Below are positions 1 to 64,000 of a DNA stretch of 64,000 nucleotides, one piece after another. A model generated the notes under the pieces. It ran no database searches, was not told where the DNA came from, and was given only the letters and a program-made list of their open reading frames with translations. The number at the start of each line of letters is the position of its first letter. The stretch's first letter is position 1. Where the stretch lies: positions 2,480,001-2,544,000 of the forward strand of contig NZ_CP069370.1 in NCBI RefSeq assembly GCF_019623905.1, read 5' to 3'. Position numbers and translations under genes: made by a program. Source of the stretch: Neotabrizicola shimadae (GTDB lineage: Bacteria; Pseudomonadota; Alphaproteobacteria; Rhodobacterales; Rhodobacteraceae).

Positions 1-383
1 AAGCCGGGCATCGCGGCCATCGGGTTGGGGAAGCTGGACAGGTTCTCCATCACCTTCGACTGGCCCTCACGCAGCATCTCGAAGCTGGCGGCAAGGAACT
101 GCGGCACCACGGATTGCACATTGGTGGTGTAGCTGCGCACAAGGTCGGTCAGCACGTTGATCGGAAGGACATTCTCGCCCTTCGATTCATGCTCGGCCAC
201 GATCTGCAGGAGGTACTGCCGCGTCAGGTCGTCGCCGGTCTTGAGATCGACGATCTGCACCTCGCGCCCTGCGCGGATGAAGCCTGCCACATCTTCCAGA
301 GTGACGTAGTCGGACGTTTCGGTGTTGTAGAGCCGCCGGCTTGCATACCGCTTTATGAGCAACGGCTTGTCGGTTTCGGCCAT
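1..383 (-). CDS. phaR: Polyhydroxyalkanoate synthesis repressor PhaR (C-terminal part cut by window edge)
   Basis: PhaR is a cytosolic DNA-binding repressor that also binds PHB and releases its operators when polymer accumulates. The visible N-terminal 127 residues read MAETDKPLLIKRYASRRLYN..., which is the conserved PHB_acc_N DNA-binding domain, followed by the start of the PHB_acc repeat region. The ATG at 383 is preceded by a strong purine-rich ribosome site (GGGAGGGGG). The gene runs off the left edge. It follows phaP on the same strand but lies beyond the phaP terminator, so it probably has its own promoter. A near-match to the PhaR operator lies just upstream of its start, which suggests autoregulation (inference). 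Confidence 0.93.
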   Translation of the reverse strand, partial: MAETDKPLLIKRYASRRLYNTETSDYVTLEDVAGFIRAGREVQIVDLKTGDDLTRQYLLQIVAEHESKGENVLPINVLTDLVRSYTTNVQSVVPQFLAASFEMLREGQSKVMENLSSFPNPMAAMPG

Positions 384-402
384 AGGCCCCCTCCCGTTCG
401 TG

Positions 403-413
403 TTGCGGTGCAG
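403..413. promoter_or_regulatory. Candidate PhaR operator upstream of phaR
   Basis: The sequence TTGCGGTGCAG matches the CTGC-N3-GCAG PhaR site at all but the first base. It lies about 20 bases before the phaR start, so it could serve autorepression. A single mismatched copy is weak evidence. Confidence 0.4.
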
Positions 414-434
414 AGAAGCTTAGGCGAGGCGCAG

Positions 435-469
435 AAAAAAGGAAAGGGCGGGCTCTTCCGAGCCCGCCC
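435..469 (-). terminator. Rho-independent terminator of phaP
   Basis: A perfect 10-bp stem (GGGCGGGCTC / GAGCCCGCCC) with a TTCC loop lies at 446-469. On the minus strand it is followed by TTTCCTTTTTT. It sits between the phaP stop and phaR and should make phaP a separate transcript. Confidence 0.85.
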
Positions 470-523
470 CGCGCACCAGTCCGACAGGGAGGAGGATGGG
501 AATGGTGCGCTAAGCCTTGCGGC

Positions 524-973
524 TCACTTCGCGGCCGAGGAAACCTTCTTGGCCACGGTGGTGACTTCGGCGGTCGCCTTCTTCACGGCGGCGGTCGCGT
601 CTTCCGACATGTCCTTGCCAGCGGCAAGCATCAGTTCGACGGTTTCCATCTGGACCTTCTTCGCCACTTCGGCAAAGGCGGCCAGGTTCTCGGCAGCCAT
701 TTCAGCGGCGGCCGAAGCGAAATCCGAGGCAGCCTTGCCGTATTCGGCGGCTTCCGTCTTGGCCTTGGTCACGTCGCCCAGCTTGGCGATGGTTTCCTTG
801 GCCCACTTCGAGGTGATTTCCGTCGACTTCTCGGCGGCTTCCAGAGCCACCTTGGACAGCTTTTCGCCGAAAGCGGCCTGGGTCTTGAAGGCGTTCTGCA
901 TGGCCGAGGCATCGACCGGGAAGGAAGCCATCATGTCCTGCATGACTTTGGTGAAGTCCGGGGTCTTGGTCAT
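524..973 (-). CDS. phaP: Phasin, PHB granule-associated protein
   Basis: Phasins coat PHB granules in the cytoplasm and control granule size and number. The 149-residue product starts MTKTPDFTKVMQDMMASFPVD and is almost entirely amphipathic helix rich in Ala, Lys and Glu, with the Phasin_2 family pattern and a Lys/Ala-rich end (KKVSSAAK). A start at 973 is chosen because GGAGCAATTGAA gives a well-spaced ribosome site; the longer upstream reading would cross the operator region. The gene lies between phaC and phaR and has two perfect PhaR sites immediately upstream, so it is expected to be induced when PHB sequesters PhaR. Confidence 0.92.
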   Translation of the reverse strand: MTKTPDFTKVMQDMMASFPVDASAMQNAFKTQAAFGEKLSKVALEAAEKSTEITSKWAKETIAKLGDVTKAKTEAAEYGKAASDFASAAAEMAAENLAAFAEVAKKVQMETVELMLAAGKDMSEDATAAVKKATAEVTTVAKKVSSAAK

Positions 974-1029
974 TTCAATTGCTCCTGCTGCCGGGTCGGT
1001 CCCGCTTGCTGATGAGCAGTATATAGATG

Positions 1030-1068
1030 CTGCAGCGCAGCATTGCAAGTGAAATTTCTGCAATGCAG
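1030..1068. promoter_or_regulatory. Tandem PhaR operators upstream of phaP
   Basis: Two exact CTGC-N3-GCAG sequences are present, CTGCAGCGCAG at 1030-1040 and CTGCAATGCAG at 1058-1068. Their starts are 28 bp apart and they lie in the phaC-phaP intergenic region. This motif is the published PhaR site in Rhodobacter sphaeroides and resembles the TGC-rich sites of Paracoccus. Confidence 0.85.
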
Positions 1069-1103
1069 CATCGCGGAGTCACCTTCCGGTTGCGGCTGGA
1101 AAA

Positions 1104-2897
1104 TCAGAGACTTGGTTCGGCCACGACATAGGTGCCCGGTGCCGGGGCAAGGATCTCTGCGCCCGAATCGCCAGGATTCCTTGGCGAAATCATGCGTCCC
1201 GACCTTGCGGCCAGCCACTCGCCCCACCGAGGCCACCATGACCCTGGATGGAAGGTCGCGCCGGCCTTCCAGTCCTCGGGCGTCGTCATCGGGCCGTCGT
1301 TGGTGTAGTGGCCATACTTGCCCTTCGACGGCGGATTGATGATCCCGGCGATGTGGCCGCTTTGCGAAAGGATGAAGGTCTTGTCCTTCGATCCCATCTG
1401 CCGGACGCCGTTGAAGCTGCCCCGCCAATGGGCGATGTGGTCGGTCTCGCAGGCGATGGCGCAGAGCGGCAGCTTCACGTCGGCCAGCGTCACCTTGCCG
1501 CCCAGGACCGGGAAGCCCGTGGTGGCGAACTCGTCGCGCTGGCACAGGCCGCGCAGGTATTCGATCGCCATCTTCGCCGGCAGGTTGGTTCCGTCGCCGT
1601 TCCAGTAAAGAAGGTCGAAGGCGGGCGGCGCCTCGCCCATCATGTAGCTCTTGATGGCGGGCTGGTAGATCAGGTCGTTCGACCGCAGGAAGCTGAAGGT
1701 GCGCCCCATGAAGAAGCGCGACAGGATGCCGTCATCCTCGGCCTGGCGTTCGATGCCGCCCAGGAAATCCTCGTTCAGGAAGACGCCCACTTCGCCGGGG
1801 TCCGAGAAATCGGTGAGTGTGGTGAACAGGGTCGCCGATTTCACTGACTTGTCGCCGGCCTTTTCCAGATGCGCCAGCGTCAGCGACAGGGTCGTGCCGG
1901 CGATGCAGTAGCCGACCGCGTTGATCTGCTTTTCGCCCGTGATGCGGCGCACCTCGGCCATGGCGCGCATGAAGCCGTCGCGGATGTAGTCGTCCATGCC
2001 GATGTCGCGATAGCTGGCATCGGGGTTGACCCAGCTGACCACGAACAGCGTGAAGCCCTGGTCCACGATCCACTTGATCAGGCTGTTCTGGGCCTTCAGG
2101 TCCATGATGTAGAACTTGTTGATCCAGGGCGGAAAGATCAGCAGCGGCACCTGATGCACCTTTTCGGTGGTGGGCCGGTACTGGATCAGCTCGAATAGGC
2201 GGTTGCGGAACACCACGTCGCCGGGGGTGGTGGCGATGTTCTGACCGACATGGAACGCCTCGCGGTCGGCCAGGGTGACCAGAAGGTCGCCGCTGTTCGC
2301 CTCGATGTCGCGGACCAGGTTCTCGAGCCCCTTCACCAGGCTTTCGCCATCGGTGGCGATGGCCTTTTCCAGCGCGTCGGGATTGGTGCCCAGGAAGTTA
2401 GTGGGCGAGAGCATGTCGACGATCTGGCGGGTGAAGTATTCCACCCGCTTGCGGTCGTTCGGATCCAGGTTCTCCAGCGCGCCCACGGCAGAGGTCAGCG
2501 CCTCGGCGTTCAGAAGGTATTGCTGCTTGAGGTAGTTGAAGAAGGGATGGGTGTCCCACAACGGGTTAGCGAATCGCCGGTCCTTCGGCGTGGGGTCCGG
2601 CGGGGCCTTGAACTCGCCCTTTGCCAGCGCCTGCTGCGCCTCGACATAGTGCTTCAGGGTCTTGCCCCAGTAGCTGATCTGATGCTCCAGAATCTTGGAG
2701 GGGTTCTGCATCATTTCTGCCACATAGGCGGCGGCGGCCTTCACATAGACGTCCTGGGACGGTCCGTTCAGGGCCGGATCGTGCTGGCGGCGGCTTGATA
2801 GCGCCATCATCAGGCGCTGCGACAGGTCTTCGACGCGGGCGAGGTTGGCGTTCAGCCTCTCCAACTTTGGTCCTGCGTCCTTGTCATCCGTTGTCAT
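1104..2897 (-). CDS. phaC: Class I poly(3-hydroxyalkanoate) synthase PhaC
   Basis: PhaC polymerises (R)-3-hydroxyacyl-CoA, mainly 3-hydroxybutyryl-CoA, at the granule surface. The 597-residue product has the class I length. It carries an N-terminal PhaC_N region and an alpha/beta hydrolase core with the lipase-like box GYCIAG, placing the nucleophile at Cys331. The catalytic Asp lies in CETDHIAHW and the His in SQSGHIAG. A purine tract (GGGGGGAAAG) precedes the ATG at 2897. It is divergent from phaZ, with only about 100 bp between the two starts, so synthesis and degradation share one control region. Confidence 0.97.
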   Translation of the reverse strand: MTTDDKDAGPKLERLNANLARVEDLSQRLMMALSSRRQHDPALNGPSQDVYVKAAAAYVAEMMQNPSKILEHQISYWGKTLKHYVEAQQALAKGEFKAPPDPTPKDRRFANPLWDTHPFFNYLKQQYLLNAEALTSAVGALENLDPNDRKRVEYFTRQIVDMLSPTNFLGTNPDALEKAIATDGESLVKGLENLVRDIEANSGDLLVTLADREAFHVGQNIATTPGDVVFRNRLFELIQYRPTTEKVHQVPLLIFPPWINKFYIMDLKAQNSLIKWIVDQGFTLFVVSWVNPDASYRDIGMDDYIRDGFMRAMAEVRRITGEKQINAVGYCIAGTTLSLTLAHLEKAGDKSVKSATLFTTLTDFSDPGEVGVFLNEDFLGGIERQAEDDGILSRFFMGRTFSFLRSNDLIYQPAIKSYMMGEAPPAFDLLYWNGDGTNLPAKMAIEYLRGLCQRDEFATTGFPVLGGKVTLADVKLPLCAIACETDHIAHWRGSFNGVRQMGSKDKTFILSQSGHIAGIINPPSKGKYGHYTNDGPMTTPEDWKAGATFHPGSWWPRWGEWLAARSGRMISPRNPGDSGAEILAPAPGTYVVAEPSL

Positions 2898-2999
2898 GTT
2901 AAACTTTCCCCCCTAACCTGCCGCTTGTGCAGCATACCGTCGCCAGTCTTGGGAGGGAAAGCGACGAATTGGCAGCCCCTTCCCGGGCGAGGAGACGCG

Positions 3000-4298
3000 A
3001 TGCGTTACATGATGACGTATGACCTGATGGAAAGCGCGCGCAACACCAACGAATGGTTGGGTGCGACCGCGCGGGCGATGGCCTCTTACCCGGCCTTTGC
3101 CCTGTCGATGAACCCCATGCTGACGCTGGCCGCCGCCTGGGGCGAGGTGACCGAGCGGACCTTTGGCCGCATGGTGGCCAAGCCCGACTGGGGCATCCGG
3201 TCCATCGTGGGGCCGGACGGGCAGGATCACCTGGTCGATGTGCAGACCGTGGTGGAACGACCCTTCGGCAACCTGGTGCAGTTCTTCGTGCGCCGCCGCC
3301 CGCCGATGGCGCGCAAGGTGCTGGTCGTGGCGCCGATGTCGGGGCATTACGCGACACTCCTTCGTTCCACCGTGGCCAGCCTCTTGCCCGATTGCGATGT
3401 CTTCGTGACCGACTGGCACAATGCCCGCGACATCCCGGTCAGCGCCGGCAAGTTCGATGTCGAGGATTACACGCTCTACCTCGCCGAATTCCTGCGCCAC
3501 ATGGGGCCCGATACGCATGTGATCGCGGTCTGCCAGCCCGTGCCGCTGACACTGGCCGCCGTGGCCTGGCTTGCCGGGGAAGACCCCGATGCGCAGCCGC
3601 GGTCCATGACGCTGATCGGCGGGCCGGTGGACCCGGACGCAGCCGCCACCGAAGTCACGGATTTCGGCCGCCGCGTGACGATGGGACAGCTGGAACAACT
3701 GGCCATCCAGCGCGTGGGGTTCAAGTACAAGGGCGCGGGCCGTCTGGTCTATCCGGGCCTGATGCAGCTGCACAGCTTCATGACCATGAACGCCGACCGC
3801 CATTCCAAGGCCTTCAGCGAACAGATCATGCGGGTGGCCCGGGGCGAGGCCAGCGACCATGACGCCCACAACCGGTTCTACGACGAATACCTTGCCGTGA
3901 TGGACATGACGGCCGAGTTCTACCTGTCCACGGTCGAGCGCATCTTCAAGAACCGCGAGATCGCGCGCAACGCCTTCACGATCAACGGCAAGCCGGTGGA
4001 CATGGGCAAGATCACCCAGGTCGCGGTCAAGGTGGTCGAGGGCGCGAATGACGACATTTCGGCCCCCGGCCAGTGCCTTGCCGCGCTGGACCTGCTCACC
4101 AACCTGCCCGCCTCGAAGAAGGCGAGCCATCTGGAGCCGGGCGCGGGCCACTACGGCATCTTCGCCGGCAAGTCCTGGCGGCTGAACATCCGCCCGCTGG
4201 TCCTGCGCTTCATCGACGCCAATTCGGCCCCGCCGGCCAAGGCCGAGGCGCCGGCTGCAAAGGCCAAGCCGATGATCAGCCTGGCCGCGTCGAACTGA
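3000..4298 (+). CDS. phaZ: Intracellular PHB depolymerase PhaZ
   Basis: This enzyme mobilises native intracellular PHB. The 432-residue product belongs to the PhaZ1 type, an alpha/beta hydrolase fold with a Cys nucleophile in a divergent box (VCQP, about residue 178) in place of a Ser lipase box. The C-terminal PHB_depo_C region carries the conserved ...NRFYDEYLAVMDMTAEFYL stretch and a late His in EPGAGHYGIF. The ATG at 3000 is chosen for its GGAGA ribosome site; a longer in-frame start near 2925 would run into the divergent promoter. It is transcribed away from phaC. An Ala/Lys-rich tail follows the catalytic domain. Confidence 0.93.
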   Translation: MRYMMTYDLMESARNTNEWLGATARAMASYPAFALSMNPMLTLAAAWGEVTERTFGRMVAKPDWGIRSIVGPDGQDHLVDVQTVVERPFGNLVQFFVRRRPPMARKVLVVAPMSGHYATLLRSTVASLLPDCDVFVTDWHNARDIPVSAGKFDVEDYTLYLAEFLRHMGPDTHVIAVCQPVPLTLAAVAWLAGEDPDAQPRSMTLIGGPVDPDAAATEVTDFGRRVTMGQLEQLAIQRVGFKYKGAGRLVYPGLMQLHSFMTMNADRHSKAFSEQIMRVARGEASDHDAHNRFYDEYLAVMDMTAEFYLSTVERIFKNREIARNAFTINGKPVDMGKITQVAVKVVEGANDDISAPGQCLAALDLLTNLPASKKASHLEPGAGHYGIFAGKSWRLNIRPLVLRFIDANSAPPAKAEAPAAKAKPMISLAASN

Positions 4299-4313
4299 CC
4301 CTTCGGCCCGCGC

Positions 4314-5060
4314 TCAGGCGCGGGCCAGCACCTCCTCGACCGATGCGGCGATCAGCGCCAGGCAATCGGCCGTGGAAAAACGATGATCCGCCCCCTTCAC
4401 GAGCGTCAGCTGCATGTCTGGCCCCGTCGCGTGGTCCAGAAGCCGCAGCGCCACCGCAGGTGGCACGTCGACATCTGCCGTGCCCTGCAGGAACCGCACC
4501 GGGAAGGGCAGCGCCAGCGGCGTGCGCAGCACCAGCCGCCCCCGCCCCTCCTCGATCAGCCGGCGCGTGATGACGTAAGGCTCCGCCGAATACTCTGACG
4601 GCAGTTCCACCCGCCCCTCGCGCACAAGCGCCGCGCGCTGATCCTCGGAAAACCCGGCCCACATCGAATCTTCGGTGAAATCCGGTGCGGCGGCGATGGT
4701 CACCAGCCCCGCCACCCGCTCCGGCACCGCCCGCGCCAGAAGCAGCGTCAGCCAGCCCCCCATCGACGATCCCACCAGAACCTGCGGCCCCTGGGTCAGC
4801 GCCTGGATCGCCGCCAGCGCATCCTCGAACCAGTCGCCGATCGCGCCCTCGTCGAACCGCCCCGAAGACAACCCGTGACCCGAACAGTCGAACCGCAGGA
4901 AGGCCCGGCCCGTCCGCAGCGCCCAGTCGCGCAGGAACACGGCCTTGGTCCCCTCCATGTCGGATTTCAGCCCGTGCAGGAACACCACCCCCGGCCCCGC
5001 GCCGGGAACCCGGTCGAAGGCAATGCTCCGCCCCTGCGGCGTTGTCAGAAACTCCGGCAT
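4314..5060 (-). CDS. Alpha/beta hydrolase, ABHD10-like
   Basis: The 248-residue product has a full alpha/beta hydrolase pattern: an oxyanion-hole stretch FLHGLKSDMEGTK near residue 29, the nucleophile elbow GSSMGG with Ser99, a later acidic strand (TADVDVPP) and the catalytic His in GADHRFS. The small size and the HGLKSD motif resemble the ABHD10/palmitoyl-thioesterase-like subgroup, so an acyl-ester or thioester substrate is likely, but the true substrate is unknown. No signal peptide is visible. It lies 12 bp downstream of the glycosylase gene on the same strand and so probably forms a two-gene operon with it. It converges with phaZ. Confidence 0.8.
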   Translation of the reverse strand: MPEFLTTPQGRSIAFDRVPGAGPGVVFLHGLKSDMEGTKAVFLRDWALRTGRAFLRFDCSGHGLSSGRFDEGAIGDWFEDALAAIQALTQGPQVLVGSSMGGWLTLLLARAVPERVAGLVTIAAAPDFTEDSMWAGFSEDQRAALVREGRVELPSEYSAEPYVITRRLIEEGRGRLVLRTPLALPFPVRFLQGTADVDVPPAVALRLLDHATGPDMQLTLVKGADHRFSTADCLALIAASVEEVLARA

Positions 5061-5072
5061 CTCGCCCCCAAC

Positions 5073-5741
5073 TCACCCGATGCTTTGCGCCAGAACCCGG
5101 CTGATCGTCGTCAGGCTCTGCCCGCTTTCCGCCTGCCAGCGGTTGAAGGCCGCCTGCACCGCCGCCATCGCCTTGCGTGAGGTGGGCGGCCCCTCGACCA
5201 CGCCTTCCTCGACCAACCGCTTCACCACGTCGTCCGACAGGATCCAGCTTTCCTTGCCCATCGAGCGCAGCATGTAGGGCCCGGTCGACCCGCCAAGACG
5301 GCTGCCGTTCTTCACCAGCCAGTCCAGAAGGCCCGCATAGTCAGAGGCGGGCCAGTCCCCGACCTTGCGCCCGAAACTGCCCGCCTCTGCCGACACCGAC
5401 CGGAGGAACACCGCATTGTCGCGGATCGCCACGATCTTCGGCCCAGAGCGGATCACCCGCGCGTCCGAGACCAGTGCGTCGATCGCCTCGCCTTCCAGCA
5501 TCGAGACTCGGCCAACGTCGAACCCGTGGAACGCCTCTTCGATGCCCGGCCATTTGGCATCCACCACCTTCCAGCTGATCCCGGCCTGGAAGATGCCGCG
5601 CGCCATGGCGGCCAGCCAGCGGCTGTCGGGGATGGCAGCCAGTTCCTCGGCCGTCTTCGGCACCGGCGCGGAGGCCAGCACCGCCTGAACCCCGCCCTTG
5701 CGCGCGGCCGCGATGTCCAGGATTTCGGCGAATGTCCGCAT
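5073..5741 (-). CDS. DNA-3-methyladenine glycosylase I family protein
   Basis: The 222-residue product resembles the Tag (adenine glycosylase I) family, which removes 3-methyladenine from DNA. Matching stretches are [32 protein letters not shown], which corresponds to the helical domain, and [19 protein letters not shown], which corresponds to the conserved I-RN-KI-A region. The classical N-terminal MxRCxW and the Cys/His zinc ligands of E. coli Tag are not visible, so this is a divergent branch and its activity is less certain. The ATG at 5741 lies in front of MRTFAEIL. It is followed by the hydrolase gene and is divergent from thrS. Confidence 0.7.
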
Positions 5742-5894
5742 GTTGCCCCCTCTCCGTGTCAAGGCCAGACCCTGCCAGAGCCCCGAAGATGCGGCAAGAC
5801 GGCCCCGTTGACTTTCCCGCCACCCCTTGCCAAGAAGCGCCACCATACCCGCAACCGGGCGTTCCGTGGGCGCCAAACCGACGAGGAGCCGGCC

Positions 5895-7841
5895 ATGAGC
5901 CAGATTTCCCTGACATTTCCCGATGGCGCCATGCGCGATTACGCCTCTGGCGTGACTGCAGCCGAAGTTGCGGCCTCCATCGCGCCTGGCCTTGCCAAGA
6001 AGGCGATCTCGGCCACGGTGAACGGCGCGCACTGGGATCTGCAATGGCCGATCACGCAGAACGCCTCCATCGCCATCCATACGATGCAGGATGCGCCGCA
6101 GGCTCTGGAACTGATCCGCCACGACCTTGCGCATATCATGGCGCGGGCGGTGCAAGAGATCTGGCAGGATGTGAAGGTCACGATCGGCCCGGTGCGCGAT
6201 TACGGCTGGTTCTACGACTTCGACCGCGCCGAACCCTTCACGCCGGAAGACCTGGGCCTGATCGAGGCGCGGATGAAGCAGATCATCAACGCCCGCGATC
6301 CCGTCCGCACCGAGGTGTGGAGCCGCGCCGAGGCGATCCGCTTCTATGAAGAGAAGAACGAGCCCTTCAAGGTCGAGCTGATCAACCGCATCCCCGGCGA
6401 CGAGCCGATCCGGATGTACTGGCACGGGCCCTGGCAAGACCTCTGCCGCGGCCCGCACCTGCAGAACACGGGGCAAGTGCCCGCCGATGCCTTCAAGCTG
6501 ACGCATGTGGCCGGCGCCTACTGGCTGGGCGATGCCAGCCGTCCGATGCTGCAACGCATCTATGGCCTCGCCTTCCGCAACCGCGAGGATCTGAAGTCCC
6601 ACCTGACCATGCTGGAAGAGGCCGCCAAGCGCGACCACCGCAAGATCGGCCGCGAGATGGAGCTGTTCCACCTGCAGGACGAAGCGCCGGGCATGGTGTT
6701 CTGGCATCCGAACGGCTGGCAGATCTGGCGGTCCTTGGAAGACTACATGCGCGGCCGGCTGCGCAACGCGGGCTACAGGGAAATTCGCACGCCGCAGGTG
6801 GTGGACCGCATCCTGTGGGAAAAGTCGGGCCACTGGGAGGCCTACCGCGAGAACATGTTCATCGTGGAGGTCGACGAAGAAGGGGCAAAGGAAAAGCGCA
6901 TCAACGCGCTGAAGCCGATGAACTGCCCCTGCCACGTCCAGGTGTTCAACCAGGGGCTCAAGTCCTATCGCGACCTGCCGCTCAGGCTGGCCGAATTCGG
7001 GTCGTGCCACCGCTACGAGTCGAGCGGCTCGATGCACGGGCTGATGCGGGTGCGCGGCTTCACTCAGGACGACGCGCATATCTTCTGCACCGAAGACCAG
7101 ATCGAAAGCGAATGCGCGAACTTCATTGCGCTTCTCTCCTCGGTCTACCGCGACCTTGGCTTCGACAAGTTCGACATCAAGCTGTCCACCCGGCCCGATG
7201 TGCGCATCGGCACGGATGAACAGTGGGACAAGGTCGAGGGCGCGCTGACGGCGGCCATCGAACATCTGGGCCTGCCTTACGAGATCAACCCCGGCGACGG
7301 GGCCTTCTATGGCCCGAAGCTGGATTTCAAGCTGACCGATGCCATCGGGCGTGAATGGCAGTGCGGCACCTTCCAGGTGGACCCGAACCTGCCCACGCGG
7401 CTTGGCGCGGAATATGTGGGCGAGGACGGCGCCAAGCACCGGCCCTACATGCTGCACCGCGCGATCCTGGGGTCGTTCGAACGCTTCATCGGCATCCTGA
7501 TCGAGAACTATGCCGGCAAGCTGCCCTTCTGGCTGGCGCCCCGGCAGGTGGTGGTGGCCTCTATCGTCTCGGATGCCGACCCTTACGTACACGAGGTGGT
7601 GGCCGAACTGCGCAAGGCGGGGGTGCGGGCCGAGGCGGACGTGCGCAACGAGAAGATCAACTACAAGGTCCGCGAACATTCCGTAGGCAAGGTGCCGGTC
7701 ATCCTGGCCATCGGCCTGAAGGAAGTCGAGGAGCGCACCGTCTCGATCCGACGACTGGGCGAGACCCGGACCGAGGTGAAGAGCCTGGACGTCGCCATCG
7801 CCGAATTCGGCCTGGATGCGCTGCCTCCCGCAGGCCACTGA
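5895..7841 (+). CDS. thrS: Threonyl-tRNA synthetase
   Basis: This enzyme charges tRNA-Thr in the cytoplasm. The 648-residue product has the standard order: an N-terminal TGS domain (residues 1-60), an editing domain with HDLAH near residue 76 and the second metal pair in LCRGPH, a class II catalytic core with NCPCHVQVF and [13 protein letters not shown], and a C-terminal anticodon-binding domain ending near [11 protein letters not shown]. The start is set by GAGGAG upstream of ATG at 5895. It stands alone and is followed by a strong hairpin. No T-box or other leader control is visible. Confidence 0.98.
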
Positions 7842-7904
7842 ACGCCGGAAAATCGGCTGGCTGGGTGCCTTCTGGGCGCTCCCCTGGGCATGTTGACGAC
7901 GACG

Positions 7905-7931
7905 CCGGACGGCCCTTGCCGGGCCGTCCGG
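7905..7931 (+). terminator. Hairpin terminator downstream of thrS
   Basis: A perfect 11-bp stem (CCGGACGGCCC / GGGCCGTCCGG) with a TTGCC loop lies about 60 bases after the thrS stop. The following T tract is weak, so termination may be partial or factor-assisted. Confidence 0.7.
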
Positions 7932-8095
7932 TGAACGTGCTTGATTTTCGTCAACGATTCGGCATCCTTCCCACCCAGTGACGACAGACATTTCGACCGC
8001 CTCCCGACCCGAAAGGCAGCCGGACCGCTCGGAAGACCTGGTTGCACGGCCCGCGGCAATGGTGCTGCGGGAAAGTTGACATAGGAGACGGCGGA

Positions 8096-8302
8096 ATGCC
8101 GACAGGCACCGTGAAATGGTTCAACTCCACCAAGGGCTATGGGTTCATTGCCCCCGATGACGGTGGCAAGGACGTGTTCGTGCATATCTCTGCGGTGGAA
8201 CGTGCCGGCCTGAAGGGCCTGAACGACAACCAGAAGATCGCCTACGAGCTTCAGTCGGGCCGCGACGGCCGCTCCTCGGCCAGCGACCTGCGCCTGCTCT
8301 GA
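8096..8302 (+). CDS. Cold-shock domain protein (CspA family)
   Basis: The 68-residue product is a single cold-shock domain that binds single-stranded RNA or DNA. RNP1 is seen as KGYGFI and RNP2 as DVFVHIS. It begins MPTGTVKWFNSTKGYG, which is typical of the family. The ribosome site AGGAG lies 11 bases before the ATG. A long leader follows the thrS terminator and includes an imperfect hairpin just upstream of the ribosome site (CCGCGGCA / TGCTGCGG). That arrangement is compatible with temperature-dependent translation but not proven. Confidence 0.95.
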   Translation: MPTGTVKWFNSTKGYGFIAPDDGGKDVFVHISAVERAGLKGLNDNQKIAYELQSGRDGRSSASDLRLL

Positions 8303-8338
8303 CGCCGGGCGGCACCTGCCGACCCGCGCGAACCAGAC

Positions 8339-8359
8339 GCCGGAGCGCCTCGCTCCGGC
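8339..8359 (+). terminator. Terminator of the cold-shock gene
   Basis: A 9-bp perfect stem (GCCGGAGCG / CGCTCCGGC) with a CCT loop is followed within 15 bases by GTGTTTTCC. It sits 36 bases after the stop codon. Confidence 0.65.
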
Positions 8360-8420
8360 CCGTGATCGTGTTTTCCGTGCATGGGAACGGCGTGCATTTC
8401 TTGCGAAGGTGCAACTGGCC

Positions 8421-8747
8421 CTAAAGGCCGAGCGCGCCCTGAACGGTGTCGTCCCAGCCCAGATGCCAGACAGCGCCGTCCTGAATCACAGGACGCTTCA
8501 TCACCGTGGGTTGCGCCGCGATCTGCGCCTCGGGCTCGGCCTCGCGCAGGAAGGGCGTGAAGCTGCGGTAGGTGGTGGACTGCTTGTTCACCGCGCGGCT
8601 GCCGAACTCGGCCACGATCTGGGCAATCTCGGCCTCGCTCAGCGGCTCGGCCCGGATGTCGCGGAACGTGACTTCCCGCCCCGCCCGCTGCAGGGCCTTG
8701 ATCGCCGCCTTGGTCGTGTCGCAGGTGGCAATGCCATAGACGATCAT
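8421..8747 (-). CDS. ArsC/Spx/MgsR-family thioredoxin-fold protein
   Basis: The 108-residue product has the ArsC-like fold: MIVYGIATCDTTKAAIKAL carries a Cys-Asp active-site position, followed by a central FRDIRAEPLSEAEI region. The end (TVMKRPVIQDGAVWHLGWD) resembles the ArsC signature around the cis-Pro. The second Cys of the YffB/Spx type is absent, since the motif reads CDTT and not CxxC. True arsenate reduction cannot be assumed. The start at 8747 is set by GGAGGA seven bases upstream. It ends close to the cold-shock terminator on the opposite strand. Confidence 0.8.
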   Translation of the reverse strand: MIVYGIATCDTTKAAIKALQRAGREVTFRDIRAEPLSEAEIAQIVAEFGSRAVNKQSTTYRSFTPFLREAEPEAQIAAQPTVMKRPVIQDGAVWHLGWDDTVQGALGL

Positions 8748-8988
8748 GTTGTCCTCCAAAGCGCATGTTGCGCGATGTCATCGCCGATGCCGTAGGCGTT
8801 GGCAAGCACCGGCCCCTGCCCATCCTCTTTGCCCAGGATCTTCCAAGAGGCAGTCGCCGCGCCTTGCGGCGACGGGAGGCGGGACGCCCCCAACCTCGCT
8901 CTTTCGTCTGCTTGCCGCGGGCGAAAGGACGCAAGCTCACGCGCGGCCCCTGGCCGCGCACATCTTGCCAAATCGTTGACGCGCGCCG
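8748..8988. other. Non-coding stretch with strong hairpins
   Basis: No convincing gene lies here. Two perfect hairpins stand out: an 8-bp stem GTCGCCGC / GCGGCGAC at 8853-8873 and an 8-bp stem GCGCGGCC / GGCCGCGC at 8941-8959. The stretch is upstream of the ArsC-like gene and could be its leader or a structured RNA on either strand. It matches none of the RNA families I know by sight (6S, SRP, RNase P, tmRNA). Confidence 0.4.
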
Positions 8989-9038
8989 GCAAGCCATTGA
9001 AATCATTCAGACGCTCGAGGCGTCCGAGCTCGGACGCC
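8989..9038 (+). repeat. Dispersed 50-bp intergenic repeat, copy 1
   Basis: The element has a conserved 5' block (GCAAGCCATTGAAATCATT), a 10-bp variable spacer and a 20-bp perfect palindrome, GGCGTCCGAGCTCGGACGCC, at 9019-9038. A second copy of identical length and plan occurs at 29680-29729. Both copies lie just beyond the 3' end of a minus-strand gene. Confidence 0.75.
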
Positions 9039-9067
9039 CCTCGGACACCCCCGAATGGCAAGAGGTG

Positions 9068-9907
9068 TCAGATATCCTGCCCCCTCAGTTCCAGCCCGGC
9101 CGCCCGGCCCAGATCGGCCGAGACCGTCGAGAACAGGACATCGAAGGCCGCGAACAGCGCCCGGTTCAGCCGCTGCCCCTCCGGCCCCTTCGAAAACTCG
9201 ATATAGGCCCGCATATCCTCGTCCGACAGCGGCTGGTAGGCCAGCGCCAGGAAGGGAAACAGCCAGTCCACCGTCTCGGCCCGCACCTGTTCGGCCTGCC
9301 CCCGCACATCGGCCAGAAGCGTCTCCGGGTCCTGTGCCCCGCCCCCCACCGCCGCCATCCCCTTCAGAAAGGCCAGGTTCGCGTTCAGAGCACCGGCCAC
9401 ATTGGCCTCCACCAGGTCATTGATGTCCGCGAACTCTTCCAGGAGCGCCACCCGCGGATCGCGCCGGTCCGCCATGTCCTGGAAGGCCAGCGCCGCCGCC
9501 TCTTCCACCGGCTCGTCCAGAAGCGCCCGCCGCGCCTCGATCTCCAGCCCCAGAATGGTCTGCCCCGGCTCCGTCCCGAAGAAGGCCGCCGCCGCCGCCC
9601 GCGTCGCCTCGTCCCCCTCCAGCATCCGGTCGAACTCGGCCCGGAACACCCGGGCAAGCCTCCCGGTTTCGTAGATACCCGATACGGTCTCGGCCCAGCC
9701 CGGCTCGTCGGGGTTATCATACAACTGCTCGGCGAGGGTCTGGCCGTAGTCCATCCCTTCTTCCCGCATCACCTCCAAAAGTTCGGGGATGCGCAAGAGG
9801 TCATAGGTATCCGCTGCCGGCGCCGCGGCAGGGCTTTCGGCAAGGACCGGCACGGCGGGAGCCGCCAGTCCGACCAACAAGGCGACCAGAAGGGCACGCA
9901 GCTTCAT
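9068..9907 (-). CDS. Secreted DUF2059 domain protein
   Basis: The 279-residue product has a clear signal peptide (MKLRALLVALLVGLAAPAVPVLA) and then an Ala/Pro linker. The helical body contains two DUF2059-like segments, the first around LLRIPELLEVMREEGMDYG and the last around FLALAYQPLSDEDMRAYIEFSKGPEGQRLNRALFAAFD. The family is periplasmic and of unknown function. The start at 9907 is chosen for the signal peptide and the AAGAGGA ribosome site; a longer reading would run through the neighbouring tRNA. It ends 29 bases before the dispersed repeat. Confidence 0.8.
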   Translation of the reverse strand: MKLRALLVALLVGLAAPAVPVLAESPAAAPAADTYDLLRIPELLEVMREEGMDYGQTLAEQLYDNPDEPGWAETVSGIYETGRLARVFRAEFDRMLEGDEATRAAAAAFFGTEPGQTILGLEIEARRALLDEPVEEAAALAFQDMADRRDPRVALLEEFADINDLVEANVAGALNANLAFLKGMAAVGGGAQDPETLLADVRGQAEQVRAETVDWLFPFLALAYQPLSDEDMRAYIEFSKGPEGQRLNRALFAAFDVLFSTVSADLGRAAGLELRGQDI

Positions 9908-10069
9908 CGTCGATCTATCCTCTTGCCGCGATCCTTTCCCCAGAGCTAGCCGCCCCTGCCCTGCTTGCCAAGCCACCGCCCCGCAACAGGACGTGAATGC
10001 CCTGTCGATTTGCCCTTGCACCCCGCTGCGCCCCCCGCTAGAGACACCGCCCAGACGACCCCCAAGCGC

Positions 10070-10159
<90 letters not shown>

Positions 10160-10292
10160 ATCCCTGTCCGCCCAAACCACTGCTCAAGCGTCGAGGCGCT
10201 TGACTGTTGTGCTTCGCTTCCCAACACCGCCCCAGGCTTCTCGCGCAAGGCGACGCCAGAATGCCGTTGCCCATCAGGCGACCCGCGGACGG

Positions 10293-10961
10293 CTAGGCTT
10301 CCAGCGGCGCTATCAGCTCTGGCCCGCTCGCGCGGTTGGAGTTCACCTTCGCATCCACGCGCCAGGGCCTTGCCAGCACGCCGCGCGCCGTGGCCCGCAT
10401 CAGAACCGCTGCGCCATGCCCGGCCTCGCCCAGCCACAGGGGCCAATCCGCCGGCTCCAGGATCACCGGCTCGCGGTCATGCACCCCGGCCATGCCGGGC
10501 CCCGCCTCGGTGGTGACGGTGGCCACGCTGTCGATGGCCTCGCCGTCGCGCTCCCAGTGCTGCCAGATCCCGGCCAGCGCCATCGGCTGGCCATCGGCGC
10601 GGGTGAAGTACCACGGCAGCCGCTCGCCTTTCGGCCCCGCCTGCCACTCATAGAACCCCGAAGCCGGCACGATGCAGCGCCGGGTCCGCACCGCCTCGCG
10701 GAACGCGGGCTTCACCGCCACGGTATCTGACCGCGCGTTGATGATCAGCGGCCCGTCGGTCGGCGTCTTGTACCAGGCCGGCACGAAGCCCCACCGCATC
10801 GCCCTCAGCCGCCGGGTACCACCTTCGCTGGTCACCACGGCCAGGGGTTGGGTCGGGCAGACGTTGAACCGCGCGCCCTGGGGCAGGTCGTTGCCCATGA
10901 CGGCATCGAACAGCGCCGCCAGCGCCTCGTTCGGGTGGGTGATCGTCAGCCGGCCGCACAT
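10293..10961 (-). CDS. yedK: SOS response-associated peptidase YedK (SRAP/HMCES family)
   Basis: SRAP proteins form a thiazolidine crosslink with abasic sites in single-stranded DNA. The 222-residue product begins MCGRLTITHP, leaving the obligatory Cys at position 2 after Met removal. It carries the conserved NARSDTV Asn/Arg region and the catalytic Glu in SGFYEWQ. The His motif reads HDREPVIL, where HxRMPVIL is more common. The start is fixed by Cys2, but no Shine-Dalgarno sequence is visible. The start codon follows the T tract of the upstream gene's terminator by three bases, so expression may come from readthrough or a leaderless message. Confidence 0.92.
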   Translation of the reverse strand: MCGRLTITHPNEALAALFDAVMGNDLPQGARFNVCPTQPLAVVTSEGGTRRLRAMRWGFVPAWYKTPTDGPLIINARSDTVAVKPAFREAVRTRRCIVPASGFYEWQAGPKGERLPWYFTRADGQPMALAGIWQHWERDGEAIDSVATVTTEAGPGMAGVHDREPVILEPADWPLWLGEAGHGAAVLMRATARGVLARPWRVDAKVNSNRASGPELIAPLEA

Positions 10962-10962
10962 C

Positions 10963-10995
10963 AGAAAAAATTCGCCCCCGGCTTCCCGGGGGCGA
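10963..10995 (-). terminator. Rho-independent terminator of the 5'-nucleotidase gene
   Basis: A 10-bp perfect stem (TCGCCCCCGG / CCGGGGGCGA) with a four-base loop lies directly after the stop at 11001. On the minus strand it is followed by a run of six T. It abuts the yedK start. Confidence 0.88.
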
Positions 10996-11000
10996 CGTCC

Positions 11001-12515
11001 TTATTGGCCGACGGTCTTGATCCGGCCCTCGACCTTGGGCGAGACCGTGCCGGACTTTTCCACATAGGTCATGACATCCTGCGCCACGAGCCCGCCACCC
11101 CCGGCATTGGTCAGCATCACGCCCGCGCCAAGCGCGTCATAACCGTCGCCGCCGCCCAGGATGTAGTCATTCACCGCCACCTTGTAGGTCTTGGCCGGGT
11201 CCAGGGCCGCATCGCCCACGGTCACCGACACGATACGCGACCCCGGCTCCTTCGCCGGATCATAGACGAAGGCCATCCCCGACACCTGCGGGAAGCGGCC
11301 CGCGCCCTTTTCCACCTGGCTCACGCCGTTTTCCAGCGCCAGAAGGATCTGTTTGCCCTCCAGTTCCGTCACCTGGGTGGTGTTGCCGAAGGGCAGTTCC
11401 GTCAGCATGTCACGGCGCGTCAGCTGCGTGCCGGCATCATAGGTCCGGTCCGCCCGGATGCCGCCGCCGTTCATGATCGCCACATCCGCCCCGGTCTGGG
11501 CGCGCATCGCGTCGGCGATCAGGTTGCCCATGCTCGATTCCTCGCCCCGCACCACGTTGCGTCGACTGTCCAGCGGCGTCTCGGTGGTGCCGATCACCAC
11601 GTTCAGCGTATCGTCCAGGAACTTGGCATAGGTCTCGACCTTGGCTGCCGTTTCCGGGTCTGGCTCCACCATCGCCGTGTCGATGAAGCGGAAGTTCGGC
11701 ACCCAGCTGATCGTGCGCTTGCCGTCCTTCTCCTCGACCTCGACGGTCAGATCCACCGGCGACAGATACCGCGCATCGACCGAGGTTTCGACATAAGCCG
11801 TGATGCCGTCGTAGTAGGTCGTGTACAGATGGTCGTCGCCCGACAGGATCACGTCAAACGCCTTCGAGGCGATCAGCTGGCGGTCGTTGTCCCAGGGCGT
11901 CTGCACCACGCCCACCACCAGATCGGCCCCGCCCTCGCGCGCGCCCTTGGCGGCGGCCACGGCAGTTTCGACCGTGGGCAGGAAGCTCAGGCTGCCCGAA
12001 GACGACACCTCCGGCGTCGTGTCCTGCGCCACGGGGACCAGCGCGATCTTCAGCCCGGCCACCTCCTTCATCATCACGCCGCCCAGCCCTTCGATGGGCG
12101 TGCCGTCATCGCGGGTGATGTTGATCGCCGCCCAGGGGTAGGCCGAGGCCTTCATCTTTTCGGTAAAGTTCTCGGGGCCGAAGTCGAACTCGTGGTTGCC
12201 CGGTACCGCCAGGTCGAAGGGCACGATGTTCGTGAGGTCAATGGTGTTCTGCCCAAGGTCGAAGCCGGACAGCAGCGACGGCGAAAGCATGTCGCCGTCG
12301 AACACATAAATGGTGTTGGGATTCGCGGCCCTTTCCGCCCGGGCCACCGCATTCATCCGGGCAAAGCCGCCGCGGCCATCATCTTCTGTGAAGTTGTAGA
12401 CGTCACCCACCCCAAGCAGCGTGATCTTCACGGTTTCGGCGGCAAGCGGTGCCGTGATTGCACTGGTGGCAAGGGCGACGGCAAGGAAAAGCGAATTGCG
12501 GCGGGCTTGCGACAT
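11001..12515 (-). CDS. Secreted bifunctional metallophosphatase / 5'-nucleotidase
   Basis: The 504-residue product has a signal peptide ending near APLAAET and the two-domain UshA-like plan. The N-terminal metallophosphatase domain shows DGDMLSPS, GNHEFDFG and GDDHLY metal-binding motifs. The C-terminal 5_nucleotid_C domain shows NGGGIRAD, ELPFGNTT and NDYILGGGDGY. The first metal motif reads GVGDVYNF, so its usual DxH His is changed. It probably acts in the periplasm on nucleotides or nucleotide sugars. The start at 12515 has an AGGAG site and gives the signal peptide directly. It ends at a strong terminator. Confidence 0.88.
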   Translation of the reverse strand: MSQARRNSLFLAVALATSAITAPLAAETVKITLLGVGDVYNFTEDDGRGGFARMNAVARAERAANPNTIYVFDGDMLSPSLLSGFDLGQNTIDLTNIVPFDLAVPGNHEFDFGPENFTEKMKASAYPWAAINITRDDGTPIEGLGGVMMKEVAGLKIALVPVAQDTTPEVSSSGSLSFLPTVETAVAAAKGAREGGADLVVGVVQTPWDNDRQLIASKAFDVILSGDDHLYTTYYDGITAYVETSVDARYLSPVDLTVEVEEKDGKRTISWVPNFRFIDTAMVEPDPETAAKVETYAKFLDDTLNVVIGTTETPLDSRRNVVRGEESSMGNLIADAMRAQTGADVAIMNGGGIRADRTYDAGTQLTRRDMLTELPFGNTTQVTELEGKQILLALENGVSQVEKGAGRFPQVSGMAFVYDPAKEPGSRIVSVTVGDAALDPAKTYKVAVNDYILGGGDGYDALGAGVMLTNAGGGGLVAQDVMTYVEKSGTVSPKVEGRIKTVGQ

Positions 12516-12681
12516 GGGAAACTCCTGTGTGGCTGGCGGAAAGCGCCCGGCCAAGAACCCGGGGCCGACTCTCCCGACGTCACCGTGCCACAAAAGAAAG
12601 ATCGCGCCACCATTAAGTGACGCGATCATCAAGCTATCCAAAGCGTCTTTTGCCCGTCAAACCCGGGCCAAGCCAGCCCGA

Positions 12682-12921
12682 TCAGCGAGAGGTGGTCGTG
12701 GTCGTGGTCGACGCATCGCCGATGCCGTCGCCGCCGCCGCCAATGATCAGCCCAAGGATCAGAAGGCCGCCCGCGATACCGGCTGCAGCCGTAGGCGACA
12801 GACCGCCAAGACCGTTCTGGCCAGACGGCGTTTGCGTCTGGGTGGGGGTGGTGTTCTGCGCTTGGGCGGCGGTGCCGGCCATGAGCGCCAGGGAAAGTGC
12901 CATTGCAATCGAAATGCGCAT
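12682..12921 (-). CDS. Small secreted Gly-rich protein with one membrane segment
   Basis: The 79-residue product has a signal peptide (MRISIAMALSLALMAGTAAQAQ), a Thr/Gln/Pro-rich linker, one hydrophobic segment (AAAGIAGGLLILGLIIGGGG) and a poly-Thr tail. The composition resembles YjbE-type small envelope proteins, but I do not recognise a specific family. A CTGGAG ribosome site precedes the ATG. It is divergent from the DUF952 gene. Confidence 0.65.
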   Translation of the reverse strand: MRISIAMALSLALMAGTAAQAQNTTPTQTQTPSGQNGLGGLSPTAAAGIAGGLLILGLIIGGGGDGIGDASTTTTTTSR

Positions 12922-13131
12922 CTTGGACTCCAGCTTGCTGTTCAAGGGCTTCGTTAGCGTAAGGTCATAGTCCAATGCAGCCAATCGCACAAGGCAAAGC
13001 TGCGCGAACCGGGTCTGCTGTGGCATCCTAATCGCGCTTTGCCCAACAATCAACCAAATGGCCCGGCCAACCGTCGTCCCGCAGCTGACCGAAGCATTGA
13101 CCAAGGCGCTGCGTCGCGGCAGGAAGGGCAG

Positions 13132-13470
13132 ATGTTGATCCTCAAGATCCTCCGCCGACCCGAATGGGATGCCTTCCGTGCGCAGGGCATCACGGCCGGC
13201 GCGCCCGTCGACCTTGCCGACGGGTTCATCCATTTCTCTACCCCGGCCCAGGTGGCAGAGACCGCCGCCCGCCACTTCGCGCAGGAAAGCGACCTTGTGC
13301 TGGTGGCCGTCGATCCCGATGCGCTCGGCCCGGCCCTGAAGTGGGAACCCTCGCGCGGCGGACAGCTTTTCCCGCATCTCTACCGCCCCCTGCGACTGGA
13401 CGAGGTGGTCTGGGACAAGTCGCTCCCGCTCGGCGCAACCGGACACATATTCCCCGAGGGCCTCTGGTGA
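13132..13470 (+). CDS. DUF952 family protein
   Basis: The 112-residue product matches the DUF952 pattern, a small family with a fold related to ADP-ribosyl enzymes and no settled function: [19 protein letters not shown] near residue 32, then [33 protein letters not shown]. The ATG at 13132 is preceded by AGGAAGG. Its stop overlaps the GTG start of pyrD by four bases (GTGA), so the two are translationally coupled. Confidence 0.85.
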
Positions 13471-14528
13471 CGTCCCTGGAACGTCTGGGCCTAGCCGCCC
13501 TGCACCGGCTGGATCCGGAAACGGCGCATGGGCTGTCGATTCGCGCCCTGCGCGCGGGGCTCGTGCCGGTTCCCGGCCCCGTGACCTCGCCGCGGCTGCG
13601 AACAAGCCTTGCCGGACTGGACCTGCCCAATCCGGTCGGCCTTGCCGCAGGCTATGACAAGAACGCCGAGGCCGTCGCCCCGCTGTCGCGCGCCGGGTTC
13701 GGCTTCATCGAGGTGGGCGCCGCCACGCCGCGGCCCCAGCCCGGCAATCCAAGGCCTCGGCTCTTCCGCCTGACGGCGGACCGCGCGGCGATCAACCGCT
13801 TCGGCTTCAACAACCAGGGGATGGTGGCCATCGCCGCCCGCCTCGCCACCCGCCCGAGGGGCACGGTGCCCGCGGGCCTGAACCTTGGCGCCAACAAGGA
13901 CAGCACCGACCGCGCCGCCGACTTCGCAACCGTGCTGGCCCACTGCGGCCCGCATGTCGATTTCGCCACGGTCAATGTCAGTTCGCCCAACACAGAAAAG
14001 CTGCGCGACCTTCAGGGGCCCCAGGCACTCGCGGCGCTGCTCTCCGGCGTGATGGCGGCGCGCGACCGCCTGCCCCGGCCGATCCCGGTCTTCCTCAAGA
14101 TCGCGCCCGATCTTTCGCCCGAAGATCTCGCAGCCCTCGCCCAGGTGGCGCTGGCGTCGGGCGTCGCCGGGATCATCGCCACCAACACCACCCTCTCACG
14201 CGACGGACTCACCAGCCCCGACCGCGACCAGACGGGCGGCCTCTCCGGCGCGCCGCTCTTCGCCCGCTCGACCCAGGTGCTGGCACGGCTGTCGCAGTTG
14301 ACCGAGGGCCGCCTGCCGCTGATCGGTGTGGGCGGCATCTCTTCGGCCGAAGACGCCTATGCCAAAATCCGCGCCGGGGCGTCCGCGGTGCAGTTCTATA
14401 CCGCCATGGTCTATCAGGGCCTTTCGCTTGCCACCGAAATTGCCCGCGGGCTGGACGCCCTTCTTGCGCGCGACGGCTTCGCCTCGGTGGCGCAGGCCGT
14501 GGGCACCGACCGAGACCGCTGGCTTTAG
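13467..14528 (+). CDS. pyrD: Dihydroorotate dehydrogenase (quinone), class 2
   Basis: PyrD oxidises dihydroorotate to orotate in pyrimidine synthesis and passes electrons to membrane quinone. The 353-residue product has the N-terminal membrane-associating helices ([21 protein letters not shown]), the FMN-barrel motifs [19 protein letters not shown], the catalytic-Ser region [21 protein letters not shown] and [12 protein letters not shown], and [11 protein letters not shown] near the end. The start is GTG, overlapping the DUF952 stop. The start lies inside the coupling overlap, and no other in-frame start fits better. Confidence 0.95.
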
Positions 14529-14639
14529 CGCGGATTGCCTTCAGTCCGGTTCAGATCGAAACCAATCCAGGCCAGACAGGCCGTTGGGATTGTCCAGCAT
14601 CTCTCTCAAGCAAGTGTACCTGGCTGAAACAGATGCGCT

Positions 14640-15314
14640 CTAGACCCGCCCGCACAGCACGGCAAAGCGGCCGTTGCGATAGGGGCAATCCACCTCGCGG
14701 AAGCCTGCCGCGCGCAGCCATGAAAGCTGGTCCTCCACGCTGGCGCTGATGTCATGCCGCATCCGTTCGGTCGCGGCATCGACCTCTGCCTCGGACAGTC
14801 CCGCCGCCCGGATTGCGTCGTACCATCGCGCCATCTGCCGCGCCTCGGAAACCGGGTCGGGTGCGATCACCTGCTCGGCGTTCACAAACCAGCCGCCCGG
14901 CTTCAGCGACCGACGGATGCGCCCGAAAAGCGCCCGCTTGCCCGCATGGTCAAGGTGATGGATCGCCAGCGCCGAGATCACCGCATCCCAGGGTCCACCC
15001 AGATCGGCCGACGCCATGTCGGCCAGACCAAAGCTCACTCCCGCGCGCTGACCAAGCCGCCCGCGCGCCTGCTCCAGCATCCCGTCCGACGCATCCGTCA
15101 GATGCACCCGCGCATCGGGCCGCCGCTCTAGCAACAGCGCGGACAAGAGCCCCGTCCCCGCGCCAAGGTCCAGAACTGTCAGCGGGTCCGGCAGATCGTC
15201 CAGCGCCGCGATCGCGCTGCCGTAGAAATCGTCGAAACAGGGGATCAGCCGCCGCCGCGCCGCGTCATACCCCCTGGCATGGCGCGAAAACGTCGCGGCG
15301 ACATCCTCGCCCAC
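14640..15314 (-). CDS. Class I SAM-dependent methyltransferase
   Basis: The 224-residue product has the Rossmann methyltransferase motifs: VLDLGAGTGLLSALLL (motif I, near residue 45), HLTDASDGML (motif II), WDAVISALAIHHLDHAGK (motif IV) and LKPGGWFVNAEQV (motif VI). The substrate is unknown. The start is GTG at 15314, three bases after the stop of the Lrp-domain gene, so translation is probably coupled. It converges with pyrD. Confidence 0.85.
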   Translation of the reverse strand: MGEDVAATFSRHARGYDAARRRLIPCFDDFYGSAIAALDDLPDPLTVLDLGAGTGLLSALLLERRPDARVHLTDASDGMLEQARGRLGQRAGVSFGLADMASADLGGPWDAVISALAIHHLDHAGKRALFGRIRRSLKPGGWFVNAEQVIAPDPVSEARQMARWYDAIRAAGLSEAEVDAATERMRHDISASVEDQLSWLRAAGFREVDCPYRNGRFAVLCGRV

Positions 15315-15317
15315 GGC

Positions 15318-15554
15318 TCAGAACGCCTTGAAGGTCATCGTGGTCAGCGTGCGCTGTATGCCCGGAATGTCGAACAGGCGCGAAGACAGGAAATGTCCCA
15401 CATCCTCGTCCTCGGGCACATAGATCTTGGCGATCAGGTCATAGTCGCCGCTGGTCGAATACAGCTCGCTCACCACCTCGCGGTCATAGATGGCATCGGC
15501 AACCTCATAGGTCTTGCCGGGCACACAGCGGAACTGGACGAAGACGCAGCGCAT
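15318..15554 (-). CDS. Stand-alone Lrp/AsnC ligand-binding (RAM) domain protein
   Basis: The 78-residue product is only the AsnC_trans_reg ligand-binding domain (MRCVFVQFRCVPGKTYEVADAI...GDYDLIAKIYVPEDEDVGHFL...IPGIQRTLTTMTF) with no helix-turn-helix. Such proteins may bind amino acids or modify Lrp-type oligomers. GGGAGG precedes the ATG. It is tightly followed by the methyltransferase gene. Confidence 0.88.
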   Translation of the reverse strand: MRCVFVQFRCVPGKTYEVADAIYDREVVSELYSTSGDYDLIAKIYVPEDEDVGHFLSSRLFDIPGIQRTLTTMTFKAF

Positions 15555-15580
15555 CGTAACCTCCCTGGACTGCCGGCAGG

Positions 15581-16606
15581 TTACGCACCCGCGGCAGAGA
15601 GGTCCACCCCGCCCGCGCCCGGCCCGCCCGCCGTCGCCCGGCCGCGCCCCGCCCGCTTCGAGGCATAAAGCGCCGCATCCGCATCGGCGATCATCCGGTC
15701 CACATCGGCAGGATCATAGTCGGCCGACATGACCAGCCCGATGCTGCCCCCGATCCGGCAGGGCTGCCCCTCGAAATCCACCGGTTTCTGCAGCCGGGAC
15801 AGAACCCGCCGCGCCACGGCGGTCAGCGTGTCGATATCCGGACAGGCCGGCAGCACCAGCAGGAACTCGTCCCCGCCGATCCGCGCCGCGGTGTCGCCCT
15901 TGCGCGTGACCGACCGCAGGATCCTGCCCACCTCGGACAGAACGGCATCCCCGGCCGCATGACCGAACGAATCGTTCACCTGTTTGAAATGGTCGAGGTC
16001 CAGGTGCAGCAATCCGAAGGGCTGCCCCGTCGCCACCAGCCGGGCCAGTTCCGCCTCGGCGCCGCGCCGGTTGCGCAGACCCGTCAGCGTATCGGTCAGC
16101 GCCTGCTCCTCCGCCCGGCTGCGCGCCCCGTCCAGCCGGCGGTTCAGGGCGCGCAGCTCGTTCATCACGGCCGACTTCGCCTCCATCAGGTAAAGCAGCT
16201 CCACCGTCAGGTCGGTCGGCGCGAAATCGGCATCCGTCAGCGCATGGACCTTCACCGCCTCGGTCACGCCGATGCCGAAGGACAGGTTCATCACCATGCC
16301 CTTCCCCGTGGCCAACGGCAACGCCAGCCCCCGTAACCCGATCTCGGTATGCGGCCGGAAAGACAGGTGCAACGTTTCGCCCGCACGCGCCATCAGGTCG
16401 CGCATCGCCAGCACGCCACCGGGACGCCGCACCTCGAACAGCGTGAAGAACCAGCCCCCCACCAGAGGCTGATTGCCCGCCAGCCGCGCAATGGTCGGCC
16501 CGACAGAAGAGATCCGGCCCTCCGCCGTCAGGGCCACATGCATGGGCATCAGCCCGTTCAGCGCAGCCGGCCCAAGCCGCAGGTTCACCGGACGCTCGGC
16601 CGTCAT
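15581..16606 (-). CDS. HNOBA-domain diguanylate cyclase (GGDEF)
   Basis: The 341-residue product makes c-di-GMP, presumably under control of the H-NOX-like partner. Residues 1-140 match the HNOBA (H-NOX-associated) sensor: MPMHVALTAEGRISSVGPT, FTLFEVRRPGG and LRGLALPLATGKGMVMNLSF. A short coiled coil (residues 140-170) leads to a complete GGDEF domain with DTLTGLRNRR, the active site RIGGDEF (GGDEF at 244-248) and an intact inhibitory I-site RKGD at 235-238. It should be active and subject to product inhibition. Its ATG directly follows the stop of the H-NOX-like gene, with no gap. Confidence 0.88.
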   Translation of the reverse strand: MTAERPVNLRLGPAALNGLMPMHVALTAEGRISSVGPTIARLAGNQPLVGGWFFTLFEVRRPGGVLAMRDLMARAGETLHLSFRPHTEIGLRGLALPLATGKGMVMNLSFGIGVTEAVKVHALTDADFAPTDLTVELLYLMEAKSAVMNELRALNRRLDGARSRAEEQALTDTLTGLRNRRGAEAELARLVATGQPFGLLHLDLDHFKQVNDSFGHAAGDAVLSEVGRILRSVTRKGDTAARIGGDEFLLVLPACPDIDTLTAVARRVLSRLQKPVDFEGQPCRIGGSIGLVMSADYDPADVDRMIADADAALYASKRAGRGRATAGGPGAGGVDLSAAGA

Positions 16607-17191
16607 TCAGGCCTCCGCCGCCAGGTTGAACCGGCGTCCCACGGCAAAGCGCCGTTCCAGAAGATGGATCGCCAAGACTTCGCCATCCGATCCGGTCCCC
16701 AGATGATCCAACAGCACCAAGGCCCCGTAATCATCCGCCATCGCCCGCAGAAGGCCAAGCGCAATATACCCCGCCCCCGCAAACGGCGAATGGCAGGTCA
16801 GCATGAACCTGTCGCCCCCCGCATCGGTCAGCAGCATGTCGGGCAGTTCCAGATCGGGCAGCGCCAGCCGCGCGCGGTCCGGCAGATCTTCCAGCGAATG
16901 CAGGAAGTCGAGGAAAGTCACCCCGCCAAAGCGCAGAAGCCGCCGCAACCCCTCGCGGTTGGGGTGCGAAACCAGATAGGTGCCCAGATCCTCCAGTATG
17001 CCTTCCCGAGGCCGACCCAGCACGGATTCCGCCGCATCCAGCATGTCGCCGGTCATGGCCACGTCATAGGACAGCATCGCCTCGAACCCGCCCACCGGCA
17101 CCTGCGCCTCGCGCGCGATCACCGCCCAGACCTCCGCCCCATAGGTATCGGCCAGAAAGGACTGGATCGCCCTGTTGATGAGTCCATGCAC
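16607..17191 (-). CDS. H-NOX (heme NO-binding)-fold protein lacking heme ligands
   Basis: H-NOX proteins normally sense NO or O2 through heme and control a partner cyclase. The 194-residue product starts MHGLINRAIQSFLADTYG, a strong H-NOX signature, and has the family length. The proximal-ligand helix reads FLHSLEDLPDRA, placing Pro104 where the axial His is expected. The YxSxR heme-propionate motif reads CHSPF (133-137), so its Tyr and Arg are also gone. It probably does not bind heme in the usual way. The start is GTG at 17191. It is translationally coupled to the downstream HNOBA-GGDEF gene. Confidence 0.8.
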   Translation of the reverse strand: MHGLINRAIQSFLADTYGAEVWAVIAREAQVPVGGFEAMLSYDVAMTGDMLDAAESVLGRPREGILEDLGTYLVSHPNREGLRRLLRFGGVTFLDFLHSLEDLPDRARLALPDLELPDMLLTDAGGDRFMLTCHSPFAGAGYIALGLLRAMADDYGALVLLDHLGTGSDGEVLAIHLLERRFAVGRRFNLAAEA

Positions 17192-17253
17192 CGGAATGCC
17201 CCGCGATTCGCCCGGATGCTAGGCCGCGGGGCTTAACAGAAGGCAAAGCCGCC

Positions 17254-18990
17254 TCACGGCAGGATGATCAGCCCCTCGTCGCCCGCACCCAACTGGTTCA
17301 TCCGCACCGGCGCCAGAACCGGCGGCCCCTTCTGCAGGGTCTCGATCAGCGCATCGCCCCCCGCCAGATCCAGCGACAGGCCCAGGATCGAACTCACGCC
17401 ATGCCGGTCCATGAGCCCGTAGCGCAGGCCGAAGCCCTCGGCATTCACCCAGCCGCCCGGCATCCGGCGCAGCACGAGCGCCTCATCCCCCGGCACATCC
17501 GGCCAGAAATCCGCCACCACCATCACGCAGCCCGGCGCACCGCTGTCCAGAACCGTCCTGCAAGACACCGCCCAGTCGGAAAGCTCCATCTCCGACAATC
17601 CGTCAAGGATCAGGTCGCGGGTCGAGGTCGCGCCCTCGGGCTGCAACGGCAGGACCGCGGCCAGATCGGCACGCGCCACCGAAAGGTCAGGCGCCACCGC
17701 CGGATCGCCCTCCACCGGCGCTCCAGCCAGCCGTAGCGCCAGCGCCTCCTGCCCCGGCTCGCGCGACAGGTCTTCCAGCCGCGCCCGCGCCGCGGCCCCG
17801 GCCCGCCCCCAACCGTCCAGCGCGGCCAGATCCAGCCGCTCGGCCGACACTGTTCCGGCGCGATACCGCGCCTCCAGGTTGCGGGCTGAAATTGCCTCGG
17901 CGTCCAGCGCCGGCGACAGCCACAGGAACGACACGGCCAAGAGCGCCAGCGCCATCCAGACGTTCGCCTGCCGGATGCGGGCCATCCAGCCTGCCCCGCG
18001 CAACACGGCCAGGGCATAGAACAGACCGTATCCCAGACCCAGCCCGGCGATCACCGCCACGAACAGCCGGTCCGGCGTCAGCCCGTATTCGGAGATCCGC
18101 ATCCAGACGGCCCAGGCGCCAAGCGCCGCCGGCACCGGCAGGATCAGCGCCAGAATGCGTGCCGCCCCCCGCATGACAAGGCCCTTCGCCGCCTCGTCGT
18201 CCGACTGGTCCACCGCAGTCGTCACCAATGTCGCGGCAACGCAGCACATGGTCAGCATGATCAGGGCCGCAGAAATTCGGCCATAGATCGCCGTCATCCC
18301 GTTCAGTGGCAGCGCCACGACAAAGACGACAATCACCACCAGAACCGCCGGCAAAAGCGTGCGCAATAGCCGCAGCACAAGCCAGGGCGAAATCGTGTCG
18401 CCCATGTCGTTCACCACGCCAAGCGCCAGGCCGAACCCGGCCCCGGTCAGCACCGTCGCCACCGGAGGGATCAGGGCGAAGTCCAGCAGCACGTCGATGC
18501 CGACAAGCTGCAACAGCGCATCCGACAGGAAGATCACCACCCAGATCACGCCCACGAACAGCCAGGCCGCGCCTGTCCGCACCACGACGCCCCAGCTTTG
18601 CGAAAAAAGCGTGCGGTAGTCGTTCCACCCCGGCCCGGCCATCGCCACGATGAAGGGCAAGGGCACCAGCGCCAGCACCAGCGCGGCGAACAGCGGCAGG
18701 ATGGACCCGAAAAGCGCATCCACCGTGTCAAAGCGCAGCGAGGCCACGCCCAGCATGACAGCGGTGACTAGCGCCACAGGCGCCGCGCCCAGGGCCGCGC
18801 GCTTCAGGCTCAACGGGCCCGCCAGCGCCAGAAGATCGGCGAAGAACACCCCGGCAAAGACCACCGCCATCAGCGCCGGACGTTCCGCCAGCAGGTCGCG
18901 CGACAACAGCTCGCCCAGGGCATAGAGGCAGACACCCGCCAGCGCGCCCGCCAGCGCCATCGCGCCGCGTTGTCCCAGAATGCGCTCCAT
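17254..18990 (-). CDS. DUF4153 multi-pass membrane protein
   Basis: The 578-residue product has about ten to twelve hydrophobic segments in its first two thirds, for example ALAGALAGVCLYALGELL and LFVGVIWVVIFLSDALLQLVG, followed by a soluble C-terminal third. The pattern fits DUF4153, a family of unknown function. The start at 18990 is set by GGAGGAACGG; a longer reading to 19062 would overlap the aminotransferase gene. It lies 16 bp downstream of that gene and is probably cotranscribed with it. Confidence 0.8.
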   Translation of the reverse strand: MERILGQRGAMALAGALAGVCLYALGELLSRDLLAERPALMAVVFAGVFFADLLALAGPLSLKRAALGAAPVALVTAVMLGVASLRFDTVDALFGSILPLFAALVLALVPLPFIVAMAGPGWNDYRTLFSQSWGVVVRTGAAWLFVGVIWVVIFLSDALLQLVGIDVLLDFALIPPVATVLTGAGFGLALGVVNDMGDTISPWLVLRLLRTLLPAVLVVIVVFVVALPLNGMTAIYGRISAALIMLTMCCVAATLVTTAVDQSDDEAAKGLVMRGAARILALILPVPAALGAWAVWMRISEYGLTPDRLFVAVIAGLGLGYGLFYALAVLRGAGWMARIRQANVWMALALLAVSFLWLSPALDAEAISARNLEARYRAGTVSAERLDLAALDGWGRAGAAARARLEDLSREPGQEALALRLAGAPVEGDPAVAPDLSVARADLAAVLPLQPEGATSTRDLILDGLSEMELSDWAVSCRTVLDSGAPGCVMVVADFWPDVPGDEALVLRRMPGGWVNAEGFGLRYGLMDRHGVSSILGLSLDLAGGDALIETLQKGPPVLAPVRMNQLGAGDEGLIILP

Positions 18991-19006
18991 CCGTTCCTCC
19001 GAACTG

Positions 19007-19933
19007 TCAGAGCCCGCTGTGCGCCGCCCCGCCCGTGTCGAAGGCAAGATACTGCGCGACAAAGTCGAAGCCCACCCGCTTCGAAAAGGCCGCCATCAGC
19101 CGTGCCGTCACCGGGCCAGGCACCGGGAAAGCGGTGTCGTCAAAGCTGCGCAGCGGGCACAGGCACAGGCTGGTCGAGGTCAGGAACCCCTCGTCCGCCG
19201 CCCGTGCCTCATCGGGCATAACCGCGCCGATGCGCAGCGGCACTTTCAATTCCCGGCACAGGTCGATCACCACCGCCCGCGTCACTCCCGGCAAGGCCAC
19301 GGTATCGGCCGGCGTCATGACCGTGCCGTCCCTCACGAAGAAGACGTTGCAGCCCGCGCCCTCTGCCAGGTTGCCGGTCATGTCCGGCAGGATCGCCCAG
19401 GCACCGGGCCGGGTCTCGTCCAGTTCGCGCTGCGCCAGCATCATGTTCAGATAGTTCGTCGTCTTGGCATGGGGCGGCACCGCCTCGGGCGGGGTGCGCG
19501 GCCGACGGGCCAGCGCCGCCGGAATGCCCTCGCGGAAGAACCGCGCCCGTGCCCGCAGGGGCAGAGGCGTGCACTCGATCAGCACCGTCGGCCCCTCGCG
19601 CTCCAGCGCCTCGCCATCCAGCGGGCGCAAGCCGGCGGTGATGCGCTGCGTCACCCACCAGTCCTCGCCGGGCCGCAACGCCCGCGCGTTGCGCGCGATC
19701 AATTCCTCCGTCAGCGCCAGCAGCTCGGCCTTGGGCATCGGCTCGGGCAGGCGCACCGCCTCCAGGCTGCGGTAGAGACGGTCCACATGCTCCGCCCCCA
19801 TGAACAGCCGCCCGCCGAAGGTGCGCGCGGTGTCGAAGACCGCCTCGCCATAGATCAGCCCCAGATCCCGGATCGGCAGCGCCGCCTCCGCCTCGGGCAC
19901 GAAGGCCCCGTTCAGCCAGACCAGACGTTCCAT
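19007..19933 (-). CDS. Class IV PLP-dependent aminotransferase (branched-chain-like)
   Basis: The 308-residue product has the fold type IV pattern: VWLNGAFVPEAEAALPIRDLGLIYGEAVFDT, the PLP lysine in PHAKTTNYLNMM, and the GNLAEGAGCNVFFV cofactor-phosphate region. Family members include branched-chain and D-amino acid aminotransferases and aminodeoxychorismate lyase; the substrate here is not fixed. It follows the MttB-like gene by 80 bp on the same strand, which suggests a shared role in a methylamine or amino acid pathway (inference). Confidence 0.85.
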   Translation of the reverse strand: MERLVWLNGAFVPEAEAALPIRDLGLIYGEAVFDTARTFGGRLFMGAEHVDRLYRSLEAVRLPEPMPKAELLALTEELIARNARALRPGEDWWVTQRITAGLRPLDGEALEREGPTVLIECTPLPLRARARFFREGIPAALARRPRTPPEAVPPHAKTTNYLNMMLAQRELDETRPGAWAILPDMTGNLAEGAGCNVFFVRDGTVMTPADTVALPGVTRAVVIDLCRELKVPLRIGAVMPDEARAADEGFLTSTSLCLCPLRSFDDTAFPVPGPVTARLMAAFSKRVGFDFVAQYLAFDTGGAAHSGL

Positions 19934-20013
19934 CGCGCAAACCCCAGCTTCATCCAGGCGAAAACACTCCGGGTCTCCGTGGGCAAGGCCCCCGGCCACC
20001 GGCCGCAGGCGCC

Positions 20014-21570
20014 TCAGAAATCGGTGGGCGCCCCACCCTCCTGCTTGCGCTTCGCCACGAACCGCTGCAACGCCTCCAGCGCCGCCCCGTCGATGGCCGG
20101 AGCCTCGAACTCCTCCAGGATCGCCTTGTACGTCCGGTGCGCCCGCTCGGGCGTCCAGATACCGCCATCCGCAGCCCAAGCCTCGAAATTCCGCCAGTCG
20201 CTCACGAAGGGCGCGTAGAAGGCGGTGGAATAGCGGTCCTGCGTGTGCTGCACGCCGAAGTAATGCCCGTTCGGCCCCACCTCGCGGATCGCGTCGAAGG
20301 CCAGGTCCTCGTCGGTGGTGGCGAAGGTCGCTTCCTCGAAATACCGCTGGATCATCTGCAGCACTTCGCAGTCCATCACGAACTTCTCGGGGCTGGCGAT
20401 CAGCCCGCCCTCCAGCCAGCCGGCCGCGTGATAGACAAGATTGGTCCCCGACTGCACCGCCGACCACAGCGAATTGCAGGTCTCCCACATCGACTGCGCA
20501 TCCGGCACGTTCGCCGCGCAAACCCCGCTCGCCCGCATCGGCACGCCATAGAACCGCACCAGCTGTCCCGTCATCTGGGTCGCGCGCATGTATTCCGGCG
20601 TACCAAAGGCCGGCGCGCCCGACTTCATGTCCACGTTGGACGTGAAGGTGCCGATCGCCACCGGACAGCCCGGCGCAATGTACTGCAACAGCGCGATGGC
20701 CGACAAAGCCTCGGCCAGCGACAAGGCCACTGCCCCCGCCATGGTCACCGGCGCCATGGCGCCGGCCAGCGTGAAGGGCGTCACCACCACCGGCTGCCCG
20801 CGCTTTGCCAGCCGCATCGCCCCGTCCAGCATCGGATAGTCGTGCTTCAGGGGCGAGACCGAGTTGATGTTGGTGTACATCCGGGGCTTCGCCACGAACT
20901 CCTCGTCCGTCAGCCCGCCCGCCAGCCGCACCATCTCCATCACGTCCTCGACGCGCTCGGCGCCCAACGAATAGGCGTGGCAGACCTTGTCGGTCAGCGT
21001 CAGCTTTTCGTACAGGCAGTCCAGGTGGCGCACGCTCGGATGGATGTCCACCGGCTCCACCGGATACCCCCCCGCGACATGAATGCAGTTGAAATACTGC
21101 GTGAGCCGCATGAAATCCTTGAACGTCGCGAAATCGCCCGACCGCTTGCCGCGCTCCAGATCCCAGGAGTTGGGCGGCGAGGACACGTTCACGAAGACCA
21201 TGTGCTTGCCGCCCAGCACGATCTCGCGCTCGGGGTTGCGCGGCGTGATGGTGAAACTGGACGGCGCCCGCCGCACCATCTCCATCACGAACTCCTCGTC
21301 GAACCGCACATTGGTGCCGTTCACGATGCAGCCCGCCGCCTTCAGATGCGCCACCGCCTCGGGGTTCAGCATCTCGATGCCGATATCGCGCAGGATGCGC
21401 ATGGCCGTCTTGTGGACGCGCTGCACGGCCTCGGCGTCCAGAGGCTCGGTCGGACGGTCCGGGTTCACCGGAATCCGCCAGGGCATCTGGTCGATCACCG
21501 CCGTTCCGGCCCGGGCCTTGTTGCCCGCGCGGCCACCGGCGCGGCGCTTTCTGGCGGGTTCCTCGGTCAT
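20014..21570 (-). CDS. MttB-family (non-pyrrolysine) methyltransferase
   Basis: The 518-residue product belongs to the trimethylamine methyltransferase MttB superfamily, TIM-barrel enzymes that pass a methyl group from a quaternary amine to a corrinoid protein. Typical stretches are ILRDIGIEMLNPEAVAHLKAAGC, VNVSSPPNSWD and YHAAGWLEGGL. No in-frame amber codon is present, so it is of the non-pyrrolysine, glycine-betaine-methyltransferase-like group. No cognate corrinoid protein gene is nearby, so the substrate and even demethylation are inferred. A GGAGAG site precedes the ATG. A basic N-terminal tail (RKRRAGGRAGNKARAG) is unusual. Confidence 0.85.
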   Translation of the reverse strand: MTEEPARKRRAGGRAGNKARAGTAVIDQMPWRIPVNPDRPTEPLDAEAVQRVHKTAMRILRDIGIEMLNPEAVAHLKAAGCIVNGTNVRFDEEFVMEMVRRAPSSFTITPRNPEREIVLGGKHMVFVNVSSPPNSWDLERGKRSGDFATFKDFMRLTQYFNCIHVAGGYPVEPVDIHPSVRHLDCLYEKLTLTDKVCHAYSLGAERVEDVMEMVRLAGGLTDEEFVAKPRMYTNINSVSPLKHDYPMLDGAMRLAKRGQPVVVTPFTLAGAMAPVTMAGAVALSLAEALSAIALLQYIAPGCPVAIGTFTSNVDMKSGAPAFGTPEYMRATQMTGQLVRFYGVPMRASGVCAANVPDAQSMWETCNSLWSAVQSGTNLVYHAAGWLEGGLIASPEKFVMDCEVLQMIQRYFEEATFATTDEDLAFDAIREVGPNGHYFGVQHTQDRYSTAFYAPFVSDWRNFEAWAADGGIWTPERAHRTYKAILEEFEAPAIDGAALEALQRFVAKRKQEGGAPTDF

Positions 21571-21666
21571 GGCGGCTCTCCTGGGCTGGCTCTGCCGCCA
21601 ATCTGAACCGACCCGCGCCGCAAACGCCGCGCGTTGACGACAAGGATGCGTCGTTTTTCGCCCGCC

Positions 21667-22359
21667 TCAGCCGGCGCGGCGCGCCTGCACCCAGCCCGGC
21701 AGATACGAGATGTCGGGCAGCACCGCCTCGGCCAGCCCCGAAAGCTCGGCCTCCCCGGCGATCCCGGTCAGCACCGCCACGGGCACCATGCCCGCCGCCT
21801 GGCCCGCCACAAGATCATGCGCGCTGTCGCCCACCATGGCCACGCGGGCCGGATCCAGCCCCTGCGACCGCGCGAAGGCAAGCAGCATCCCAGGCTCGGG
21901 CTTTGCGCCATGGCCCGAATCCGCCCCGGCGATGAAGTCGAAGAAGCCGTCCACGCCATGCGCCTGCAGATGCGCCCGCGCCGCGCGCTGGCCGTCGTTC
22001 GTGGCCAGCCCCAGCTTCAGCCCCAGCCCGCGCAGCGCGGCAAACACCGCCGGCAGGTCGGTTGCCGGAATCATCGGCGCCTCGACAGCCATCTCGTCCA
22101 GCCGCGCCAGAATCTCGGCCTGGCTCTGCCCGCCCAGATGCGGCACCAGTCGCTCGGCAATATCGGCATTGGTCGCGGCCACGATCGGGCTGTCGGCGTC
22201 GAACACACCGGTCGCCAGGTCATAGCCCACCGCCTGGCCCATGCGCCGCGCATGGGCCTCGTCCTCGGCCAGCGCATTCAGCATGGCCACGGCCCAGACT
22301 CCCCAGGACCGGCGAAAGTCGAAAAGCGTGCCGTCCTTGTCGAAGACGATGCCGTCCAT
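21667..22359 (-). CDS. HAD-superfamily hydrolase, phosphoglycolate phosphatase-like
   Basis: The 230-residue product has the four HAD motifs: FDKDGTLFDF (motif I), GLATNDGQ (motif II), KPEPGMLLAF (motif III Lys) and MVGDSAHDLVAG (motif IV). A helical cap lies between motifs I and II. This is the PGP/Gph branch, but its natural substrate is not shown by sequence. The start at 22359 has GGAGGA. It precedes the MttB-like gene on the same strand. Confidence 0.88.
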   Translation of the reverse strand: MDGIVFDKDGTLFDFRRSWGVWAVAMLNALAEDEAHARRMGQAVGYDLATGVFDADSPIVAATNADIAERLVPHLGGQSQAEILARLDEMAVEAPMIPATDLPAVFAALRGLGLKLGLATNDGQRAARAHLQAHGVDGFFDFIAGADSGHGAKPEPGMLLAFARSQGLDPARVAMVGDSAHDLVAGQAAGMVPVAVLTGIAGEAELSGLAEAVLPDISYLPGWVQARRAG

Positions 22360-22422
22360 GCCGTTTCCTCCGCTTTCAGGCGGCGCCACCATGGTCGCGC
22401 CAAGGACCAAAGGCAAGAATGC

Positions 22423-22710
22423 TCAGGTCCAGTGCCGGTGCCGCGCCCCGCCAAGGACCACAGCCGCCTGCATCGGCTCTTCATAGCGCAGGCCCATGTC
22501 GTCGCAGAACGCCACAACCCAGGCATCGTCCGTCAGAAGGAAATCCAGAACCGAGGACAGAAAGCCCGCATCCGCCGCCCTCGCGCGCAGATCGTCGGGC
22601 GCAGCCCCCGTTGCCCCCAGAAAGGCCTCCAGCACCGGCGCATTGCCGACCATCCAGCCCAGCGCATGAAGCGCCAGCGCCTCGGCCGCATCCTTGCGCG
22701 CATCGGTCAT
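22423..22710 (-). CDS. DUF3572 family protein
   Basis: The 95-residue helical product matches DUF3572 (LALHALGWMVGNAPVLEAFLGATGAAPDDLRA...FLSSVLDFLLTDDAWVVAFCDDMGL). The function is unknown. In alphaproteobacteria it commonly sits divergent from a PleD-like gene, as here. GGGAGG precedes the ATG. Confidence 0.85.
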   Translation of the reverse strand: MTDARKDAAEALALHALGWMVGNAPVLEAFLGATGAAPDDLRARAADAGFLSSVLDFLLTDDAWVVAFCDDMGLRYEEPMQAAVVLGGARHRHWT

Positions 22711-22817
22711 TTTCCGCCTCCCCTGCTTGTGGCTCCCGTTCCCGTTACCAGGTTGGAAAGGATTTCTTAACCAGATGCTCCGAAGAGTGGAACGGCGAAC
22801 AGGCACGGGCGGCGGCT

Positions 22818-24182
22818 ATGGCGGGCAGGATACTCATTGTAGAGGGCGTCGCAATCAACCGCATCCTGTTGCGCTCGCGCCTGCAGGGCGCCTGCTATGA
22901 CGTCGATCTTGCGGCAGACGGCCGTGCCGGCCTTCAGGCCGCCCTGCAACGCCCCGATCTCGTCATCCTCGATGCCCAGCTTCCCGATCTTTGCGTCACT
23001 GGCTTCCTGTCCCGGCTCCGCGCCCTTCTCCCGGCCGAGGATCTGCCCGTCGTCGTGCTCAGCGACCCGGCCACGCCGCTCGACCGCACAGCGGTCTATT
23101 CCGCCGGGGCCGATGCCATCCTGGACAAGTCCACCGACGAACAGTCCCTGCTCGCCCGGTTGCGCAGCCTGTTGCGCAGCCGCTGCGAAACCCCCGCGAT
23201 CGAGGGGCTGCCCGTCTCCGGCCTGGCCGAGGGCGGCGCCGCCTTCGACCGGCCCGCCCTCGTTGGGCTGGTCACCGCCCGCCCTGAAACCGCGCTGCGC
23301 CTGCGCAAGGACATCGGCGCCCATCTCTCGGACCGCATCGCCGTGATGACACGGGGCGAGCTTCTGGGCGAACGCCGCCCCGGCGACCCGGTTCCCGATG
23401 CGCTGGTGCTGGATTGCGAACCCGAAAATCCCGCCTCGGCCCTCCAGTTCGTCGCCGAACTGCGCAGCCGGATCGCCACCCGTCACATCGCCATCGCGCT
23501 GATCCTACCGCTCCGCGCGCCCCCCCCGGTCGCCGTGGCCTATGACGTGGGCGTCAACGATCTCTGGCCCACGGGGCTGGATGGGCGCGAATCCGCGATG
23601 CGGCTGAAGCGCCTGATCCATCGCAAGCGCCAATCCGACCGCGCGCGCATGACGGTGGAAGACCGCCTCCGCCTTGCCCATGTCGATCCGCTGACCGGCC
23701 TGCACAACCGCCGCTATGCCATGCCGCGCCTGGCGGCCATCGCCGACCGGGGGCGCGCCAACGGCCAGCCCTTCGCGGTGATGGTCGTCGATCTGGACCG
23801 GTTCAAGCTGGTGAACGATTGCTTCGGCCATGCGGCGGGCGATTCCGTCCTGGTCGAGGTGTCGCGTCGCCTGCGTGGCTTCTGTGTCGATGCGGGCCTG
23901 CTTGCCCGCATCGGCGGCGAGGAATTCCTGCTCGTCCTGCCCGGCATCGACGGGGCAGAGGCGGAACAGCGCGCCGCCGCGCTCTGCCACGCCATCGAGG
24001 CCGCGCCCGTGCGCCTTGGCGACGGAACCGAAATTCAGGTTACCGTTTCGGTCGGCCTCGCCATCGGGCGACCCGCCGGAAACGAAGAACCGGAAATCGT
24101 GATGGACCGCGCCGACCGCGCACTTCTGGAATCGAAGTCGTCCGGTCGCAACCAGGTCACGGTGGGCCGCACCGCGGCGTGA
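22818..24182 (+). CDS. PleD-like response regulator with GGDEF domain
   Basis: The 454-residue product has the order receiver (1-120), degenerate second receiver (about 150-270) and GGDEF (about 290-450). The first receiver keeps the phosphoacceptor Asp52 (LVILDAQLPD) and Lys104, but its acidic pocket reads VEG where VDD is usual. The active site is RIGGEEF, a functional variant for diguanylate cyclase. The position of the I-site reads VDAG and not RxxD, so product inhibition at that site is unlikely. It is divergent from DUF3572, as in other alphaproteobacteria. Confidence 0.9.
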   Translation: MAGRILIVEGVAINRILLRSRLQGACYDVDLAADGRAGLQAALQRPDLVILDAQLPDLCVTGFLSRLRALLPAEDLPVVVLSDPATPLDRTAVYSAGADAILDKSTDEQSLLARLRSLLRSRCETPAIEGLPVSGLAEGGAAFDRPALVGLVTARPETALRLRKDIGAHLSDRIAVMTRGELLGERRPGDPVPDALVLDCEPENPASALQFVAELRSRIATRHIAIALILPLRAPPPVAVAYDVGVNDLWPTGLDGRESAMRLKRLIHRKRQSDRARMTVEDRLRLAHVDPLTGLHNRRYAMPRLAAIADRGRANGQPFAVMVVDLDRFKLVNDCFGHAAGDSVLVEVSRRLRGFCVDAGLLARIGGEEFLLVLPGIDGAEAEQRAAALCHAIEAAPVRLGDGTEIQVTVSVGLAIGRPAGNEEPEIVMDRADRALLESKSSGRNQVTVGRTAA

Positions 24183-24222
24183 AGCGCCACATACCCCCCA
24201 TCAGGCGGCCCTCTCCTGCCGC

Positions 24223-24741
24223 CTAGTCGTCCTTCCCCTTGCCGCCATCGGACTTGTCGTCCTTCTTCCCGCGCCCGCGTTTCATCGACTCCTCCAGCCG
24301 GTCGGCAAAGGCCAACCGCTCGGCCTCCGACATCGAATCGATGCGCTCTGCCAGCAACAGCTGGCCCATCTGCATCTGCCCGGTCAGCCGTTCGGTCTGA
24401 ACCTCCAGCGCGGCGCGCAAGGCCGCCGGATCGAAGGGCTGCGCCCGCAGCGCCGCCAGAACGCCGGCCATGTCCTTGCGCAGCGTCTCGCGCAGGTCGC
24501 GCAGGCCGGGACTGCGGTCCACGAAGGCCCGGCGAAGCTCCTTCCGGTCGCTGTCCGACAGCGCCTCGGCAAAGGGTCCGAACCCCAGGTCTCGCACCAT
24601 CTGGTCGCGCATCGGCCCCGATTTCAGGACCGCACCGGCCACCAGCCCCGCCACCGCCAGATTCAGCGCGACCGAAACCGCCAGGGCGATCTTGAGGCCA
24701 CGCCGCGACGGCACCGGAGGGGCAGCTTGGGTCTCGCTCAT
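24223..24741 (-). CDS. Periplasmic Spy/CpxP-like (Metal_resist) protein
   Basis: The 172-residue product has an N-terminal membrane anchor (IALAVSVALNLAVAGLVAGAVL) and then a long helical domain with LTGQMQMGQLLLAERIDSMSEAERLAFADRLEES, resembling the heavy-metal sensor/Spy family. The tail is Lys/Asp-rich. It lies three bases downstream of the small membrane gene, so sigma factor, membrane protein and this gene form one operon. A role in metal or envelope stress is inferred. Confidence 0.75.
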   Translation of the reverse strand: MSETQAAPPVPSRRGLKIALAVSVALNLAVAGLVAGAVLKSGPMRDQMVRDLGFGPFAEALSDSDRKELRRAFVDRSPGLRDLRETLRKDMAGVLAALRAQPFDPAALRAALEVQTERLTGQMQMGQLLLAERIDSMSEAERLAFADRLEESMKRGRGKKDDKSDGGKGKDD

Positions 24742-24744
24742 CTC

Positions 24745-25101
24745 TCACTCCGCTTCCACAAGGCCCGAAAGGTTCGGGATCAGTTCCACAGTCTCGATGC
24801 TGGCCCCCGTCAGGAACACCCCCGCCACCGCCGTCACCGGCGCCGGCTGGACATAGCCCACCAGAAGCCCCGCCGCAGCAACCGCGCCCAGGCCAGCCAG
24901 AACACCCCCGCCACCGAAGACCCCCGCCAGCCAGTCGAACAGCCCCATCCGCTGCGGCGCCTGCGCCTGGCGCGTCGTCACGACACGCGCAGGCTCCGGC
25001 TGCTCGGCCAGCGCATCCGCCAGAACCCGCGCCATGAAGGCCTCGGATGCGTCCGGGCCGGTCCGCCGCGCCTCGGCGAAAAGATCGTCCAGTTCCGTCA
25101 T
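24745..25101 (-). CDS. Small membrane protein beside ECF sigma factor (candidate anti-sigma factor)
   Basis: The 118-residue product has an acidic N-terminal helix (MTELDDLFAEARRTGPDASEAFMARVLADAL), a basic linker and one long hydrophobic segment (GGGGVLAGLGAVAAAGLLVGYV), then a short outer tail. No zinc anti-sigma (ZAS) motif is visible. Its ATG lies one base after the sigma-factor stop (TGAGATG). Position and topology suggest an anti-sigma or membrane adaptor, but homology is not evident. Confidence 0.65.
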   Translation of the reverse strand: MTELDDLFAEARRTGPDASEAFMARVLADALAEQPEPARVVTTRQAQAPQRMGLFDWLAGVFGGGGVLAGLGAVAAAGLLVGYVQPAPVTAVAGVFLTGASIETVELIPNLSGLVEAE

Positions 25102-25102
25102 C

Positions 25103-25723
25103 TCAGACTCCGTCCGCATAGCCCAGTTCCTCCCGGCGCCCCGCCAGCCGCGCGGCCAGGGCCCGCTTGCCCCGTGCCACCAGGCTTTCCACCGCCTCGA
25201 CCCCGATCTCCATCACCGCGGCGATCTCGGGGTTGGTCATTTCCTCGATGTGCCGCAGCACCACAGCCATACGCTGCCGTTCCGGCAGCGCCGCCAGCGC
25301 CGAGTCAAGGGCGGCCATCCGGTCCGCCCCCATCATCCGCGCCTCGACACCGGGCGCCGCATCGGCCACCGCGTCCATCTCCTCCGCCGCGCCCTGCGGA
25401 CCCCGCCGCTGCCGGGCGCGCAGCCGGTCGGTGCACAGGTTCGTCACCACCCGGTAAAGCCAGGTCGAGACCTGCGCCTCGCCCTGCCGCCACTCCGGCG
25501 CCACGCGCCACAGCCGCAGCATCGCCTCCTGCGCCACATCCTCGGCCTCGGCCCGGTCCGACAGGATACGCGCCGCATAGCCCAGCGCCCGCGGCGCCAG
25601 CCGCAGGGTCAGCAGCCGAGCAGCCGCCCGGTCCCCGTTGGCATACAGCACCAATAGGGCCTCGTCCGGCACTTCGGCATCAAGGTCGCGCGGCATGGTC
25701 ATCCCGACATCGCATATCCGCAT
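25103..25723 (-). CDS. ECF-type RNA polymerase sigma factor
   Basis: The 206-residue product has sigma region 2 (AARILSDRAEAEDVAQEAMLRLWRVAPEWRQGEAQVSTWLYRVVTNLCTDRLR) and region 4 (LPERQRMAVVLRHIEEMTNPEIAAVMEIGVEAVESLVARGKRAL). It should direct transcription of an envelope or metal stress regulon that probably includes the downstream membrane and Spy-like genes. The start is uncertain: ATG at 25723 has a G-rich upstream tract, while the in-frame ATGs at 25702 and 25696 would remove seven or nine residues. Confidence 0.88.
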   Translation of the reverse strand: MRICDVGMTMPRDLDAEVPDEALLVLYANGDRAAARLLTLRLAPRALGYAARILSDRAEAEDVAQEAMLRLWRVAPEWRQGEAQVSTWLYRVVTNLCTDRLRARQRRGPQGAAEEMDAVADAAPGVEARMMGADRMAALDSALAALPERQRMAVVLRHIEEMTNPEIAAVMEIGVEAVESLVARGKRALAARLAGRREELGYADGV

Positions 25724-25768
25724 CCCCGCCCCCGGGCCAGTACCGACCCGGGGGCAGAGGATCTCAGC

Positions 25769-26443
25769 TCAGTTCCACCAGCCCCAGCCGCGGCCCTCGC
25801 CGCCCCGGTCGTGCCCGCCCCGGTCGTGCCCGCCGCGGCCATGGCCCTTGCCTTCGCCCCGATGCGCCATGCGGTCCTGCATCGCCCCCAGTTCGGCCTC
25901 GGTGATGGCGCCGTCGTCATTGGCATCCACCCGCGCGAAGATCATCTCGGGCATCGGCCGCGTGTCCATCTCAGCGGCCGACAGAAGCCCGTCGCCGTCC
26001 GCATCCATCATCGCCACCATCTGCGCGGTCCGCGCCTGAATGCGCGCCGTCACATCGGCGATGCGCGCGGCCGCCAGTTCCTCGGCACTCAGCTTGCCAT
26101 CGCCATTCCCGTCGACCGAGGCCACGCGGCCCGCCCGCCAGGCGGTGATCTCCTCCATCGTGACCTGCCCGTCCTTGTTGGTGTCGATCACGGCAAAGCT
26201 CTCCTCAAGGCCCATGCCCGGCCCCATGCCGCGCCCTTCGCCCATCGGACCCATGCCCTTGCCCAGGCCAGCCATCGGCCCCATGCCCGGTGCGCCTTCG
26301 GCTCCGGCGCCCTCGCCCTGCACCACACCGGCCTGCGCACCGGTGCCCGCCCCCTGCGCCTGCTGGGCCAGGGAACCGCTCGCCAGCGCGGCAGCGGCAA
26401 CAGCGGCAATCGCCAGAATGCTGATCGTGGATTTCACAGACAT
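25769..26443 (-). CDS. Secreted protein with four EF-hands
   Basis: The 224-residue product has a signal peptide (ending SGSLAQQ), a Gly/Met-rich region with repeated GMGPM segments, four canonical EF-hand loops (DTNKDGQVTMEE, DGNGDGKLSAEE, DADGDGLLSAAE, DANDDGAITEAE) and a Gly/His/Arg-rich tail with HDRGGHDRGG. It probably binds Ca2+ in the periplasm, and the Met- and His-rich parts may bind other metals. AGGA precedes the ATG. It lies just upstream of the sigma-factor operon on the same strand. Confidence 0.88.
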   Translation of the reverse strand: MSVKSTISILAIAAVAAAALASGSLAQQAQGAGTGAQAGVVQGEGAGAEGAPGMGPMAGLGKGMGPMGEGRGMGPGMGLEESFAVIDTNKDGQVTMEEITAWRAGRVASVDGNGDGKLSAEELAAARIADVTARIQARTAQMVAMMDADGDGLLSAAEMDTRPMPEMIFARVDANDDGAITEAELGAMQDRMAHRGEGKGHGRGGHDRGGHDRGGEGRGWGWWN

Positions 26444-26665
26444 CGCGTTTTCCTCATCGTCTTGTCAAAGCAGCCCTGCGCCGCTTCTTCGAAAGGACAA
26501 ACGCCGGCCCCCGCCACTTCCGTCGCCACCGGCACATCACGGGATTGCGACATCCCGACGCGACCATGCGCCCCCCTTCGACTCGGCCGAAAAAATGTCC
26601 TAGACATCGCTTTGACGATGGTTGCCCCACAGCAGCGGACACCTCGCCTCCCCTGTCCAAGCACC

Positions 26666-27088
26666 ATGATCGCCATGACCACCCAAAGCCTGCCGCTTCC
26701 GCCCCTGCCCGACGAAGACCGCCCGCTGCAACCCGCGCTCCTTCGCGGCTGGCGCCGGCGCTGCCCGAACTGCGGGTCCGGCCCCATGCTCAAGGGCTAT
26801 CTCAAGGTCCGCGACAGCTGCCCCGTCTGCGGCGAGGAACTGCACCACCACCGCGCCGACGACGGCCCCGCCTATATGACGATCCTGATCGTGGGGCATC
26901 TGATGGCGCCGCTCATCCTCCTCGTCTTCATGAAGTGGCGGCCCGACCCGCTCGTGCTCGCCTCGGTCTTCTCGGTCGGCACCGTGGCGCTGTCGCTCTG
27001 GCTCCTGCCCCGGCTCAAGGGGGCCATGGTGGCCGTGCAATGGGCCAAGCGGATGCACGGCTTCGGCGCCTCCGTGCCCGCCGAATAG
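26666..27088 (+). CDS. DUF983 membrane protein with zinc-ribbon-like N-terminus
   Basis: The 140-residue product has two Cys pairs (CPNCG and CPVCG) that look like a zinc ribbon, the DUF983 DDGPAYMTIL motif, and two membrane segments. In other alphaproteobacteria DUF983 genes lie near cytochrome oxidase assembly or Nudix genes. The start is unclear: ATG at 26666 or 26675, neither with a good ribosome site. The Nudix gene begins three bases after its stop. Confidence 0.82.
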   Translation: MIAMTTQSLPLPPLPDEDRPLQPALLRGWRRRCPNCGSGPMLKGYLKVRDSCPVCGEELHHHRADDGPAYMTILIVGHLMAPLILLVFMKWRPDPLVLASVFSVGTVALSLWLLPRLKGAMVAVQWAKRMHGFGASVPAE

Positions 27089-27091
27089 ACG

Positions 27092-27682
27092 ATGTCCGAA
27101 CCGATCCGCCCCGCCGCCACCGTCATCCTCTGGCGCCCCGGCCCATCGGGGCCCCAGGTGCTGATGGGCCAGCGTGGCGCCGCCGCCGTGTTCATGCCCT
27201 CGAAATACGTCTTTCCCGGCGGCGGCGTCGATCCGGGCGACCGCGCCGATCCCCTGCCCCTCTCCGATCTCTGCGCCGCCCGGCTGCGGCTCAACACCGA
27301 CGGGCCGGCGCCCGAAACGCTCACCGGCACCGCCCTGCGCGAACTGGCCGAGGAAACCGGCCTCGCTTTCGCGCCCCAGGGCCGGATGCGCTTTGTCTTT
27401 CGCGCCATCACGCCGCCCGGACGCACACGCCGCTTCGATGCCCGCTTCTTCCTCGCCCCGGCCGACCAGGCCAGCGGCGATGCCGAAACCTTCGCCGGCG
27501 CCTCGGGCGAACTCAGCCACCTGCACTGGGTGCCGCTGGCCACGGTTCGCCAGCTGGACCTTCCCTTCGTGACCGAAGTTGCATTGGCCGAAGTCTCGGC
27601 CCTCCTCGCCGGTCAGGATCAGCCCGGCGTGCCCTTCTTCGACAATTCCGGCAGCGTGCCGGTGTTCCGCCGCCTGAACTGA
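27092..27682 (+). CDS. Nudix hydrolase, NUDT7/19-like
   Basis: The 196-residue product has GGGVDPGD, then an insertion of about 35 residues, then ALRELAEETGL, which completes the Nudix box. This split box is seen in the NUDT19/CoA-diphosphatase-like branch. It probably cleaves a nucleotide-diphosphate-linked compound, possibly a CoA ester. It is coupled to the DUF983 gene. The stop codon lies in the first unit of a short tandem repeat. Confidence 0.85.
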   Translation: MSEPIRPAATVILWRPGPSGPQVLMGQRGAAAVFMPSKYVFPGGGVDPGDRADPLPLSDLCAARLRLNTDGPAPETLTGTALRELAEETGLAFAPQGRMRFVFRAITPPGRTRRFDARFFLAPADQASGDAETFAGASGELSHLHWVPLATVRQLDLPFVTEVALAEVSALLAGQDQPGVPFFDNSGSVPVFRRLN

Positions 27683-27723
27683 CGCAGCCTGACCTGACGC
27701 CGCCCGACCTGACGCCGCCTGAT
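27679..27723. repeat. Three tandem 15-bp repeats
   Basis: The units CTGACGCAGCCTGAC, CTGACGCCGCCCGAC and CTGACGCCGCCTGAT follow without gaps. They fill the whole space between the converging Nudix and desaturase genes and overlap the Nudix stop codon. Confidence 0.85.
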
Positions 27724-27728
27724 CCGCT

Positions 27729-28625
27729 TCAGTCCCGCGGCATCAGGGGATGCGGAACTGGGTCTTTCGCGCGCAGCAGGTGGCGCCGGAAGATCTCGGC
27801 ATAAGACCGGTAATGGTAATGGTCGTTCCGCCGCAGGTAATGCGCCCGGTTCGCGCCATAGATCGCCGGCAGGCGATACCACGGTACCGCCGGATGCATG
27901 TGATGCACGACATGCAGGTTGTTGTTCAGGAACAACAGGGCCAGCGGTCCGCGGTCCTCGATGATGACCGTCCGCGCGCGGGGCGCCTCATGCGCGCGAT
28001 GCTCCAGATAGGTGCGAATCTTCAGCAGCGCATGGCCGATCCAGGCCGCCAGCAGATAGGCCCACCAGGGCATCGCGGCGAACCACAGCCAGGCCACCAG
28101 CGGCACGAAGCCCGCCAGATGCTTCAGCCAATCGCGCCGCACCCCCGGCTCGCCCCGCGCCGCCAGCTTCGCCTCGCTGCGCAGCCACAGAAAATTGCCG
28201 ACCAGGGGCCCGATCAGCACCCGCCCCAGAAGCGTGTTGTTCGCCCGCAGCACCGCCTGTTGCCAGCGCGCCAAAGTTCCCCAGACCTTCGGGTCCAGAT
28301 AGTTGGACTCGGGGTCGTCATAGGGGTCGGTCAGGATCGGGTCGTGGTGATGCGCCAGATGCGTGTCGCGGAACCGGCCGTAGGGCACCGTCAGCGACAG
28401 GGCCGGAAAGACCAGTGCCTCGTTCAGCGCCGCAGACCGGAACGGATGGCCATGCAGCACCTCGTGCTGCAACGAGGAAAACTGCGCGATGGCCACCCCG
28501 GTCAACACCATGCCCAGCACGGGCGACAGGCTGTATCCCACCGTGGTGCCCAGCCCCCAGACAGCATAGGTCGCCGCCAGAAGCAGGATCGTCGGCCATT
28601 CCACCCGATCGGGTCCGTCGCGCAT
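27729..28625 (-). CDS. Membrane fatty acid desaturase family protein
   Basis: The 298-residue product has four or more membrane segments and the three di-iron His boxes HEVLHGH, HLAHHHD and HVVHHMHP. It belongs to the FA_desaturase/beta-carotene-hydroxylase-like superfamily; the substrate (acyl lipid or other) cannot be read. The start at 28625 is chosen for GGAGAG upstream. An upstream TTG reading exists but has no ribosome site. It is divergent from an XRE-type regulator. Confidence 0.87.
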   Translation of the reverse strand: MRDGPDRVEWPTILLLAATYAVWGLGTTVGYSLSPVLGMVLTGVAIAQFSSLQHEVLHGHPFRSAALNEALVFPALSLTVPYGRFRDTHLAHHHDPILTDPYDDPESNYLDPKVWGTLARWQQAVLRANNTLLGRVLIGPLVGNFLWLRSEAKLAARGEPGVRRDWLKHLAGFVPLVAWLWFAAMPWWAYLLAAWIGHALLKIRTYLEHRAHEAPRARTVIIEDRGPLALLFLNNNLHVVHHMHPAVPWYRLPAIYGANRAHYLRRNDHYHYRSYAEIFRRHLLRAKDPVPHPLMPRD

Positions 28626-28748
28626 CCGTCTCTCCGTCTCGCCCCTGGCCCGCAAGCATCTTGCGAACGCCCGTCCGCCCGGCCAACAGAGTCAAGGTCT
28701 TCGCACGCAGAATAGACCTTGATCCGTAGAACAGGAACGCCAACAATC

Positions 28749-28774
28749 CGCAACGCAAAGTCACGCTTGTTGCG
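28749..28774. promoter_or_regulatory. Inverted repeat between desaturase and regulator genes
   Basis: CGCAAC at 28749-28754 and GTTGCG at 28769-28774 form a 6-bp inverted repeat with a 14-bp spacer, 25 bases before the regulator start. It is a candidate operator for the XRE protein. Confidence 0.35.
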
Positions 28775-28798
28775 AAAAGTCACCATATGCAGGAACGA

Positions 28799-29644
28799 AT
28801 GGACAAGCGCGATCGCGCGCTTCTCTTCCGCCAGCGCCTGGCCGAGGCAATGGCGACGCGGCGGCTGTCCCAGGCCGGCCTTGCCCGCATGGTGGGGGTG
28901 GACCGCTCCACCGTCTCGCAGCTTCTGGCCGATGGCACCCGCCTGCCCAATGCGCAACTGGCCGCCGATTGCGCCGCCGCCCTCGGCATCAGCGTCGACT
29001 GGCTCCTTGGCCTCTCGCCACGGTCAGAACCGCTGGCCGACCTGCTTGCCACGTCGCTGACCCTGACCGAAGCGCCGCGCGCCCTGATCGACGAAACCAT
29101 CTTCGGCTGGCACCGCGAAGCGGCGGGCTACAAGATCCGCCATGTCCCGGCCACCCTGCCCGACATGCTGAAGACCCGCGCGGTCATGCAGTGGGAATAT
29201 GAACCCCAGCTTGGCCGCAGCCTCATCCAGGCCATCGGCGCGTCAGAGGACCGGCTGGCCTGGATGCGCGGCGCCCGTTCGGACTATGAAATCGCCCTGC
29301 CCCTGCACGAGATCGCCGCCTTCGCCGAAGGCTCCGGCTACTACCGGGGCCTCCCGGCCGAGGCCCGCCGCGACCAGCTCGACCGGCTGATCGACCTGAC
29401 GTCGCAGCTTTACCCGTCGCTGCGCATCCACCTTTTCGACGCGCGCCGCCTGTTCTCGGCGCCGATCACCGTCTTCGGCCCGAACCACGCGGTGATCTAT
29501 CTCGGCAGCCATTACCTCTCGCTGCGCGACCCCGCCCGCGTTGACCTCGTCACCCGGCATTTCGACGGTCTGGTGCGCGAAGCCAGCATCGGCGCCCGCG
29601 CGGTGCCCGATCATCTCAGCCGCCTGCGCGCGGCGCTGGATTGA
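28799..29644 (+). CDS. XRE-family transcriptional regulator with C-terminal sensor region
   Basis: The 281-residue product has an N-terminal HTH_XRE domain (RLSQAGLARMVGVDRSTVSQLLADGTRLPNAQLAADCAAALGISVDWLLGL, residues 20-70). A 200-residue C-terminal region of unknown type follows, containing SLRIHLFDARRLFSAPITVFGPNHAVIYLGSHYL. The start at 28799 is preferred over 28787 because AGGAACGA lies in front of it. Divergent placement suggests it controls the desaturase (inference). Confidence 0.83.
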   Translation: MDKRDRALLFRQRLAEAMATRRLSQAGLARMVGVDRSTVSQLLADGTRLPNAQLAADCAAALGISVDWLLGLSPRSEPLADLLATSLTLTEAPRALIDETIFGWHREAAGYKIRHVPATLPDMLKTRAVMQWEYEPQLGRSLIQAIGASEDRLAWMRGARSDYEIALPLHEIAAFAEGSGYYRGLPAEARRDQLDRLIDLTSQLYPSLRIHLFDARRLFSAPITVFGPNHAVIYLGSHYLSLRDPARVDLVTRHFDGLVREASIGARAVPDHLSRLRAALD

Positions 29645-29679
29645 CCGGGCAAATCTTAAGTCCAAGTTAAGACGGGAAG

Positions 29680-29729
29680 GCAACCCATTGATATCATTGT
29701 ATCGGACAAGGCGTCCGAGCTCGGACGCC
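29680..29729 (+). repeat. Dispersed 50-bp intergenic repeat, copy 2
   Basis: GCAACCCATTGATATCATT, a 10-bp spacer of different sequence, and the same 20-bp palindrome (29710-29729) as copy 1 at 8989-9038. Its last base is also the last base of the downstream minus-strand stop codon. Confidence 0.75.
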
Positions 29730-30238
29730 TAGAACCCCTTCAGCCGGCCCAGGTCATAGCCGTTCCAGTCCAGCACCTCACGGGCCGCAGCCATCCGGTC
29801 CGCCGGCAGGCTGCCCGACCGGTCCAGGATGAACCCGAACTCCCCCGAAGGCGTGCCCACCACTAGGGTCCGGTAGTCCACGTCCACCCACAGAAGCCAC
29901 CAGTCCTGGGCCAGCACCCCCTCGGCACGGGCCGGACGCACCCGCCCCGGCCCCACCGGTACCAGCGCGCCCGAGGCCGCCAGCCGCTCCCCGTCCAGGC
30001 ACAAGGCCCCCGCCACGGTCAGCGCCGGCGCCGTGCCCGACACCGTCACCCGCCCCGGCGCGCAGCCCGCCCCCTCGCCCGAGGCAAAGGCCGCCACCTG
30101 CACCCAGTCCCCGGTGATCCGCCCCGGCTCATAGACCGCGTTGGAATAGATCGGCACCGCCCCGTCACGGAACCCCACCGCCGCCGGCGGCTCCGGCGCC
30201 GCACAGGCCGCCACCAGCAAAAGCCCCGCCAAGCTCAC
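29729..30238 (-). CDS. Lipocalin-like outer-membrane lipoprotein
   Basis: The 169-residue product has a lipobox (LVAAC) after a short signal sequence. The mature part resembles bacterial lipocalin (Blc): YEPGRITGDWVQVAAF near the start and QDWWLLWVDVDYRTLVVGTPSG later. The start GTG at 30238 overlaps the upstream stop by four bases (GTGA); a GTG nine bases further upstream is possible. It ends at the dispersed palindrome. Confidence 0.7.
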   Translation of the reverse strand: MSLAGLLLVAACAAPEPPAAVGFRDGAVPIYSNAVYEPGRITGDWVQVAAFASGEGAGCAPGRVTVSGTAPALTVAGALCLDGERLAASGALVPVGPGRVRPARAEGVLAQDWWLLWVDVDYRTLVVGTPSGEFGFILDRSGSLPADRMAAAREVLDWNGYDLGRLKGF

Positions 30239-30783
30239 TCGATGCACTGGTTCACCCGCGCCCCATTGTCCTGAAGAATCTCGTTGCACCCGAACAGCGG
30301 CGTGATGGGCGAGCAGGTCTGAGACCGCGCCAGACAATCCCCCTCGCACTGCCGCCCGGTCGTGCACTGCTTGCCCGCATCCCGCGTCCGCTTCACGCAG
30401 GCCTTCGCGCCGGACCCGCCCGCGCTGGCCCAGGACCCGCCCTTCCTCTCGCAGGCAAGCTGCTCGGGCGGCTTGGGCGGCGGCGGCGCCTCCGCCTCCT
30501 CGGCCGGTGCCTCCGCCCCGGCCTCCGGCTCCGCCTTCCCGTCCGTCTCGGCCGCCGTCGCAGGCGTCGCGGCCTCCGGCTCAGCCGCCGCGGCCGCCAC
30601 TGGGGCCGCCACTGGGGCCGCCGCAGCCCCGTCCAGCGGCGTCACGGCAATCGCCTCGGCCGCCAGAGCATTGGCCTCGACCGCATCCCCCTTACCCCCC
30701 GGCAGCGCCACGCAACCAGCCAGCAGCGCCAGAACCACAAGGGCGGGCACGATCCGGGAAGGCGGGCGAAGCGTCAATCTCAT
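30235..30783 (-). CDS. Lipoprotein with Ala/Glu/Pro linker and Cys-rich C-terminus
   Basis: The 182-residue product has a lipobox (LLAGC), a low-complexity Ala/Pro/Glu stretch that includes two copies of APVA, and a compact C-terminal domain with seven cysteines (LACERKGGSW...CVK...CTTGRQCEGDCLARSQTCSP...FGCNEI), likely disulfide-bonded. I do not recognise the family. It overlaps the lipocalin-like gene start, so the two are probably an operon. Confidence 0.72.
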   Translation of the reverse strand: MRLTLRPPSRIVPALVVLALLAGCVALPGGKGDAVEANALAAEAIAVTPLDGAAAAPVAAPVAAAAAEPEAATPATAAETDGKAEPEAGAEAPAEEAEAPPPPKPPEQLACERKGGSWASAGGSGAKACVKRTRDAGKQCTTGRQCEGDCLARSQTCSPITPLFGCNEILQDNGARVNQCIE

Positions 30784-30839
30784 GGGCGTCCAGCTTTGGT
30801 CGCCCCGTGATGCCCCGCCCGGCAGGGCGGTGGCAACCC

Positions 30840-31883
30840 TCAATAGGGCATCGGATGCGCCTTGTGCGCCACGGCGATCTCGTCCAGCACCTCGTCCGAA
30901 AGCACCAGCTCCCCGGCCCCAAGCACGTTGCGCAACTGGTCGGTCCGCGTCGCCCCGATGATCGGCACCACCGGGAAGGGCCGCGTCATCACCCAGGCCA
31001 CCGCCATCTGGCTGGGGTCCAGCCCGTGCCGCGCGGCGATGCCCAGATAGGCCGACACCGCCTCCCAGACCCGGGGCGAGATGCGGCCGCTCAGGTTGTG
31101 GTTCAGGCTGCGGCGCGACAGCTCGGGCGTCACATCCCCCGCATACTTCCCCGTCAGCAGCCCCGCCGCCAGCGGCGAGAAGGCCAGCAGCGGCATATCC
31201 TCCATCACTGCCAGTTCGGCCCAGTCGCTGTCGAACTGGCGGCAGAGCAGCGAGTATTCGTTCTGCACCGTGGCCATGCGCGGCAGGCCGCGCGCCTCGG
31301 CAAGGGCGATCCATTGCGCCGCGCCCCAGGTGCTTTCGTTCGACAGGCCGATGCTGCGGATCTTGCCCTCGGCGATCAGCGCCTCGACGGTTTCCAGAAC
31401 CTCGGCCATGTGGTCCATGACCTGCGCCCGGCTTTCCTTGCCGGGGCGATAGTCCCAGATCTGGCGAAAGTGATAGCTGCCCCGGTTCGGCCAGTGCAGT
31501 TGGTAAAGGTCGATGTAATCCGTCTTCAGCCGCCGGAGCGAGCCCTCCACTGCCAGCCGCAGCGTGTCGCGCCCGATGGGGGCGCCAGCGCGCACGGCGG
31601 GCTGGCCCGCGCCGGTGATCTTGGTGGCAATCACCAGCCGGTCGCGCCCACCCCGCGCCGCCAGCCAGGTGCCGATGATCTCTTCCGTGCGGCCCGCCGT
31701 CTCGGCCGCCACCGGGTTCACCGGATACATCTCGGCCGTGTCCCAGAAGGTCACGCCATGGTCCAGCGCAAGGTCGGCCTGTTCATGCCCCTCCGCCTCG
31801 GGGGTCTGGCTGCCCCAGGTCATCGTGCCAAGGCAGATCGCGGATACGGTCAGGCCGGTGCGGCCGAGGGGGATCTGTCGCAT
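30840..31883 (-). CDS. Aldo/keto reductase (Tas-like)
   Basis: The 347-residue product is an NADPH-dependent aldo/keto reductase with the catalytic tetrad visible as Asp and Tyr in FWDTAEMY, Lys in ATKITG and His in QLHWPNRG. The order and length fit the Tas/YhdN branch. AGGAG precedes the ATG at 31883. It is divergent from imuA. The substrate is unknown. Confidence 0.9.
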   Translation of the reverse strand: MRQIPLGRTGLTVSAICLGTMTWGSQTPEAEGHEQADLALDHGVTFWDTAEMYPVNPVAAETAGRTEEIIGTWLAARGGRDRLVIATKITGAGQPAVRAGAPIGRDTLRLAVEGSLRRLKTDYIDLYQLHWPNRGSYHFRQIWDYRPGKESRAQVMDHMAEVLETVEALIAEGKIRSIGLSNESTWGAAQWIALAEARGLPRMATVQNEYSLLCRQFDSDWAELAVMEDMPLLAFSPLAAGLLTGKYAGDVTPELSRRSLNHNLSGRISPRVWEAVSAYLGIAARHGLDPSQMAVAWVMTRPFPVVPIIGATRTDQLRNVLGAGELVLSDEVLDEIAVAHKAHPMPY

Positions 31884-31959
31884 GAGCCGGGCTCCTCTGA
31901 TGTCTGACCAAGAGCCTAGCGGGTGGCCGCGTGCAGACAAGGGGCGCCGGACAGATTGA

Positions 31960-31974
31960 GAACATTTGTGGAAC
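31960..31974. promoter_or_regulatory. LexA box upstream of imuA
   Basis: GAACATTTGTGGAAC is an exact GAAC-N7-GAAC match, the reverse of the alphaproteobacterial GTTC-N7-GTTC LexA site, 16 bases before the imuA ATG. Confidence 0.88.
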
Positions 31975-31990
31975 ACTCTAGACTGTTCCC

Positions 31991-32686
31991 ATGCTCCTGC
32001 CGATTCCCGGACAGCGCGGGCCGCAGACCCGCCCCCTCCTGCCCCTGCCGGGCCTGCCCGGCCAGGGCCTTGCGCGCGGGCGGGTGCATGAATTCTGCGG
32101 CCCCGCCGCTGTCACGCTGGCCGCGGCGCTCATCGGCCAGGACCAGGGCCCGGTGGTCTGGATCGCACCGGCCTGGACGAACGGTCGAATCCATCCGCCG
32201 GGCCTCGCCGCCTTTGCCGATCCGGGCCGGGTGATCTTTGCCCTCTGCCGCCGCGCCGACGAGATGCTGTGGGCCATGGAGGAATCGCTGCGCTCGGGCA
32301 CCGTGCCCCTCGTCATCGCCGACCTGCTGGATCCGCCCGGCCTGACCCCGGTGCGCCGCCTGCACCTGGCGGCAGAGACGGGGGCCGAACGCGCGCACAA
32401 CCTGCGCCAGCCGCCGCCGCTTGGCGTACTGCTCACCCCAGGCGACGGTGGGGCGGCGGGCATCGAAAGCCGCTGGCACTTTGCCCCCCGCCCCTCTGAT
32501 CCGGCCCAGGCCGCCGGCGGGCGCCGGCTCTGGCAGCTGGAACGCCGCCGTGCCCGCACCGCGCCCCCCGCCGCCTGGACCTTCTCGCGCGAGCCTTCGG
32601 GCGGCTTCGCCTGCCTTCCCGCGCCCCTTGCCTCCGACAAGACCCCGGACAAAGGCTCCGACCAAGGTCCCATCACCGCGACGTGA
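31991..32686 (+). CDS. imuA: ImuA-like SOS mutagenesis protein
   Basis: ImuA works with ImuB and DnaE2 in damage-induced mutagenesis and resembles RecA/SulA. The 231-residue product has the opening RVHEFCGPAAVTLAAALIG, the strand VVWIAPAW, and the RRLHLAAETGAERAH...PLGVLLTP pattern of the family. A perfect LexA box lies just upstream. The usual imuB and dnaE2 partners do not follow; the next gene is yceI. So it is either separated from them or serves on its own. Confidence 0.75.
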   Translation: MLLPIPGQRGPQTRPLLPLPGLPGQGLARGRVHEFCGPAAVTLAAALIGQDQGPVVWIAPAWTNGRIHPPGLAAFADPGRVIFALCRRADEMLWAMEESLRSGTVPLVIADLLDPPGLTPVRRLHLAAETGAERAHNLRQPPPLGVLLTPGDGGAAGIESRWHFAPRPSDPAQAAGGRRLWQLERRRARTAPPAAWTFSREPSGGFACLPAPLASDKTPDKGSDQGPITAT

Positions 32687-32738
32687 CGCTCGTAGGCGCA
32701 GCACCGCGTGCTAATGCTCTGGCAAAGGAGTTCTCACA

Positions 32739-33317
32739 ATGCGCCGCATCATCCGCCTGACCTGCCTTGCGCTGACCCTAGGCCTGGCGGCCCCGGCGGC
32801 CTTTGCCGCGCCGGCCGCCTATGTGCTGGAGCCCGAGAAATCCACCGTCGGCTTCGAAACCGATTTCGGCCCAGACCGCATCACGGGTTCCATGCCGGTG
32901 CTGAAAGCCGATCTAACCCTCGACTTTGCCAGCCCCGCCAACAGCACCGTCGACGTCACCCTGAACGCGGCCGGCGCGCAGGCCAGCTTCCCCTTCGCCA
33001 CCCAGGCCATGCGCGGCCCGAAGGTGCTCGATGCCGGCGCCAATCCCACGATCCACTTCGTCTCGACCCGCGTGCGCCCCTCGGGCGACGGGGCCGAGGT
33101 CGATGGCAAGATCACCATCCGCGGCGTCACGAAGCCGGTCACGCTCGACGCCCGCATCTACCAGCAGCAGGGCAGCGCCAAGGGCGACCTCACCCACATG
33201 ACCCTGCGCCTGACCGGCAGCGTCAAGCGCAGCGATTTCGGCGCCGTGGGTTGGTCCGATATGGTGGGCGACGAGGTCCGGCTCGACATCCTCGCCCGCG
33301 TGCAGAAGGCGGACTAG
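32739..33317 (+). CDS. yceI: YceI family periplasmic protein
   Basis: The 192-residue product has a signal peptide (ending AAFAAPA) and a YceI beta-barrel that binds polyisoprenoid lipids: YVLEPEKSTVGFETDFG, VTLNAAGAQAS, and GVTKPVTLDARI. AAAGGAG precedes the ATG. It is followed by a cytochrome b561, the common YceI-YceJ pairing. Confidence 0.93.
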   Translation: MRRIIRLTCLALTLGLAAPAAFAAPAAYVLEPEKSTVGFETDFGPDRITGSMPVLKADLTLDFASPANSTVDVTLNAAGAQASFPFATQAMRGPKVLDAGANPTIHFVSTRVRPSGDGAEVDGKITIRGVTKPVTLDARIYQQQGSAKGDLTHMTLRLTGSVKRSDFGAVGWSDMVGDEVRLDILARVQKAD

Positions 33318-33402
33318 ACCGCAGCCCCTGGCAAAAGGCCGGAACCGGGCCATCCTCTTCCGCAAAGGACACCGCGGCCGTCCCGGCCCAGGAAAGATCG
33401 CC

Positions 33403-33948
33403 ATGACCCTACGCAACACGCCCGACAGCTTTGGCCTCGTCAGCCGCATCCTGCACTGGACCATGGCGCTCATGATCCTGATCCTGCTGCCGCTTGGCCT
33501 GCGGCTGGCCGGGATGCAGCCCAGCCTGTCCACCCTCTGGCTCTACGGGTTGCACAAGACACTTGGCCTCACCGCGCTGGCTCTGGTGCTGGTTCGCATC
33601 GTCTGGCACCGCATCAGCCCGCCCCCTGCGCCCATCGGCCCGCCCGCTGCCTGGGAAACCCGCGCCGCGAAGGTCGGCCATGTCGCGCTTTACGTCCTCA
33701 TGCTCGCCATGCCGCTCTCGGGCTGGATCGCCAGTTCCGCCACCGGCATCGACGTGATGTTCGCCGAAAGATGGGTCGTCCCGCCCATCGCACCGGTGTC
33801 GGAAACCATCGACCAGGTGGGCTTTGCCATCCACGGCATCCTTGGCAAGCTCCTGCTTGCGCTGGTCGTCCTGCACATGGCCGCCGCCGTGAAGCGCGAG
33901 ATGGAAGGCGACGGCACGCTGCGCCGCATGATCCGGGGCCGCGCCTGA
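33403..33948 (+). CDS. Cytochrome b561 family protein (YceJ-like)
   Basis: The 181-residue product has four membrane helices and His in each expected heme-binding place: [26 protein letters not shown] and [12 protein letters not shown]. It probably carries electrons from quinol toward a periplasmic partner. It follows yceI by 85 bp. Confidence 0.92.
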
Positions 33949-34048
33949 CCACAATCGCGCAAGCTCCCCTCCCCGGCGCAAGGTCGCCTCTGGCCCTTCG
34001 CGCATTCGGGCGCTAAACCGGCGCCCGAAAACCATGAAGGGCGCGCGC

Positions 34049-35767
34049 ATGGCTCGGATCCTCATCACCTCGGCCATACCCTACATCAACGGCATCAAGC
34101 ACCTTGGCAATCTTGTGGGAAGCCAGCTGCCCGCCGACCTTTACGCCCGCTACATGCGCGCGCGGGGGCACGAGGTCATGTTCATCTGCGCGACCGATGA
34201 ACATGGCACCCCCGCCGAACTGGCCGCCGCCAAGGCCGGCAAACCGGTCGAGGTCTATTGCGCCGAGATGCACGAGGTGCAGAAGGATCTCGCTGCCGGC
34301 TTCCGGCTGTCCTTCGACCATTTCGGCCGCTCGTCCAGCCAGCGCAACCACCTCCTCACCCAGCATTTCGCGGGCAAGCTGGCCGACAACGGCTTCATCG
34401 AGGAAGTCAGCGAGGCCCAGGTCTACTCCATCGACGACCACCGCTTCCTCCCCGACCGCTATATCGAGGGCACCTGCCCCAACTGCGGCTATGACAAGGC
34501 CCGTGGCGACCAGTGCGAGAACTGCACGAAACAGCTGGACCCGACCGACCTGATCAACCCGCGCTCGGCCATCTCCGGCTCGACCAACCTCGAAGTGCGG
34601 CAGACCAAGCACCTCTATCTGCGGCAGAAGGCGCTGCGTGGCGAGATCGAGGCCTGGATCGACAGCAAGACCGACTGGCCGATCCTGACCACCTCCATCG
34701 CGAAGAAATGGCTGAACGACGGCGACGGATTGCAGGACCGCGGCATCACCCGCGACCTGCACTGGGGCATCCCGGTGAAGAAGGGCAACCAGCCCTGGCC
34801 CGGCATGGAAGGCAAGGTCTTCTACGTCTGGTTCGATGCCCCCATCGAATACATCGCCGGCACCGCCGAATGGGCGGATGCGCAGGGACATGCGGATTCT
34901 GCATGGGAACGCTGGTGGCGCACCGACAAGGGCGCCCAGGATGTTCGATATGTGCAATTCATGGGCAAGGACAACGTGCCCTTCCACACGCTTTCCTTCC
35001 CCGCCACGATCATGGGAAGCCGCGAGCCGTGGAAGCTCGTCGACTATATCAAGAGCTTCAACTACCTGAACTATGACGGCGGCCAGTTCTCCACCAGCCA
35101 GGGCCGCGGCGTGTTCATGGACCAGGCGCTTTCCATCCTGCCGGCCGATTACTGGCGCTGGTGGCTGCTGTCCCACGCCCCCGAATCCAGCGACAGCGAG
35201 TTCACCTGGGAAAACTTCCAGGCCTCGGTGAACAAGGACCTGGCCGATGTGCTGGGCAACCTCGTCAGCCGCGTGACCAAATTCGCCACCTCGAAATTCG
35301 GCGCCACCATTCCCGCCGGCGGCAACTTCGGCCCGATGGAAACCGCCCTCATCGCCGAGCTTGGTGCCCGCATCCGCGACTACGAATCGCTGATGGAGGC
35401 GATGGAGGTCCGCAAGGCCGCCGCCGAACTGCGGGCGATCTGGGTGGCCGGCAACGAATACCTCCAGGCCGCCGCGCCATGGAGCGTGGTCAAGACCGAC
35501 CCAGAGGCCGCGCAGGCCATGGTGCGCCTCGCGCTGAACCTGATCCGCGTCTATGCGGTGCTGTCGCGTCCCTTCATCCCCGACGCCTCCGCCGCGATGA
35601 TGGCCGCCCTCGGCTCGGACGACTGGTCCTGGCCTGACGCGGTGCCCGACGCGCTGCGCGCCCTGCCGCCCGGCCAGGAATTCCGCGTCCCCGAAAACCT
35701 GTTCCGCAAGATCACCGACGAGGAACGCGCCGACTGGCAAACCCGCTTCTCTGGCGTTCGCACCTGA
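34049..35767 (+). CDS. metG: Methionyl-tRNA synthetase
   Basis: The 572-residue product charges initiator and elongator tRNA-Met. The HIGH-type motif is KHLGN (in [14 protein letters not shown]). A four-Cys zinc knuckle reads [17 protein letters not shown]. The KMSKS loop is reduced to QFSTS, as in the FSTS-type branch, and the anticodon-binding helical domain follows. No C-terminal tRNA-binding appendix is present. The start at 34049 (MARILITS) is preferred because AAGGGCG lies in front; a start at 34034 adds five residues. It ends at a strong terminator just before the island. Confidence 0.97.
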
Positions 35768-35789
35768 CCGCAGGCGCCAGACACCGACA

Positions 35790-35825
35790 AAACGAAACGG
35801 GCCGCGCGAGCGGCCCGTTTCGTTT
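35790..35825 (+). terminator. Terminator of metG
   Basis: A 16-bp perfect stem (AAACGAAACGGGCCGC / GCGGCCCGTTTCGTTT) with a GCGA loop has T-rich 3' bases within the stem. It lies 22 bases after the stop, immediately before the island's left attachment repeat. Confidence 0.9.
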
Positions 35826-35833
35826 GAAGGTCA

Positions 35834-35853
35834 ACTGGTGGAGCAGAGGGGGA
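35834..35853 (+). repeat. Left attachment repeat (tRNA-Ala 3' fragment)
   Basis: ACTGGTGGAGCAGAGGGGGA is identical to 60493-60512. Eighteen of its bases are the 3' end of tRNA-Ala including CCA. No other part of a tRNA is present here, as expected for an att site left by integration. Confidence 0.88.
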
Positions 35854-36215
35854 GAGGCATTCCCTTGCCTTAACCCTTTGCTTTTCAGTAGCTTAACCCC
35901 ACTGATCACGTTCGATGTAACCAAGTTTGTATACCAAAGCAAGGGTTGTTTCCCGAGTTCAGGTTGGTGCTGCTGGAGGCGTTGGATAGCCGCTCTGGAG
36001 GGGCCACGGGAAAGATCCGCCGGATCTTTCCGGCGGAGCGACTCCTTTTGGATGGACGGGTTCGTTCTCGGCGCGGGATTCACTTGCGCTAGGAAGGCGC
36101 GGTGGAAGCTGGCCTTTGCCGCGGCTAGGAGCTTGCTGGAGCGGCTTTTTCTTGGGTGGTTAGTGGGAGTGGTGCCCTCAGTGTGAACGGGGCTGTACGG
36201 CCCCATTTGGATAGG
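35854..36215. other. Non-coding left end of the island
   Basis: No credible gene is seen in this stretch. It contains a perfect 10-bp hairpin, GGAAAGATCC / GGATCTTTCC with a GCC loop, at 36009-36031. Its bases are less GC-rich than the flanking chromosome near 35.9 kb. It probably holds integrase arm sites or relics of the element's end. Confidence 0.5.
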
Positions 36216-37346
36216 TCAGCCCCCGATGGGCTGCACCGGAATATCATTCCTGCTAGGGTCGAAGATGAAGTTGAAGGTCCCGTTCGGAAGAGGCACCTCG
36301 GCGATCCCACAGCGGGAGATCGCCCGAACCGCCGTGGTGTACACGTCTTGGGCCTCCCAATAGTCCAACCGGTTCGGATCGCTGGCGCCTTCAGGTCCCA
36401 AGGGCTTCGCTCCTGGTCCGGTGACGCCCGCGAGCTCAAGCCTGCTGATGTCGATCCGGTTGCCAATGACAACGACTTTCACCGCGATGCCGCCCTTCCC
36501 GAAGAACCGTGCCAGACTGTCTCCTGTCCGGTCCTGCTCGTTCTGTATCCAACCGTAAGCGCCCCGGATCGCACCCATCCAGCAGTCCATCAGGGCGCTG
36601 GTGTTGATCGTATCGGAGACGCGAGACTGAACCGGAGCGACCTCCATCGGCACAGCGGCAACTGTTACGTCAGTCGGACTGGATGCGGCATCGTTGGGTT
36701 CGGCACTCAACGAAGCGGTCGGTTGGCTGGCGTTCCCTGCCGACTTCTTAGCTACCTGGGCCTGATCGGGCAGGTTGTACATCAGGATGCCCAATCCGAT
36801 GACACCAAGCACGGTATAGCCAAGGACCTTCTCCGAACGAGAAGGCTCGCTCCGCTTACCCTTTGGCAAGGTCGGCTGTTCCGATCGAACCGGGGGTTCC
36901 AGTAGCGCACTTGCGCGCGCCGCCTCCAACGCCGACGCCAGGGCATCAGCGGCGGGCACCGAGAGCGTCATTGTGTTGAAGGCTGTACCTGCCCGAACAA
37001 CAACTCGTCCCGGCTCCTGCTCAACTTGTTCGATTTTGTCTAGTGGCACGGAGCGGACGAACCTGGACAAGGCAGCGTGGTAGACAAGCCGCCGATCTGT
37101 GACGATCACGCTGCGTCCCGCCCAAGCCGCGTAGGCCCACCCGCTGATGTGCACAGCAATCGCCAAGAGCACATAGGCTTTGCCTTGCGTACTGGGTTCC
37201 AGCAGCAAGGGCAGCCCGAGCATGTACAGCGGCGCAGCGAGCAAATTCCACCCGACAAGCGAAAGCCTCGACCACCGTGTCACGTAGAGGGGGGCCTCCC
37301 CTTCGCCAAGCACACTCACGAAATCGGCTGAACCTGACGCACCCAT
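36216..37346 (-). CDS. Membrane protein with bacterial PH-like domain, unknown function
   Basis: The 376-residue product has two N-terminal membrane segments (LVGWNLLAAPLYMLGLPLLL and AYVLLAIAVHISGWAYAAW), then a PH-like (bPH_2, YdbT-type) domain with SVIVTDRRLVYHAALSRFVRSVPLDKIEQVEQEPG. A third membrane segment (VLGYTVLGVIGLGILMYNL) leads to an outer domain with single Cys residues near CWMGAI and SRCGIAEV. I do not recognise the outer domain. It is divergent from an XRE regulator inside the island. No clear ribosome site precedes the ATG. Confidence 0.7.
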   Translation of the reverse strand: MGASGSADFVSVLGEGEAPLYVTRWSRLSLVGWNLLAAPLYMLGLPLLLEPSTQGKAYVLLAIAVHISGWAYAAWAGRSVIVTDRRLVYHAALSRFVRSVPLDKIEQVEQEPGRVVVRAGTAFNTMTLSVPAADALASALEAARASALLEPPVRSEQPTLPKGKRSEPSRSEKVLGYTVLGVIGLGILMYNLPDQAQVAKKSAGNASQPTASLSAEPNDAASSPTDVTVAAVPMEVAPVQSRVSDTINTSALMDCWMGAIRGAYGWIQNEQDRTGDSLARFFGKGGIAVKVVVIGNRIDISRLELAGVTGPGAKPLGPEGASDPNRLDYWEAQDVYTTAVRAISRCGIAEVPLPNGTFNFIFDPSRNDIPVQPIGG

Positions 37347-37406
37347 TCGAACCCATTAAGAACATTTTGTTCTCTTTGATGATACCCGCATCGTACATGG
37401 AGTGAA

Positions 37407-37805
37407 GTGGGAAAACCGAACAGTACGTTCGGGATGGACATCTTTGCCAAGAACCTCAAAGCGCGTGCGGCCCAGCTTGGAATCTCGAATGCCGAGGCAG
37501 CGCGGCTGTGCGGCCTGGACGAGCGGCGATATGCCAACTACGCCAACGACCAGCGCGAACCGGACCTCGTTACGCTGGTCAAGATCGCCCGTGTCCTGAA
37601 CATTTCCGCGGACGAGCTCTTGGGCATGGCCGATCCGAGACCGCAAACCGAGAGGACGCAGCTACTTGACCGCCTGAACGTGGCCGCCGCTGCGCTGACA
37701 GATCATGAGCTGCGAACCATCGTGACCCAGACTGAAGCGCTAGCCATCCCGCGACCAAAGAAGACAGGAAAGCAAGTGCCCACTTCAACAAGCGGATCGA
37801 ATTAG
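37407..37805 (+). CDS. XRE-family transcriptional regulator
   Basis: The 132-residue product has an HTH_XRE domain (FAKNLKARAAQLGISNAEAARLCGLDERRYANYANDQREPDLVTLVKIARVLNISADELLGM) and a short C-terminal tail. The GTG at 37407 has GGAGTGAA upstream and is preferred; an ATG at 37434 would remove nine residues. It is probably the regulator of the divergent PH-domain gene or of an element function. Confidence 0.85.
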   Translation: MGKPNSTFGMDIFAKNLKARAAQLGISNAEAARLCGLDERRYANYANDQREPDLVTLVKIARVLNISADELLGMADPRPQTERTQLLDRLNVAAAALTDHELRTIVTQTEALAIPRPKKTGKQVPTSTSGSN

Positions 37806-37995
37806 TCGCGCCGCGGAGCCACCTCCGTCACGCTGCCACGTACTGAGCGACCAGAACGCGGTTGACGCGGATGCCGTCCCTGCGCGCTGTGCAGGTTCGC
37901 GCTAGTCGGCCGCGTGCGGTTGAAGCGCAACTACGGCCCACTGCGGACGGTCAGCCTAGGTGAGGTGGCAACGGCAATTGCCACAAAGCAGCCTT

Positions 37996-39045
37996 TCACC
38001 GCCGCTTCGCCATCATCCAGATGAAGAACACCCCGCCGATCAGGCCGGTGACGACGCCGATCGGCACGTCCTCGGGTGCCATGACGACACGGGCAGCGGC
38101 ATCGGCCAAGATCAGGAAGACCGCCCCGGCGAAGGCCGAGGCTGGCAGCACCTGGGCATTGTCGCCGCCCACGACCAGCCGCACCAGATGCGGCATCATC
38201 AGGCCGACAAATCCGATCAGGCCGGAAAAGGCCACCATCACCCCGGTGACAAGGGCGGCGGCGACAAAGACGGTCAGGCGGAAGCGGCCGACCTCGACCC
38301 CGAGACTGGCGGCGGTCTCGTCGCCCAGGCTCATGGCGTTCAGCCGCCCGGCCTGCGCCCAAAGCCAGAGGCCGCAGGGGACGAGCACCGCCACCGGCCA
38401 GATCAGGTGGTTCCATTGCGCAAGGCCAAGCCCGCCCAGCATCCAGAACACGACGGTATGCGTGGCACGCGGATCGCCGAGGAAGATCAGGATGTTGGCG
38501 CAGGCCATGATGACAAAGCTGACTGCGACCCCCGCCAGAACCAGCCGGTCGGCGCTGCTGGCCCCGGCCAGTTGGGCCACGCCCAGCACCATGACGGTCG
38601 CGACGAGCGCCCCGCCAAAGGCCATCAGCGGCACGGTCAGAAGGCCAAGGAACAGTCCGGTGTGCATCAGCGCCGCAACCGCACCAAAGGCCCCGCCGGA
38701 CGAGATGCCCAACAGATGCGGGTCCGCCAGCGGGTTGCGAGTCACCGATTGCAGCGCCGCCCCGACAAGGCCAAGCCCCGCCCCGACCAGCCCCGCCAGC
38801 ACCACCCGGGGAAAGCGGATCTCCCAGACGATGTTGGCACGACCGGCGTTCCAGTCCGGGGTGACCACGCCCGGCAGGATGCGGTCCAGGGCGACGCCCC
38901 AGACCGTGCTCAAGGGAATGGCCACCGCCCCCACTGACACCGCAACGACGGCCGATATGAGCAGCACCGCGGCCGCCGCAAGGGCGATGCCGGTGCCGGT
39001 ACCGATCTTGCGGGTTAGCGATGCGGGGGCGGCGGCGTCAACCAT
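37996..39045 (-). CDS. Cobalamin-type ABC transporter permease (FecCD/BtuC family)
   Basis: The 349-residue product has about ten membrane helices and the FecCD signatures RFPRVVLAGLVGAGLGLVGAALQSVTRNPLADPHLLGISSGGAFGA, LAGVAVSF and GLIGFVGLMMPHLVRL. It forms the inner-membrane channel for a metal-chelate substrate. It is the last gene of an operon headed by a cobalamin riboswitch, which argues for vitamin B12 or another corrinoid. It starts three bases after the binding-protein stop. Confidence 0.88.
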   Translation of the reverse strand: MVDAAAPASLTRKIGTGTGIALAAAAVLLISAVVAVSVGAVAIPLSTVWGVALDRILPGVVTPDWNAGRANIVWEIRFPRVVLAGLVGAGLGLVGAALQSVTRNPLADPHLLGISSGGAFGAVAALMHTGLFLGLLTVPLMAFGGALVATVMVLGVAQLAGASSADRLVLAGVAVSFVIMACANILIFLGDPRATHTVVFWMLGGLGLAQWNHLIWPVAVLVPCGLWLWAQAGRLNAMSLGDETAASLGVEVGRFRLTVFVAAALVTGVMVAFSGLIGFVGLMMPHLVRLVVGGDNAQVLPASAFAGAVFLILADAAARVVMAPEDVPIGVVTGLIGGVFFIWMMAKRR

Positions 39046-39048
39046 GGC

Positions 39049-39981
39049 CTATTGCCCCCAGAAGCCCGCGACCAGCTTTTCCACCGCCTTGATGTTGCGG
39101 GGGCCTGGCGTCGCCTCGACATATTCCAGAACGACGAAGCGGTCGTTCTTCACCGCGTCGATATTGGCGAAGGCCGGGTTCTCTTTCATGAAGGCAATCT
39201 TCTGCTCGGCCGTGACATCGCCGTAGTTCACGATGACCACGACCTCGGGGTTGCGCTCCACCACCGGTTCCCAGCCGATCTCGGCCCAGCTTTTTTCCAG
39301 GTCGGACATGATGTTGACCCCGCCCGCCGCTTCGATCAGCGCGGTCGGCATGGCATAGGCGCCGGCGGTGAAGGGCGCCTCTTCGCCGCTGTCATAGACG
39401 AAGACGCGCAAGGGAGCGCTACGGTCCACGCCCGACGTCACTTCCTCAAGCCGCGCCTTCCAGCCTGCGACCAGATCCTGCGCCTTGGCCTCGACCCCGA
39501 AGATGGTCCCCAGGTTCAGGATGTCGTTGTACATGTCATCCATGCTGGACCTGGCCTTCGGGCCGATGTGGATGCAGCTTTCGGTCAGCTCGTAGGTCTT
39601 GATGCCCAAGGGTTCCAGCGTCTCGGGCGTGACCTCGCCACCGACCTTCATGCCGTAGTTCCAGCCGGCGAAGAAGAAGTCCGGCTCGGCGCCGGCCAGC
39701 ACTTCCTTGGTCGGATACTTGGCCGACAGTTCCGGCAGTTCGGCCACGCCCGCGCGCATTTCCTCGTCCAGCGTCTTCCAGCCGGAGATGCCGGTATAGC
39801 CAACCATCTGGTCGCGTAGGCCCAGGACCAGCATCATCTCGGTCAGGTTCACGTCGTTCGAGATGGCGCGGGTGGGGGCAGCGTCGAAAGTCACCTCGCG
39901 GGCGCAGCTTTTCACGGTGACAGGGTAGGCAAGCGCCGAGGAGGCAGACAGAAGGAAGGCGGCAAGCGAAAGACGGATCAT
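39049..39981 (-). CDS. Cobalamin-type ABC transporter substrate-binding protein (BtuF/FecB-like)
   Basis: The 310-residue product has a signal peptide (MIRLSLAAFLLSASSALA) and a type III periplasmic binding fold with the long central helix (SMDDMYNDILNLGTIFGVEAKAQDLVAGWKARL). Motifs include RAISNDVNLTEMMLVLGL and VFVYDSGEE. It should bind a corrinoid in the periplasm, judged by the riboswitch at the head of the operon. AAGGA precedes the ATG at 39981. Confidence 0.86.
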   Translation of the reverse strand: MIRLSLAAFLLSASSALAYPVTVKSCAREVTFDAAPTRAISNDVNLTEMMLVLGLRDQMVGYTGISGWKTLDEEMRAGVAELPELSAKYPTKEVLAGAEPDFFFAGWNYGMKVGGEVTPETLEPLGIKTYELTESCIHIGPKARSSMDDMYNDILNLGTIFGVEAKAQDLVAGWKARLEEVTSGVDRSAPLRVFVYDSGEEAPFTAGAYAMPTALIEAAGGVNIMSDLEKSWAEIGWEPVVERNPEVVVIVNYGDVTAEQKIAFMKENPAFANIDAVKNDRFVVLEYVEATPGPRNIKAVEKLVAGFWGQ

Positions 39982-39997
39982 CTTGGGGTCCTTTGGA

Positions 39998-40771
39998 TCA
40001 GAGGTGGAAGGAAAAGCGCGGGGCATCGCCGGTGCGGTCGATGCGCGCACGCACGTTGAAGGCCTGGGCGAGCGTCGCCTCGGTCAGGGCCATTTCGGGT
40101 GGGCCGTCGGCCAGGATGCGGCCTTCACGCAGGATCAGCATGCGCTCGGCAAATTCGGCGGCCAGGGTCAGGTCATGCAAAGTGGCAATGACGGTCAGGC
40201 CAAGACCCTTCAGCAGCGCCAGAAGCTCCAGCTGGTGGCGGATATCCAGATGGTTCGTCGGCTCGTCCAGCACGATCACGCGCGGCTGTTGGGCCAGCGC
40301 ACGGGCAACCATGACCCGTTGGCGTTCCCCGCCCGACAGCGTGCCGAAAGCGCGGCCGGCCATGCCGGCCAGGCCCATCCGCAAAAGGGCGGCCTCGATG
40401 ATCGCGGCGTCCTCGCCTCCGGGCGTGGACAGACCCGCGCCCCAACCTCGCCGATGCGGAAGGCGGCCAAGCGCCACGATCTGCCGGGCGGTCAGCGCGA
40501 AATCGGTGGGTTGTTCCTGCAGCACGGCGGCAAGCTGGCGCGCAGCCTCGGGTGCGCCCATCAGCCAGATATCCTTGCCCATCAGCCGCACGGTGCCCCG
40601 GCGCGGCGCCTGGTGGCGATAGATCAGCCGCAGAAGCGAGGATTTCCCGGCCCCGTTCGCCCCGCAGATCGCCATGATCTGACCCTGTGGCACGGCAAAG
40701 CTGATGTCGGCAAGGATGTCGGGCCGCCCTTTCGGGCCCCAGGCGACGCCGGAAAGCTCAACCGCGTTCAC
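39998..40771 (-). CDS. Cobalamin-type ABC transporter ATP-binding protein (BtuD-like)
   Basis: The 257-residue product has Walker A GANGAGKSS, Q-loop region VLQEQPTDF, signature LSGGERQRV, Walker B VIVLDEPTNHLD and the switch His in TLHDL. It powers the importer. The start is GTG at 40771, with GAAGGGGC upstream. It lies 25 bp after the DUF1636 gene and 16 bp before the binding-protein gene. Confidence 0.9.
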   Translation of the reverse strand: MNAVELSGVAWGPKGRPDILADISFAVPQGQIMAICGANGAGKSSLLRLIYRHQAPRRGTVRLMGKDIWLMGAPEAARQLAAVLQEQPTDFALTARQIVALGRLPHRRGWGAGLSTPGGEDAAIIEAALLRMGLAGMAGRAFGTLSGGERQRVMVARALAQQPRVIVLDEPTNHLDIRHQLELLALLKGLGLTVIATLHDLTLAAEFAERMLILREGRILADGPPEMALTEATLAQAFNVRARIDRTGDAPRFSFHL

Positions 40772-40796
40772 TGGATCGCCCCTTCGCGAGTGACGA

Positions 40797-41219
40797 TCAT
40801 CGCCGCGGGAATCCGCGCCAGCGTGTTGTCGCAAAGCCGCGGGGGCAATCACGTCCAGACATCCAGCCGTCCTCCAACGCTGCGTAAAGGCGCGAGAACT
40901 CGACCAGATCGTCAATCGGCTGGGCCGGGTCGATGTCGCCGAAGAGCCAGGTCGCCTTGGCATTGGCCCGCCAGCCGACGACACAGGGCCCGCCGTGTTC
41001 GGGCACGCAGCCTGCAAGACAGGCGGTGCCCGACACCTCGAATTCGTCACCAAGGCCCGCCGCCGCGATGGCCGCTCGCAGCTTCTTCAGAAGGGCAAAG
41101 CCCGGCGCGCAACTGCTGCTCTTGTGCTTGCAGGCCTTGCAGACCAGAATCTGATGCGGCGCGGATTGCGCCACGGAATAGGCAGGTGCGCTCACCGGCC
41201 GCCGCGGTTGATCGTCCAT
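40797..41219 (-). CDS. DUF1636 Cys-rich protein
   Basis: The 140-residue product has CKACKHKSSSCAPG near residue 28 and CLAGCVPEHGGPCVVGW near residue 70, six cysteines in a pattern like thioredoxin-fold 2Fe-2S or metal-binding proteins (DUF1636). The function is unknown, but the family occurs with cobalamin and metal genes. It is the first gene after the cobalamin riboswitch. GGAG precedes the ATG at 41219. Confidence 0.82.
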   Translation of the reverse strand: MDDQPRRPVSAPAYSVAQSAPHQILVCKACKHKSSSCAPGFALLKKLRAAIAAAGLGDEFEVSGTACLAGCVPEHGGPCVVGWRANAKATWLFGDIDPAQPIDDLVEFSRLYAALEDGWMSGRDCPRGFATTRWRGFPRR

Positions 41220-41257
41220 CGAAGTCTCCTTCCGGGGCACCCCGCCCGGTGGTTGCT

Positions 41258-41462
41258 GACGTCGATGGCAGGTCTCCTGACTCACGGGTCTGGGCTTGCC
41301 CCACCTTCCCAGCCTTCGTGTCCAAACACGTATGGCCAGTGGCATCGGGGGTCGCTCGCCGCTTACAGTTGCGGGGGCAGTCACGGATTTGGCGGCTGAT
41401 GCCTACACCACACCGTATTCCCTTTTCACCCGGCCGCGCGTGGTTTGGCCGGGAACCATCAG
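41258..41462 (-). promoter_or_regulatory. Cobalamin riboswitch
   Basis: Read on the minus strand, the leader contains the conserved blocks in order: GGGTGAAAAGGGAA, GACTGCCCCCGCAACTGTAA (core near 41359-41382), GGGAAGGTGGGG, and AGTCAGGAGACCTGCC (the B12 box, 41267-41283). It lies 40 bases before the DUF1636 start and should repress that gene and the BtuDFC-like genes when cobalamin is plentiful. Confidence 0.95.
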
Positions 41463-41564
41463 TCGCGAACATGCAGTCGTCGACAGGCCGGATCAAGTCC
41501 TGTTCCGACCGGACAAAACCGCCGAACGACATTGCACCCTCTTTTGATTCGCGCTAGATCAAAG

Positions 41565-41577
41565 GTTATAGTATAAC
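41565..41577. promoter_or_regulatory. Zur-like operator and promoter upstream of COG0523 gene
   Basis: GTTATAGTATAAC is a 13-bp palindrome around a central G. It overlaps a candidate -10 (TATAGT at 41567-41572) that lies 17 bp from TTGATT (41544-41549). A near-identical sequence is at 51251-51263. AT-rich palindromes of this kind are typical Zur sites. The expected transcript would have only about 13 bases before the ATG and no ribosome site. Confidence 0.75.
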
Positions 41578-41592
41578 ATAACAGAACGAACC

Positions 41593-42807
41593 ATGCCCTC
41601 CAGCCAGCAAGATCCCCGCCTTCCCGTCACCGTCCTGTCCGGCTTTCTCGGGGCCGGGAAGACAACCCTATTGAACCACGTGTTGAACAACCGCGACGGA
41701 CGCCGGGTCGCCGTGATCGTCAACGACATGTCCGAGGTGAACATCGACGCCGACCTGGTGCGCGAAGGGGCAGAGCTGAGCCGGTCTGAAGAAAAACTGG
41801 TCGAAATGACCAACGGCTGCATTTGCTGCACTCTGCGCGACGACCTTCTGACCGAGGTGCGGCGGCTGGCCTCCGAAGGTCGCTTTGACTACCTCCTGAT
41901 TGAAAGCACAGGGATCGCCGAGCCTTTACCGGTAGCGGCGACCTTCGACTTCCGTGACGAAAGGGGTGTCAGTCTCTCCGATGTTGCGCGACTTGATACG
42001 ATGGTGACGGTCGTGGATGCGGTGAACCTGCTCAAAGACTTCTCCAGCCACGATTTCCTGGCCGACCGGGGCGAAAGCCTTGGTGATCAGGACAACCGCA
42101 GCCTCGTGAACCTGCTGACCGAGCAGATGGAATTCGCCGATGTCATCGTGCTGAACAAGGTCGCGGACGCCACGCCTGCGCAGGTCGATGCCGCCCGCAA
42201 GATCGTTCGCGCCCTGAACCCCGACGCGCGCGTGATCGAGACCAGCCATTCCCGCGTGAATCCGGACGACATCTTCGACACCGGGCTCTTCGACTTTGAC
42301 GAGGCGCATACCCACCCGATGTGGGCCAAGGAGCTGTACGGTTTTGCCAATCACACGCCGGAAACCGAGGAGTATGGCATTTCCTCTTTCGTCTACTACG
42401 CCCGCGAGCCCTTCCACCCGGCGAAGATCCATGCCGTCCTGAACGGCCCGCTGCCGGGTGTGATCCGCGCAAAGGGGCATTTCTGGATCGCCACCAGGCC
42501 CGACTGGGTGGCCGAGTTCAGCCTGGCGGGTGCGATGTCCTCGGTCACGCCCCTGGGGCGCTGGTGGGCCAGCGTTCCGGCCGAGCGGCTGCCCAAGCAC
42601 CCCGACGCGCAAGCCGAAATTGCCTCGAAATGGGCCGAACCCTGGGGCGATCGGCGGCAAGAGATCGTGTTCATCGGGGCGGGCTTGGATCGTGAGGCGA
42701 TCTGCGCCGCGCTGAATGGGGCTTTGATGACAAGTTGCGACTTCACCCCGCAAGCTTGGCGCAACCTGCCTGACCCCTTCCCGCAATGGGGTGCGAAAGC
42801 CGCATGA
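41593..42807 (+). CDS. COG0523 (CobW/ZigA-like) metallochaperone GTPase, long form
   Basis: The 404-residue product has Walker [10 protein letters not shown], the metal motif [14 protein letters not shown], the guanine motif NKVAD and a C-terminal CobW_C domain with [10 protein letters not shown]. Long COG0523 proteins of this type under Zur control deliver zinc to essential enzymes in zinc shortage. A Zur-like operator lies 15 bp before the ATG. Its stop overlaps the start of the DUF1826 gene (ATGA). Confidence 0.9.
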
Positions 42808-43451
42808 TCCGGGTGGTCCGCAAACCGCTTCCGCGTGCCGTCTGGGTGGCCGCCTCGGACAAGGCAGAGGGCCTTGGGCGCATTCACGATCCGGGTATTG
42901 CGGCGGCGATCTGGCGCAGATCGCGCGACCCGGGTCTTGCTGCCTGGGTCGATAGCCTCTCGCCCGAGCGCCTGCCGTGTCTGCGTCAGGCGATGTCCGT
43001 GACAGATGTCGCGGCGGCAGTTCATGCCGCTTGCGACCGGCTGGGCCTTGCGCCGTCCCCGGAGCGGGGCCTGCTTGCCACCGATGCCGCGGCGCTGGCC
43101 CTTCGGTTCGGCACGATCATGGCCACGCCCAGGGTGCAGGTCCGGCTGGACGTGATCCGGAACAATGCCTGCCACAGGTTTCACTGCGACCGGGTGGTGG
43201 CGCGGCTCTTGTGCAGCTATCGTGGCCATGGCACCGAGTTCGGCCCGGCCACCGGGCAGGCAGAGGTCACGCAGGTGCAGACTCTGGCCGCCGGCGATGC
43301 CGCGATCTTTCGCGGCACGCTCTGGCCGGGCGAGGAATGCGGCCTCCTCCACCGCTCGCCGCCCATCGCGGGAACAGGTGAGACGCGGCTGCTTATGGTG
43401 ATCGACCTGCCCGAGGATGAGGACGACTGCGACTGCGGTTTGCCGCATTAG
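42804..43451 (+). CDS. DUF1826 family protein
   Basis: The 215-residue product matches DUF1826, a family of unknown function often found beside zinc-related COG0523 genes. Notable stretches are [57 protein letters not shown] and an acidic end [11 protein letters not shown]. The cluster of His and Cys suggests metal binding. The ATG at 42804 overlaps the GTPase stop, so the two are coupled; an upstream ATG at 42786 would add six residues. Confidence 0.82.
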
Positions 43452-43542
43452 CCGTTTCGGCCAGCGGATTGCCCCCAAGGCAGGAGGCCCCGTGCCGCAG
43501 GCATCTTTCCGCCACGGGCAGATGGGGCGGCGATTGGAATGC

Positions 43543-43938
43543 CTATTCTGGCTGGTAATGAAGGAAGGCGCAGGCCAGCTTGTTGCCATCTGGGTCCCGC
43601 ACATAGGCCACATAGAATGTCGGTTCGTAATGGGGCCGTGTTCCGGGTTTCCCTTCATCACTGCCGCCATGCGCAAGAGCGGCGGCGTGGAAGTCGTTCA
43701 CTTCTTTTGCCGTTTTGGCAAAGAGCGTGACCATCGTGCCGTTACCTGCGGTGGGTCGCTTGCCATCATACGGGGGGCACAGCCAAAGGCTGGACCCCTC
43801 GCCGTAAGCGTCGCCCCATCCCGCCCAGCCATCAGGCCAGTCCGGCGCGCGGTCAAGGCCAAGGCTTGAAAACACGGCGTCATAAAAGCGGATCGCCCTT
43901 GCGAGATCGCTGGTGCCGAAGGTCATGTCTAGGATCAT
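43543..43938 (-). CDS. VOC (glyoxalase/bleomycin resistance) family protein
   Basis: The 131-residue product has one glyoxalase-type fold: MILDMTFGTSDLARAIRFYDAVFSSLGL, GTMVTLFAKTAKEVNDFHAAALAHGG and FYVAYVRDPDGNKLACAFLH. Metal-dependent chemistry is possible, but the substrate is unknown. AGGA precedes the ATG at 43938. It is the last minus-strand gene after the zinc operon, 36 bp beyond it, and may be part of it. Confidence 0.85.
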   Translation of the reverse strand: MILDMTFGTSDLARAIRFYDAVFSSLGLDRAPDWPDGWAGWGDAYGEGSSLWLCPPYDGKRPTAGNGTMVTLFAKTAKEVNDFHAAALAHGGSDEGKPGTRPHYEPTFYVAYVRDPDGNKLACAFLHYQPE

Positions 43939-43974
43939 TTTGTCTTCCTTTTCTTCTGCATGTCGAGACAAGGA

Positions 43975-44460
43975 TCAGTCCTCAGAGTGGGCTCCGGGCA
44001 GTTCCCGGACCATTCCTGCAGACAACGCACCGCTCAGATCTTTGCCGGATCGGCAAAGTCTCCGGGACGAATGCCTGGGCGTATCCTGATGGGACCAAGG
44101 ACTTGGTATCCATCCCAGCACCCTTGCGTCTTGAGCGGCCACAAGGTTCAGATGCATCTGCACCGGGAGTGCGCGCAAGATCGCGATGATCCGATCAGCC
44201 ACAGCCGGTGGACCGGCATCGATCAGAATGCGCGTTTGTGCGGGTTGCGACACGACGCGCAACAGGTGCAGGCGGGGGTGCCGTTCAGGCAGGCAGCAGG
44301 TGCAGCCGGGGCCTATCAGCCAGTCAAGTGGGCTGTAGAGCTGTTCTGCAACCTCGGCGAAAATGACCGAAGGCCGCCGCGAGGAACGTGCGAGCGTGGC
44401 GAGGCACGCAAGACGGTCGGCGGCGCGGTCGCCTTCCACAAGATGGACGAAAAAGGTCAC
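43975..44460 (-). CDS. COG0523-like protein without a P-loop (hypothetical)
   Basis: The 161-residue product has no Walker A motif but carries GCTCCLP near residue 52, like the CxCC metal motif of COG0523 GTPases, and RILIDAGPPAVADRI near residue 76, like their switch strand (ILIETTGMADP). It may be a metal-binding relic or partner of the GTPases. The start is GTG at 44460, overlapping the upstream stop by four bases. The last 40 residues look less ordered. Relation to COG0523 is my inference from short motifs. Confidence 0.6.
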   Translation of the reverse strand: MTFFVHLVEGDRAADRLACLATLARSSRRPSVIFAEVAEQLYSPLDWLIGPGCTCCLPERHPRLHLLRVVSQPAQTRILIDAGPPAVADRIIAILRALPVQMHLNLVAAQDARVLGWIPSPWSHQDTPRHSSRRLCRSGKDLSGALSAGMVRELPGAHSED

Positions 44461-44729
44461 GGGCCGGGGACGCTTGAACGCAGGGATTGCACCTGCGCCT
44501 CCGTCACCTCAGCAACCGCTGTTGGAAAGCGCAAGACAAATCGGCGGCGGTCGGCGAGGGTGACGGTGACCACGGTTTCCAGATCGGGGCAGCCGGGTTC
44601 GTGGCAGGCGAGTTCGGCCAACGCGATGTGGTCCTTGTCGCCCAGGCTCATAAGGTCGGCGACCCAGCCCTTCAGCCGGGAAACCGCCTCGGCATCCGGG
44701 CGCGGGCGGCGGGAGAAAAGGCCCAGCAT
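44457..44729 (-). CDS. Small conserved-looking protein in zinc operon
   Basis: The 90-residue product begins MLGLFSRRPRPDAEAVSRLKGWVADLM and contains IALAELACHEPGCPDLETVVTVTLADRRRFVLRFPTAV. The ACHEPGCPD segment has His and two Cys that could bind metal. I do not recognise the family. Its ATG meets the WD40 stop (shared base) and its stop overlaps the next GTG, so it is embedded in the operon. Confidence 0.75.
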   Translation of the reverse strand: MLGLFSRRPRPDAEAVSRLKGWVADLMSLGDKDHIALAELACHEPGCPDLETVVTVTLADRRRFVLRFPTAVAEVTEAQVQSLRSSVPGP

Positions 44730-45754
44730 CAGCCCGCCCCCAAGGGTGCCCAGAGGACGCCGCCTTGGTCATCTGCGGCCAGCAGCCAACCCGTCAGCGG
44801 CGTTACGGCAAGAGCCAAGATCGGCGCTCCGGTCGGGCGCTTGACGGCGCGCGGCTCGGCGATCTGGTCGATCTCGGAGAAGATCACTGCGCCCGACGAA
44901 TAGCCTGCCAACACGGCCTCATGCCCCGGCAGGGCGCAGACGGCGGTGACGTAGCCCCGCCCGCCCCAGGCCAGTTGCATCGGGCCGCGCCCCATCGGCC
45001 CCTGCGCCCCGTCAAAGGGCCAGAGGATCGCCTCATCCGCGCCGGTTGTGGCCAGCCAGGGCAGTTTGCCGGCCCAGGCCCAGCCCTTCACCTTGGTCGG
45101 ATAGCCCGACATGCGCAGGTCGGCCTTGTCGCGCAGCCGCCAGCCGTGCAGCGCGTTCTCCTGCATCCGGGTCATCACGAAACGGTCGTCGGGGCTGAAG
45201 GTGACGGCCGTGTGGCTGCCCGCCCACTTGAGGCTGGCGGGTTTCCACCCGCACCTTTCCCGCGCCCAAATCGTGACTCCGCCGTAATGTGCCACGGCCA
45301 GCCGCCCGCCCTTGCGGTCGAAGGCGAGGCCGCCGACGGTCGAGGGGGCTTCCAGCACCTCGCGCCGGGTGCCATCCCAAAGATGCACCTCGCGGCCCGC
45401 CGAGCAGGCAAAGACCCCACCCACGCCGGCCGCCACATGGTCCACCCATTTGGGAAAGGCCGCGATCTCGGTCACCCCCTCCGGCGTGATACGGCAGAAC
45501 CGGCCGTCATCGCCCCCGGTCAGGATCATTCCCGAGGACTCCGCCACCATCGACAGCACCGCGCCCTCGTGGACCGGCAGTGCTTCGGGGTCCGCGCCAG
45601 GGCGGAAGGCGCGGATCACGCCATCCCCCCAGGCGGTGAACGCGGTGTCGCCGACCGTCACCACCGCCACAGGAACGGCGCCGAAGTCGAACCTGCGCCC
45701 GCCCTTTTCGATGCGGGTGGGCGCTAGGGGATCATGCCGTTCCAGCACCGGCAT
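44729..45754 (-). CDS. Cytosolic WD40-repeat protein in zinc operon
   Basis: The 341-residue product has seven-bladed beta-propeller spacing with WD-like units (AFTAWGDGVIRAF, ILTGGDDGRFCRI, VFACSAGREVHLWDG, LAVAHYGGVTIWA, LATTGADEAILWPF, VLAGYSSGAVIFSE, LLAADDQGGVLWAPL). There is no signal peptide, unlike the periplasmic zinc chaperone AztD. It is coupled to the COG0523 gene by TGATG. A scaffold or metallation-partner role is possible but unknown. Confidence 0.82.
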   Translation of the reverse strand: MPVLERHDPLAPTRIEKGGRRFDFGAVPVAVVTVGDTAFTAWGDGVIRAFRPGADPEALPVHEGAVLSMVAESSGMILTGGDDGRFCRITPEGVTEIAAFPKWVDHVAAGVGGVFACSAGREVHLWDGTRREVLEAPSTVGGLAFDRKGGRLAVAHYGGVTIWARERCGWKPASLKWAGSHTAVTFSPDDRFVMTRMQENALHGWRLRDKADLRMSGYPTKVKGWAWAGKLPWLATTGADEAILWPFDGAQGPMGRGPMQLAWGGRGYVTAVCALPGHEAVLAGYSSGAVIFSEIDQIAEPRAVKRPTGAPILALAVTPLTGWLLAADDQGGVLWAPLGAG

Positions 45755-46716
45755 CAGGCGGCCTTGCAGGCGGCAAAGCCCTCGGCCAGCCCCATCTTGT
45801 CCAGATCGCGCCCGATGAACACCAGCTTCGACGCCCGCGGCTTGCCCTTGGGCCAGGGACCAAGCGGCGCGCCGTCGGTCAGCATGTGGACGGCATGGAC
45901 GACGAACCGCTCGTCCTGACCCTTGAAGTCGAGGATGCCCTTGGACCGCAGGATATCCTGCCCCCGCTCGCGCAGAAGCTTACCGAACCAGGCCTGGAAC
46001 TTGCGTTGATCGAGGGGAGTGTCCGAGGCCAGCGAGACCGAGGTGATGTCCTCCTCATGTTCGTGCGTATGGTCTTCGTCCAGGAAATCCGGCTCGATCT
46101 CCAGCACGCGTTCCAGACTGAAGGCATCAAGGCCCAGCACCTGATCCAGCGCCACGCTGCACTTCTCGGTCTTCACGATCTTCGCATAGGGGTTGATCGC
46201 CTTGATCCGCGCCTCGGCGGTGGCAAGACCGGCGGCATCGACCAGATCGACCTTGTTCAGAAGGATGATGTCGGCAAAGGCGATCTGTTCGGCTGCCTCA
46301 TGCGCCTCGTCCAGATGGGTGGACAGGTTCACCGCATCGACCACCGTCACGATGGCATCAAGCCGCGTCTTCTCGGCCACGTCCTGATCGACATAAAAGG
46401 TCTGTGCGACAGGCGCCGGGTCGGCCATGCCCGTCGTCTCGATCAGGATGCCGTCGAAGTCCTTGCGCTTCATCAGCCCGCCCAGAATGCGGATCAGATC
46501 GCCCCGTACGGTGCAGCAGATGCAGCCGTTGTTCATCTCGAAGATCTCTTCGTCGGCGTCGATGACCAGTTCATTGTCGATCCCGGTCTCGCCGAACTCG
46601 TTGATGATGACAGCGTATTTCTTGCCATGCGGCTCGGTCAGGATGCGGTTGAGAAGGGTGGTCTTGCCCGCGCCCAGAAAGCCGGTGAGCACGGTAACGG
46701 GGGTTTGGGCGTTCAT
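45754..46716 (-). CDS. COG0523 (CobW-like) metallochaperone GTPase, short form
   Basis: The 320-residue product has Walker [29 protein letters not shown] and a His-rich linker DEDHTHEHEED between the GTPase and CobW_C domains, fitting zinc binding. It lies 12 bp after the DUF4198 gene and overlaps the WD40 gene. Confidence 0.92.
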   Translation of the reverse strand: MNAQTPVTVLTGFLGAGKTTLLNRILTEPHGKKYAVIINEFGETGIDNELVIDADEEIFEMNNGCICCTVRGDLIRILGGLMKRKDFDGILIETTGMADPAPVAQTFYVDQDVAEKTRLDAIVTVVDAVNLSTHLDEAHEAAEQIAFADIILLNKVDLVDAAGLATAEARIKAINPYAKIVKTEKCSVALDQVLGLDAFSLERVLEIEPDFLDEDHTHEHEEDITSVSLASDTPLDQRKFQAWFGKLLRERGQDILRSKGILDFKGQDERFVVHAVHMLTDGAPLGPWPKGKPRASKLVFIGRDLDKMGLAEGFAACKAA

Positions 46717-46728
46717 GCGTCTTCTCCT

Positions 46729-47484
46729 CTATTCGACATGCGGAAGGGCGAAAGACAGGGTCGAGAACAGGAACAGCTCGTCGGTGTCCGGGTCATCGGT
46801 GACCTTGGTCGAATGTTCGACGCCCACGACGTTCAGACCGGCGCTGGTGACCTTGAGTGTGATCATGCCCTTGTCGTCGGTCACCGCCGGCGTCATGCCG
46901 TTCGGCAGGTTGATGTAGTCGTTGATGAGAGCAACGCCCGGCAGCGGTTCGCCATTCAGCAGCACCTGCACGACATATTCATCACCATAGGCCAAGGCGG
47001 CGGGGTTGGACTGGGGCACGATCTCCAGCGCGGCACCCCATGGCGCAAGCGGGCCTTCGAAGGGTCCGGCGAGGTGGGTGTTGTATTTCAGCGGATGGTG
47101 CGCCTCGGTCCCGTCGGGCACCTGGCGCTTGCCGACGTTCTGCCAGTTGCCGGTCGAATCCTTGATCCAGAAGCCGTTGTCGAAGGTGGTGGCCACCACA
47201 GCGGCGCCTTCGGGAATGTCGATCGTCGCGTTGGACTCGTGCGGGGTGATCGTCACGGCAAGCTTCTCGCCGCTTGTGGTCAGGCCGACGGACTGGGTGA
47301 CCTTTGCCGGGTCATAGGCCCCATCCTCGCTGCCATGCCCATAGACGATGGTCGGCTGATCGATGCGTTGCGCGACCCAGATGCCGTGCGCGGCTGCTAG
47401 GGTAGGAATGCAGGCCAGCGCGGACACTGTGGCGATGCGGGCGGCGAAAGCGGCGAAGTGGAAGCGTTGGGCGACGGTTTGCAT
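46729..47484 (-). CDS. Secreted DUF4198 (NikK-like) metal-binding protein
   Basis: The 251-residue product has a signal peptide (ALACIPTLAAA) with predicted cleavage just before HGIWVAQRI, leaving an N-terminal His. The DUF4198 fold follows, with GHGSEDGAYDP and a late Ig-like domain (VVQVLLNGEPLPGVALINDY, GMITLKVTSAGLNVVGVEH). Family members are periplasmic and linked to transition-metal uptake. AGGA precedes the ATG. It lies 54 bp after the 49-residue ORF within the zinc operon. Confidence 0.82.
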   Translation of the reverse strand: MQTVAQRFHFAAFAARIATVSALACIPTLAAAHGIWVAQRIDQPTIVYGHGSEDGAYDPAKVTQSVGLTTSGEKLAVTITPHESNATIDIPEGAAVVATTFDNGFWIKDSTGNWQNVGKRQVPDGTEAHHPLKYNTHLAGPFEGPLAPWGAALEIVPQSNPAALAYGDEYVVQVLLNGEPLPGVALINDYINLPNGMTPAVTDDKGMITLKVTSAGLNVVGVEHSTKVTDDPDTDELFLFSTLSFALPHVE

Positions 47485-47538
47485 GGGTTTTCCTCTGAAA
47501 TGGCGTTGAGTGTTCAGGTTGATCTGTGGCGTAAAGGT

Positions 47539-47688
47539 TCAGTCCTTTGGCACCGGAAGGCTGTTATCGGATACGGTCAGCGAAAGATCCGCCTCCGTCC
47601 TGGACGCGCAGCGCCATTTCGGAAACCCCTGACCGGCCATGACAGGGGCCGCAAAGCTGCCCCCGACGATGGCGACATCCAGCGTCAC
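47539..47688 (-). CDS. Short 49-residue ORF overlapping the zinc-binding-protein gene
   Basis: A GTG at 47688 overlaps the stop of the upstream gene by four bases (GTGA), the same junction type used elsewhere in this operon. The product, VTLDVAIVGGSFAAPVMAGQ then GFPKWRCASRTEADLSLTVS and DNSLPVPKD, has a hydrophobic first half and a single Cys. I do not recognise it; it may be a small protein or the remnant of a longer gene. Confidence 0.5.
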   Translation of the reverse strand: MTLDVAIVGGSFAAPVMAGQGFPKWRCASRTEADLSLTVSDNSLPVPKD

Positions 47689-48635
47689 TGCCCGAGGGCC
47701 GCCGTCAGCTGGCCGATGTTGTAGCGCATCATGGTCAGATAGGTCCCGGCGGGGCCTTCAGGACCCGACAGCGCGTCGGAATAGAGCGTGCCGCCAACCT
47801 TGGCCCCCGTCTCGGCAGCGATCTGGTCCAGAAGCCGGGGGTCCGAGATGTTCTCCATGAAGACCGCCGGGATCTTCTCATCGCGGATCTGGGTGATCAG
47901 CGCGGCCACATCCGCCGCCGAGGCTTCGGACTCCGTCGAAATCCCCTGCGGCGCCTTGAAGGTCATCCCATAGGCGTCGCCGAAATAGCCGAAGGCGTCG
48001 TGCGAGGTGACGATGGTGCGGCGATCCTCCGGCAGCGCGGCGATGGCGGCCTTGATCTCGGCATCCACCGCCTGCAGCTCTGCCATATAGGCGGCGGCGT
48101 TGGCTTTGTAGGTCTCGGCCCCTTCCGGATCAGCGGCGGTCAGACCGCGTTCGATGTTGCCGACGTAAATCTCGACGTTCGCCACGCTTTGCCAGGCGTG
48201 CGGGTCCTGGCCGCCGTGGTCGTGATCGTGGCCGGCCTCTTCCTCGGCGTGGTCGTGGTCCTCGCCTTCCGCATGGTCATGCCCTTCTTCCTCAAAGGCG
48301 CGGGGCGTCACGCCTTCCGAGGCGGTGATGATAGTGGCCTTGGTGCCCGAGGCTTCGACCAGTCGGTCCATCCAGCCTTCGAACCCAAGGCCATTGGCGA
48401 CGATCACATCCGCGCCCGCGACGGCCTGGGCATCGGCAGGTGCGGGCTGGAACACATGGGCGTCGCCATCCGGGCCGACGAGCGTTGTCACCTCCACCCG
48501 ATCGCCGCCGACATTCTGCACGATGTCGCCGAGGATCGAGAAGGTGGCGATCACGTTCAGCTTGTCCTGCGCAAACGCGGGTGCTGCGAAGGCGATGGCG
48601 GCGGCAGAGGCGAGGAGGAGACGGCGGGTCAGCAT
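47685..48635 (-). CDS. aztC: Zinc ABC transporter substrate-binding protein (AztC/ZnuA-like)
   Basis: The 316-residue product has a signal peptide (ending APAFAQ) and the cluster A-I zinc-binding fold. His60 lies in GDAHVFQP, then a His/Glu-rich loop (EEEGHDHAEGEDHDHAEEE and GHDHDHGG), DPHAWQSV, SHDAFGYF and MENISDPRL, which supply the other ligands. The core resembles Paracoccus AztC, but the His loop is longer, as in ZnuA. It captures Zn2+ in the periplasm for the AztBA-like permease and ATPase. Confidence 0.88.
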   Translation of the reverse strand: MLTRRLLLASAAAIAFAAPAFAQDKLNVIATFSILGDIVQNVGGDRVEVTTLVGPDGDAHVFQPAPADAQAVAGADVIVANGLGFEGWMDRLVEASGTKATIITASEGVTPRAFEEEGHDHAEGEDHDHAEEEAGHDHDHGGQDPHAWQSVANVEIYVGNIERGLTAADPEGAETYKANAAAYMAELQAVDAEIKAAIAALPEDRRTIVTSHDAFGYFGDAYGMTFKAPQGISTESEASAADVAALITQIRDEKIPAVFMENISDPRLLDQIAAETGAKVGGTLYSDALSGPEGPAGTYLTMMRYNIGQLTAALGQ

Positions 48636-48647
48636 GGGGATAACCTT

Positions 48648-49511
48648 TCAGGCTTCAAGATGGGCGCGCGGCCAGAAACGGGCGGCAAGGCTGCCCGCGG
48701 GGCCGAACACGAGGGAGAGGAGGTAGAGGGTTCCGGCGGAGAGGATGATCGCGGGGCCAGAGGGCAGCCCTGCGTGGTATGACGCCAGGAGCCCCGCGAC
48801 AGAGGAGACCGCCGCAACCAATGCGGCCACTGCCAGCATCCCGCCGATGGAGGTTGCCCAGAACCGGGCGGTGGCGGCGGGCAGGATCATGATCCCCACC
48901 GCCATCAGCGTGCCAAGCGCCTGAAACCCCGCGACGAGGTTCAGCACCACAAGGCCCAGGAACAGGAAATGCACCGGCCCGCTCCATAGGCTCACCGACC
49001 GCAAGAACCGCGGATCAGCGCATTCCAGAACCAGCGGGCGATAAACCAGCGCCAGAGAAACGAGTGTCACCGTGGTGATCGCGCAGAGCAGCCTCAGCGC
49101 GGCATCGTCGAGTGCCAGCACCGTGCCGAAAAGGACGTGCATCAGGTCCACGTTCGAGCCCTTGAGCGAGACGAGTAGCACGCCCAGGGCCAGCGAGATC
49201 AGGTAGAAGGCGGCCAGCGAGGCATCCTCGCGCAGCGACGTGAAGCGCGCGACAGCCCCGGTCAGCACCGCGACGACCAGACCGGCGGCCACCCCACCGA
49301 TCGTCATCGCCCCGAGGTTCAGCCCGGCCACCAGATAGCCCACCGCCGCGCCGGGCAGGATCGCATGGGCCATGGCATCGCCCGTCAGGCTCATCCGCCG
49401 CAACAGCAGGAACACCCCCACCGGTGTCGCCCCCAGCGAGATCGCCAGACACCCCAGAAGCGCGCGCTGCATGAAGGCGAAGTCGGCGAAGGGCTCGATC
49501 AGCCAGCTCAT
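48648..49511 (-). CDS. aztB: Zinc ABC transporter permease (AztB/ZnuB-like)
   Basis: The 287-residue product has about eight membrane helices and ABC-3 family motifs (LLRRMSLTGDAMAHAILPGAAVGYL, FGTVLALDD, GTLMAVGIMILPAATARFW). It overlaps the ATPase gene by four bases (ATGA) and precedes the binding-protein gene by 12 bp. Confidence 0.88.
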   Translation of the reverse strand: MSWLIEPFADFAFMQRALLGCLAISLGATPVGVFLLLRRMSLTGDAMAHAILPGAAVGYLVAGLNLGAMTIGGVAAGLVVAVLTGAVARFTSLREDASLAAFYLISLALGVLLVSLKGSNVDLMHVLFGTVLALDDAALRLLCAITTVTLVSLALVYRPLVLECADPRFLRSVSLWSGPVHFLFLGLVVLNLVAGFQALGTLMAVGIMILPAATARFWATSIGGMLAVAALVAAVSSVAGLLASYHAGLPSGPAIILSAGTLYLLSLVFGPAGSLAARFWPRAHLEA

Positions 49512-50248
49512 GCCGCCCCCCGCTCAGCGGGCCGGACGCAGACGTTTGCGTCGTCGTCGAAGGCCTCGGACATCTGCCGCGCGCGGAACAGGTTCTCGGC
49601 GGTCAGGACGGTGTCCGTCGGCCCATGCGCCACCTTTTCGCGTGCCAGCAGCAGAGTTTCGGGGAAATGACGGCGCACGGCCTCGATATCGTGCAGCACC
49701 GCCAGAACCGTCCGGCCCTCGCCATGCCAGCGCTGCACGACTGCCAGAAGATCGGCGGCGGTCTTGGCGTCGAGCGCTGTGAAGGGTTCGTCCAGAAGGA
49801 TCAGGTCCGCGTCCTGCAGCAACAGCCGTGCGAACATCACCCGCTGCACCTGCCCGCCCGACAGGGCCGAGATCGGGCGGCGCTCAAATCCGGTCAGGCC
49901 GACGGCGGCCAGCGCCTCACCCACCCGGGCAAGATCGGCGCGCGACAGCCCGCCAAAGGCCCCCGTGCGATGCCAAAGCCCCATGGCGACGAAAGCCTGT
50001 ACCGACAGGGGAAAACTGCGGTCCACTTCGGAGAGTTGCGGCAGATAGGCCACGCGCGCCGCCCCGCGCTCGATCTTGCCCTCGAGCGGCGGCAACTCGC
50101 CCATTACGCCTTTCAGAAGGGTGGACTTGCCCGCGCCGTTCGGTCCGACAATCGCGGTCAGGCTGCCCCCCGCCAGTTCAAGGTCAAGGTGATGCACCGC
50201 GGGATGGCGGTCATAGCCAAGGGTCAGGTCGCGCACACGCAAGGCCAT
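49508..50248 (-). CDS. aztA: Zinc ABC transporter ATP-binding protein (AztA/ZnuC-like)
   Basis: The 246-residue product has Walker A GPNGAGKST, YLPQLSEVDRSFPLSV (Q-loop), LSGGQVQRV (signature), LILLDEPFTALD (Walker B) and VLHDIE (switch). It begins three bases after a 33-residue membrane peptide and overlaps the permease gene. Confidence 0.9.
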   Translation of the reverse strand: MALRVRDLTLGYDRHPAVHHLDLELAGGSLTAIVGPNGAGKSTLLKGVMGELPPLEGKIERGAARVAYLPQLSEVDRSFPLSVQAFVAMGLWHRTGAFGGLSRADLARVGEALAAVGLTGFERRPISALSGGQVQRVMFARLLLQDADLILLDEPFTALDAKTAADLLAVVQRWHGEGRTVLAVLHDIEAVRRHFPETLLLAREKVAHGPTDTVLTAENLFRARQMSEAFDDDANVCVRPAERGAA

Positions 50249-50251
50249 GGC

Positions 50252-50353
50252 TCAGCCCGCCACCAGCCAAAGGCCCAGCCACAGAAGCCCTGAGAGGCCA
50301 AGGGCAAGCGCCAGCCGAGCCACGGCCCCGGAAAGAAGAAGATCGCGCTTCAT
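50252..50353 (-). CDS. 33-residue single-span membrane peptide
   Basis: ATGA overlap with the zur-like stop starts a 33-codon frame: MKRDLLLSGAVARLALALGL then SGLLWLGLWLVAG. It has a basic N-terminus and one hydrophobic helix. It fills exactly the gap between the zur-like gene and aztA. Tight packing with both neighbours supports translation, but no family is recognised. Confidence 0.65.
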   Translation of the reverse strand: MKRDLLLSGAVARLALALGLSGLLWLGLWLVAG

Positions 50354-50745
50354 GCCCGGTCCTCCGCGCAGTCACCGCAGCGGCCATGCACCTCGATGGT
50401 CTGGCGGGCCTCGGCAAAACCCTCGGCGGCCAGGCGCTGATGCAGGCTTTCCAACAGGCCGGGAGCTTCGACACCACGCACCGTCCCGCAATCGTCGCAG
50501 ATCACCACCACGCCGGGGCGGATGGCCGCAACCGGAGCCCAGGCGCGCAGGGTTTCGATCCGGCGGATCAGGCCCGCCTCCTCCAGCCCCTTCAGTGCCC
50601 GGTACACAGTGGGCGGCGCCACCGCGCCGCGATCCGTCTGCATCCGGCCCAGAAGTTGATAGGCGGTCATCGGCGCGTTGGCCGCGCGCAGATGGTTCAG
50701 CACCTGCACCTGATTGGGGGTCAGATGGTCTGCGCTCTGCCCCAT
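50350..50745 (-). CDS. zur: FUR-family regulator, Zur-like
   Basis: The 131-residue product has a winged helix (VLNHLRAANAPMTAYQLLGRM...PPTVYRALKGLEEAGLI) and two structural CxxC zinc pairs (Cys83/86 and Cys123/126, the latter in EVHGRCGDC). The sensory site usual in Zur is absent: where Cys and two His are expected 10, 5 and 3 residues before Cys83 there are Ala, Gly and Val. It may respond to zinc differently or depend on another Zur. It is coupled to hisI by TGATG. The operator at 51251 lies upstream of the operon. Confidence 0.82.
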   Translation of the reverse strand: MGQSADHLTPNQVQVLNHLRAANAPMTAYQLLGRMQTDRGAVAPPTVYRALKGLEEAGLIRRIETLRAWAPVAAIRPGVVVICDDCGTVRGVEAPGLLESLHQRLAAEGFAEARQTIEVHGRCGDCAEDRA

Positions 50746-51215
50746 CACAGCACCGTCGGGTTGGGCGCATCGCCATAGACGGCGACCGGATCGAACCGCT
50801 TGGCCGCTTCGACGAACCGCAGCGGCGCACCTGCCCGATCCCCGAACGGCACCGCGCGGTAGAAGCAGGACCGATAGCCCACATGGCAGGACGCGCCTGA
50901 CTCTGCCACCTCGACCGCCAGCCACAGCGCATCCTGATCGTCGTCGATCCGTATCTCGACCACGCGCTGCACAAGGCCCGAGGTCGCGCCCTTGTGCCAG
51001 ACCGCTTGACGGGTGCGGCTGAAGTGATGCGCCTCTCCCGTTGCGATGGTCAGGCGCAGGGCCTCGGCGTTCATCCAGCCGATCATCAGCACCGTGCCAT
51101 CACCCGCATCGCTCGCGACGCAGGGCATAAGCCCGTCCATCGGAACACGCGGGGCTAGGGTCTGGCCCTCTTCCACGTCAAGAACCGAAAGGCGGGGGGC
51201 GAAGGTGATGTTCAT
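50745..51215 (-). CDS. hisI: Phosphoribosyl-AMP cyclohydrolase paralog (HisI2 type)
   Basis: HisI opens the adenine ring of phosphoribosyl-AMP in histidine synthesis and is a zinc enzyme. The 156-residue product has the MIGWMNAEAL and SRTRQAVWHKGATSG motifs and the pair CHVGYRSCF (Cys110, Cys117). The remaining zinc ligand, the Cys of DCDxD, is replaced: the motif is DDDQD (91-95) with Asp92. Genomic context is zinc starvation, where second copies of zinc enzymes, HisI included, are known. An N-terminal extension of about 25 residues precedes the core. Confidence 0.9.
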   Translation of the reverse strand: MNITFAPRLSVLDVEEGQTLAPRVPMDGLMPCVASDAGDGTVLMIGWMNAEALRLTIATGEAHHFSRTRQAVWHKGATSGLVQRVVEIRIDDDQDALWLAVEVAESGASCHVGYRSCFYRAVPFGDRAGAPLRFVEAAKRFDPVAVYGDAPNPTVL

Positions 51216-51250
51216 GGGGATTGCTTTCGACAGATCGTCGGCAGATATAC

Positions 51251-51263
51251 GTTACAGTATAAC
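51251..51263. promoter_or_regulatory. Zur-like operator between hisI operon and COG0523 gene
   Basis: GTTACAGTATAAC differs at one base from the palindrome at 41565-41577, and both are followed by AT. It lies in the 73-bp gap between two divergent starts, so it can control both. Confidence 0.72.
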
Positions 51264-51288
51264 ATTGCGCAAGTCGGATGACCGCTCT

Positions 51289-52422
51289 ATGCCGAAACGT
51301 ATCCCCCTGACGCTCATCACCGGCTATCTGGCTGCGGGCAAGACCACGCTGCTGAACGCGCTCCTGCGCGATGCGTCGGCGGGCCGGATCGCGGTGGTGG
51401 TGAACGAGTTCGGCGATGTGGGCCTCGACCACGACCTGATCGTCGAGACGACCGAGGAAACGGTGCTGCTATCGTCAGGCTGCATGTGCTGCACGGTGCG
51501 CGGTGATCTGGTGCAGGCGCTGGAGGGGCTGTTCGAAAAGCGCAGCGCAGGCAAGCTGGACTTTGACCGCATCGTGATCGAGACGACAGGCCTCGCCGAT
51601 CCCGCGCCGATCCTGCACACGCTGATCGTGACGCCCGGTCTTGGTGCGGCCCTGCGGATGGATGGCGTGGTCACCGTCTGTGATGCCGTGAACGGCCCCG
51701 TAACGCTGGACCGTGGGTTTGAAAGCGTCCAGCAAGTCGCGATGGCCGATGTGCTGGTGCTGTCGAAGACCGACCTGGTCACACCCACACAAGCGGCGAA
51801 GTTCCGCGCCCGGCTAGCGGCTTTGGCGCCGGGAGCAAAGATCGTCACGGCAAGTCAGGGCGCGGTCCCCATCAACGAACTCTTCGGCCACGGCGCGCCC
51901 GACATGGGCGGCGCATTGCCCGAGGCCGAGGCATGGGTCAACACGCCCGCCTATGCGCTGTCTTCCTTGCCGCTGCCGGTTCTGACTAAGCCCGGCGCGT
52001 CTTTGGCTGGCGCGGGTCCGACCTATGGCCTTTTCGGAATGGCTCCCACCCCGACCCCCAGCCTGATTTCTGCCATCATCCCCGCCGCGCATCACGACGA
52101 CCGAATCTCCTCGGTCTCGATGGTCTTCGATGACCCGATCCATCCGATCATGCTGGACATCTGGCTGGAAACCCTGATCGCCGCCCGCGGCCCTGACATC
52201 TTGCGCGTGAAGGCTGTGATCTGGGCAGACGGCTTCGACACGCCCTTCGTGATCCACGGCGTGCAGCACATCATCGACCCACCCATTCGCCTTGCCCGCT
52301 GGAATGGCACCGACCGCAAGAGCCGCGTCGTCATCATCGGCCGCGACCTGCCGCGTGAGGCCTTGCTCGAGAGCCTGGAGGTACTGAAAACGCGGCCAAT
52401 GGTACATCCGCTACCGGCCTGA
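51289..52422 (+). CDS. COG0523 (CobW-like) metallochaperone GTPase, third copy
   Basis: The 377-residue product has a variant Walker A GYLAAGKTT, GCMCC, IETTGLADP and a guanine motif SKTDL. The CobW_C region includes DIWLETLIAARGPDILRVKAV. It is divergent from hisI across a Zur-like operator, so zinc control is likely. It is the last plus-strand gene before the interrupted recombinase. Confidence 0.9.
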   Translation: MPKRIPLTLITGYLAAGKTTLLNALLRDASAGRIAVVVNEFGDVGLDHDLIVETTEETVLLSSGCMCCTVRGDLVQALEGLFEKRSAGKLDFDRIVIETTGLADPAPILHTLIVTPGLGAALRMDGVVTVCDAVNGPVTLDRGFESVQQVAMADVLVLSKTDLVTPTQAAKFRARLAALAPGAKIVTASQGAVPINELFGHGAPDMGGALPEAEAWVNTPAYALSSLPLPVLTKPGASLAGAGPTYGLFGMAPTPTPSLISAIIPAAHHDDRISSVSMVFDDPIHPIMLDIWLETLIAARGPDILRVKAVIWADGFDTPFVIHGVQHIIDPPIRLARWNGTDRKSRVVIIGRDLPREALLESLEVLKTRPMVHPLPA

Positions 52423-52493
52423 AGTGAACGACCGCTTCATTGGATACCTGCGACACAAGGACGAAACTGCGAACGGCCGCTTCCCGCCCTTCC

Positions 52494-53132
52494 CTACAAC
52501 AGTGCCCCCACCGCATTGCCAGTGAACAGTTCACCCTCGCGGACGTAGCGCGCCAGCATGGCGTCTGAGGCATGGCCGGTCTGGGCGCGGATTTTCAAGG
52601 TGGAGACCCCTGCCTGTGCCGCGCTGGTGGCAAAGCCTGCCCGCAGGCTGTTGCCGGAGTAGCCTTCGGGGTCGATCCCTGCCGCTGCCAGCCGTTCCCG
52701 CAGCAGGACCGACACGGCGTCCCCGGTAAGCGGGTTCGTAGCGACATGGCCGTGCCGGGTGATCGGGCGGAACAGGGAGCCGGTGTCGATGCCAGAGGCT
52801 GCAAGCCACGCCTCGACTGCCGTAACGGGGCAATGGCGGGTGCGTCCGTGCGGGATGCCGATGCGTCGCCCCGCCGCCTCTTGATCGGTCTTGCTGCGCC
52901 GGATGGTCACGATCAGCCCTTGGCGGGCGGTTTCGATGTCGGCCCGTTCCAGCGCCACAAGTTCGGAGCGGCGGAAGCCCCCGGCGAAGCCCAGGAGCAA
53001 CAGCGCCCGGTCGCGATGGTCGCGCAGGGTTTCCCCCAGGCTGTCCAGCACCAGCAGCAGGTCATCGCGCATCAGCGGTTTGGCCTGTCGTTGTGCGGTG
53101 CCGTGCTTGCGGCGCAGGCCGCGCAATGTGGC
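52494..53132 (-). pseudogene. C-terminal part of tyrosine recombinase split by IS21 element
   Basis: This part encodes 212 residues with the catalytic domain: Arg in GFRRSELVAL, Lys region TIRRSKTDQE, NSLRAGFAT where HxLR is usual, GHASD and the nucleophile Tyr in MLARYVREG. It lacks the core-binding domain, which lies beyond the insertion at 55747-56133. Joined at the 7-bp duplication, the two parts make one frame of 341 codons (...AEIVK + ATLRGLRRK...). Confidence 0.85.
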
Positions 53133-53139
53133 CTTCACG

Positions 53140-53263
53140 TGCGTGTTCCACGTGATCGTGGGCAGTCATTCCACGGGATGATGGGCAGTGTTTCCACGTG
53201 ATCGTGGGCGGCTGTTCCACGGCATTGTGGGCATGTGTTCCACGCGAAGGTGGGCAGTTTTGA
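53140..53263 (+). repeat. Left-end multiple repeats of the IS21 element
   Basis: Five successive copies of a unit like TTCCACGTGATCGTGGGCAG are present, some diverged. Multiple terminal repeats are typical IstA-binding sites of the IS21 family. Confidence 0.85.
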
Positions 53264-53312
53264 CCGACAATCTGAAGCTACGGTGTCCCTGTGTTTGAAG
53301 GGGAGAGCCGAG

Positions 53313-54851
53313 ATGCCAACGGGACGATTGTCGATGCGACGGATACGCGATGTTTTGAGGCTCCGACTGGGGCAGAAGCTAAGTGAGCGGCAGATTTCTG
53401 CGTCGCTTGGGTTGGGAAAGGGCACTGTAGGTTCGTACTTAAGTCGTGCGCGTGCAGCAGGCTTGAGTTGGCCTTTGCCCGACGGGCTTTCTGACGATGA
53501 CCTTGAGTTGCTACTTTTTCCTGCGCCGCCTGCGGTCAGCGACCCGGAGCGTCCGGTTCCAGATTGGGTTGAGATTGACCGAGAGTTGCGCCGCCCTGGG
53601 GTCACCCGCGCCTTGCTCTGGGAGGAGTATCGGCAAGCCTACCCTCATGGCTTTGGATATGCTTGGTTCTGTGAACATTACGACGCTTGGAAGGGTCGTG
53701 TCCGCCCGACGATGCGGCAGACGCATGTTGGTGGTGAGAAAGTCTTTGTCGACTTTGCGGGCGACACGATTGATGTAATCGACCCGGTAACGGGCGAGGC
53801 CCGTGCGATGAAACTCTTTGTCGCCACGTTGGGTGCGTCCAACTACACCTATGCCGAGGCTGTCGGGTCCGAAGGCCTTGAAGACTGGATCCTTGCCCAT
53901 GTCCGAATGTTCGCCTTCCTTGGCGGAGCGCCGCGTGCTGTTGTACCGGACAATCTGAAGTCGGCTGTTCTGAAGGCAGATCGCTACGATCCAGGATTGA
54001 ACCGGACCTATGCGGAAATGGCCGCGCACTATGGGACGGCTGTATTACCTGCACGTCCCTACAAGCCCCGAGACAAAGCCAAAGTTGAAGTTGCAGTGCA
54101 GGTTGCACAGCGCTGGGTACTGGCTTGCTTGCGCAATCGCCGCTTCTTCTGCCTGCGCGATCTCAATGCTGCGATAAAACTGTTGGTTGATCGGCTCAAC
54201 ACGCGTGTCATGCGCGGCTACAGCGCCAGTCGAGCTGATCTTTTTGCGACCCTGGATCGACCCAACCTCCAGCCTCTACCATCTGAGCCCTACGAATTTG
54301 CGCTTTGGAAGAAGGCTCGTGTTGCGCCCGATTACCATGTTGAGGTGAATAGTTCTTGGTATTCTGTGCCCTTTGGTCTGATCCGCCAGGAAGTCGATAT
54401 CAGAGTTTGTGGCGATGTGGTGGAGGTCTTCCATAAGGGTGTGCGCGTTGCCAGCCATCCGCGCTGCCTGGGTCGACGTAGCCATGTGACACTCGCGGAA
54501 CATATGCCATCAGCCCATCGGCGGCATGCTGACTGGACGCCCGCGAGGATCCTCGCTCAGGCGGAAAAACTTGGGCCGTCCGTGGCGTCGTTTTGCGAAA
54601 CCATCATGACCGACCGCCCCCACCCTGAGCAGGGCTTCAGAACCTGTCTGGGTATCTTGGCCTTGGCAAAGAGCTATGAGCCCGCACGCATCGATGCGGC
54701 CTGCCGACGGGGCTTGAGCATCCGCGCCCGATCTGTGGCTTCCATCAAATCCATCCTCAAAGCCCGCCTAGACCAAGCCTTCCTCGACGAAAACGCTGAA
54801 GAGGCGCCGCTGCAGCACGCCAACATCCGTGGCCAGAGCTACTATCACTAG
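53313..54851 (+). CDS. istA: IS21-family transposase IstA
   Basis: The 512-residue product has an N-terminal helix-turn-helix (LRLRLGQKLSERQISASLGLGKGTVGSYLSRA), then an rve catalytic domain with the acidic residues seen as VDFAGD, VPDNLKS and AKVEVAV, and a C-terminal Mu-like barrel. AGGGGAGAG precedes the ATG at 53313. Base composition is lower in GC than the island's metal genes. Confidence 0.95.
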   Translation: MPTGRLSMRRIRDVLRLRLGQKLSERQISASLGLGKGTVGSYLSRARAAGLSWPLPDGLSDDDLELLLFPAPPAVSDPERPVPDWVEIDRELRRPGVTRALLWEEYRQAYPHGFGYAWFCEHYDAWKGRVRPTMRQTHVGGEKVFVDFAGDTIDVIDPVTGEARAMKLFVATLGASNYTYAEAVGSEGLEDWILAHVRMFAFLGGAPRAVVPDNLKSAVLKADRYDPGLNRTYAEMAAHYGTAVLPARPYKPRDKAKVEVAVQVAQRWVLACLRNRRFFCLRDLNAAIKLLVDRLNTRVMRGYSASRADLFATLDRPNLQPLPSEPYEFALWKKARVAPDYHVEVNSSWYSVPFGLIRQEVDIRVCGDVVEVFHKGVRVASHPRCLGRRSHVTLAEHMPSAHRRHADWTPARILAQAEKLGPSVASFCETIMTDRPHPEQGFRTCLGILALAKSYEPARIDAACRRGLSIRARSVASIKSILKARLDQAFLDENAEEAPLQHANIRGQSYYH

Positions 54852-54865
54852 AAGGAAACCAAAAC

Positions 54866-55630
54866 TTGCTGAAACACCCAACGACAGAACGGCTAATCGC
54901 CCTCGGCCTGACAGGGATGGCCAATGCACTCGATGAGCAACGCCGTGCAGAGGCCACATTCGATGCTCTAGGCTTCGAGGATCGCCTTGGTTTGCTTGTC
55001 GACCGCGAAACGACGGAGCGCGACACCAAGCGTATGGCGACACGGCTGCGCTTTGCGGCATTGCGCCAGTCTGCCAGCGTCGAAGATTTGGACATGCGCA
55101 CCCCGCGCGGAATTGATCGGGCGCTGATGGCGCACCTCATCGATGGCAGTTGGATCATGCGTCACGAAAATCTCTTGATCACGGGGCCGACGGGATTGGG
55201 GAAAAGTTGGATAGCTTGCGCTCTAGCCCACAAAGCTTGCCGAGACGGCCATATAGCTGCTTATCACCGCGTACCGCGCCTGTTCGAAACCTTGAGCATT
55301 GCCCGTGGTGATGGCCGCCACGCCAACCTCCTCAAGACACTTGCAAAGACCAAGCTGCTGATACTCGACGATTGGGGACTATCAGTTCTGACAATGTCTG
55401 AACGGCGGGATCTCCTCGAAATCCTCGAAGACAGACACGGACGTGGATCCACCATCGTGACCAGCCAACTCCCCGTCGAGCACTGGCATGAGGCCGTTGG
55501 TGACCCAACCCTTGCCGACGCCATCCTTGATCGCCTCGTACACAACGCACATCGCCTACCTCTCTCCGGTGAAAGCATGCGACGCAAAAAAGCACTGATG
55601 AAAATCCTTGACCCCACCGCTCAACACTGA
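54866..55630 (+). CDS. istB: IS21-family ATP-binding helper IstB
   Basis: The 254-residue AAA+ protein has Walker A GPTGLGKSW and Walker B LLILDDWG, and helps IstA choose targets. It begins with TTG (MLKHPTTERL) 14 bases after the istA stop, with GAAGGAAA upstream. Confidence 0.95.
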   Translation: MLKHPTTERLIALGLTGMANALDEQRRAEATFDALGFEDRLGLLVDRETTERDTKRMATRLRFAALRQSASVEDLDMRTPRGIDRALMAHLIDGSWIMRHENLLITGPTGLGKSWIACALAHKACRDGHIAAYHRVPRLFETLSIARGDGRHANLLKTLAKTKLLILDDWGLSVLTMSERRDLLEILEDRHGRGSTIVTSQLPVEHWHEAVGDPTLADAILDRLVHNAHRLPLSGESMRRKKALMKILDPTAQH

Positions 55631-55658
55631 CTCCATCACGCTGTCGGCAAAACTGCCC

Positions 55659-55746
55659 GAGCGTCCGTGGAATCGATGCCCACGATGCCGTGGAACACGC
55701 GCCCAGCTTCGCGTGGAACAGCTGCCCAACTCCCGTGGAATACGCA
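55659..55746 (+). repeat. Right-end multiple repeats of the IS21 element
   Basis: Four inverted copies of the left-end unit occur (CGTCCGTGGAATCGATGCCC and related), ending at the terminal CGTGGAATACGCA. Confidence 0.82.
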
Positions 55747-56133
55747 CTTCACGATCTCGGCTCGGCAGGGGTTCGGCAGGCCCGCCATTTCGTGTGCCTT
55801 GGAGATCGAGGCCACCCGGCGCTGGATGGTCGCCACTGCATGTTGCCCCGCGTGATCGCCGATGTAGGCGCAGACGGTGGCGGGGACTGCCGGCAGCGAC
55901 CCGCCCCAGGCTTGGAAGTGGGCAAGATCGCCTCGAAGGGCACGTTCCGTAGCCCGGGCGAGGCTATGCCGGAGCAGGTCGGTCGCTTCTTCGGACAGGG
56001 CATCCCGAACACCCGGAAGGAACAAATCGTTTGTGCAATTAACTGCAAATTGTTCTTCCGCTCGTTCTTCCAGAGTGCCGTGGTTGACCCGTGATAAGAG
56101 GGGATTATCCGAGGTTAGAACCAGATCACGCAT
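55747..56133 (-). pseudogene. N-terminal part of tyrosine recombinase split by IS21 element
   Basis: This part encodes 129 residues starting MRDLVLTSDNPLLS, with the SAM-like core-binding domain (RALRGDLAHFQAWGGSLPAVPATVCAYIGDHA...ATIQRRVASISKAHEMAGLPNPCRAEIVK). The remaining frame reads into the IS and stops. The start overlaps the end of the upstream gene by eight bases. The rest of the gene is at 52494-53132. Confidence 0.85.
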
Positions 56134-57214
56134 GGTGCTTGCCCCCCATGACCTGGGCGCGGATCGCATTCAAATCCGGGATGGCGGCGCGCATGAGGGT
56201 AAGTGCGTTGTCGGCCTGGCCCGGAGGCAACCCGAAGCACTCCCGCTCCATGATCCGCCGCAACTCCTTGCCGCGCGCGCCGTCGCGCCGGTTCAGGCAA
56301 AGGCCGCTCTCGACCCGGAACAGGGCCTGGGCGAGGACTTCGACCCGGCCAGCGACCGGGAGGGATTGCCTGGCCCAGGCGCTGATGCCTGCATCGGTCT
56401 GAAGCAGCTTTGCGAGGGCTGCCCGTCCTTCACGGGTAAACATGTCCAAGGCCCAGCCGGGCAGATCGGCAATGGCGCTTTCCTCCGGGAGTGGATCATC
56501 CTCGGTCTGTTCCCGAAGGCCGTTTTCTAGACTGAGCAGGGCCACCAAGGGCGCGAGCAATTGACCCGTGCGGCGGTAGCCTTCCTCCGCGATGGCAAGG
56601 GTTGTGGGGGCCACACCCACTTCGTCGAGCAGGTCGAAGCCAAGGTCGGCACTGCCCAGGCGCGCAGGAGCAAGGTCGCGATCCCCGATGATCATCCGCA
56701 GCGCCAGAGCGCGGAGCGGCAGCTGCTCTGCCGTGAGGGCAACCAACCGCAGCCGTGACACGGGAAGCCTCGCAAGCCGAAGCCGGTTCTCCGCGAGGCC
56801 CGGCCAGCTGTCGAGCAGGCAGAGCAGATCATCTGCCGCACGGTTCTTCGGTGCCGCCGCCATTCGCACCACAATCGCGGCGGCGACCGTCCACTCCCCT
56901 CCCAGGGACTGGCGGAACCGCTTGCCCCTCAACGCCGCCGCAACCATTCCGAGAGTGGGAAGATCGGCGACCCCGACATCCTCGAAGGCGATGATTCCGG
57001 CCCGGCGCCAGAACCGATCCGGTGAGGTCGCGAGCAGATTGGCGCTGGCGCGCAGGGCGAGTTCGGTTTTGCCGCGCCGGATCGCCTTTTGAAGCAAGCT
57101 CATCGCTTGCCAGGGCGTTGCGGGAATAGGGGTAAGACGGGGGTACACCCCCATCGTCAGAATCTCACGTTCCAGTTTGTCGCTGAAGCGGTCGAGAGGG
57201 AAAACTCTGATCAT
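56126..57214 (-). CDS. Protein resembling the C-terminal domain of RarA/MgsA, without AAA+ domain
   Basis: The 362-residue product has AMSLLQKAIRRGKTELALRA then SANLLATSPDRFWRRAGIIA and FEDVGVADLPTL, which resembles the RarA/MgsA C-terminal helical region (KaIRrG...RRL...AsEDIG.AdP). No Walker motifs are present. The rest is helical and unrecognised. It may be a replication or repair accessory of the element. A strong ribosome site (AAGGAGGAG) precedes the ATG. It overlaps the start of the interrupted recombinase, so the two are an operon. Confidence 0.6.
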   Translation of the reverse strand: MIRVFPLDRFSDKLEREILTMGVYPRLTPIPATPWQAMSLLQKAIRRGKTELALRASANLLATSPDRFWRRAGIIAFEDVGVADLPTLGMVAAALRGKRFRQSLGGEWTVAAAIVVRMAAAPKNRAADDLLCLLDSWPGLAENRLRLARLPVSRLRLVALTAEQLPLRALALRMIIGDRDLAPARLGSADLGFDLLDEVGVAPTTLAIAEEGYRRTGQLLAPLVALLSLENGLREQTEDDPLPEESAIADLPGWALDMFTREGRAALAKLLQTDAGISAWARQSLPVAGRVEVLAQALFRVESGLCLNRRDGARGKELRRIMERECFGLPPGQADNALTLMRAAIPDLNAIRAQVMGGKHHA

Positions 57215-57815
57215 GCGCTCCTCCTTGAGCTGGGGAGCAGGACCGTTTTGCCCTCGGATAACGTATTCAGGAGCGGCGCACAGGGAAGAGGAAAGGCGGC
57301 TTTTCGCGGGCCTCTTCGAAGGTGTGTGGCCACCGCCGCCTAAGGCCTGCGAGCTGCCTGCGTTGCCACCCGGCAGCAGGGCTTATAGAGAACATCCACT
57401 AACGGGCTAGCTTAATGGTTTTCGCCAATAAAGCGAATACCGGTCTTGTCGCGGGAAGTGCCTTTCGAAACGAATCGGCACCGTGGGAGACATAGAAAGA
57501 CCTACCCATATGTCTCTTCCTTCAATGCCTACCACTCCCAAGTATCAGCAGAGATCAACACATCTTGCTGCTTCCGCGATATCAGTGAAGCTCAAGTTAC
57601 AGCTTCAGTTCTCCTTCCTTCGCCATCCAGAAATCAAGGTGATCCTTTGAAGTGTTCCCCGCTACTGACCTTCCCGCCTGTGCTCGCGCTCTTCCCGCAA
57701 GCGCAAGCTAAGGGAAGAACGTTGTTTACCATATCGTTTTCTTTGTGTGAAGCTGGTCATCATGGTAATCAACTCAATACTATACAATAGAAGCAAAGAT
57801 TACGACACGGCGCCA
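57215..57815. other. Non-coding, lower-GC stretch in the island
   Basis: About 600 bases without a convincing gene. GC content falls visibly from about 57.4 kb, and several short A/T runs appear, unlike the rest of the window. It holds the promoter of the RarA-C-like gene near its left end. The single moderate reading frame here (57446-57790) has no domain and no ribosome site. Confidence 0.5.
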
Positions 57816-58574
57816 TCACACTCCCCAGGCTTCCAACCCCTCGTCCTGCATGCGCATCAAGTGGTACTCCATGGCCACGTGCCAGAACCGCCTGATCGTC
57901 GGAATGTGAGGACTGGGCAAGAACTTCTCATTGAAGTGGGCTGGGTCCGGGTCGAAGTGATCACCTTCGGAGTTTGCAGCCATGAATATCGCCAGCTTCA
58001 TCCCAGCGCAGAACTCGCTCCAGTTCTCCAAGACCGTGGAGAAGATGTCTGGGGCCCAACCGACCGGGGCCTCCCTCGCCATGTGAACAAGGCATCCATA
58101 TTCCTTTGCATCGGGGCGTTTGCCCTTCTTCTTCATCCACACTGATGCCATGATCCTGGCGAAATCCTCGTCCACCAAGTCACCCGGCTCAGCAACTCTA
58201 AGCAAAACGCACCTCTTTCCCTCCAACAGCAGCGTCATGCTTCGCAGAGGGATGCTCTTGGCTATTCGCCTGACCTGATCTGTGCAGACACCCAGCTTGT
58301 CTGCATAGAATGCCTGTGACCGGGCAGCCCAGGTCCGCCCGGAAGCATGGAACGGCTCAGATTTCACAAGTGAGCTGACAAGATCGAATAATGCTCGTTC
58401 CCTAGGATTCAGCTTTTCATAGGTGCGGTGAACTGCACACTTCTCGGCACTATAAGCCTTGATATGTGTGGTGGAGACCTTTCCGCTTCCAACAATGGGT
58501 GACTTGTAGCCACCAGCAAGGATAGCTTTCATCTCTTCTTTTGCGCTAGACTGGTTCAGAAAGAACGACTTCAT
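57816..58574 (-). CDS. Hypothetical island protein, possible DNA-binding
   Basis: The 252-residue product is not recognised. Residues 90-115 (RSQAFYADKLGVCTDQVRRIAKSI) look like a helix-turn-helix, preceded by LNPRERALFDLVSSLVKSEPF. The C-terminal half has aromatic-rich helices (RRFWHVAMEYHLMRMQDEGLEAWGV). The base composition is lower in GC than that of its neighbours. Its place next to the integrase suggests an element function such as excision or replication control, but this is a guess. Confidence 0.6.
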   Translation of the reverse strand: MKSFFLNQSSAKEEMKAILAGGYKSPIVGSGKVSTTHIKAYSAEKCAVHRTYEKLNPRERALFDLVSSLVKSEPFHASGRTWAARSQAFYADKLGVCTDQVRRIAKSIPLRSMTLLLEGKRCVLLRVAEPGDLVDEDFARIMASVWMKKKGKRPDAKEYGCLVHMAREAPVGWAPDIFSTVLENWSEFCAGMKLAIFMAANSEGDHFDPDPAHFNEKFLPSPHIPTIRRFWHVAMEYHLMRMQDEGLEAWGV

Positions 58575-58693
58575 CTTTGATGCCCTAGATATTCAGTTCT
58601 TTGGTGGCGCCGAAGCGCAGCCGATAGCCCGAGCCGGCAGCGAGCGGTATGTGAGAAAGCCTACGAAGCCGTCCACAAGGCTATCGCTCACCC

Positions 58694-60390
58694 TCAAGCG
58701 GTATGGAGGAACCCCAGGTCGAGGCCAGGATAGGAAATCCCGCGTACCCATTCAAACATCAGGTCCGGGTTCCCAGGATCGCCATAGGTCTCGCTGACAT
58801 TCCGACCGTCGCTCCACCCCGCTATGTGTCGAAGGGCCTCGGGGGGGCCTTGAGACGCCTTAGCGCATCCCTGACGTTGTGGCGCAGGCTATACAGCGCT
58901 TGCCGCTGTCCCAGCTCAATCTCAGCGGGGATGAAGGTCCTGTTGAACGCCTTGCTCGGACGGTCAGTGCGGCTTCCATATTTGTCAGGCTTGATGCCGT
59001 CGAACAGCCAGGAGGCCGTCGATTCCGATGTGGCACTGCGCTCCCGCAGAAACTGCAGGAAGCCCATCCGAATCAACTCCGGGTGGATTGGGATGCGCCG
59101 TTTGCTTGTGTCGGTCTTGAGCGACATCGCCTCGTCTTCATTCAAGAGGTCGAGGTACCACGTGCCATTCTCAGTCCGTCGAACATCGGACACCTTCAAC
59201 TGGAGGATCTCTCCCGGCCTCGCGCCCGAGAACAGCATCAGAAGTGGCAGCCAGAACCGCCAGGGTCGGTCAGCCTTCTGGTAGGGCTTGGCCGCTCCAG
59301 GCGCACAGGACTTGTAGAAGGCGCCGCTGAAGAAGCCCTTGAGCTGCTCGGGCGTCCAAGGCAGCCGCCTTTCCTCAGGGGCGACCTTTTCGCGCTTGAT
59401 GGGTCGAACGTCCTCGGCCGGGTTGAAGCTGATGAGACGCTTCCGCACCGCCAGTTTCATGATCGCGCGGAACGTGTCGAGATAGAAGCCTTGCGTGTTC
59501 GCCGACAGGAGCGGCTTCCCATCCCTTGCTGCACGCTCAATCTGCTGCGCCAGCGGAAGCCCAGGATAGACCTTGGCCCGGTTGCTGGGAGTTGATGCGA
59601 TCACTTCGCGCGCTCGTCGAACAGCATCGTCATCGATGGCGTCCAATGCGGTGTGTTCACCGATGACCTCGCAAATGTAGGCAGCGGCAGCCTTGATCCG
59701 ATCCGAGCTCTTCTGCCGGTGGCCGTTCACCGAATGGTCTTTCAGGGTCTCCGCCACGAAGGTTTGCGCCAGTTCTCCAAATTCGACAGCCTTCGCTTTG
59801 CCAGGATCGAACAGAGGATCATGGAAGGCCCGGTCGAAGCGAAGGTCGTACCCGTCCAGCTTCCTGCTTCCGAGCTCGATCAGGCCGCGCCGTACGATCT
59901 CAGCGAACTTGAGCGCCACTAGCTCGTCGTCCCACTCGGCACCGGCCTGGGCGCGCACCTTGTCCGTGAGGCTGTCGACCCATTGTTCGCCGTTCGGGTC
60001 GTTAACTCGCCGGAGCGATTGAAGCTCGAATTGGGCGTCCGAGCGAAGGTGCTCTCGTTCCTCGGGGCTGCTAGGCATGTTGGCTTCGAGCCAAGTCTTG
60101 CGCCGCTTGTCGGCTGCCTCGACGTGCGCGACAAGATGCTCCGTGAGGTGGGAAAGACTTGCCGTCCGTCGACCGGCAGGAACGGATTTTTCCGCTGAGT
60201 GTTCTGCCGCCGCCAACCTCTCGTCGATGGCCACGTTCAATTTGTTCCGCAATGTCCTGGCTTCCTTCAGGTCAGAAGTCCTGAGACTCTGCTTGAAGAA
60301 CGCTCGACCGATGATCGGAACCAGGTGTTTGGGTACTCGACGGAAGTAATGCCAAGTGTTCCCACGGAGTTGAAGATGATGAGTCTCCAT
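58694..60390 (-). pseudogene. Island tyrosine integrase, frameshifted near the C-terminus
   Basis: The intact part gives about 520 residues with an N-terminal arm-binding domain (HLQLRGNTWHYFRRVPKHL), a core-binding region and the catalytic domain: Arg in GARPGEILQL and Lys in DTSKRRIPIHPEL. The HxLRH box reads YSLRH. A stop then follows RPFDT. Adding one base to the run of seven G at 58841-58847 restores PPEALRHIAGWSDGRNVSET then YGDPGNPDL, with the nucleophile Tyr, to a stop at 58694. It lies beside attachment tRNA-Ala. The ATG at 60390 has GAGG upstream; GTG at 60402 is possible. Confidence 0.85.
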
Positions 60391-60492
60391 CAAGGACCTC
60401 ACGCCTCATGTATACCAGTTTTGTGACCAAGACTGAGGCTGAGTTCACTGAATACACAAAGAGTTACGTGTTTTCAGCTACTTGTTGAGACT

Positions 60493-60512
60493 ACTGGTGG
60501 AGCAGAGGGGGA
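60493..60512 (+). repeat. Right attachment repeat within tRNA-Ala
   Basis: This copy is identical to 35834-35853 and covers the tRNA 3' end plus two flanking bases. It is the integration target for the island. Confidence 0.88.
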
Positions 60513-60570
60513 TCGAACCCCTGACCTTATCATTGCGAACGATACGCTCTCCCGACTGAGCTACTGCCCC
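60495..60570 (-). tRNA. tRNA-Ala (anticodon CGC)
   Basis: The 76-nt cloverleaf has the acceptor stem GGGGCAG / CTGCTCC with the G3-U70 pair that identifies alanine tRNAs, D arm GCTC / GAGC, anticodon loop TTCGCAA, T arm AGGGG / CCCCT and an encoded CCA. It stays intact because the island restored its 3' end on integration. Confidence 0.95.
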
Positions 60571-60660
60571 GCAACCAGTGGCCGGTCGTTTGGCGGATCA
60601 CTCAGGGATTGTCAAGCCGCCCCAAGTGCGTGAGGCAACCCGCCCGGCTGCAGGAAAGGT

Positions 60661-60686
60661 GGGCGGGCGCCACAGGCGACCCGCCC
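60661..60686 (-). terminator. Probable terminator after the small secreted protein gene
   Basis: A GC-rich hairpin (GGGCGGG-TCGCC / GGCGCCCGCCC, one bulged base) lies ten bases after the stop at 60696 and is followed on the minus strand by ACCTTTCCTG. The T tract is short. Confidence 0.45.
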
Positions 60687-60695
60687 CGATCAGCC

Positions 60696-60899
60696 TCAGC
60701 GGCAGGCGGGATGCTCGGCCGCGTCACCGGCGTCGTCGCAGCCCGAGCCTCCCTTAACGCGCGGCTTGCGGCGCTTTTCCACCATGTCACCGGCATGGAT
60801 GCCAAGGGAAAAGGCGGGGCCGTCCGACACCGCAGCAAAGCTCGGCGCGGCGCTCAGGCCGAATGTGGCGATCAGTGCGGTCAGGACAATGGACTTCAT
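60696..60899 (-). CDS. Small secreted protein, unknown function
   Basis: The 67-residue product has a signal peptide (MKSIVLTALIATFGLSAAPSFA) and a short mature part with a basic stretch (EKRRKPRVKGG) and two Cys (GCDDAGDAAEHPAC) that may form a disulfide. GAGGAGG precedes the ATG. No family is recognised. Confidence 0.72.
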   Translation of the reverse strand: MKSIVLTALIATFGLSAAPSFAAVSDGPAFSLGIHAGDMVEKRRKPRVKGGSGCDDAGDAAEHPACR

Positions 60900-61040
60900 G
60901 GTAACCTCCTCTTGTTTCAGGTGAGGTCAGGTTACCGCCCCGCTCTGCCCGGCCCCACTGTCGCAGGTCCGGCGATCCTGGCCGCCGGCTCGGTCCAAGG
61001 TCCGGCCCCAACTCGGACCAAAACCGTCAGACCTGAAGCG

Positions 61041-61679
61041 TCAGACCTTGCGGTGCTCGCGCATCAGAAGCGCCGCCTCGACCCGGTTGCGCAGGTGCAG
61101 TTTCTGCAGGATCGAGGTCATGTAGTGCTTCACCGTTTTCTCCTGCAGGTCCAGGAGACGCCCGACTTCCTTGTTGCTCTTGCCCTGGGCCACCAGCGAC
61201 AGGATGTCCTCTTCGCGCTTCGACAGGACCGACAGCGGATCGACCGGCGCGGCGGCGGGACGCGCGCGCAGCGCCGTCAGCACCCGCCCGGCCAGCCCCG
61301 GCGACACATAGGTGCGCCCGGCCGCCAGGTCACGCACCACCGCCACCAGGTCATCCGCGCCGATGCCCTTCAGCACATAGCCGACGGCGCCGCCCTTCAG
61401 CGCCTGCATCAGGTCGCCCTCTTCCTCGGACGCTGTGATCATCGCCACGCGCGGCGGCGCCTCCATGGCCATGATCCACTCCAGCGCACCCATGCCGCCG
61501 CCCTTGGGCATCGAGATGTCCAGCAGCACCAGGTCCGGCCGAAGTGCCTGAACCTGTCGCACCGCGTCCTCGCCGTCGCCCGCCGTGCCCACCACCTCGA
61601 TCTCGCCCGCATCGGCCAGGGTGCGGGCCAGCCCGTCGCGGTAGATCGGATGGTCGTCGGCCACCAGCACGCGGATCAT
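61041..61679 (-). CDS. NarL/LuxR-family response regulator
   Basis: The 212-residue product has a receiver domain (VLVADDHPIYRDGL, phosphoacceptor Asp in LVLLDISMPKGGG, Lys in YVLKGI) and a C-terminal LuxR helix-turn-helix (LSKREEDILSLVAQGKSNKEVGRLLDLQEKTVKHYMTSIL). It is the partner of the kinase directly upstream, to which it is coupled by TGATG. The target genes are unknown. Confidence 0.93.
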   Translation of the reverse strand: MIRVLVADDHPIYRDGLARTLADAGEIEVVGTAGDGEDAVRQVQALRPDLVLLDISMPKGGGMGALEWIMAMEAPPRVAMITASEEEGDLMQALKGGAVGYVLKGIGADDLVAVVRDLAAGRTYVSPGLAGRVLTALRARPAAAPVDPLSVLSKREEDILSLVAQGKSNKEVGRLLDLQEKTVKHYMTSILQKLHLRNRVEAALLMREHRKV

Positions 61680-62989
61680 CACAGCCCTCCCAGATCAAGC
61701 GTCACCACCAGCGCGGCCCCCGGCCCGTCGGTGCGGTTCTCCAGCTCCAGCCGGCCACCCAGACTCTCCACCCGGTCGGCCAGCCCGGCAAGGCCCATGT
61801 CGTCGTCATCCTCGCCCCGCGCCGGCGGCAGTTCGGCAAAGCCCGGCCCGCGGTCCAGCACGGCCACCCGGATCACCCAGTCCTTCAGCAACAGCCGGAC
61901 CTCCTGGCCCCTGCCCCCGCCATGCCGCCAGCCGTTGGTCAGGCCTTCCTGCACCACACGGTAAAGACAGATCTTCACCGGCTCCGACACTTCGGCAGAC
62001 CCGTCCCAGTCCACGGATACGGCCACAGGCTGACCGGTGCGCCCGCCATGCGCCTCGGCCAGGTCGCGCACGATCTCTTCCACGCTCCGCCGCCCGATGT
62101 CGGGCAGCGACACCCCCCGCGCAATGGTGCGGATCTCCACGATGGCATCCTTCACCGCCTTCTCCACCGCATCCAGTTCGGCCCGCGCCTCCTCCGTGGT
62201 CAGCCGCTTGCGCAAGGCGTCCAGCCGCAGCGCTGCAAAGCCCATCAGCTGCGCCGGCCCGTCATGCAGATCCGCCCCGATCCGCCGGAGCGTCAGGTCG
62301 CCCATCTGCGTCGCCCGCCCTGCCGCGCTCTGGATCCTTAGCCGCAGCGAGACATTGCGCGCCGACAGGTCCTGCAGCGCCAGGATCTGCCGGTCGATCG
62401 TGCGGCTGCCCTTCAGCACGATCACGAACAACGACCCGAAGATCGCCGCCATCACCGCCGCCACCGCCAGCCAGCTCATCGTCCGCGCCCGGCGCAAATC
62501 CTGCTCCAGCTGCGTGGCGATCTCGTAGAACTCGGCCACGGCGATCACCCGGCCCGTTCCCGTCTCGTGGATCGGCGAATAGATCTCCAGCAAAGGCACG
62601 CCAAGCGCCGCCTCTGCCCGGTCCTCCACATCCACGGTATCTTCGAAATCCGCCCGCACCTCGCCCTGCCAGGCCAGCCGCAGATTTTCCGTCACCGGGA
62701 AGCTCTGCCCCACGATCTCCTCGTTCGAGGCATCGACCAGCAATCCCCCCGGCCGCCAGATCTTGAACGACACCACCCGCCGGCCAAGCGCCGTCTCGGA
62801 CAGAAGCCGCGCGATCTCGGCGCGCGACTCCTGCGACAGCCGCTCCTGCGTGGACAGATCCTGCGTCAGGGGCGCGACCGAGCTTTCCATGTACAGCGCG
62901 GTCGCATTGGCGGTGTTGCGCACCACCGTCTCCTCGATGCGCGCCCAGACCCAATAGCCCACCAGAACGGTGGCCAGCAGCATCACCAC
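61679..62989 (-). CDS. Sensor histidine kinase, HisKA_3 type
   Basis: The product (436 residues from the GTG at 62989) has a first membrane helix, a periplasmic double-helix sensor region (about 20-160), a second membrane helix, the HisKA_3 box RIGADLHDGPAQLMGF with the phosphorylated His, and an ATPase domain with GLTNGWRHG and DRGPGF. At 62989 the first helix would be cut short. A CTG in frame at 63049 has GGAGG seven bases upstream and would add 20 residues giving a full membrane anchor; it may be the true start. Confidence 0.9.
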   Translation of the reverse strand: MVMLLATVLVGYWVWARIEETVVRNTANATALYMESSVAPLTQDLSTQERLSQESRAEIARLLSETALGRRVVSFKIWRPGGLLVDASNEEIVGQSFPVTENLRLAWQGEVRADFEDTVDVEDRAEAALGVPLLEIYSPIHETGTGRVIAVAEFYEIATQLEQDLRRARTMSWLAVAAVMAAIFGSLFVIVLKGSRTIDRQILALQDLSARNVSLRLRIQSAAGRATQMGDLTLRRIGADLHDGPAQLMGFAALRLDALRKRLTTEEARAELDAVEKAVKDAIVEIRTIARGVSLPDIGRRSVEEIVRDLAEAHGGRTGQPVAVSVDWDGSAEVSEPVKICLYRVVQEGLTNGWRHGGGRGQEVRLLLKDWVIRVAVLDRGPGFAELPPARGEDDDDMGLAGLADRVESLGGRLELENRTDGPGAALVVTLDLGGL

Positions 62990-63124
62990 GCCACCCGCCA
63001 GCGCGAACTGCCCCGCCAGGGACAGGCGATCCCAATGGATTCGTCTCAGGTCACACCCTCCGGCGGCGCACGCCCGGAAAGACTAGGCCAAGCCCGCCCG
63101 CGCGCAAAGCCCGCACGGCAGGGT

Positions 63125-63571
63125 TCAGACCTTGGGCCCCATGTGCCCCTGGACAAAGGCCACAATCTCCGCCGCCGGCCGCGCACCGGCCAGCCGCGCC
63201 ACCTCGCGCCCGCGCCGGTACAGGATCAGCGCCGGAATCCCCCGGATCCCCGCCCGTTGAGAGATCGCGGGAAAATCCTCGGTGTTCAGCTTCATCAGCC
63301 GCGCCCGGCCCTTCAGCGCCTGAGCCGCCTTGGCGAACTCGGGCGCCATCATCCGGCAGGGCCCGCACCAGGGCGCCCAGTAATCCACCAGCAGCGGCAA
63401 CTCGTCGCCGCGCGTGGCCTTGTCATGCGCGCCCGCATCCAGCTCGGCCACGCGGCCATCCACCAGCGCCTCGCCGCAGCTGCCGCACTTCGGCCCCTGC
63501 GCCAGACGCGCCTCGGGCACCCGGTTCATCTGGCCGCAGACCGGGCAGGTCAGTTTCATGCTCTCGCTCAT
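63125..63571 (-). CDS. trxC: Thioredoxin 2
   Basis: The 148-residue product has an N-terminal zinc ribbon (CPVCG and CGSCG), as in TrxC, then a thioredoxin domain with active site WAPWCGPC and the cis-Pro in GIRGIPALILY. It reduces disulfides in the cytoplasm and is often induced by oxidative stress. The start at 63571 (MSESMKL) has GAGG upstream. Confidence 0.95.
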   Translation of the reverse strand: MSESMKLTCPVCGQMNRVPEARLAQGPKCGSCGEALVDGRVAELDAGAHDKATRGDELPLLVDYWAPWCGPCRMMAPEFAKAAQALKGRARLMKLNTEDFPAISQRAGIRGIPALILYRRGREVARLAGARPAAEIVAFVQGHMGPKV

Positions 63572-63643
63572 GGCCGCCTCACATTCCAATCAAGGAATAC
63601 ATGGGGCACCTGGCCAAAGGCACAAGGGCCGCCGCGCCAGAGG

Positions 63644-63961
63644 CTATAGGAAATCCTCTTCCGCGCCCGTCACATCCACGCCCATCGCCTCCAGCCCAGC
63701 CTCCAGGTTCTCCGCCAGATGCGGCATCCCCATCAGGTACTCGGCCGTCGGCACATTGGCCTGGTTGTAGGCTGTCTCCAGCGCTTCCTCGTATTCCTCG
63801 GCCTCAAAGGCCCCGCGGCCCACCCAGGCAATCGCCGTCAGATGCGCCTTCTCGTCCTCGTTCAGCGCCTCGATGAAGGCCACAAGCTCGGCCTCGCCCA
63901 TCCGCCCCTCGCGCGATTCGAAGATGACGTGGACGACCTTTTCAGGGCTGATCTCGATCAT
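63644..63961 (-). CDS. DUF3775 family protein
   Basis: The 105-residue acidic helical product (MIEISPEKVVHVIFESREGRMGEAELVAFIEALNEDEKAHLTAIAWVGRGAF...AEYLMGMPHLAENLEAGLEAMG) matches DUF3775, of unknown function. It is upstream of trxC on the same strand with an 72-bp gap. The last 39 bases of the window beyond it show no feature. Confidence 0.85.
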   Translation of the reverse strand: MIEISPEKVVHVIFESREGRMGEAELVAFIEALNEDEKAHLTAIAWVGRGAFEAEEYEEALETAYNQANVPTAEYLMGMPHLAENLEAGLEAMGVDVTGAEEDFL

Positions 63962-64000
63962 GGCGCTGTCCTCCTTCGCCCATGATGCGCCGATGCGCGC

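Follow-up and report, generated by a model that had tools for sequence, protein, structure and literature searches.

We analyzed a 64,000-nucleotide stretch of the Neotabrizicola shimadae genome (contig NZ_CP069370.1, positions 2,480,001 to 2,544,000; hereafter, the window), in which 13 collinear ORFs, all on the minus strand, run from position 51215 down to 43543 in the window's ORF list. This count agrees with the run of 12–13 genes in one direction described in the initial annotation, which also placed overlaps of 1–4 bases at most junctions; 7 of the 12 junctions do overlap, by 1 or 4 bases, with a relic ORF involved in one of the seven, and the remaining five are gaps of 3, 12, 54, 12 and 3 bases. 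Scanning for sequence patterns revealed no terminator-like site on the minus strand, no promoter-like site at the operator, and 2 weak promoter-like sites inside the operon versus 0.9 expected. The run may be transcribed as a unit. The features of the locus are:

41564..41578, second Zur-type operator (predicted), GGTTATAGTATAACA, heading COG0523–DUF1826
41593..42807, plus strand, COG0523 GTPase c (cobW 184 bits), headed by the second operator
42786..43451, plus strand, DUF1826 protein (PF08856, 160 bits), after COG0523 GTPase c
43543..43938, minus strand, VOC protein, optional (Glyoxalase 30.1 bits over 20.6; likely ATG at 43938)
43975..44460, minus strand, 161-aa ORF (p161), half COG0523-like, with CxCC; conserved part 44134–44460, 109 aa (p109)
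44457..44729, minus strand, 90-aa COG0523-associated protein (p90), with E-L-x-C-x-E-P-x-C-P-x-x-E-T
44729..45754, minus strand, WD40 beta-propeller protein (PF00400 27.6 bits versus a cut-off of 27)
45754..46716, minus strand, COG0523 GTPase a (cobW 203 bits; Walker A and CxCC intact)
46729..47484, minus strand, DUF4198 protein, optional (PF10670 66.3 bits over 34)
47539..47688, minus strand, 49-aa relic of an oxidoreductase gene
47685..48635, minus strand, AztC-type zinc-binding protein (NF040870 341.4 bits, slightly below 350; ZnuA 321.5 bits)
48648..49511, minus strand, AztB-type permease (NF040871 274.5 bits, slightly below the cut-off of 280)
49508..50248, minus strand, AztA-type ATPase (NF040873 231.9 bits, above the cut-off of 220)
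50252..50353, minus strand, 33-residue hydrophobic peptide (p33), present in 8/8 relatives
50350..50745, minus strand, Zur paralog, retaining site A but not sensor site B (FUR 36.6 bits over 23.1)
50745..51215, minus strand, HisI2 paralog, DDD replacing the DCD zinc-ligand motif (PRK00051 134.4 bits over the cut-off of 126)
51250..51264, Zur-type operator (predicted), common to the hisI operon (minus) and COG0523b (plus), TGTTATACTGTAACG, 0 mismatches
51289..52422, plus strand, divergent COG0523 GTPase b (cobW 156 bits), divergent in 8/8 relatives

Pfam or NCBIfam profiles bore out the HisI, Fur-family, DUF4198, COG0523 (cobW), WD40 and glyoxalase/VOC identities given in the initial annotation. 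Its aztABC-like label held by profile, with AztA above the cut-off and AztB and AztC slightly below. Most of its gene list stands, except that the 49-residue ORF is a relic and that DUF4198 and VOC are optional. Two COG0523 genes, the DUF1826 gene and the second operator, which were absent from its gene set, flank the gene block; DUF1826 genes are found in Zur contexts, according to passages of PMC5786701 and PMC2770081.

The COG0523 likeness assigned to the last protein (p161) proved to be local, and conservation lies chiefly in its first 109 of 161 residues. In five of seven complete relatives, the protein ends at residue 109; the protein of L047 extends by 23 unrelated residues, and the tail of L046 partly resembles that of the window. 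The Walker A Lys is replaced by Arg in all seven aligned rows, from which the partial L051 copy was left out. Against a COG0523 profile, p109 gave a local score of 30.2 (probability 31%), and global alignment failed; none of 150 column permutations reached 30.2, the best being 20.0. No Pfam match was found for p109 or p161. The best Foldseek E value for p109 was 0.029, and the best VIA matches listed were 2yv4 (Z 8.7, rmsd 2.7, 86 residues) and 9jix_C, a designed P-loop ATPase (Z 8.6, rmsd 2.5, 88 residues), followed by many P-loop kinases, with no COG0523 chain among the matches listed. Constraint on p109 is weak (pN/pS 0.34–0.52). The 161-aa protein looks like a P-loop-less half COG0523 bearing a CxCC motif.

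A small peptide as the product of the 49-aa ORF was considered and rejected: the ORF is the degenerate 5' end of an oxidoreductase gene (Pyr_redox_2). Its first ~55 bases are 91% identical to L047/L048, and the gene is intact in L046, L047, L048 and L049, with a Pyr_redox_2 match for the L046 protein.

Conservation of the gene block and its operators

We searched for the gene set in other genomes. The order hisI-zur-33aa-aztABC-COG0523-WD40-90aa, together with the operator, was found in all eight relatives aligned, so the gene order is not unique to this strain. The pairs L027/L053 and L028/L049 were treated as same genomes and each counted once, and L050, whose contig starts at p90, was left out. 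One of the eight is Gemmobacter, in which the block lies on a plasmid and adjoins cobalamin genes. Content beyond this order varies: the oxidoreductase gene occurs in 4/8 relatives, VOC in 2/8 (the L048 sequence stops just after p90, where VOC could not show) and DUF4198 in 0/8. In L061, the DUF4198 gene follows p90, after the COG0523–WD40–p90 triad. The more distant L054 and L055 keep the order in part only and yielded no hit with the operator pattern applied to the relatives. Purifying selection was detected on zur, p33, WD40 and p90 (pN/pS 0.09–0.36). Broken or incomplete genes occur in some relatives.

The exact pattern GTTATANNRTAAC occurs at only four distinct places in the 4.39-Mb genome, three of them ahead of COG0523 genes and the fourth separating znuA from a second, canonical zur; in the window, the operator pattern gave five matches at two places, versus 0.17 expected. 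The Zur-like operator proposed in the initial annotation is present at 51250–51264, but the operon shares it with the divergent COG0523 gene, and a second one lies at 41564–41578. A like operator lies between the same two genes, hisI and the divergent COG0523 gene, in 8/8 relatives. In other lineages, Zur-like boxes were found upstream of the triad at 15 of 27 non-redundant loci (p<0.02; 27 of 32 such loci were counted, five being left out, and WD40 sequences interrupted by stop codons or of unusual length were excluded), with a low score for L090 among the 15 and no significant box at the other 12. By these pattern matches, the gene block follows a predicted Zur-type operator.

The 33-residue predicted membrane peptide travels with AztABC (pN/pS 0.22–0.36 in four comparisons). 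No match to NF038015, the periplasmic chaperone AztD, was found in the whole genome; control genomes matched in 2/14 cases. We considered AztD as an identity for the WD40 protein and rejected it because the genome lacks any AztD match. Taken together, the predicted operator, the gene content and the 8/8 conservation support a zinc-scarcity operon that joins uptake and probable metallation.

The COG0523–WD40–p90 triad

COG0523 GTPase a has a Walker A motif (GFLGAGKTT) and a CxCC motif (NNGCICC), both read in the sequence, and its nearest solved structure is E. coli YjiA (1nij, E 1.5e-50). The WD40 protein matched the solved WD40 chain 2ymu (E 4e-11), and inspection by eye revealed no signal sequence. 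A COG0523 gene lies directly upstream of WD40 in 15/15 family loci fetched. Downstream, p90 follows COG0523-WD40 at 70 of 72 loci whose flanks were long enough (80 were found, and eight with a short upstream flank were dropped), or 28 of 30 non-redundant ones. The order of this block is constant across lineages, while zur and the transporter genes shift place and strand.

In a search of the p90 family, COG0523 was located no more than ~1.5 kb away at 23 of 28 places, and only 10 of the 28 had it on the same strand. Among 14 plasmid records of p90, seven have COG0523 in the fetched flank, six have neither COG0523 nor WD40, and one (Methylobacterium) has WD40 alone, with no COG0523 in the flank. 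On Phyllobacterium and Sinorhizobium plasmids, the order is COG0523-p90-ABC transporter. Judged by its neighbors, p90 represents a small protein family that often accompanies putative zinc-delivery COG0523 GTPases. We found no description of this family.

In a 38-row alignment of p90, residues E39, C42, P45, C47 and E51 are invariant, the cysteine motif being C-x4-C-P; remote relatives lack the cysteines. No Pfam family matched p90, and a PDB sequence search gave nothing below E 0.67. The structure model (pLDDT 85) has an alpha-beta-beta-beta-alpha arrangement for which neither VIA nor Foldseek found a clear match: the best VIA match had Z 5.5 (5zep_x, rmsd 3.7, 80 residues), and the best Foldseek E value was 0.039. 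VIA rows 1 and 3–14 are, by title, ribosome structures or protein Y chains. A ribosome-hibernation-factor or dsRBD-like fold is a candidate for p90. In mycobacteria, the COG0523-like protein MRF recruits a ribosome-hibernation factor under zinc starvation. COG0523 GTPase a scored 41 bits against NF047431, for which 375 are required.

Zur and HisI paralogs

The structural site A (four Cys) is present in 7/7 intact operon-borne zur copies of this type and in that of Gemmobacter; the frame-broken L053 zur was excluded. In the same eight copies, none of the four ligands of sensor site B (His77, Cys88, His96 and Glu111 of E. coli) is present. Among 33 other aligned Zur rows, Cys88 and Glu111 are each kept in 32 and His77 in 30; at the His96 position, which lies in a loop that is hard to align, just 5/33 have H. 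E. coli Zur (structure 4mtd; described in parts of PMC4219657) shares with the operon paralog its DNA-binding domain, including by alignment the PPTVYRAL stretch, and the four-cysteine site A, but has the four site B ligands that the paralog has lost. The paralog scored 69.2 bits against the NCBIfam Zur equivalog PRK11639, below the cut-off of 167. A canonical Zur with all four site B ligands is encoded beside znuA and a like operator in the same genome. With sensor site B missing from the operon-borne protein, zinc is more likely sensed by the canonical Zur encoded next to znuA than by the operon paralog. The regulatory component of the initial annotation's reading is thus doubtful as stated. 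No description of a sensor-less Zur copy was found among the papers listed in a literature search.

The catalytic zinc site of HisI (PR-AMP cyclohydrolase) consists of three cysteines, according to a passage of PMC8102479. In HisI2, one of them is replaced by Asp in 12/12 copies read, the partial L076 hisI having been dropped before counting, and the main HisI of the genome keeps Cys at that position. HisI paralogs in Zur regulons are said, in the relevant passage of PMC2770081, to keep their zinc ligands, which HisI2 does not. A HisI altered in this way at its zinc ligands would offer a direct test of zinc sparing.

Comparison with known systems and candidate mechanisms

COG0523 subfamily 5 genes adjoin WD40 and znuABC, several with predicted Zur sites, and HisI paralogs occur in Zur regulons (Haas et al. 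2009, passages of PMC2770081). These features are common to subfamily 5 clusters and this operon, and COG0523 GTPase a matches the subfamily by its neighborhood (WD40, zinc ABC transporter and Zur site), on which the assignment is made. The initial annotation's proposal of a new zinc-delivery system is accordingly only partly right: uptake and probable metallation are supported, but the COG0523–WD40–znuABC link and the Zur-regulon HisI paralogs were described in 2009. The gene set looks like a real and conserved one of the zinc-shortage type, with most parts of a known sort. Candidate new points are p90, the sensor-less Zur, the Asp of HisI2 and the 33-residue peptide with AztABC, each with a putative function; p90, the half COG0523, the sensor-less Zur and the membrane peptide go unmentioned in the passages of PMC2770081 on subfamily 5 clusters.

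The AztABCD system of Paracoccus denitrificans has an A/B/C-type ABC transporter under Zur control, to which this operon has a likely counterpart behind a predicted Zur-type operator, and Fur and CobW-type genes are common neighbors of AztD (excerpts of PMC6689063 and PMC5387054). It has AztD, whereas the genome here lacks an AztD match; the WD40 propeller, unlike AztD, lies beside COG0523 and had no signal sequence noticeable by eye. In P. denitrificans, zinc depletion raises the expression of a Zur-box operon comprising COG0523 and two hypothetical genes by 8.6- to 13.2-fold (excerpts of PMC5387054). As compared by description, this operon (pden1338-1344) may resemble the present one in its COG0523 gene, two hypothetical genes and Zur motif, and its order is similar to COG0523-p90-ABC transporter on the Phyllobacterium and Sinorhizobium plasmids. 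For YjiA, we found no zinc regulation or tie to WD40 or p90.

We consider it probable, as a whole, that the locus is a Zur-controlled zinc-scarcity operon, a reading that would involve co-transcription, a response to zinc, zinc binding and contacts among the proteins. When zinc is plentiful, canonical Zur on the shared operator would keep both directions silent. As zinc falls, AztABC would import it without AztD, the 33-residue membrane peptide perhaps serving as a small subunit (step 1), and the HisI paralog with its altered metal site would sustain histidine synthesis (step 2). COG0523 GTPase a, WD40 and p90 would deliver the limited zinc to selected clients, with the propeller as the platform for docking and p90 as a small partner that either holds metal or specifies the client (step 3), and the half-COG0523 protein may contribute its CxCC metal site (step 4). 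Finally, the sensor-less Zur paralog, produced only upon derepression, would feed back on the operator (step 5). The WD40 propeller and p90 are concrete candidates to test for COG0523 client choice.

A bolder joint proposal, which we offer tentatively and hold to be rather improbable, is that p90 is a general COG0523 partner, forming a client-selecting zinc complex with WD40, and that the sensor-less Zur is dominant-negative. Cytosolic iron-sulphur assembly uses a propeller-based targeting step, an analogy for such a WD40–p90–COG0523 complex. The paralog would pair with Zur via site A but could not close on DNA, locking the regulon open from the onset of zinc starvation. A Zur paralog without a sensor yet under selection would, if so, be a simple natural circuit turning zinc starvation into a switch.

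The block could also be an ordinary Zur regulon cluster sharing a regulator only, with WD40, p90, p109 and the small peptide outside metal delivery. Clusters of otherwise unlinked genes under Zur have been described (passages of PMC2770081), and the variable content (oxidoreductase, VOC and DUF4198 in 4/8, 2/8 and 0/8 relatives) and the half of plasmid p90 records without COG0523 (7/14) fit such a cluster. It is nevertheless unlikely, given the constant COG0523-WD40-p90 order while zur and transporter genes move and flip strand, and the COG0523 gene directly upstream of WD40 in every locus fetched. We find it harder still to believe that the paralog itself regulates the operon without site B, constitutively or by another signal or metal, zinc acting indirectly: its place inside the operon, the purifying selection and the retained PPTVYRAL favor this, but loss of a site B cysteine in E. 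coli Zur abolishes DNA binding (a passage of PMC4219657), and the same genome encodes the four-ligand canonical Zur beside a like operator. That the main metal is cobalt or nickel rather than zinc is very improbable. COG0523 and DUF4198-type proteins occur with cobalt/nickel genes too, and the Gemmobacter block adjoins cobalamin genes; the AztA equivalog, the ZnuA-family binding protein, HisI and the Zur-type operator common with znuA argue for zinc.

The zinc gene block and its operators

Thirteen ORFs, all on the - strand, extend from 51215 to 43543. Of their 12 junctions, seven overlap by 1 or 4 bases; gaps of 3, 12, 54, 12, and 3 bases separate the others. Pfam and NCBIfam identified HisI, Fur-family (Zur), AztA, AztB-like, AztC-like, DUF4198, COG0523 GTPase (COG0523a, 45754-46716), WD40, and VOC products in this operon. 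Pfam gave no family match for the products of 33 (p33), 49, 90 (p90), and 161 residues (p109, named for its conserved first 109 residues). The Zur-type operator TGTTATACTGTAACG at 51250-51264 lies 34 bases upstream of the hisI start and 24 bases upstream of a divergent COG0523 gene (COG0523b, 51289-52422). A search of the whole genome (4.39 Mb) for exact matches to GTTATANNRTAAC found four distinct places, and a control search with the reversed pattern gave one match.

Places of GTTATANNRTAAC in the genome
51250-51264: between hisI and the divergent COG0523b
Window 41565: heads COG0523c-DUF1826 (COG0523c, 41593-42807)
0.71 Mb in the genome: directly upstream of a further COG0523 gene
Own genome, fourth place: between a ZnuA-family gene and a second zur

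The second Zur-type operator, COG0523c, and DUF1826 span 41564-43451; the COG0523c-DUF1826 pair is likewise adjacent in four related loci (L046, L047, L049, and L146). In L055, L057, L060, and L062, a COG0523-DUF1826 pair is found close to a COG0523-WD40-p90 triad. Near 3.79 Mb (locus L045), the neighbours of the fourth operator are the ZnuA-family gene, an ABC ATPase gene, and the second zur, which encodes a canonical Zur; two zinc-type ABC systems are thus present in the genome.

Eight relatives were compared (L046, L047, L048, L049, L051, L052, L053, and L146, the last a Gemmobacter aquarius plasmid). All eight kept the order COG0523b, operator, hisI-zur-p33-aztA-aztB-aztC-COG0523a-WD40-p90, and p109 came next after p90 in all seven whose contig continues. 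Some copies were incomplete: aztC and COG0523a were present only in part in L052, zur in L053 and aztC, WD40, and DUF1826 in L049 matched in two pieces, aztA was partial in L146, and p109 was cut short in L051; these may reflect either decay or assembly errors. In four of the eight, aztC and COG0523a are separated by an oxidoreductase gene; the window's 49-residue ORF is the start of this gene, the remainder having been lost. A VOC gene followed the block in two relatives, and DUF4198 was found in none of the eight. The record of L053, which carries the operon at 75-96% identity, is titled Exiguobacterium profundum, a label that is probably wrong. At 52494-54851 the block is bordered by ORFs for a phage-integrase-family protein and a transposase (rve, Mu-transpos_C_2), which suggests possible mobility; the Gemmobacter copy is carried on a plasmid.

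Divergent paralogs within the operon

Zur copies were aligned to E. coli Zur. In the operon-type Zur, all seven intact copies and the Gemmobacter copy retained all four cysteines of the structural zinc site (site A) and none of the four ligands of the sensor site (site B; His77, Cys88, His96, and Glu111). Of the 33 other Zur rows, which included some from the same genome, 32 retained Cys88, 32 Glu111, and 30 His77; the His96 column, in a loop that is hard to align, was H in only five. The canonical Zur of the same genome has all four site B ligands. The sole other row without Cys88 was L029, likewise beside COG0523-WD40; its Zur lacks His77, Cys88, and Glu111 and no azt genes adjoin it, suggesting that sensor loss may have occurred more than once. 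According to a study of E. coli Zur, C88S abolishes DNA binding, whereas dimer formation needs site A (PMC4219657). Four comparisons gave pN/pS of 0.09-0.27 for the paralog, indicating purifying selection; it may block Zur, bind without zinc, or do something else.

The operon HisI (HisI2) reads DDDQD where the genome's main HisI, the single canonical copy compared, reads IDCDRD. DDDQD was found in all 12 copies, from the operon and 11 related loci, of which L054, L056, and L059 are outside this operon type. In plant HISN2, the catalytic zinc is held by three cysteines, including the one lost in HisI2 (PMC8102479). Because the HisI paralogs of Haas et al. are described as keeping their zinc ligands (PMC2770081), whereas HisI2 has lost one ligand cysteine, HisI2 is a different variant. 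p33 was present in all eight relatives, and comparable single-helix peptides, judged by eye, directly precede aztA in L055, L040, and Skermanella, which suggests that p33 is an AztABC accessory peptide.

Five of the seven complete p109 homologs in relatives stop after 109-110 residues; the L047 copy extends by 23 unrelated residues, and the L046 tail partly resembles the window's. Against a COG0523 profile, 32 columns of p109 aligned, with GCTCC against GCICC. The local score of 30.2 was reached by none of 150 column permutations (best 20.0), at a probability of only 31%, and global profile alignment failed. The p109 model is an alternating beta-alpha, P-loop NTPase-like domain (pLDDT 80.7), and the Walker A lysine position is Arg in all seven aligned rows. 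With moderate confidence, we regard p109 as a decayed half COG0523 domain with the metal motif retained.

The COG0523-WD40-p90 triad

Of 248 genomes searched in the family, 16 carried WD40 homologs. Fifteen loci were fetched, covering 14 of these genomes (all but the window's own and one contig-end copy), and each has COG0523 directly upstream of WD40. A scan of genome contigs with a p90 alignment matched 155 stretches, of which 124 were confirmed and 80 kept, 72 with enough upstream sequence to judge. COG0523-WD40-p90 occupied one strand in 70 of these 72 loci, or 28 of 30 once near-copies were removed. The exceptions were L084, where COG0523-WD40 end 1.6 kb upstream of p90, and L090, where two COG0523 genes flank p90. 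The loci were mostly alphaproteobacterial; other labels were Nitrospira (L081), Kuenenia (L102, ordered p90-COG0523-WD40), Gemmatimonadetes (L084), Verrucomicrobia (L090), and Anaerolineae (L060), and these may be wrong, as all are MAGs or draft bins.

Zur and zinc ABC genes were common neighbours, varying in place and strand. Using a matrix built only from our own genome's sites, a Zur-like box was found upstream of the triad at p<0.02 in 15 of 27 non-redundant loci, one of them (L090) low-scoring; the score was at least 10 in 19 of the 27. The triad is naturally disrupted in L191 (7256-10833), where a DDE transposase ORF comes between COG0523-WD40 and a short p90 ORF downstream.

Earlier publications describe the linkage of COG0523 with WD40 and znuABC, Zur sites upstream of some COG0523 subfamily 5 genes, and Zur contexts that include DUF1826 and HisI (PMC2770081, PMC5786701). 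In a literature search of partial coverage, no description of p90, p109, the membrane peptide, or a sensor-less Zur came up; as none of them has an established name, the evidence for absence is weak. The parts most deserving bench work are p90 and the Zur paralog.

p90 outside the triad

A class search found p90 in 13 of 385 genomes, at 15 places; the fetched flanks held COG0523 at 13, while one further place had only WD40 and the last had neither gene. The family search gave 28 places in 27 of 394 genomes, with COG0523 within about 1.5 kb at 23 and on the same strand at 10. Among 14 matching plasmid records, seven had COG0523 in the fetched flank, six of them with the gene directly upstream of p90, and six had zinc ABC genes; a Methylobacterium record had WD40-p90 with COG0523 absent from the fetched flank, and six had neither COG0523 nor WD40. 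Given this variable presence, p90 is a frequent but non-obligate neighbour of COG0523. Three plasmid homologs (L147, L148, and L159) are annotated 'nitrate reductase', probably in error; we found nothing here to support that name.

E39, C42, P45, C47, and E51 were invariant in 38 aligned p90 rows; P45 is not constant in rhizobial copies, and the cysteines are absent from remote relatives. A metal site in p90 is thus putative. Its predicted model is confident (pLDDT 85), and neither a PDB sequence search nor structure comparison of the model gave a clear relative. The p90-like genes of L198 (6895-11306), L155, and L158 have genes for amidohydrolase, RraA-family, and hydrolase proteins in their vicinity, with COG0523 also in L198; such a grouping could be a delivery set for one zinc enzyme.
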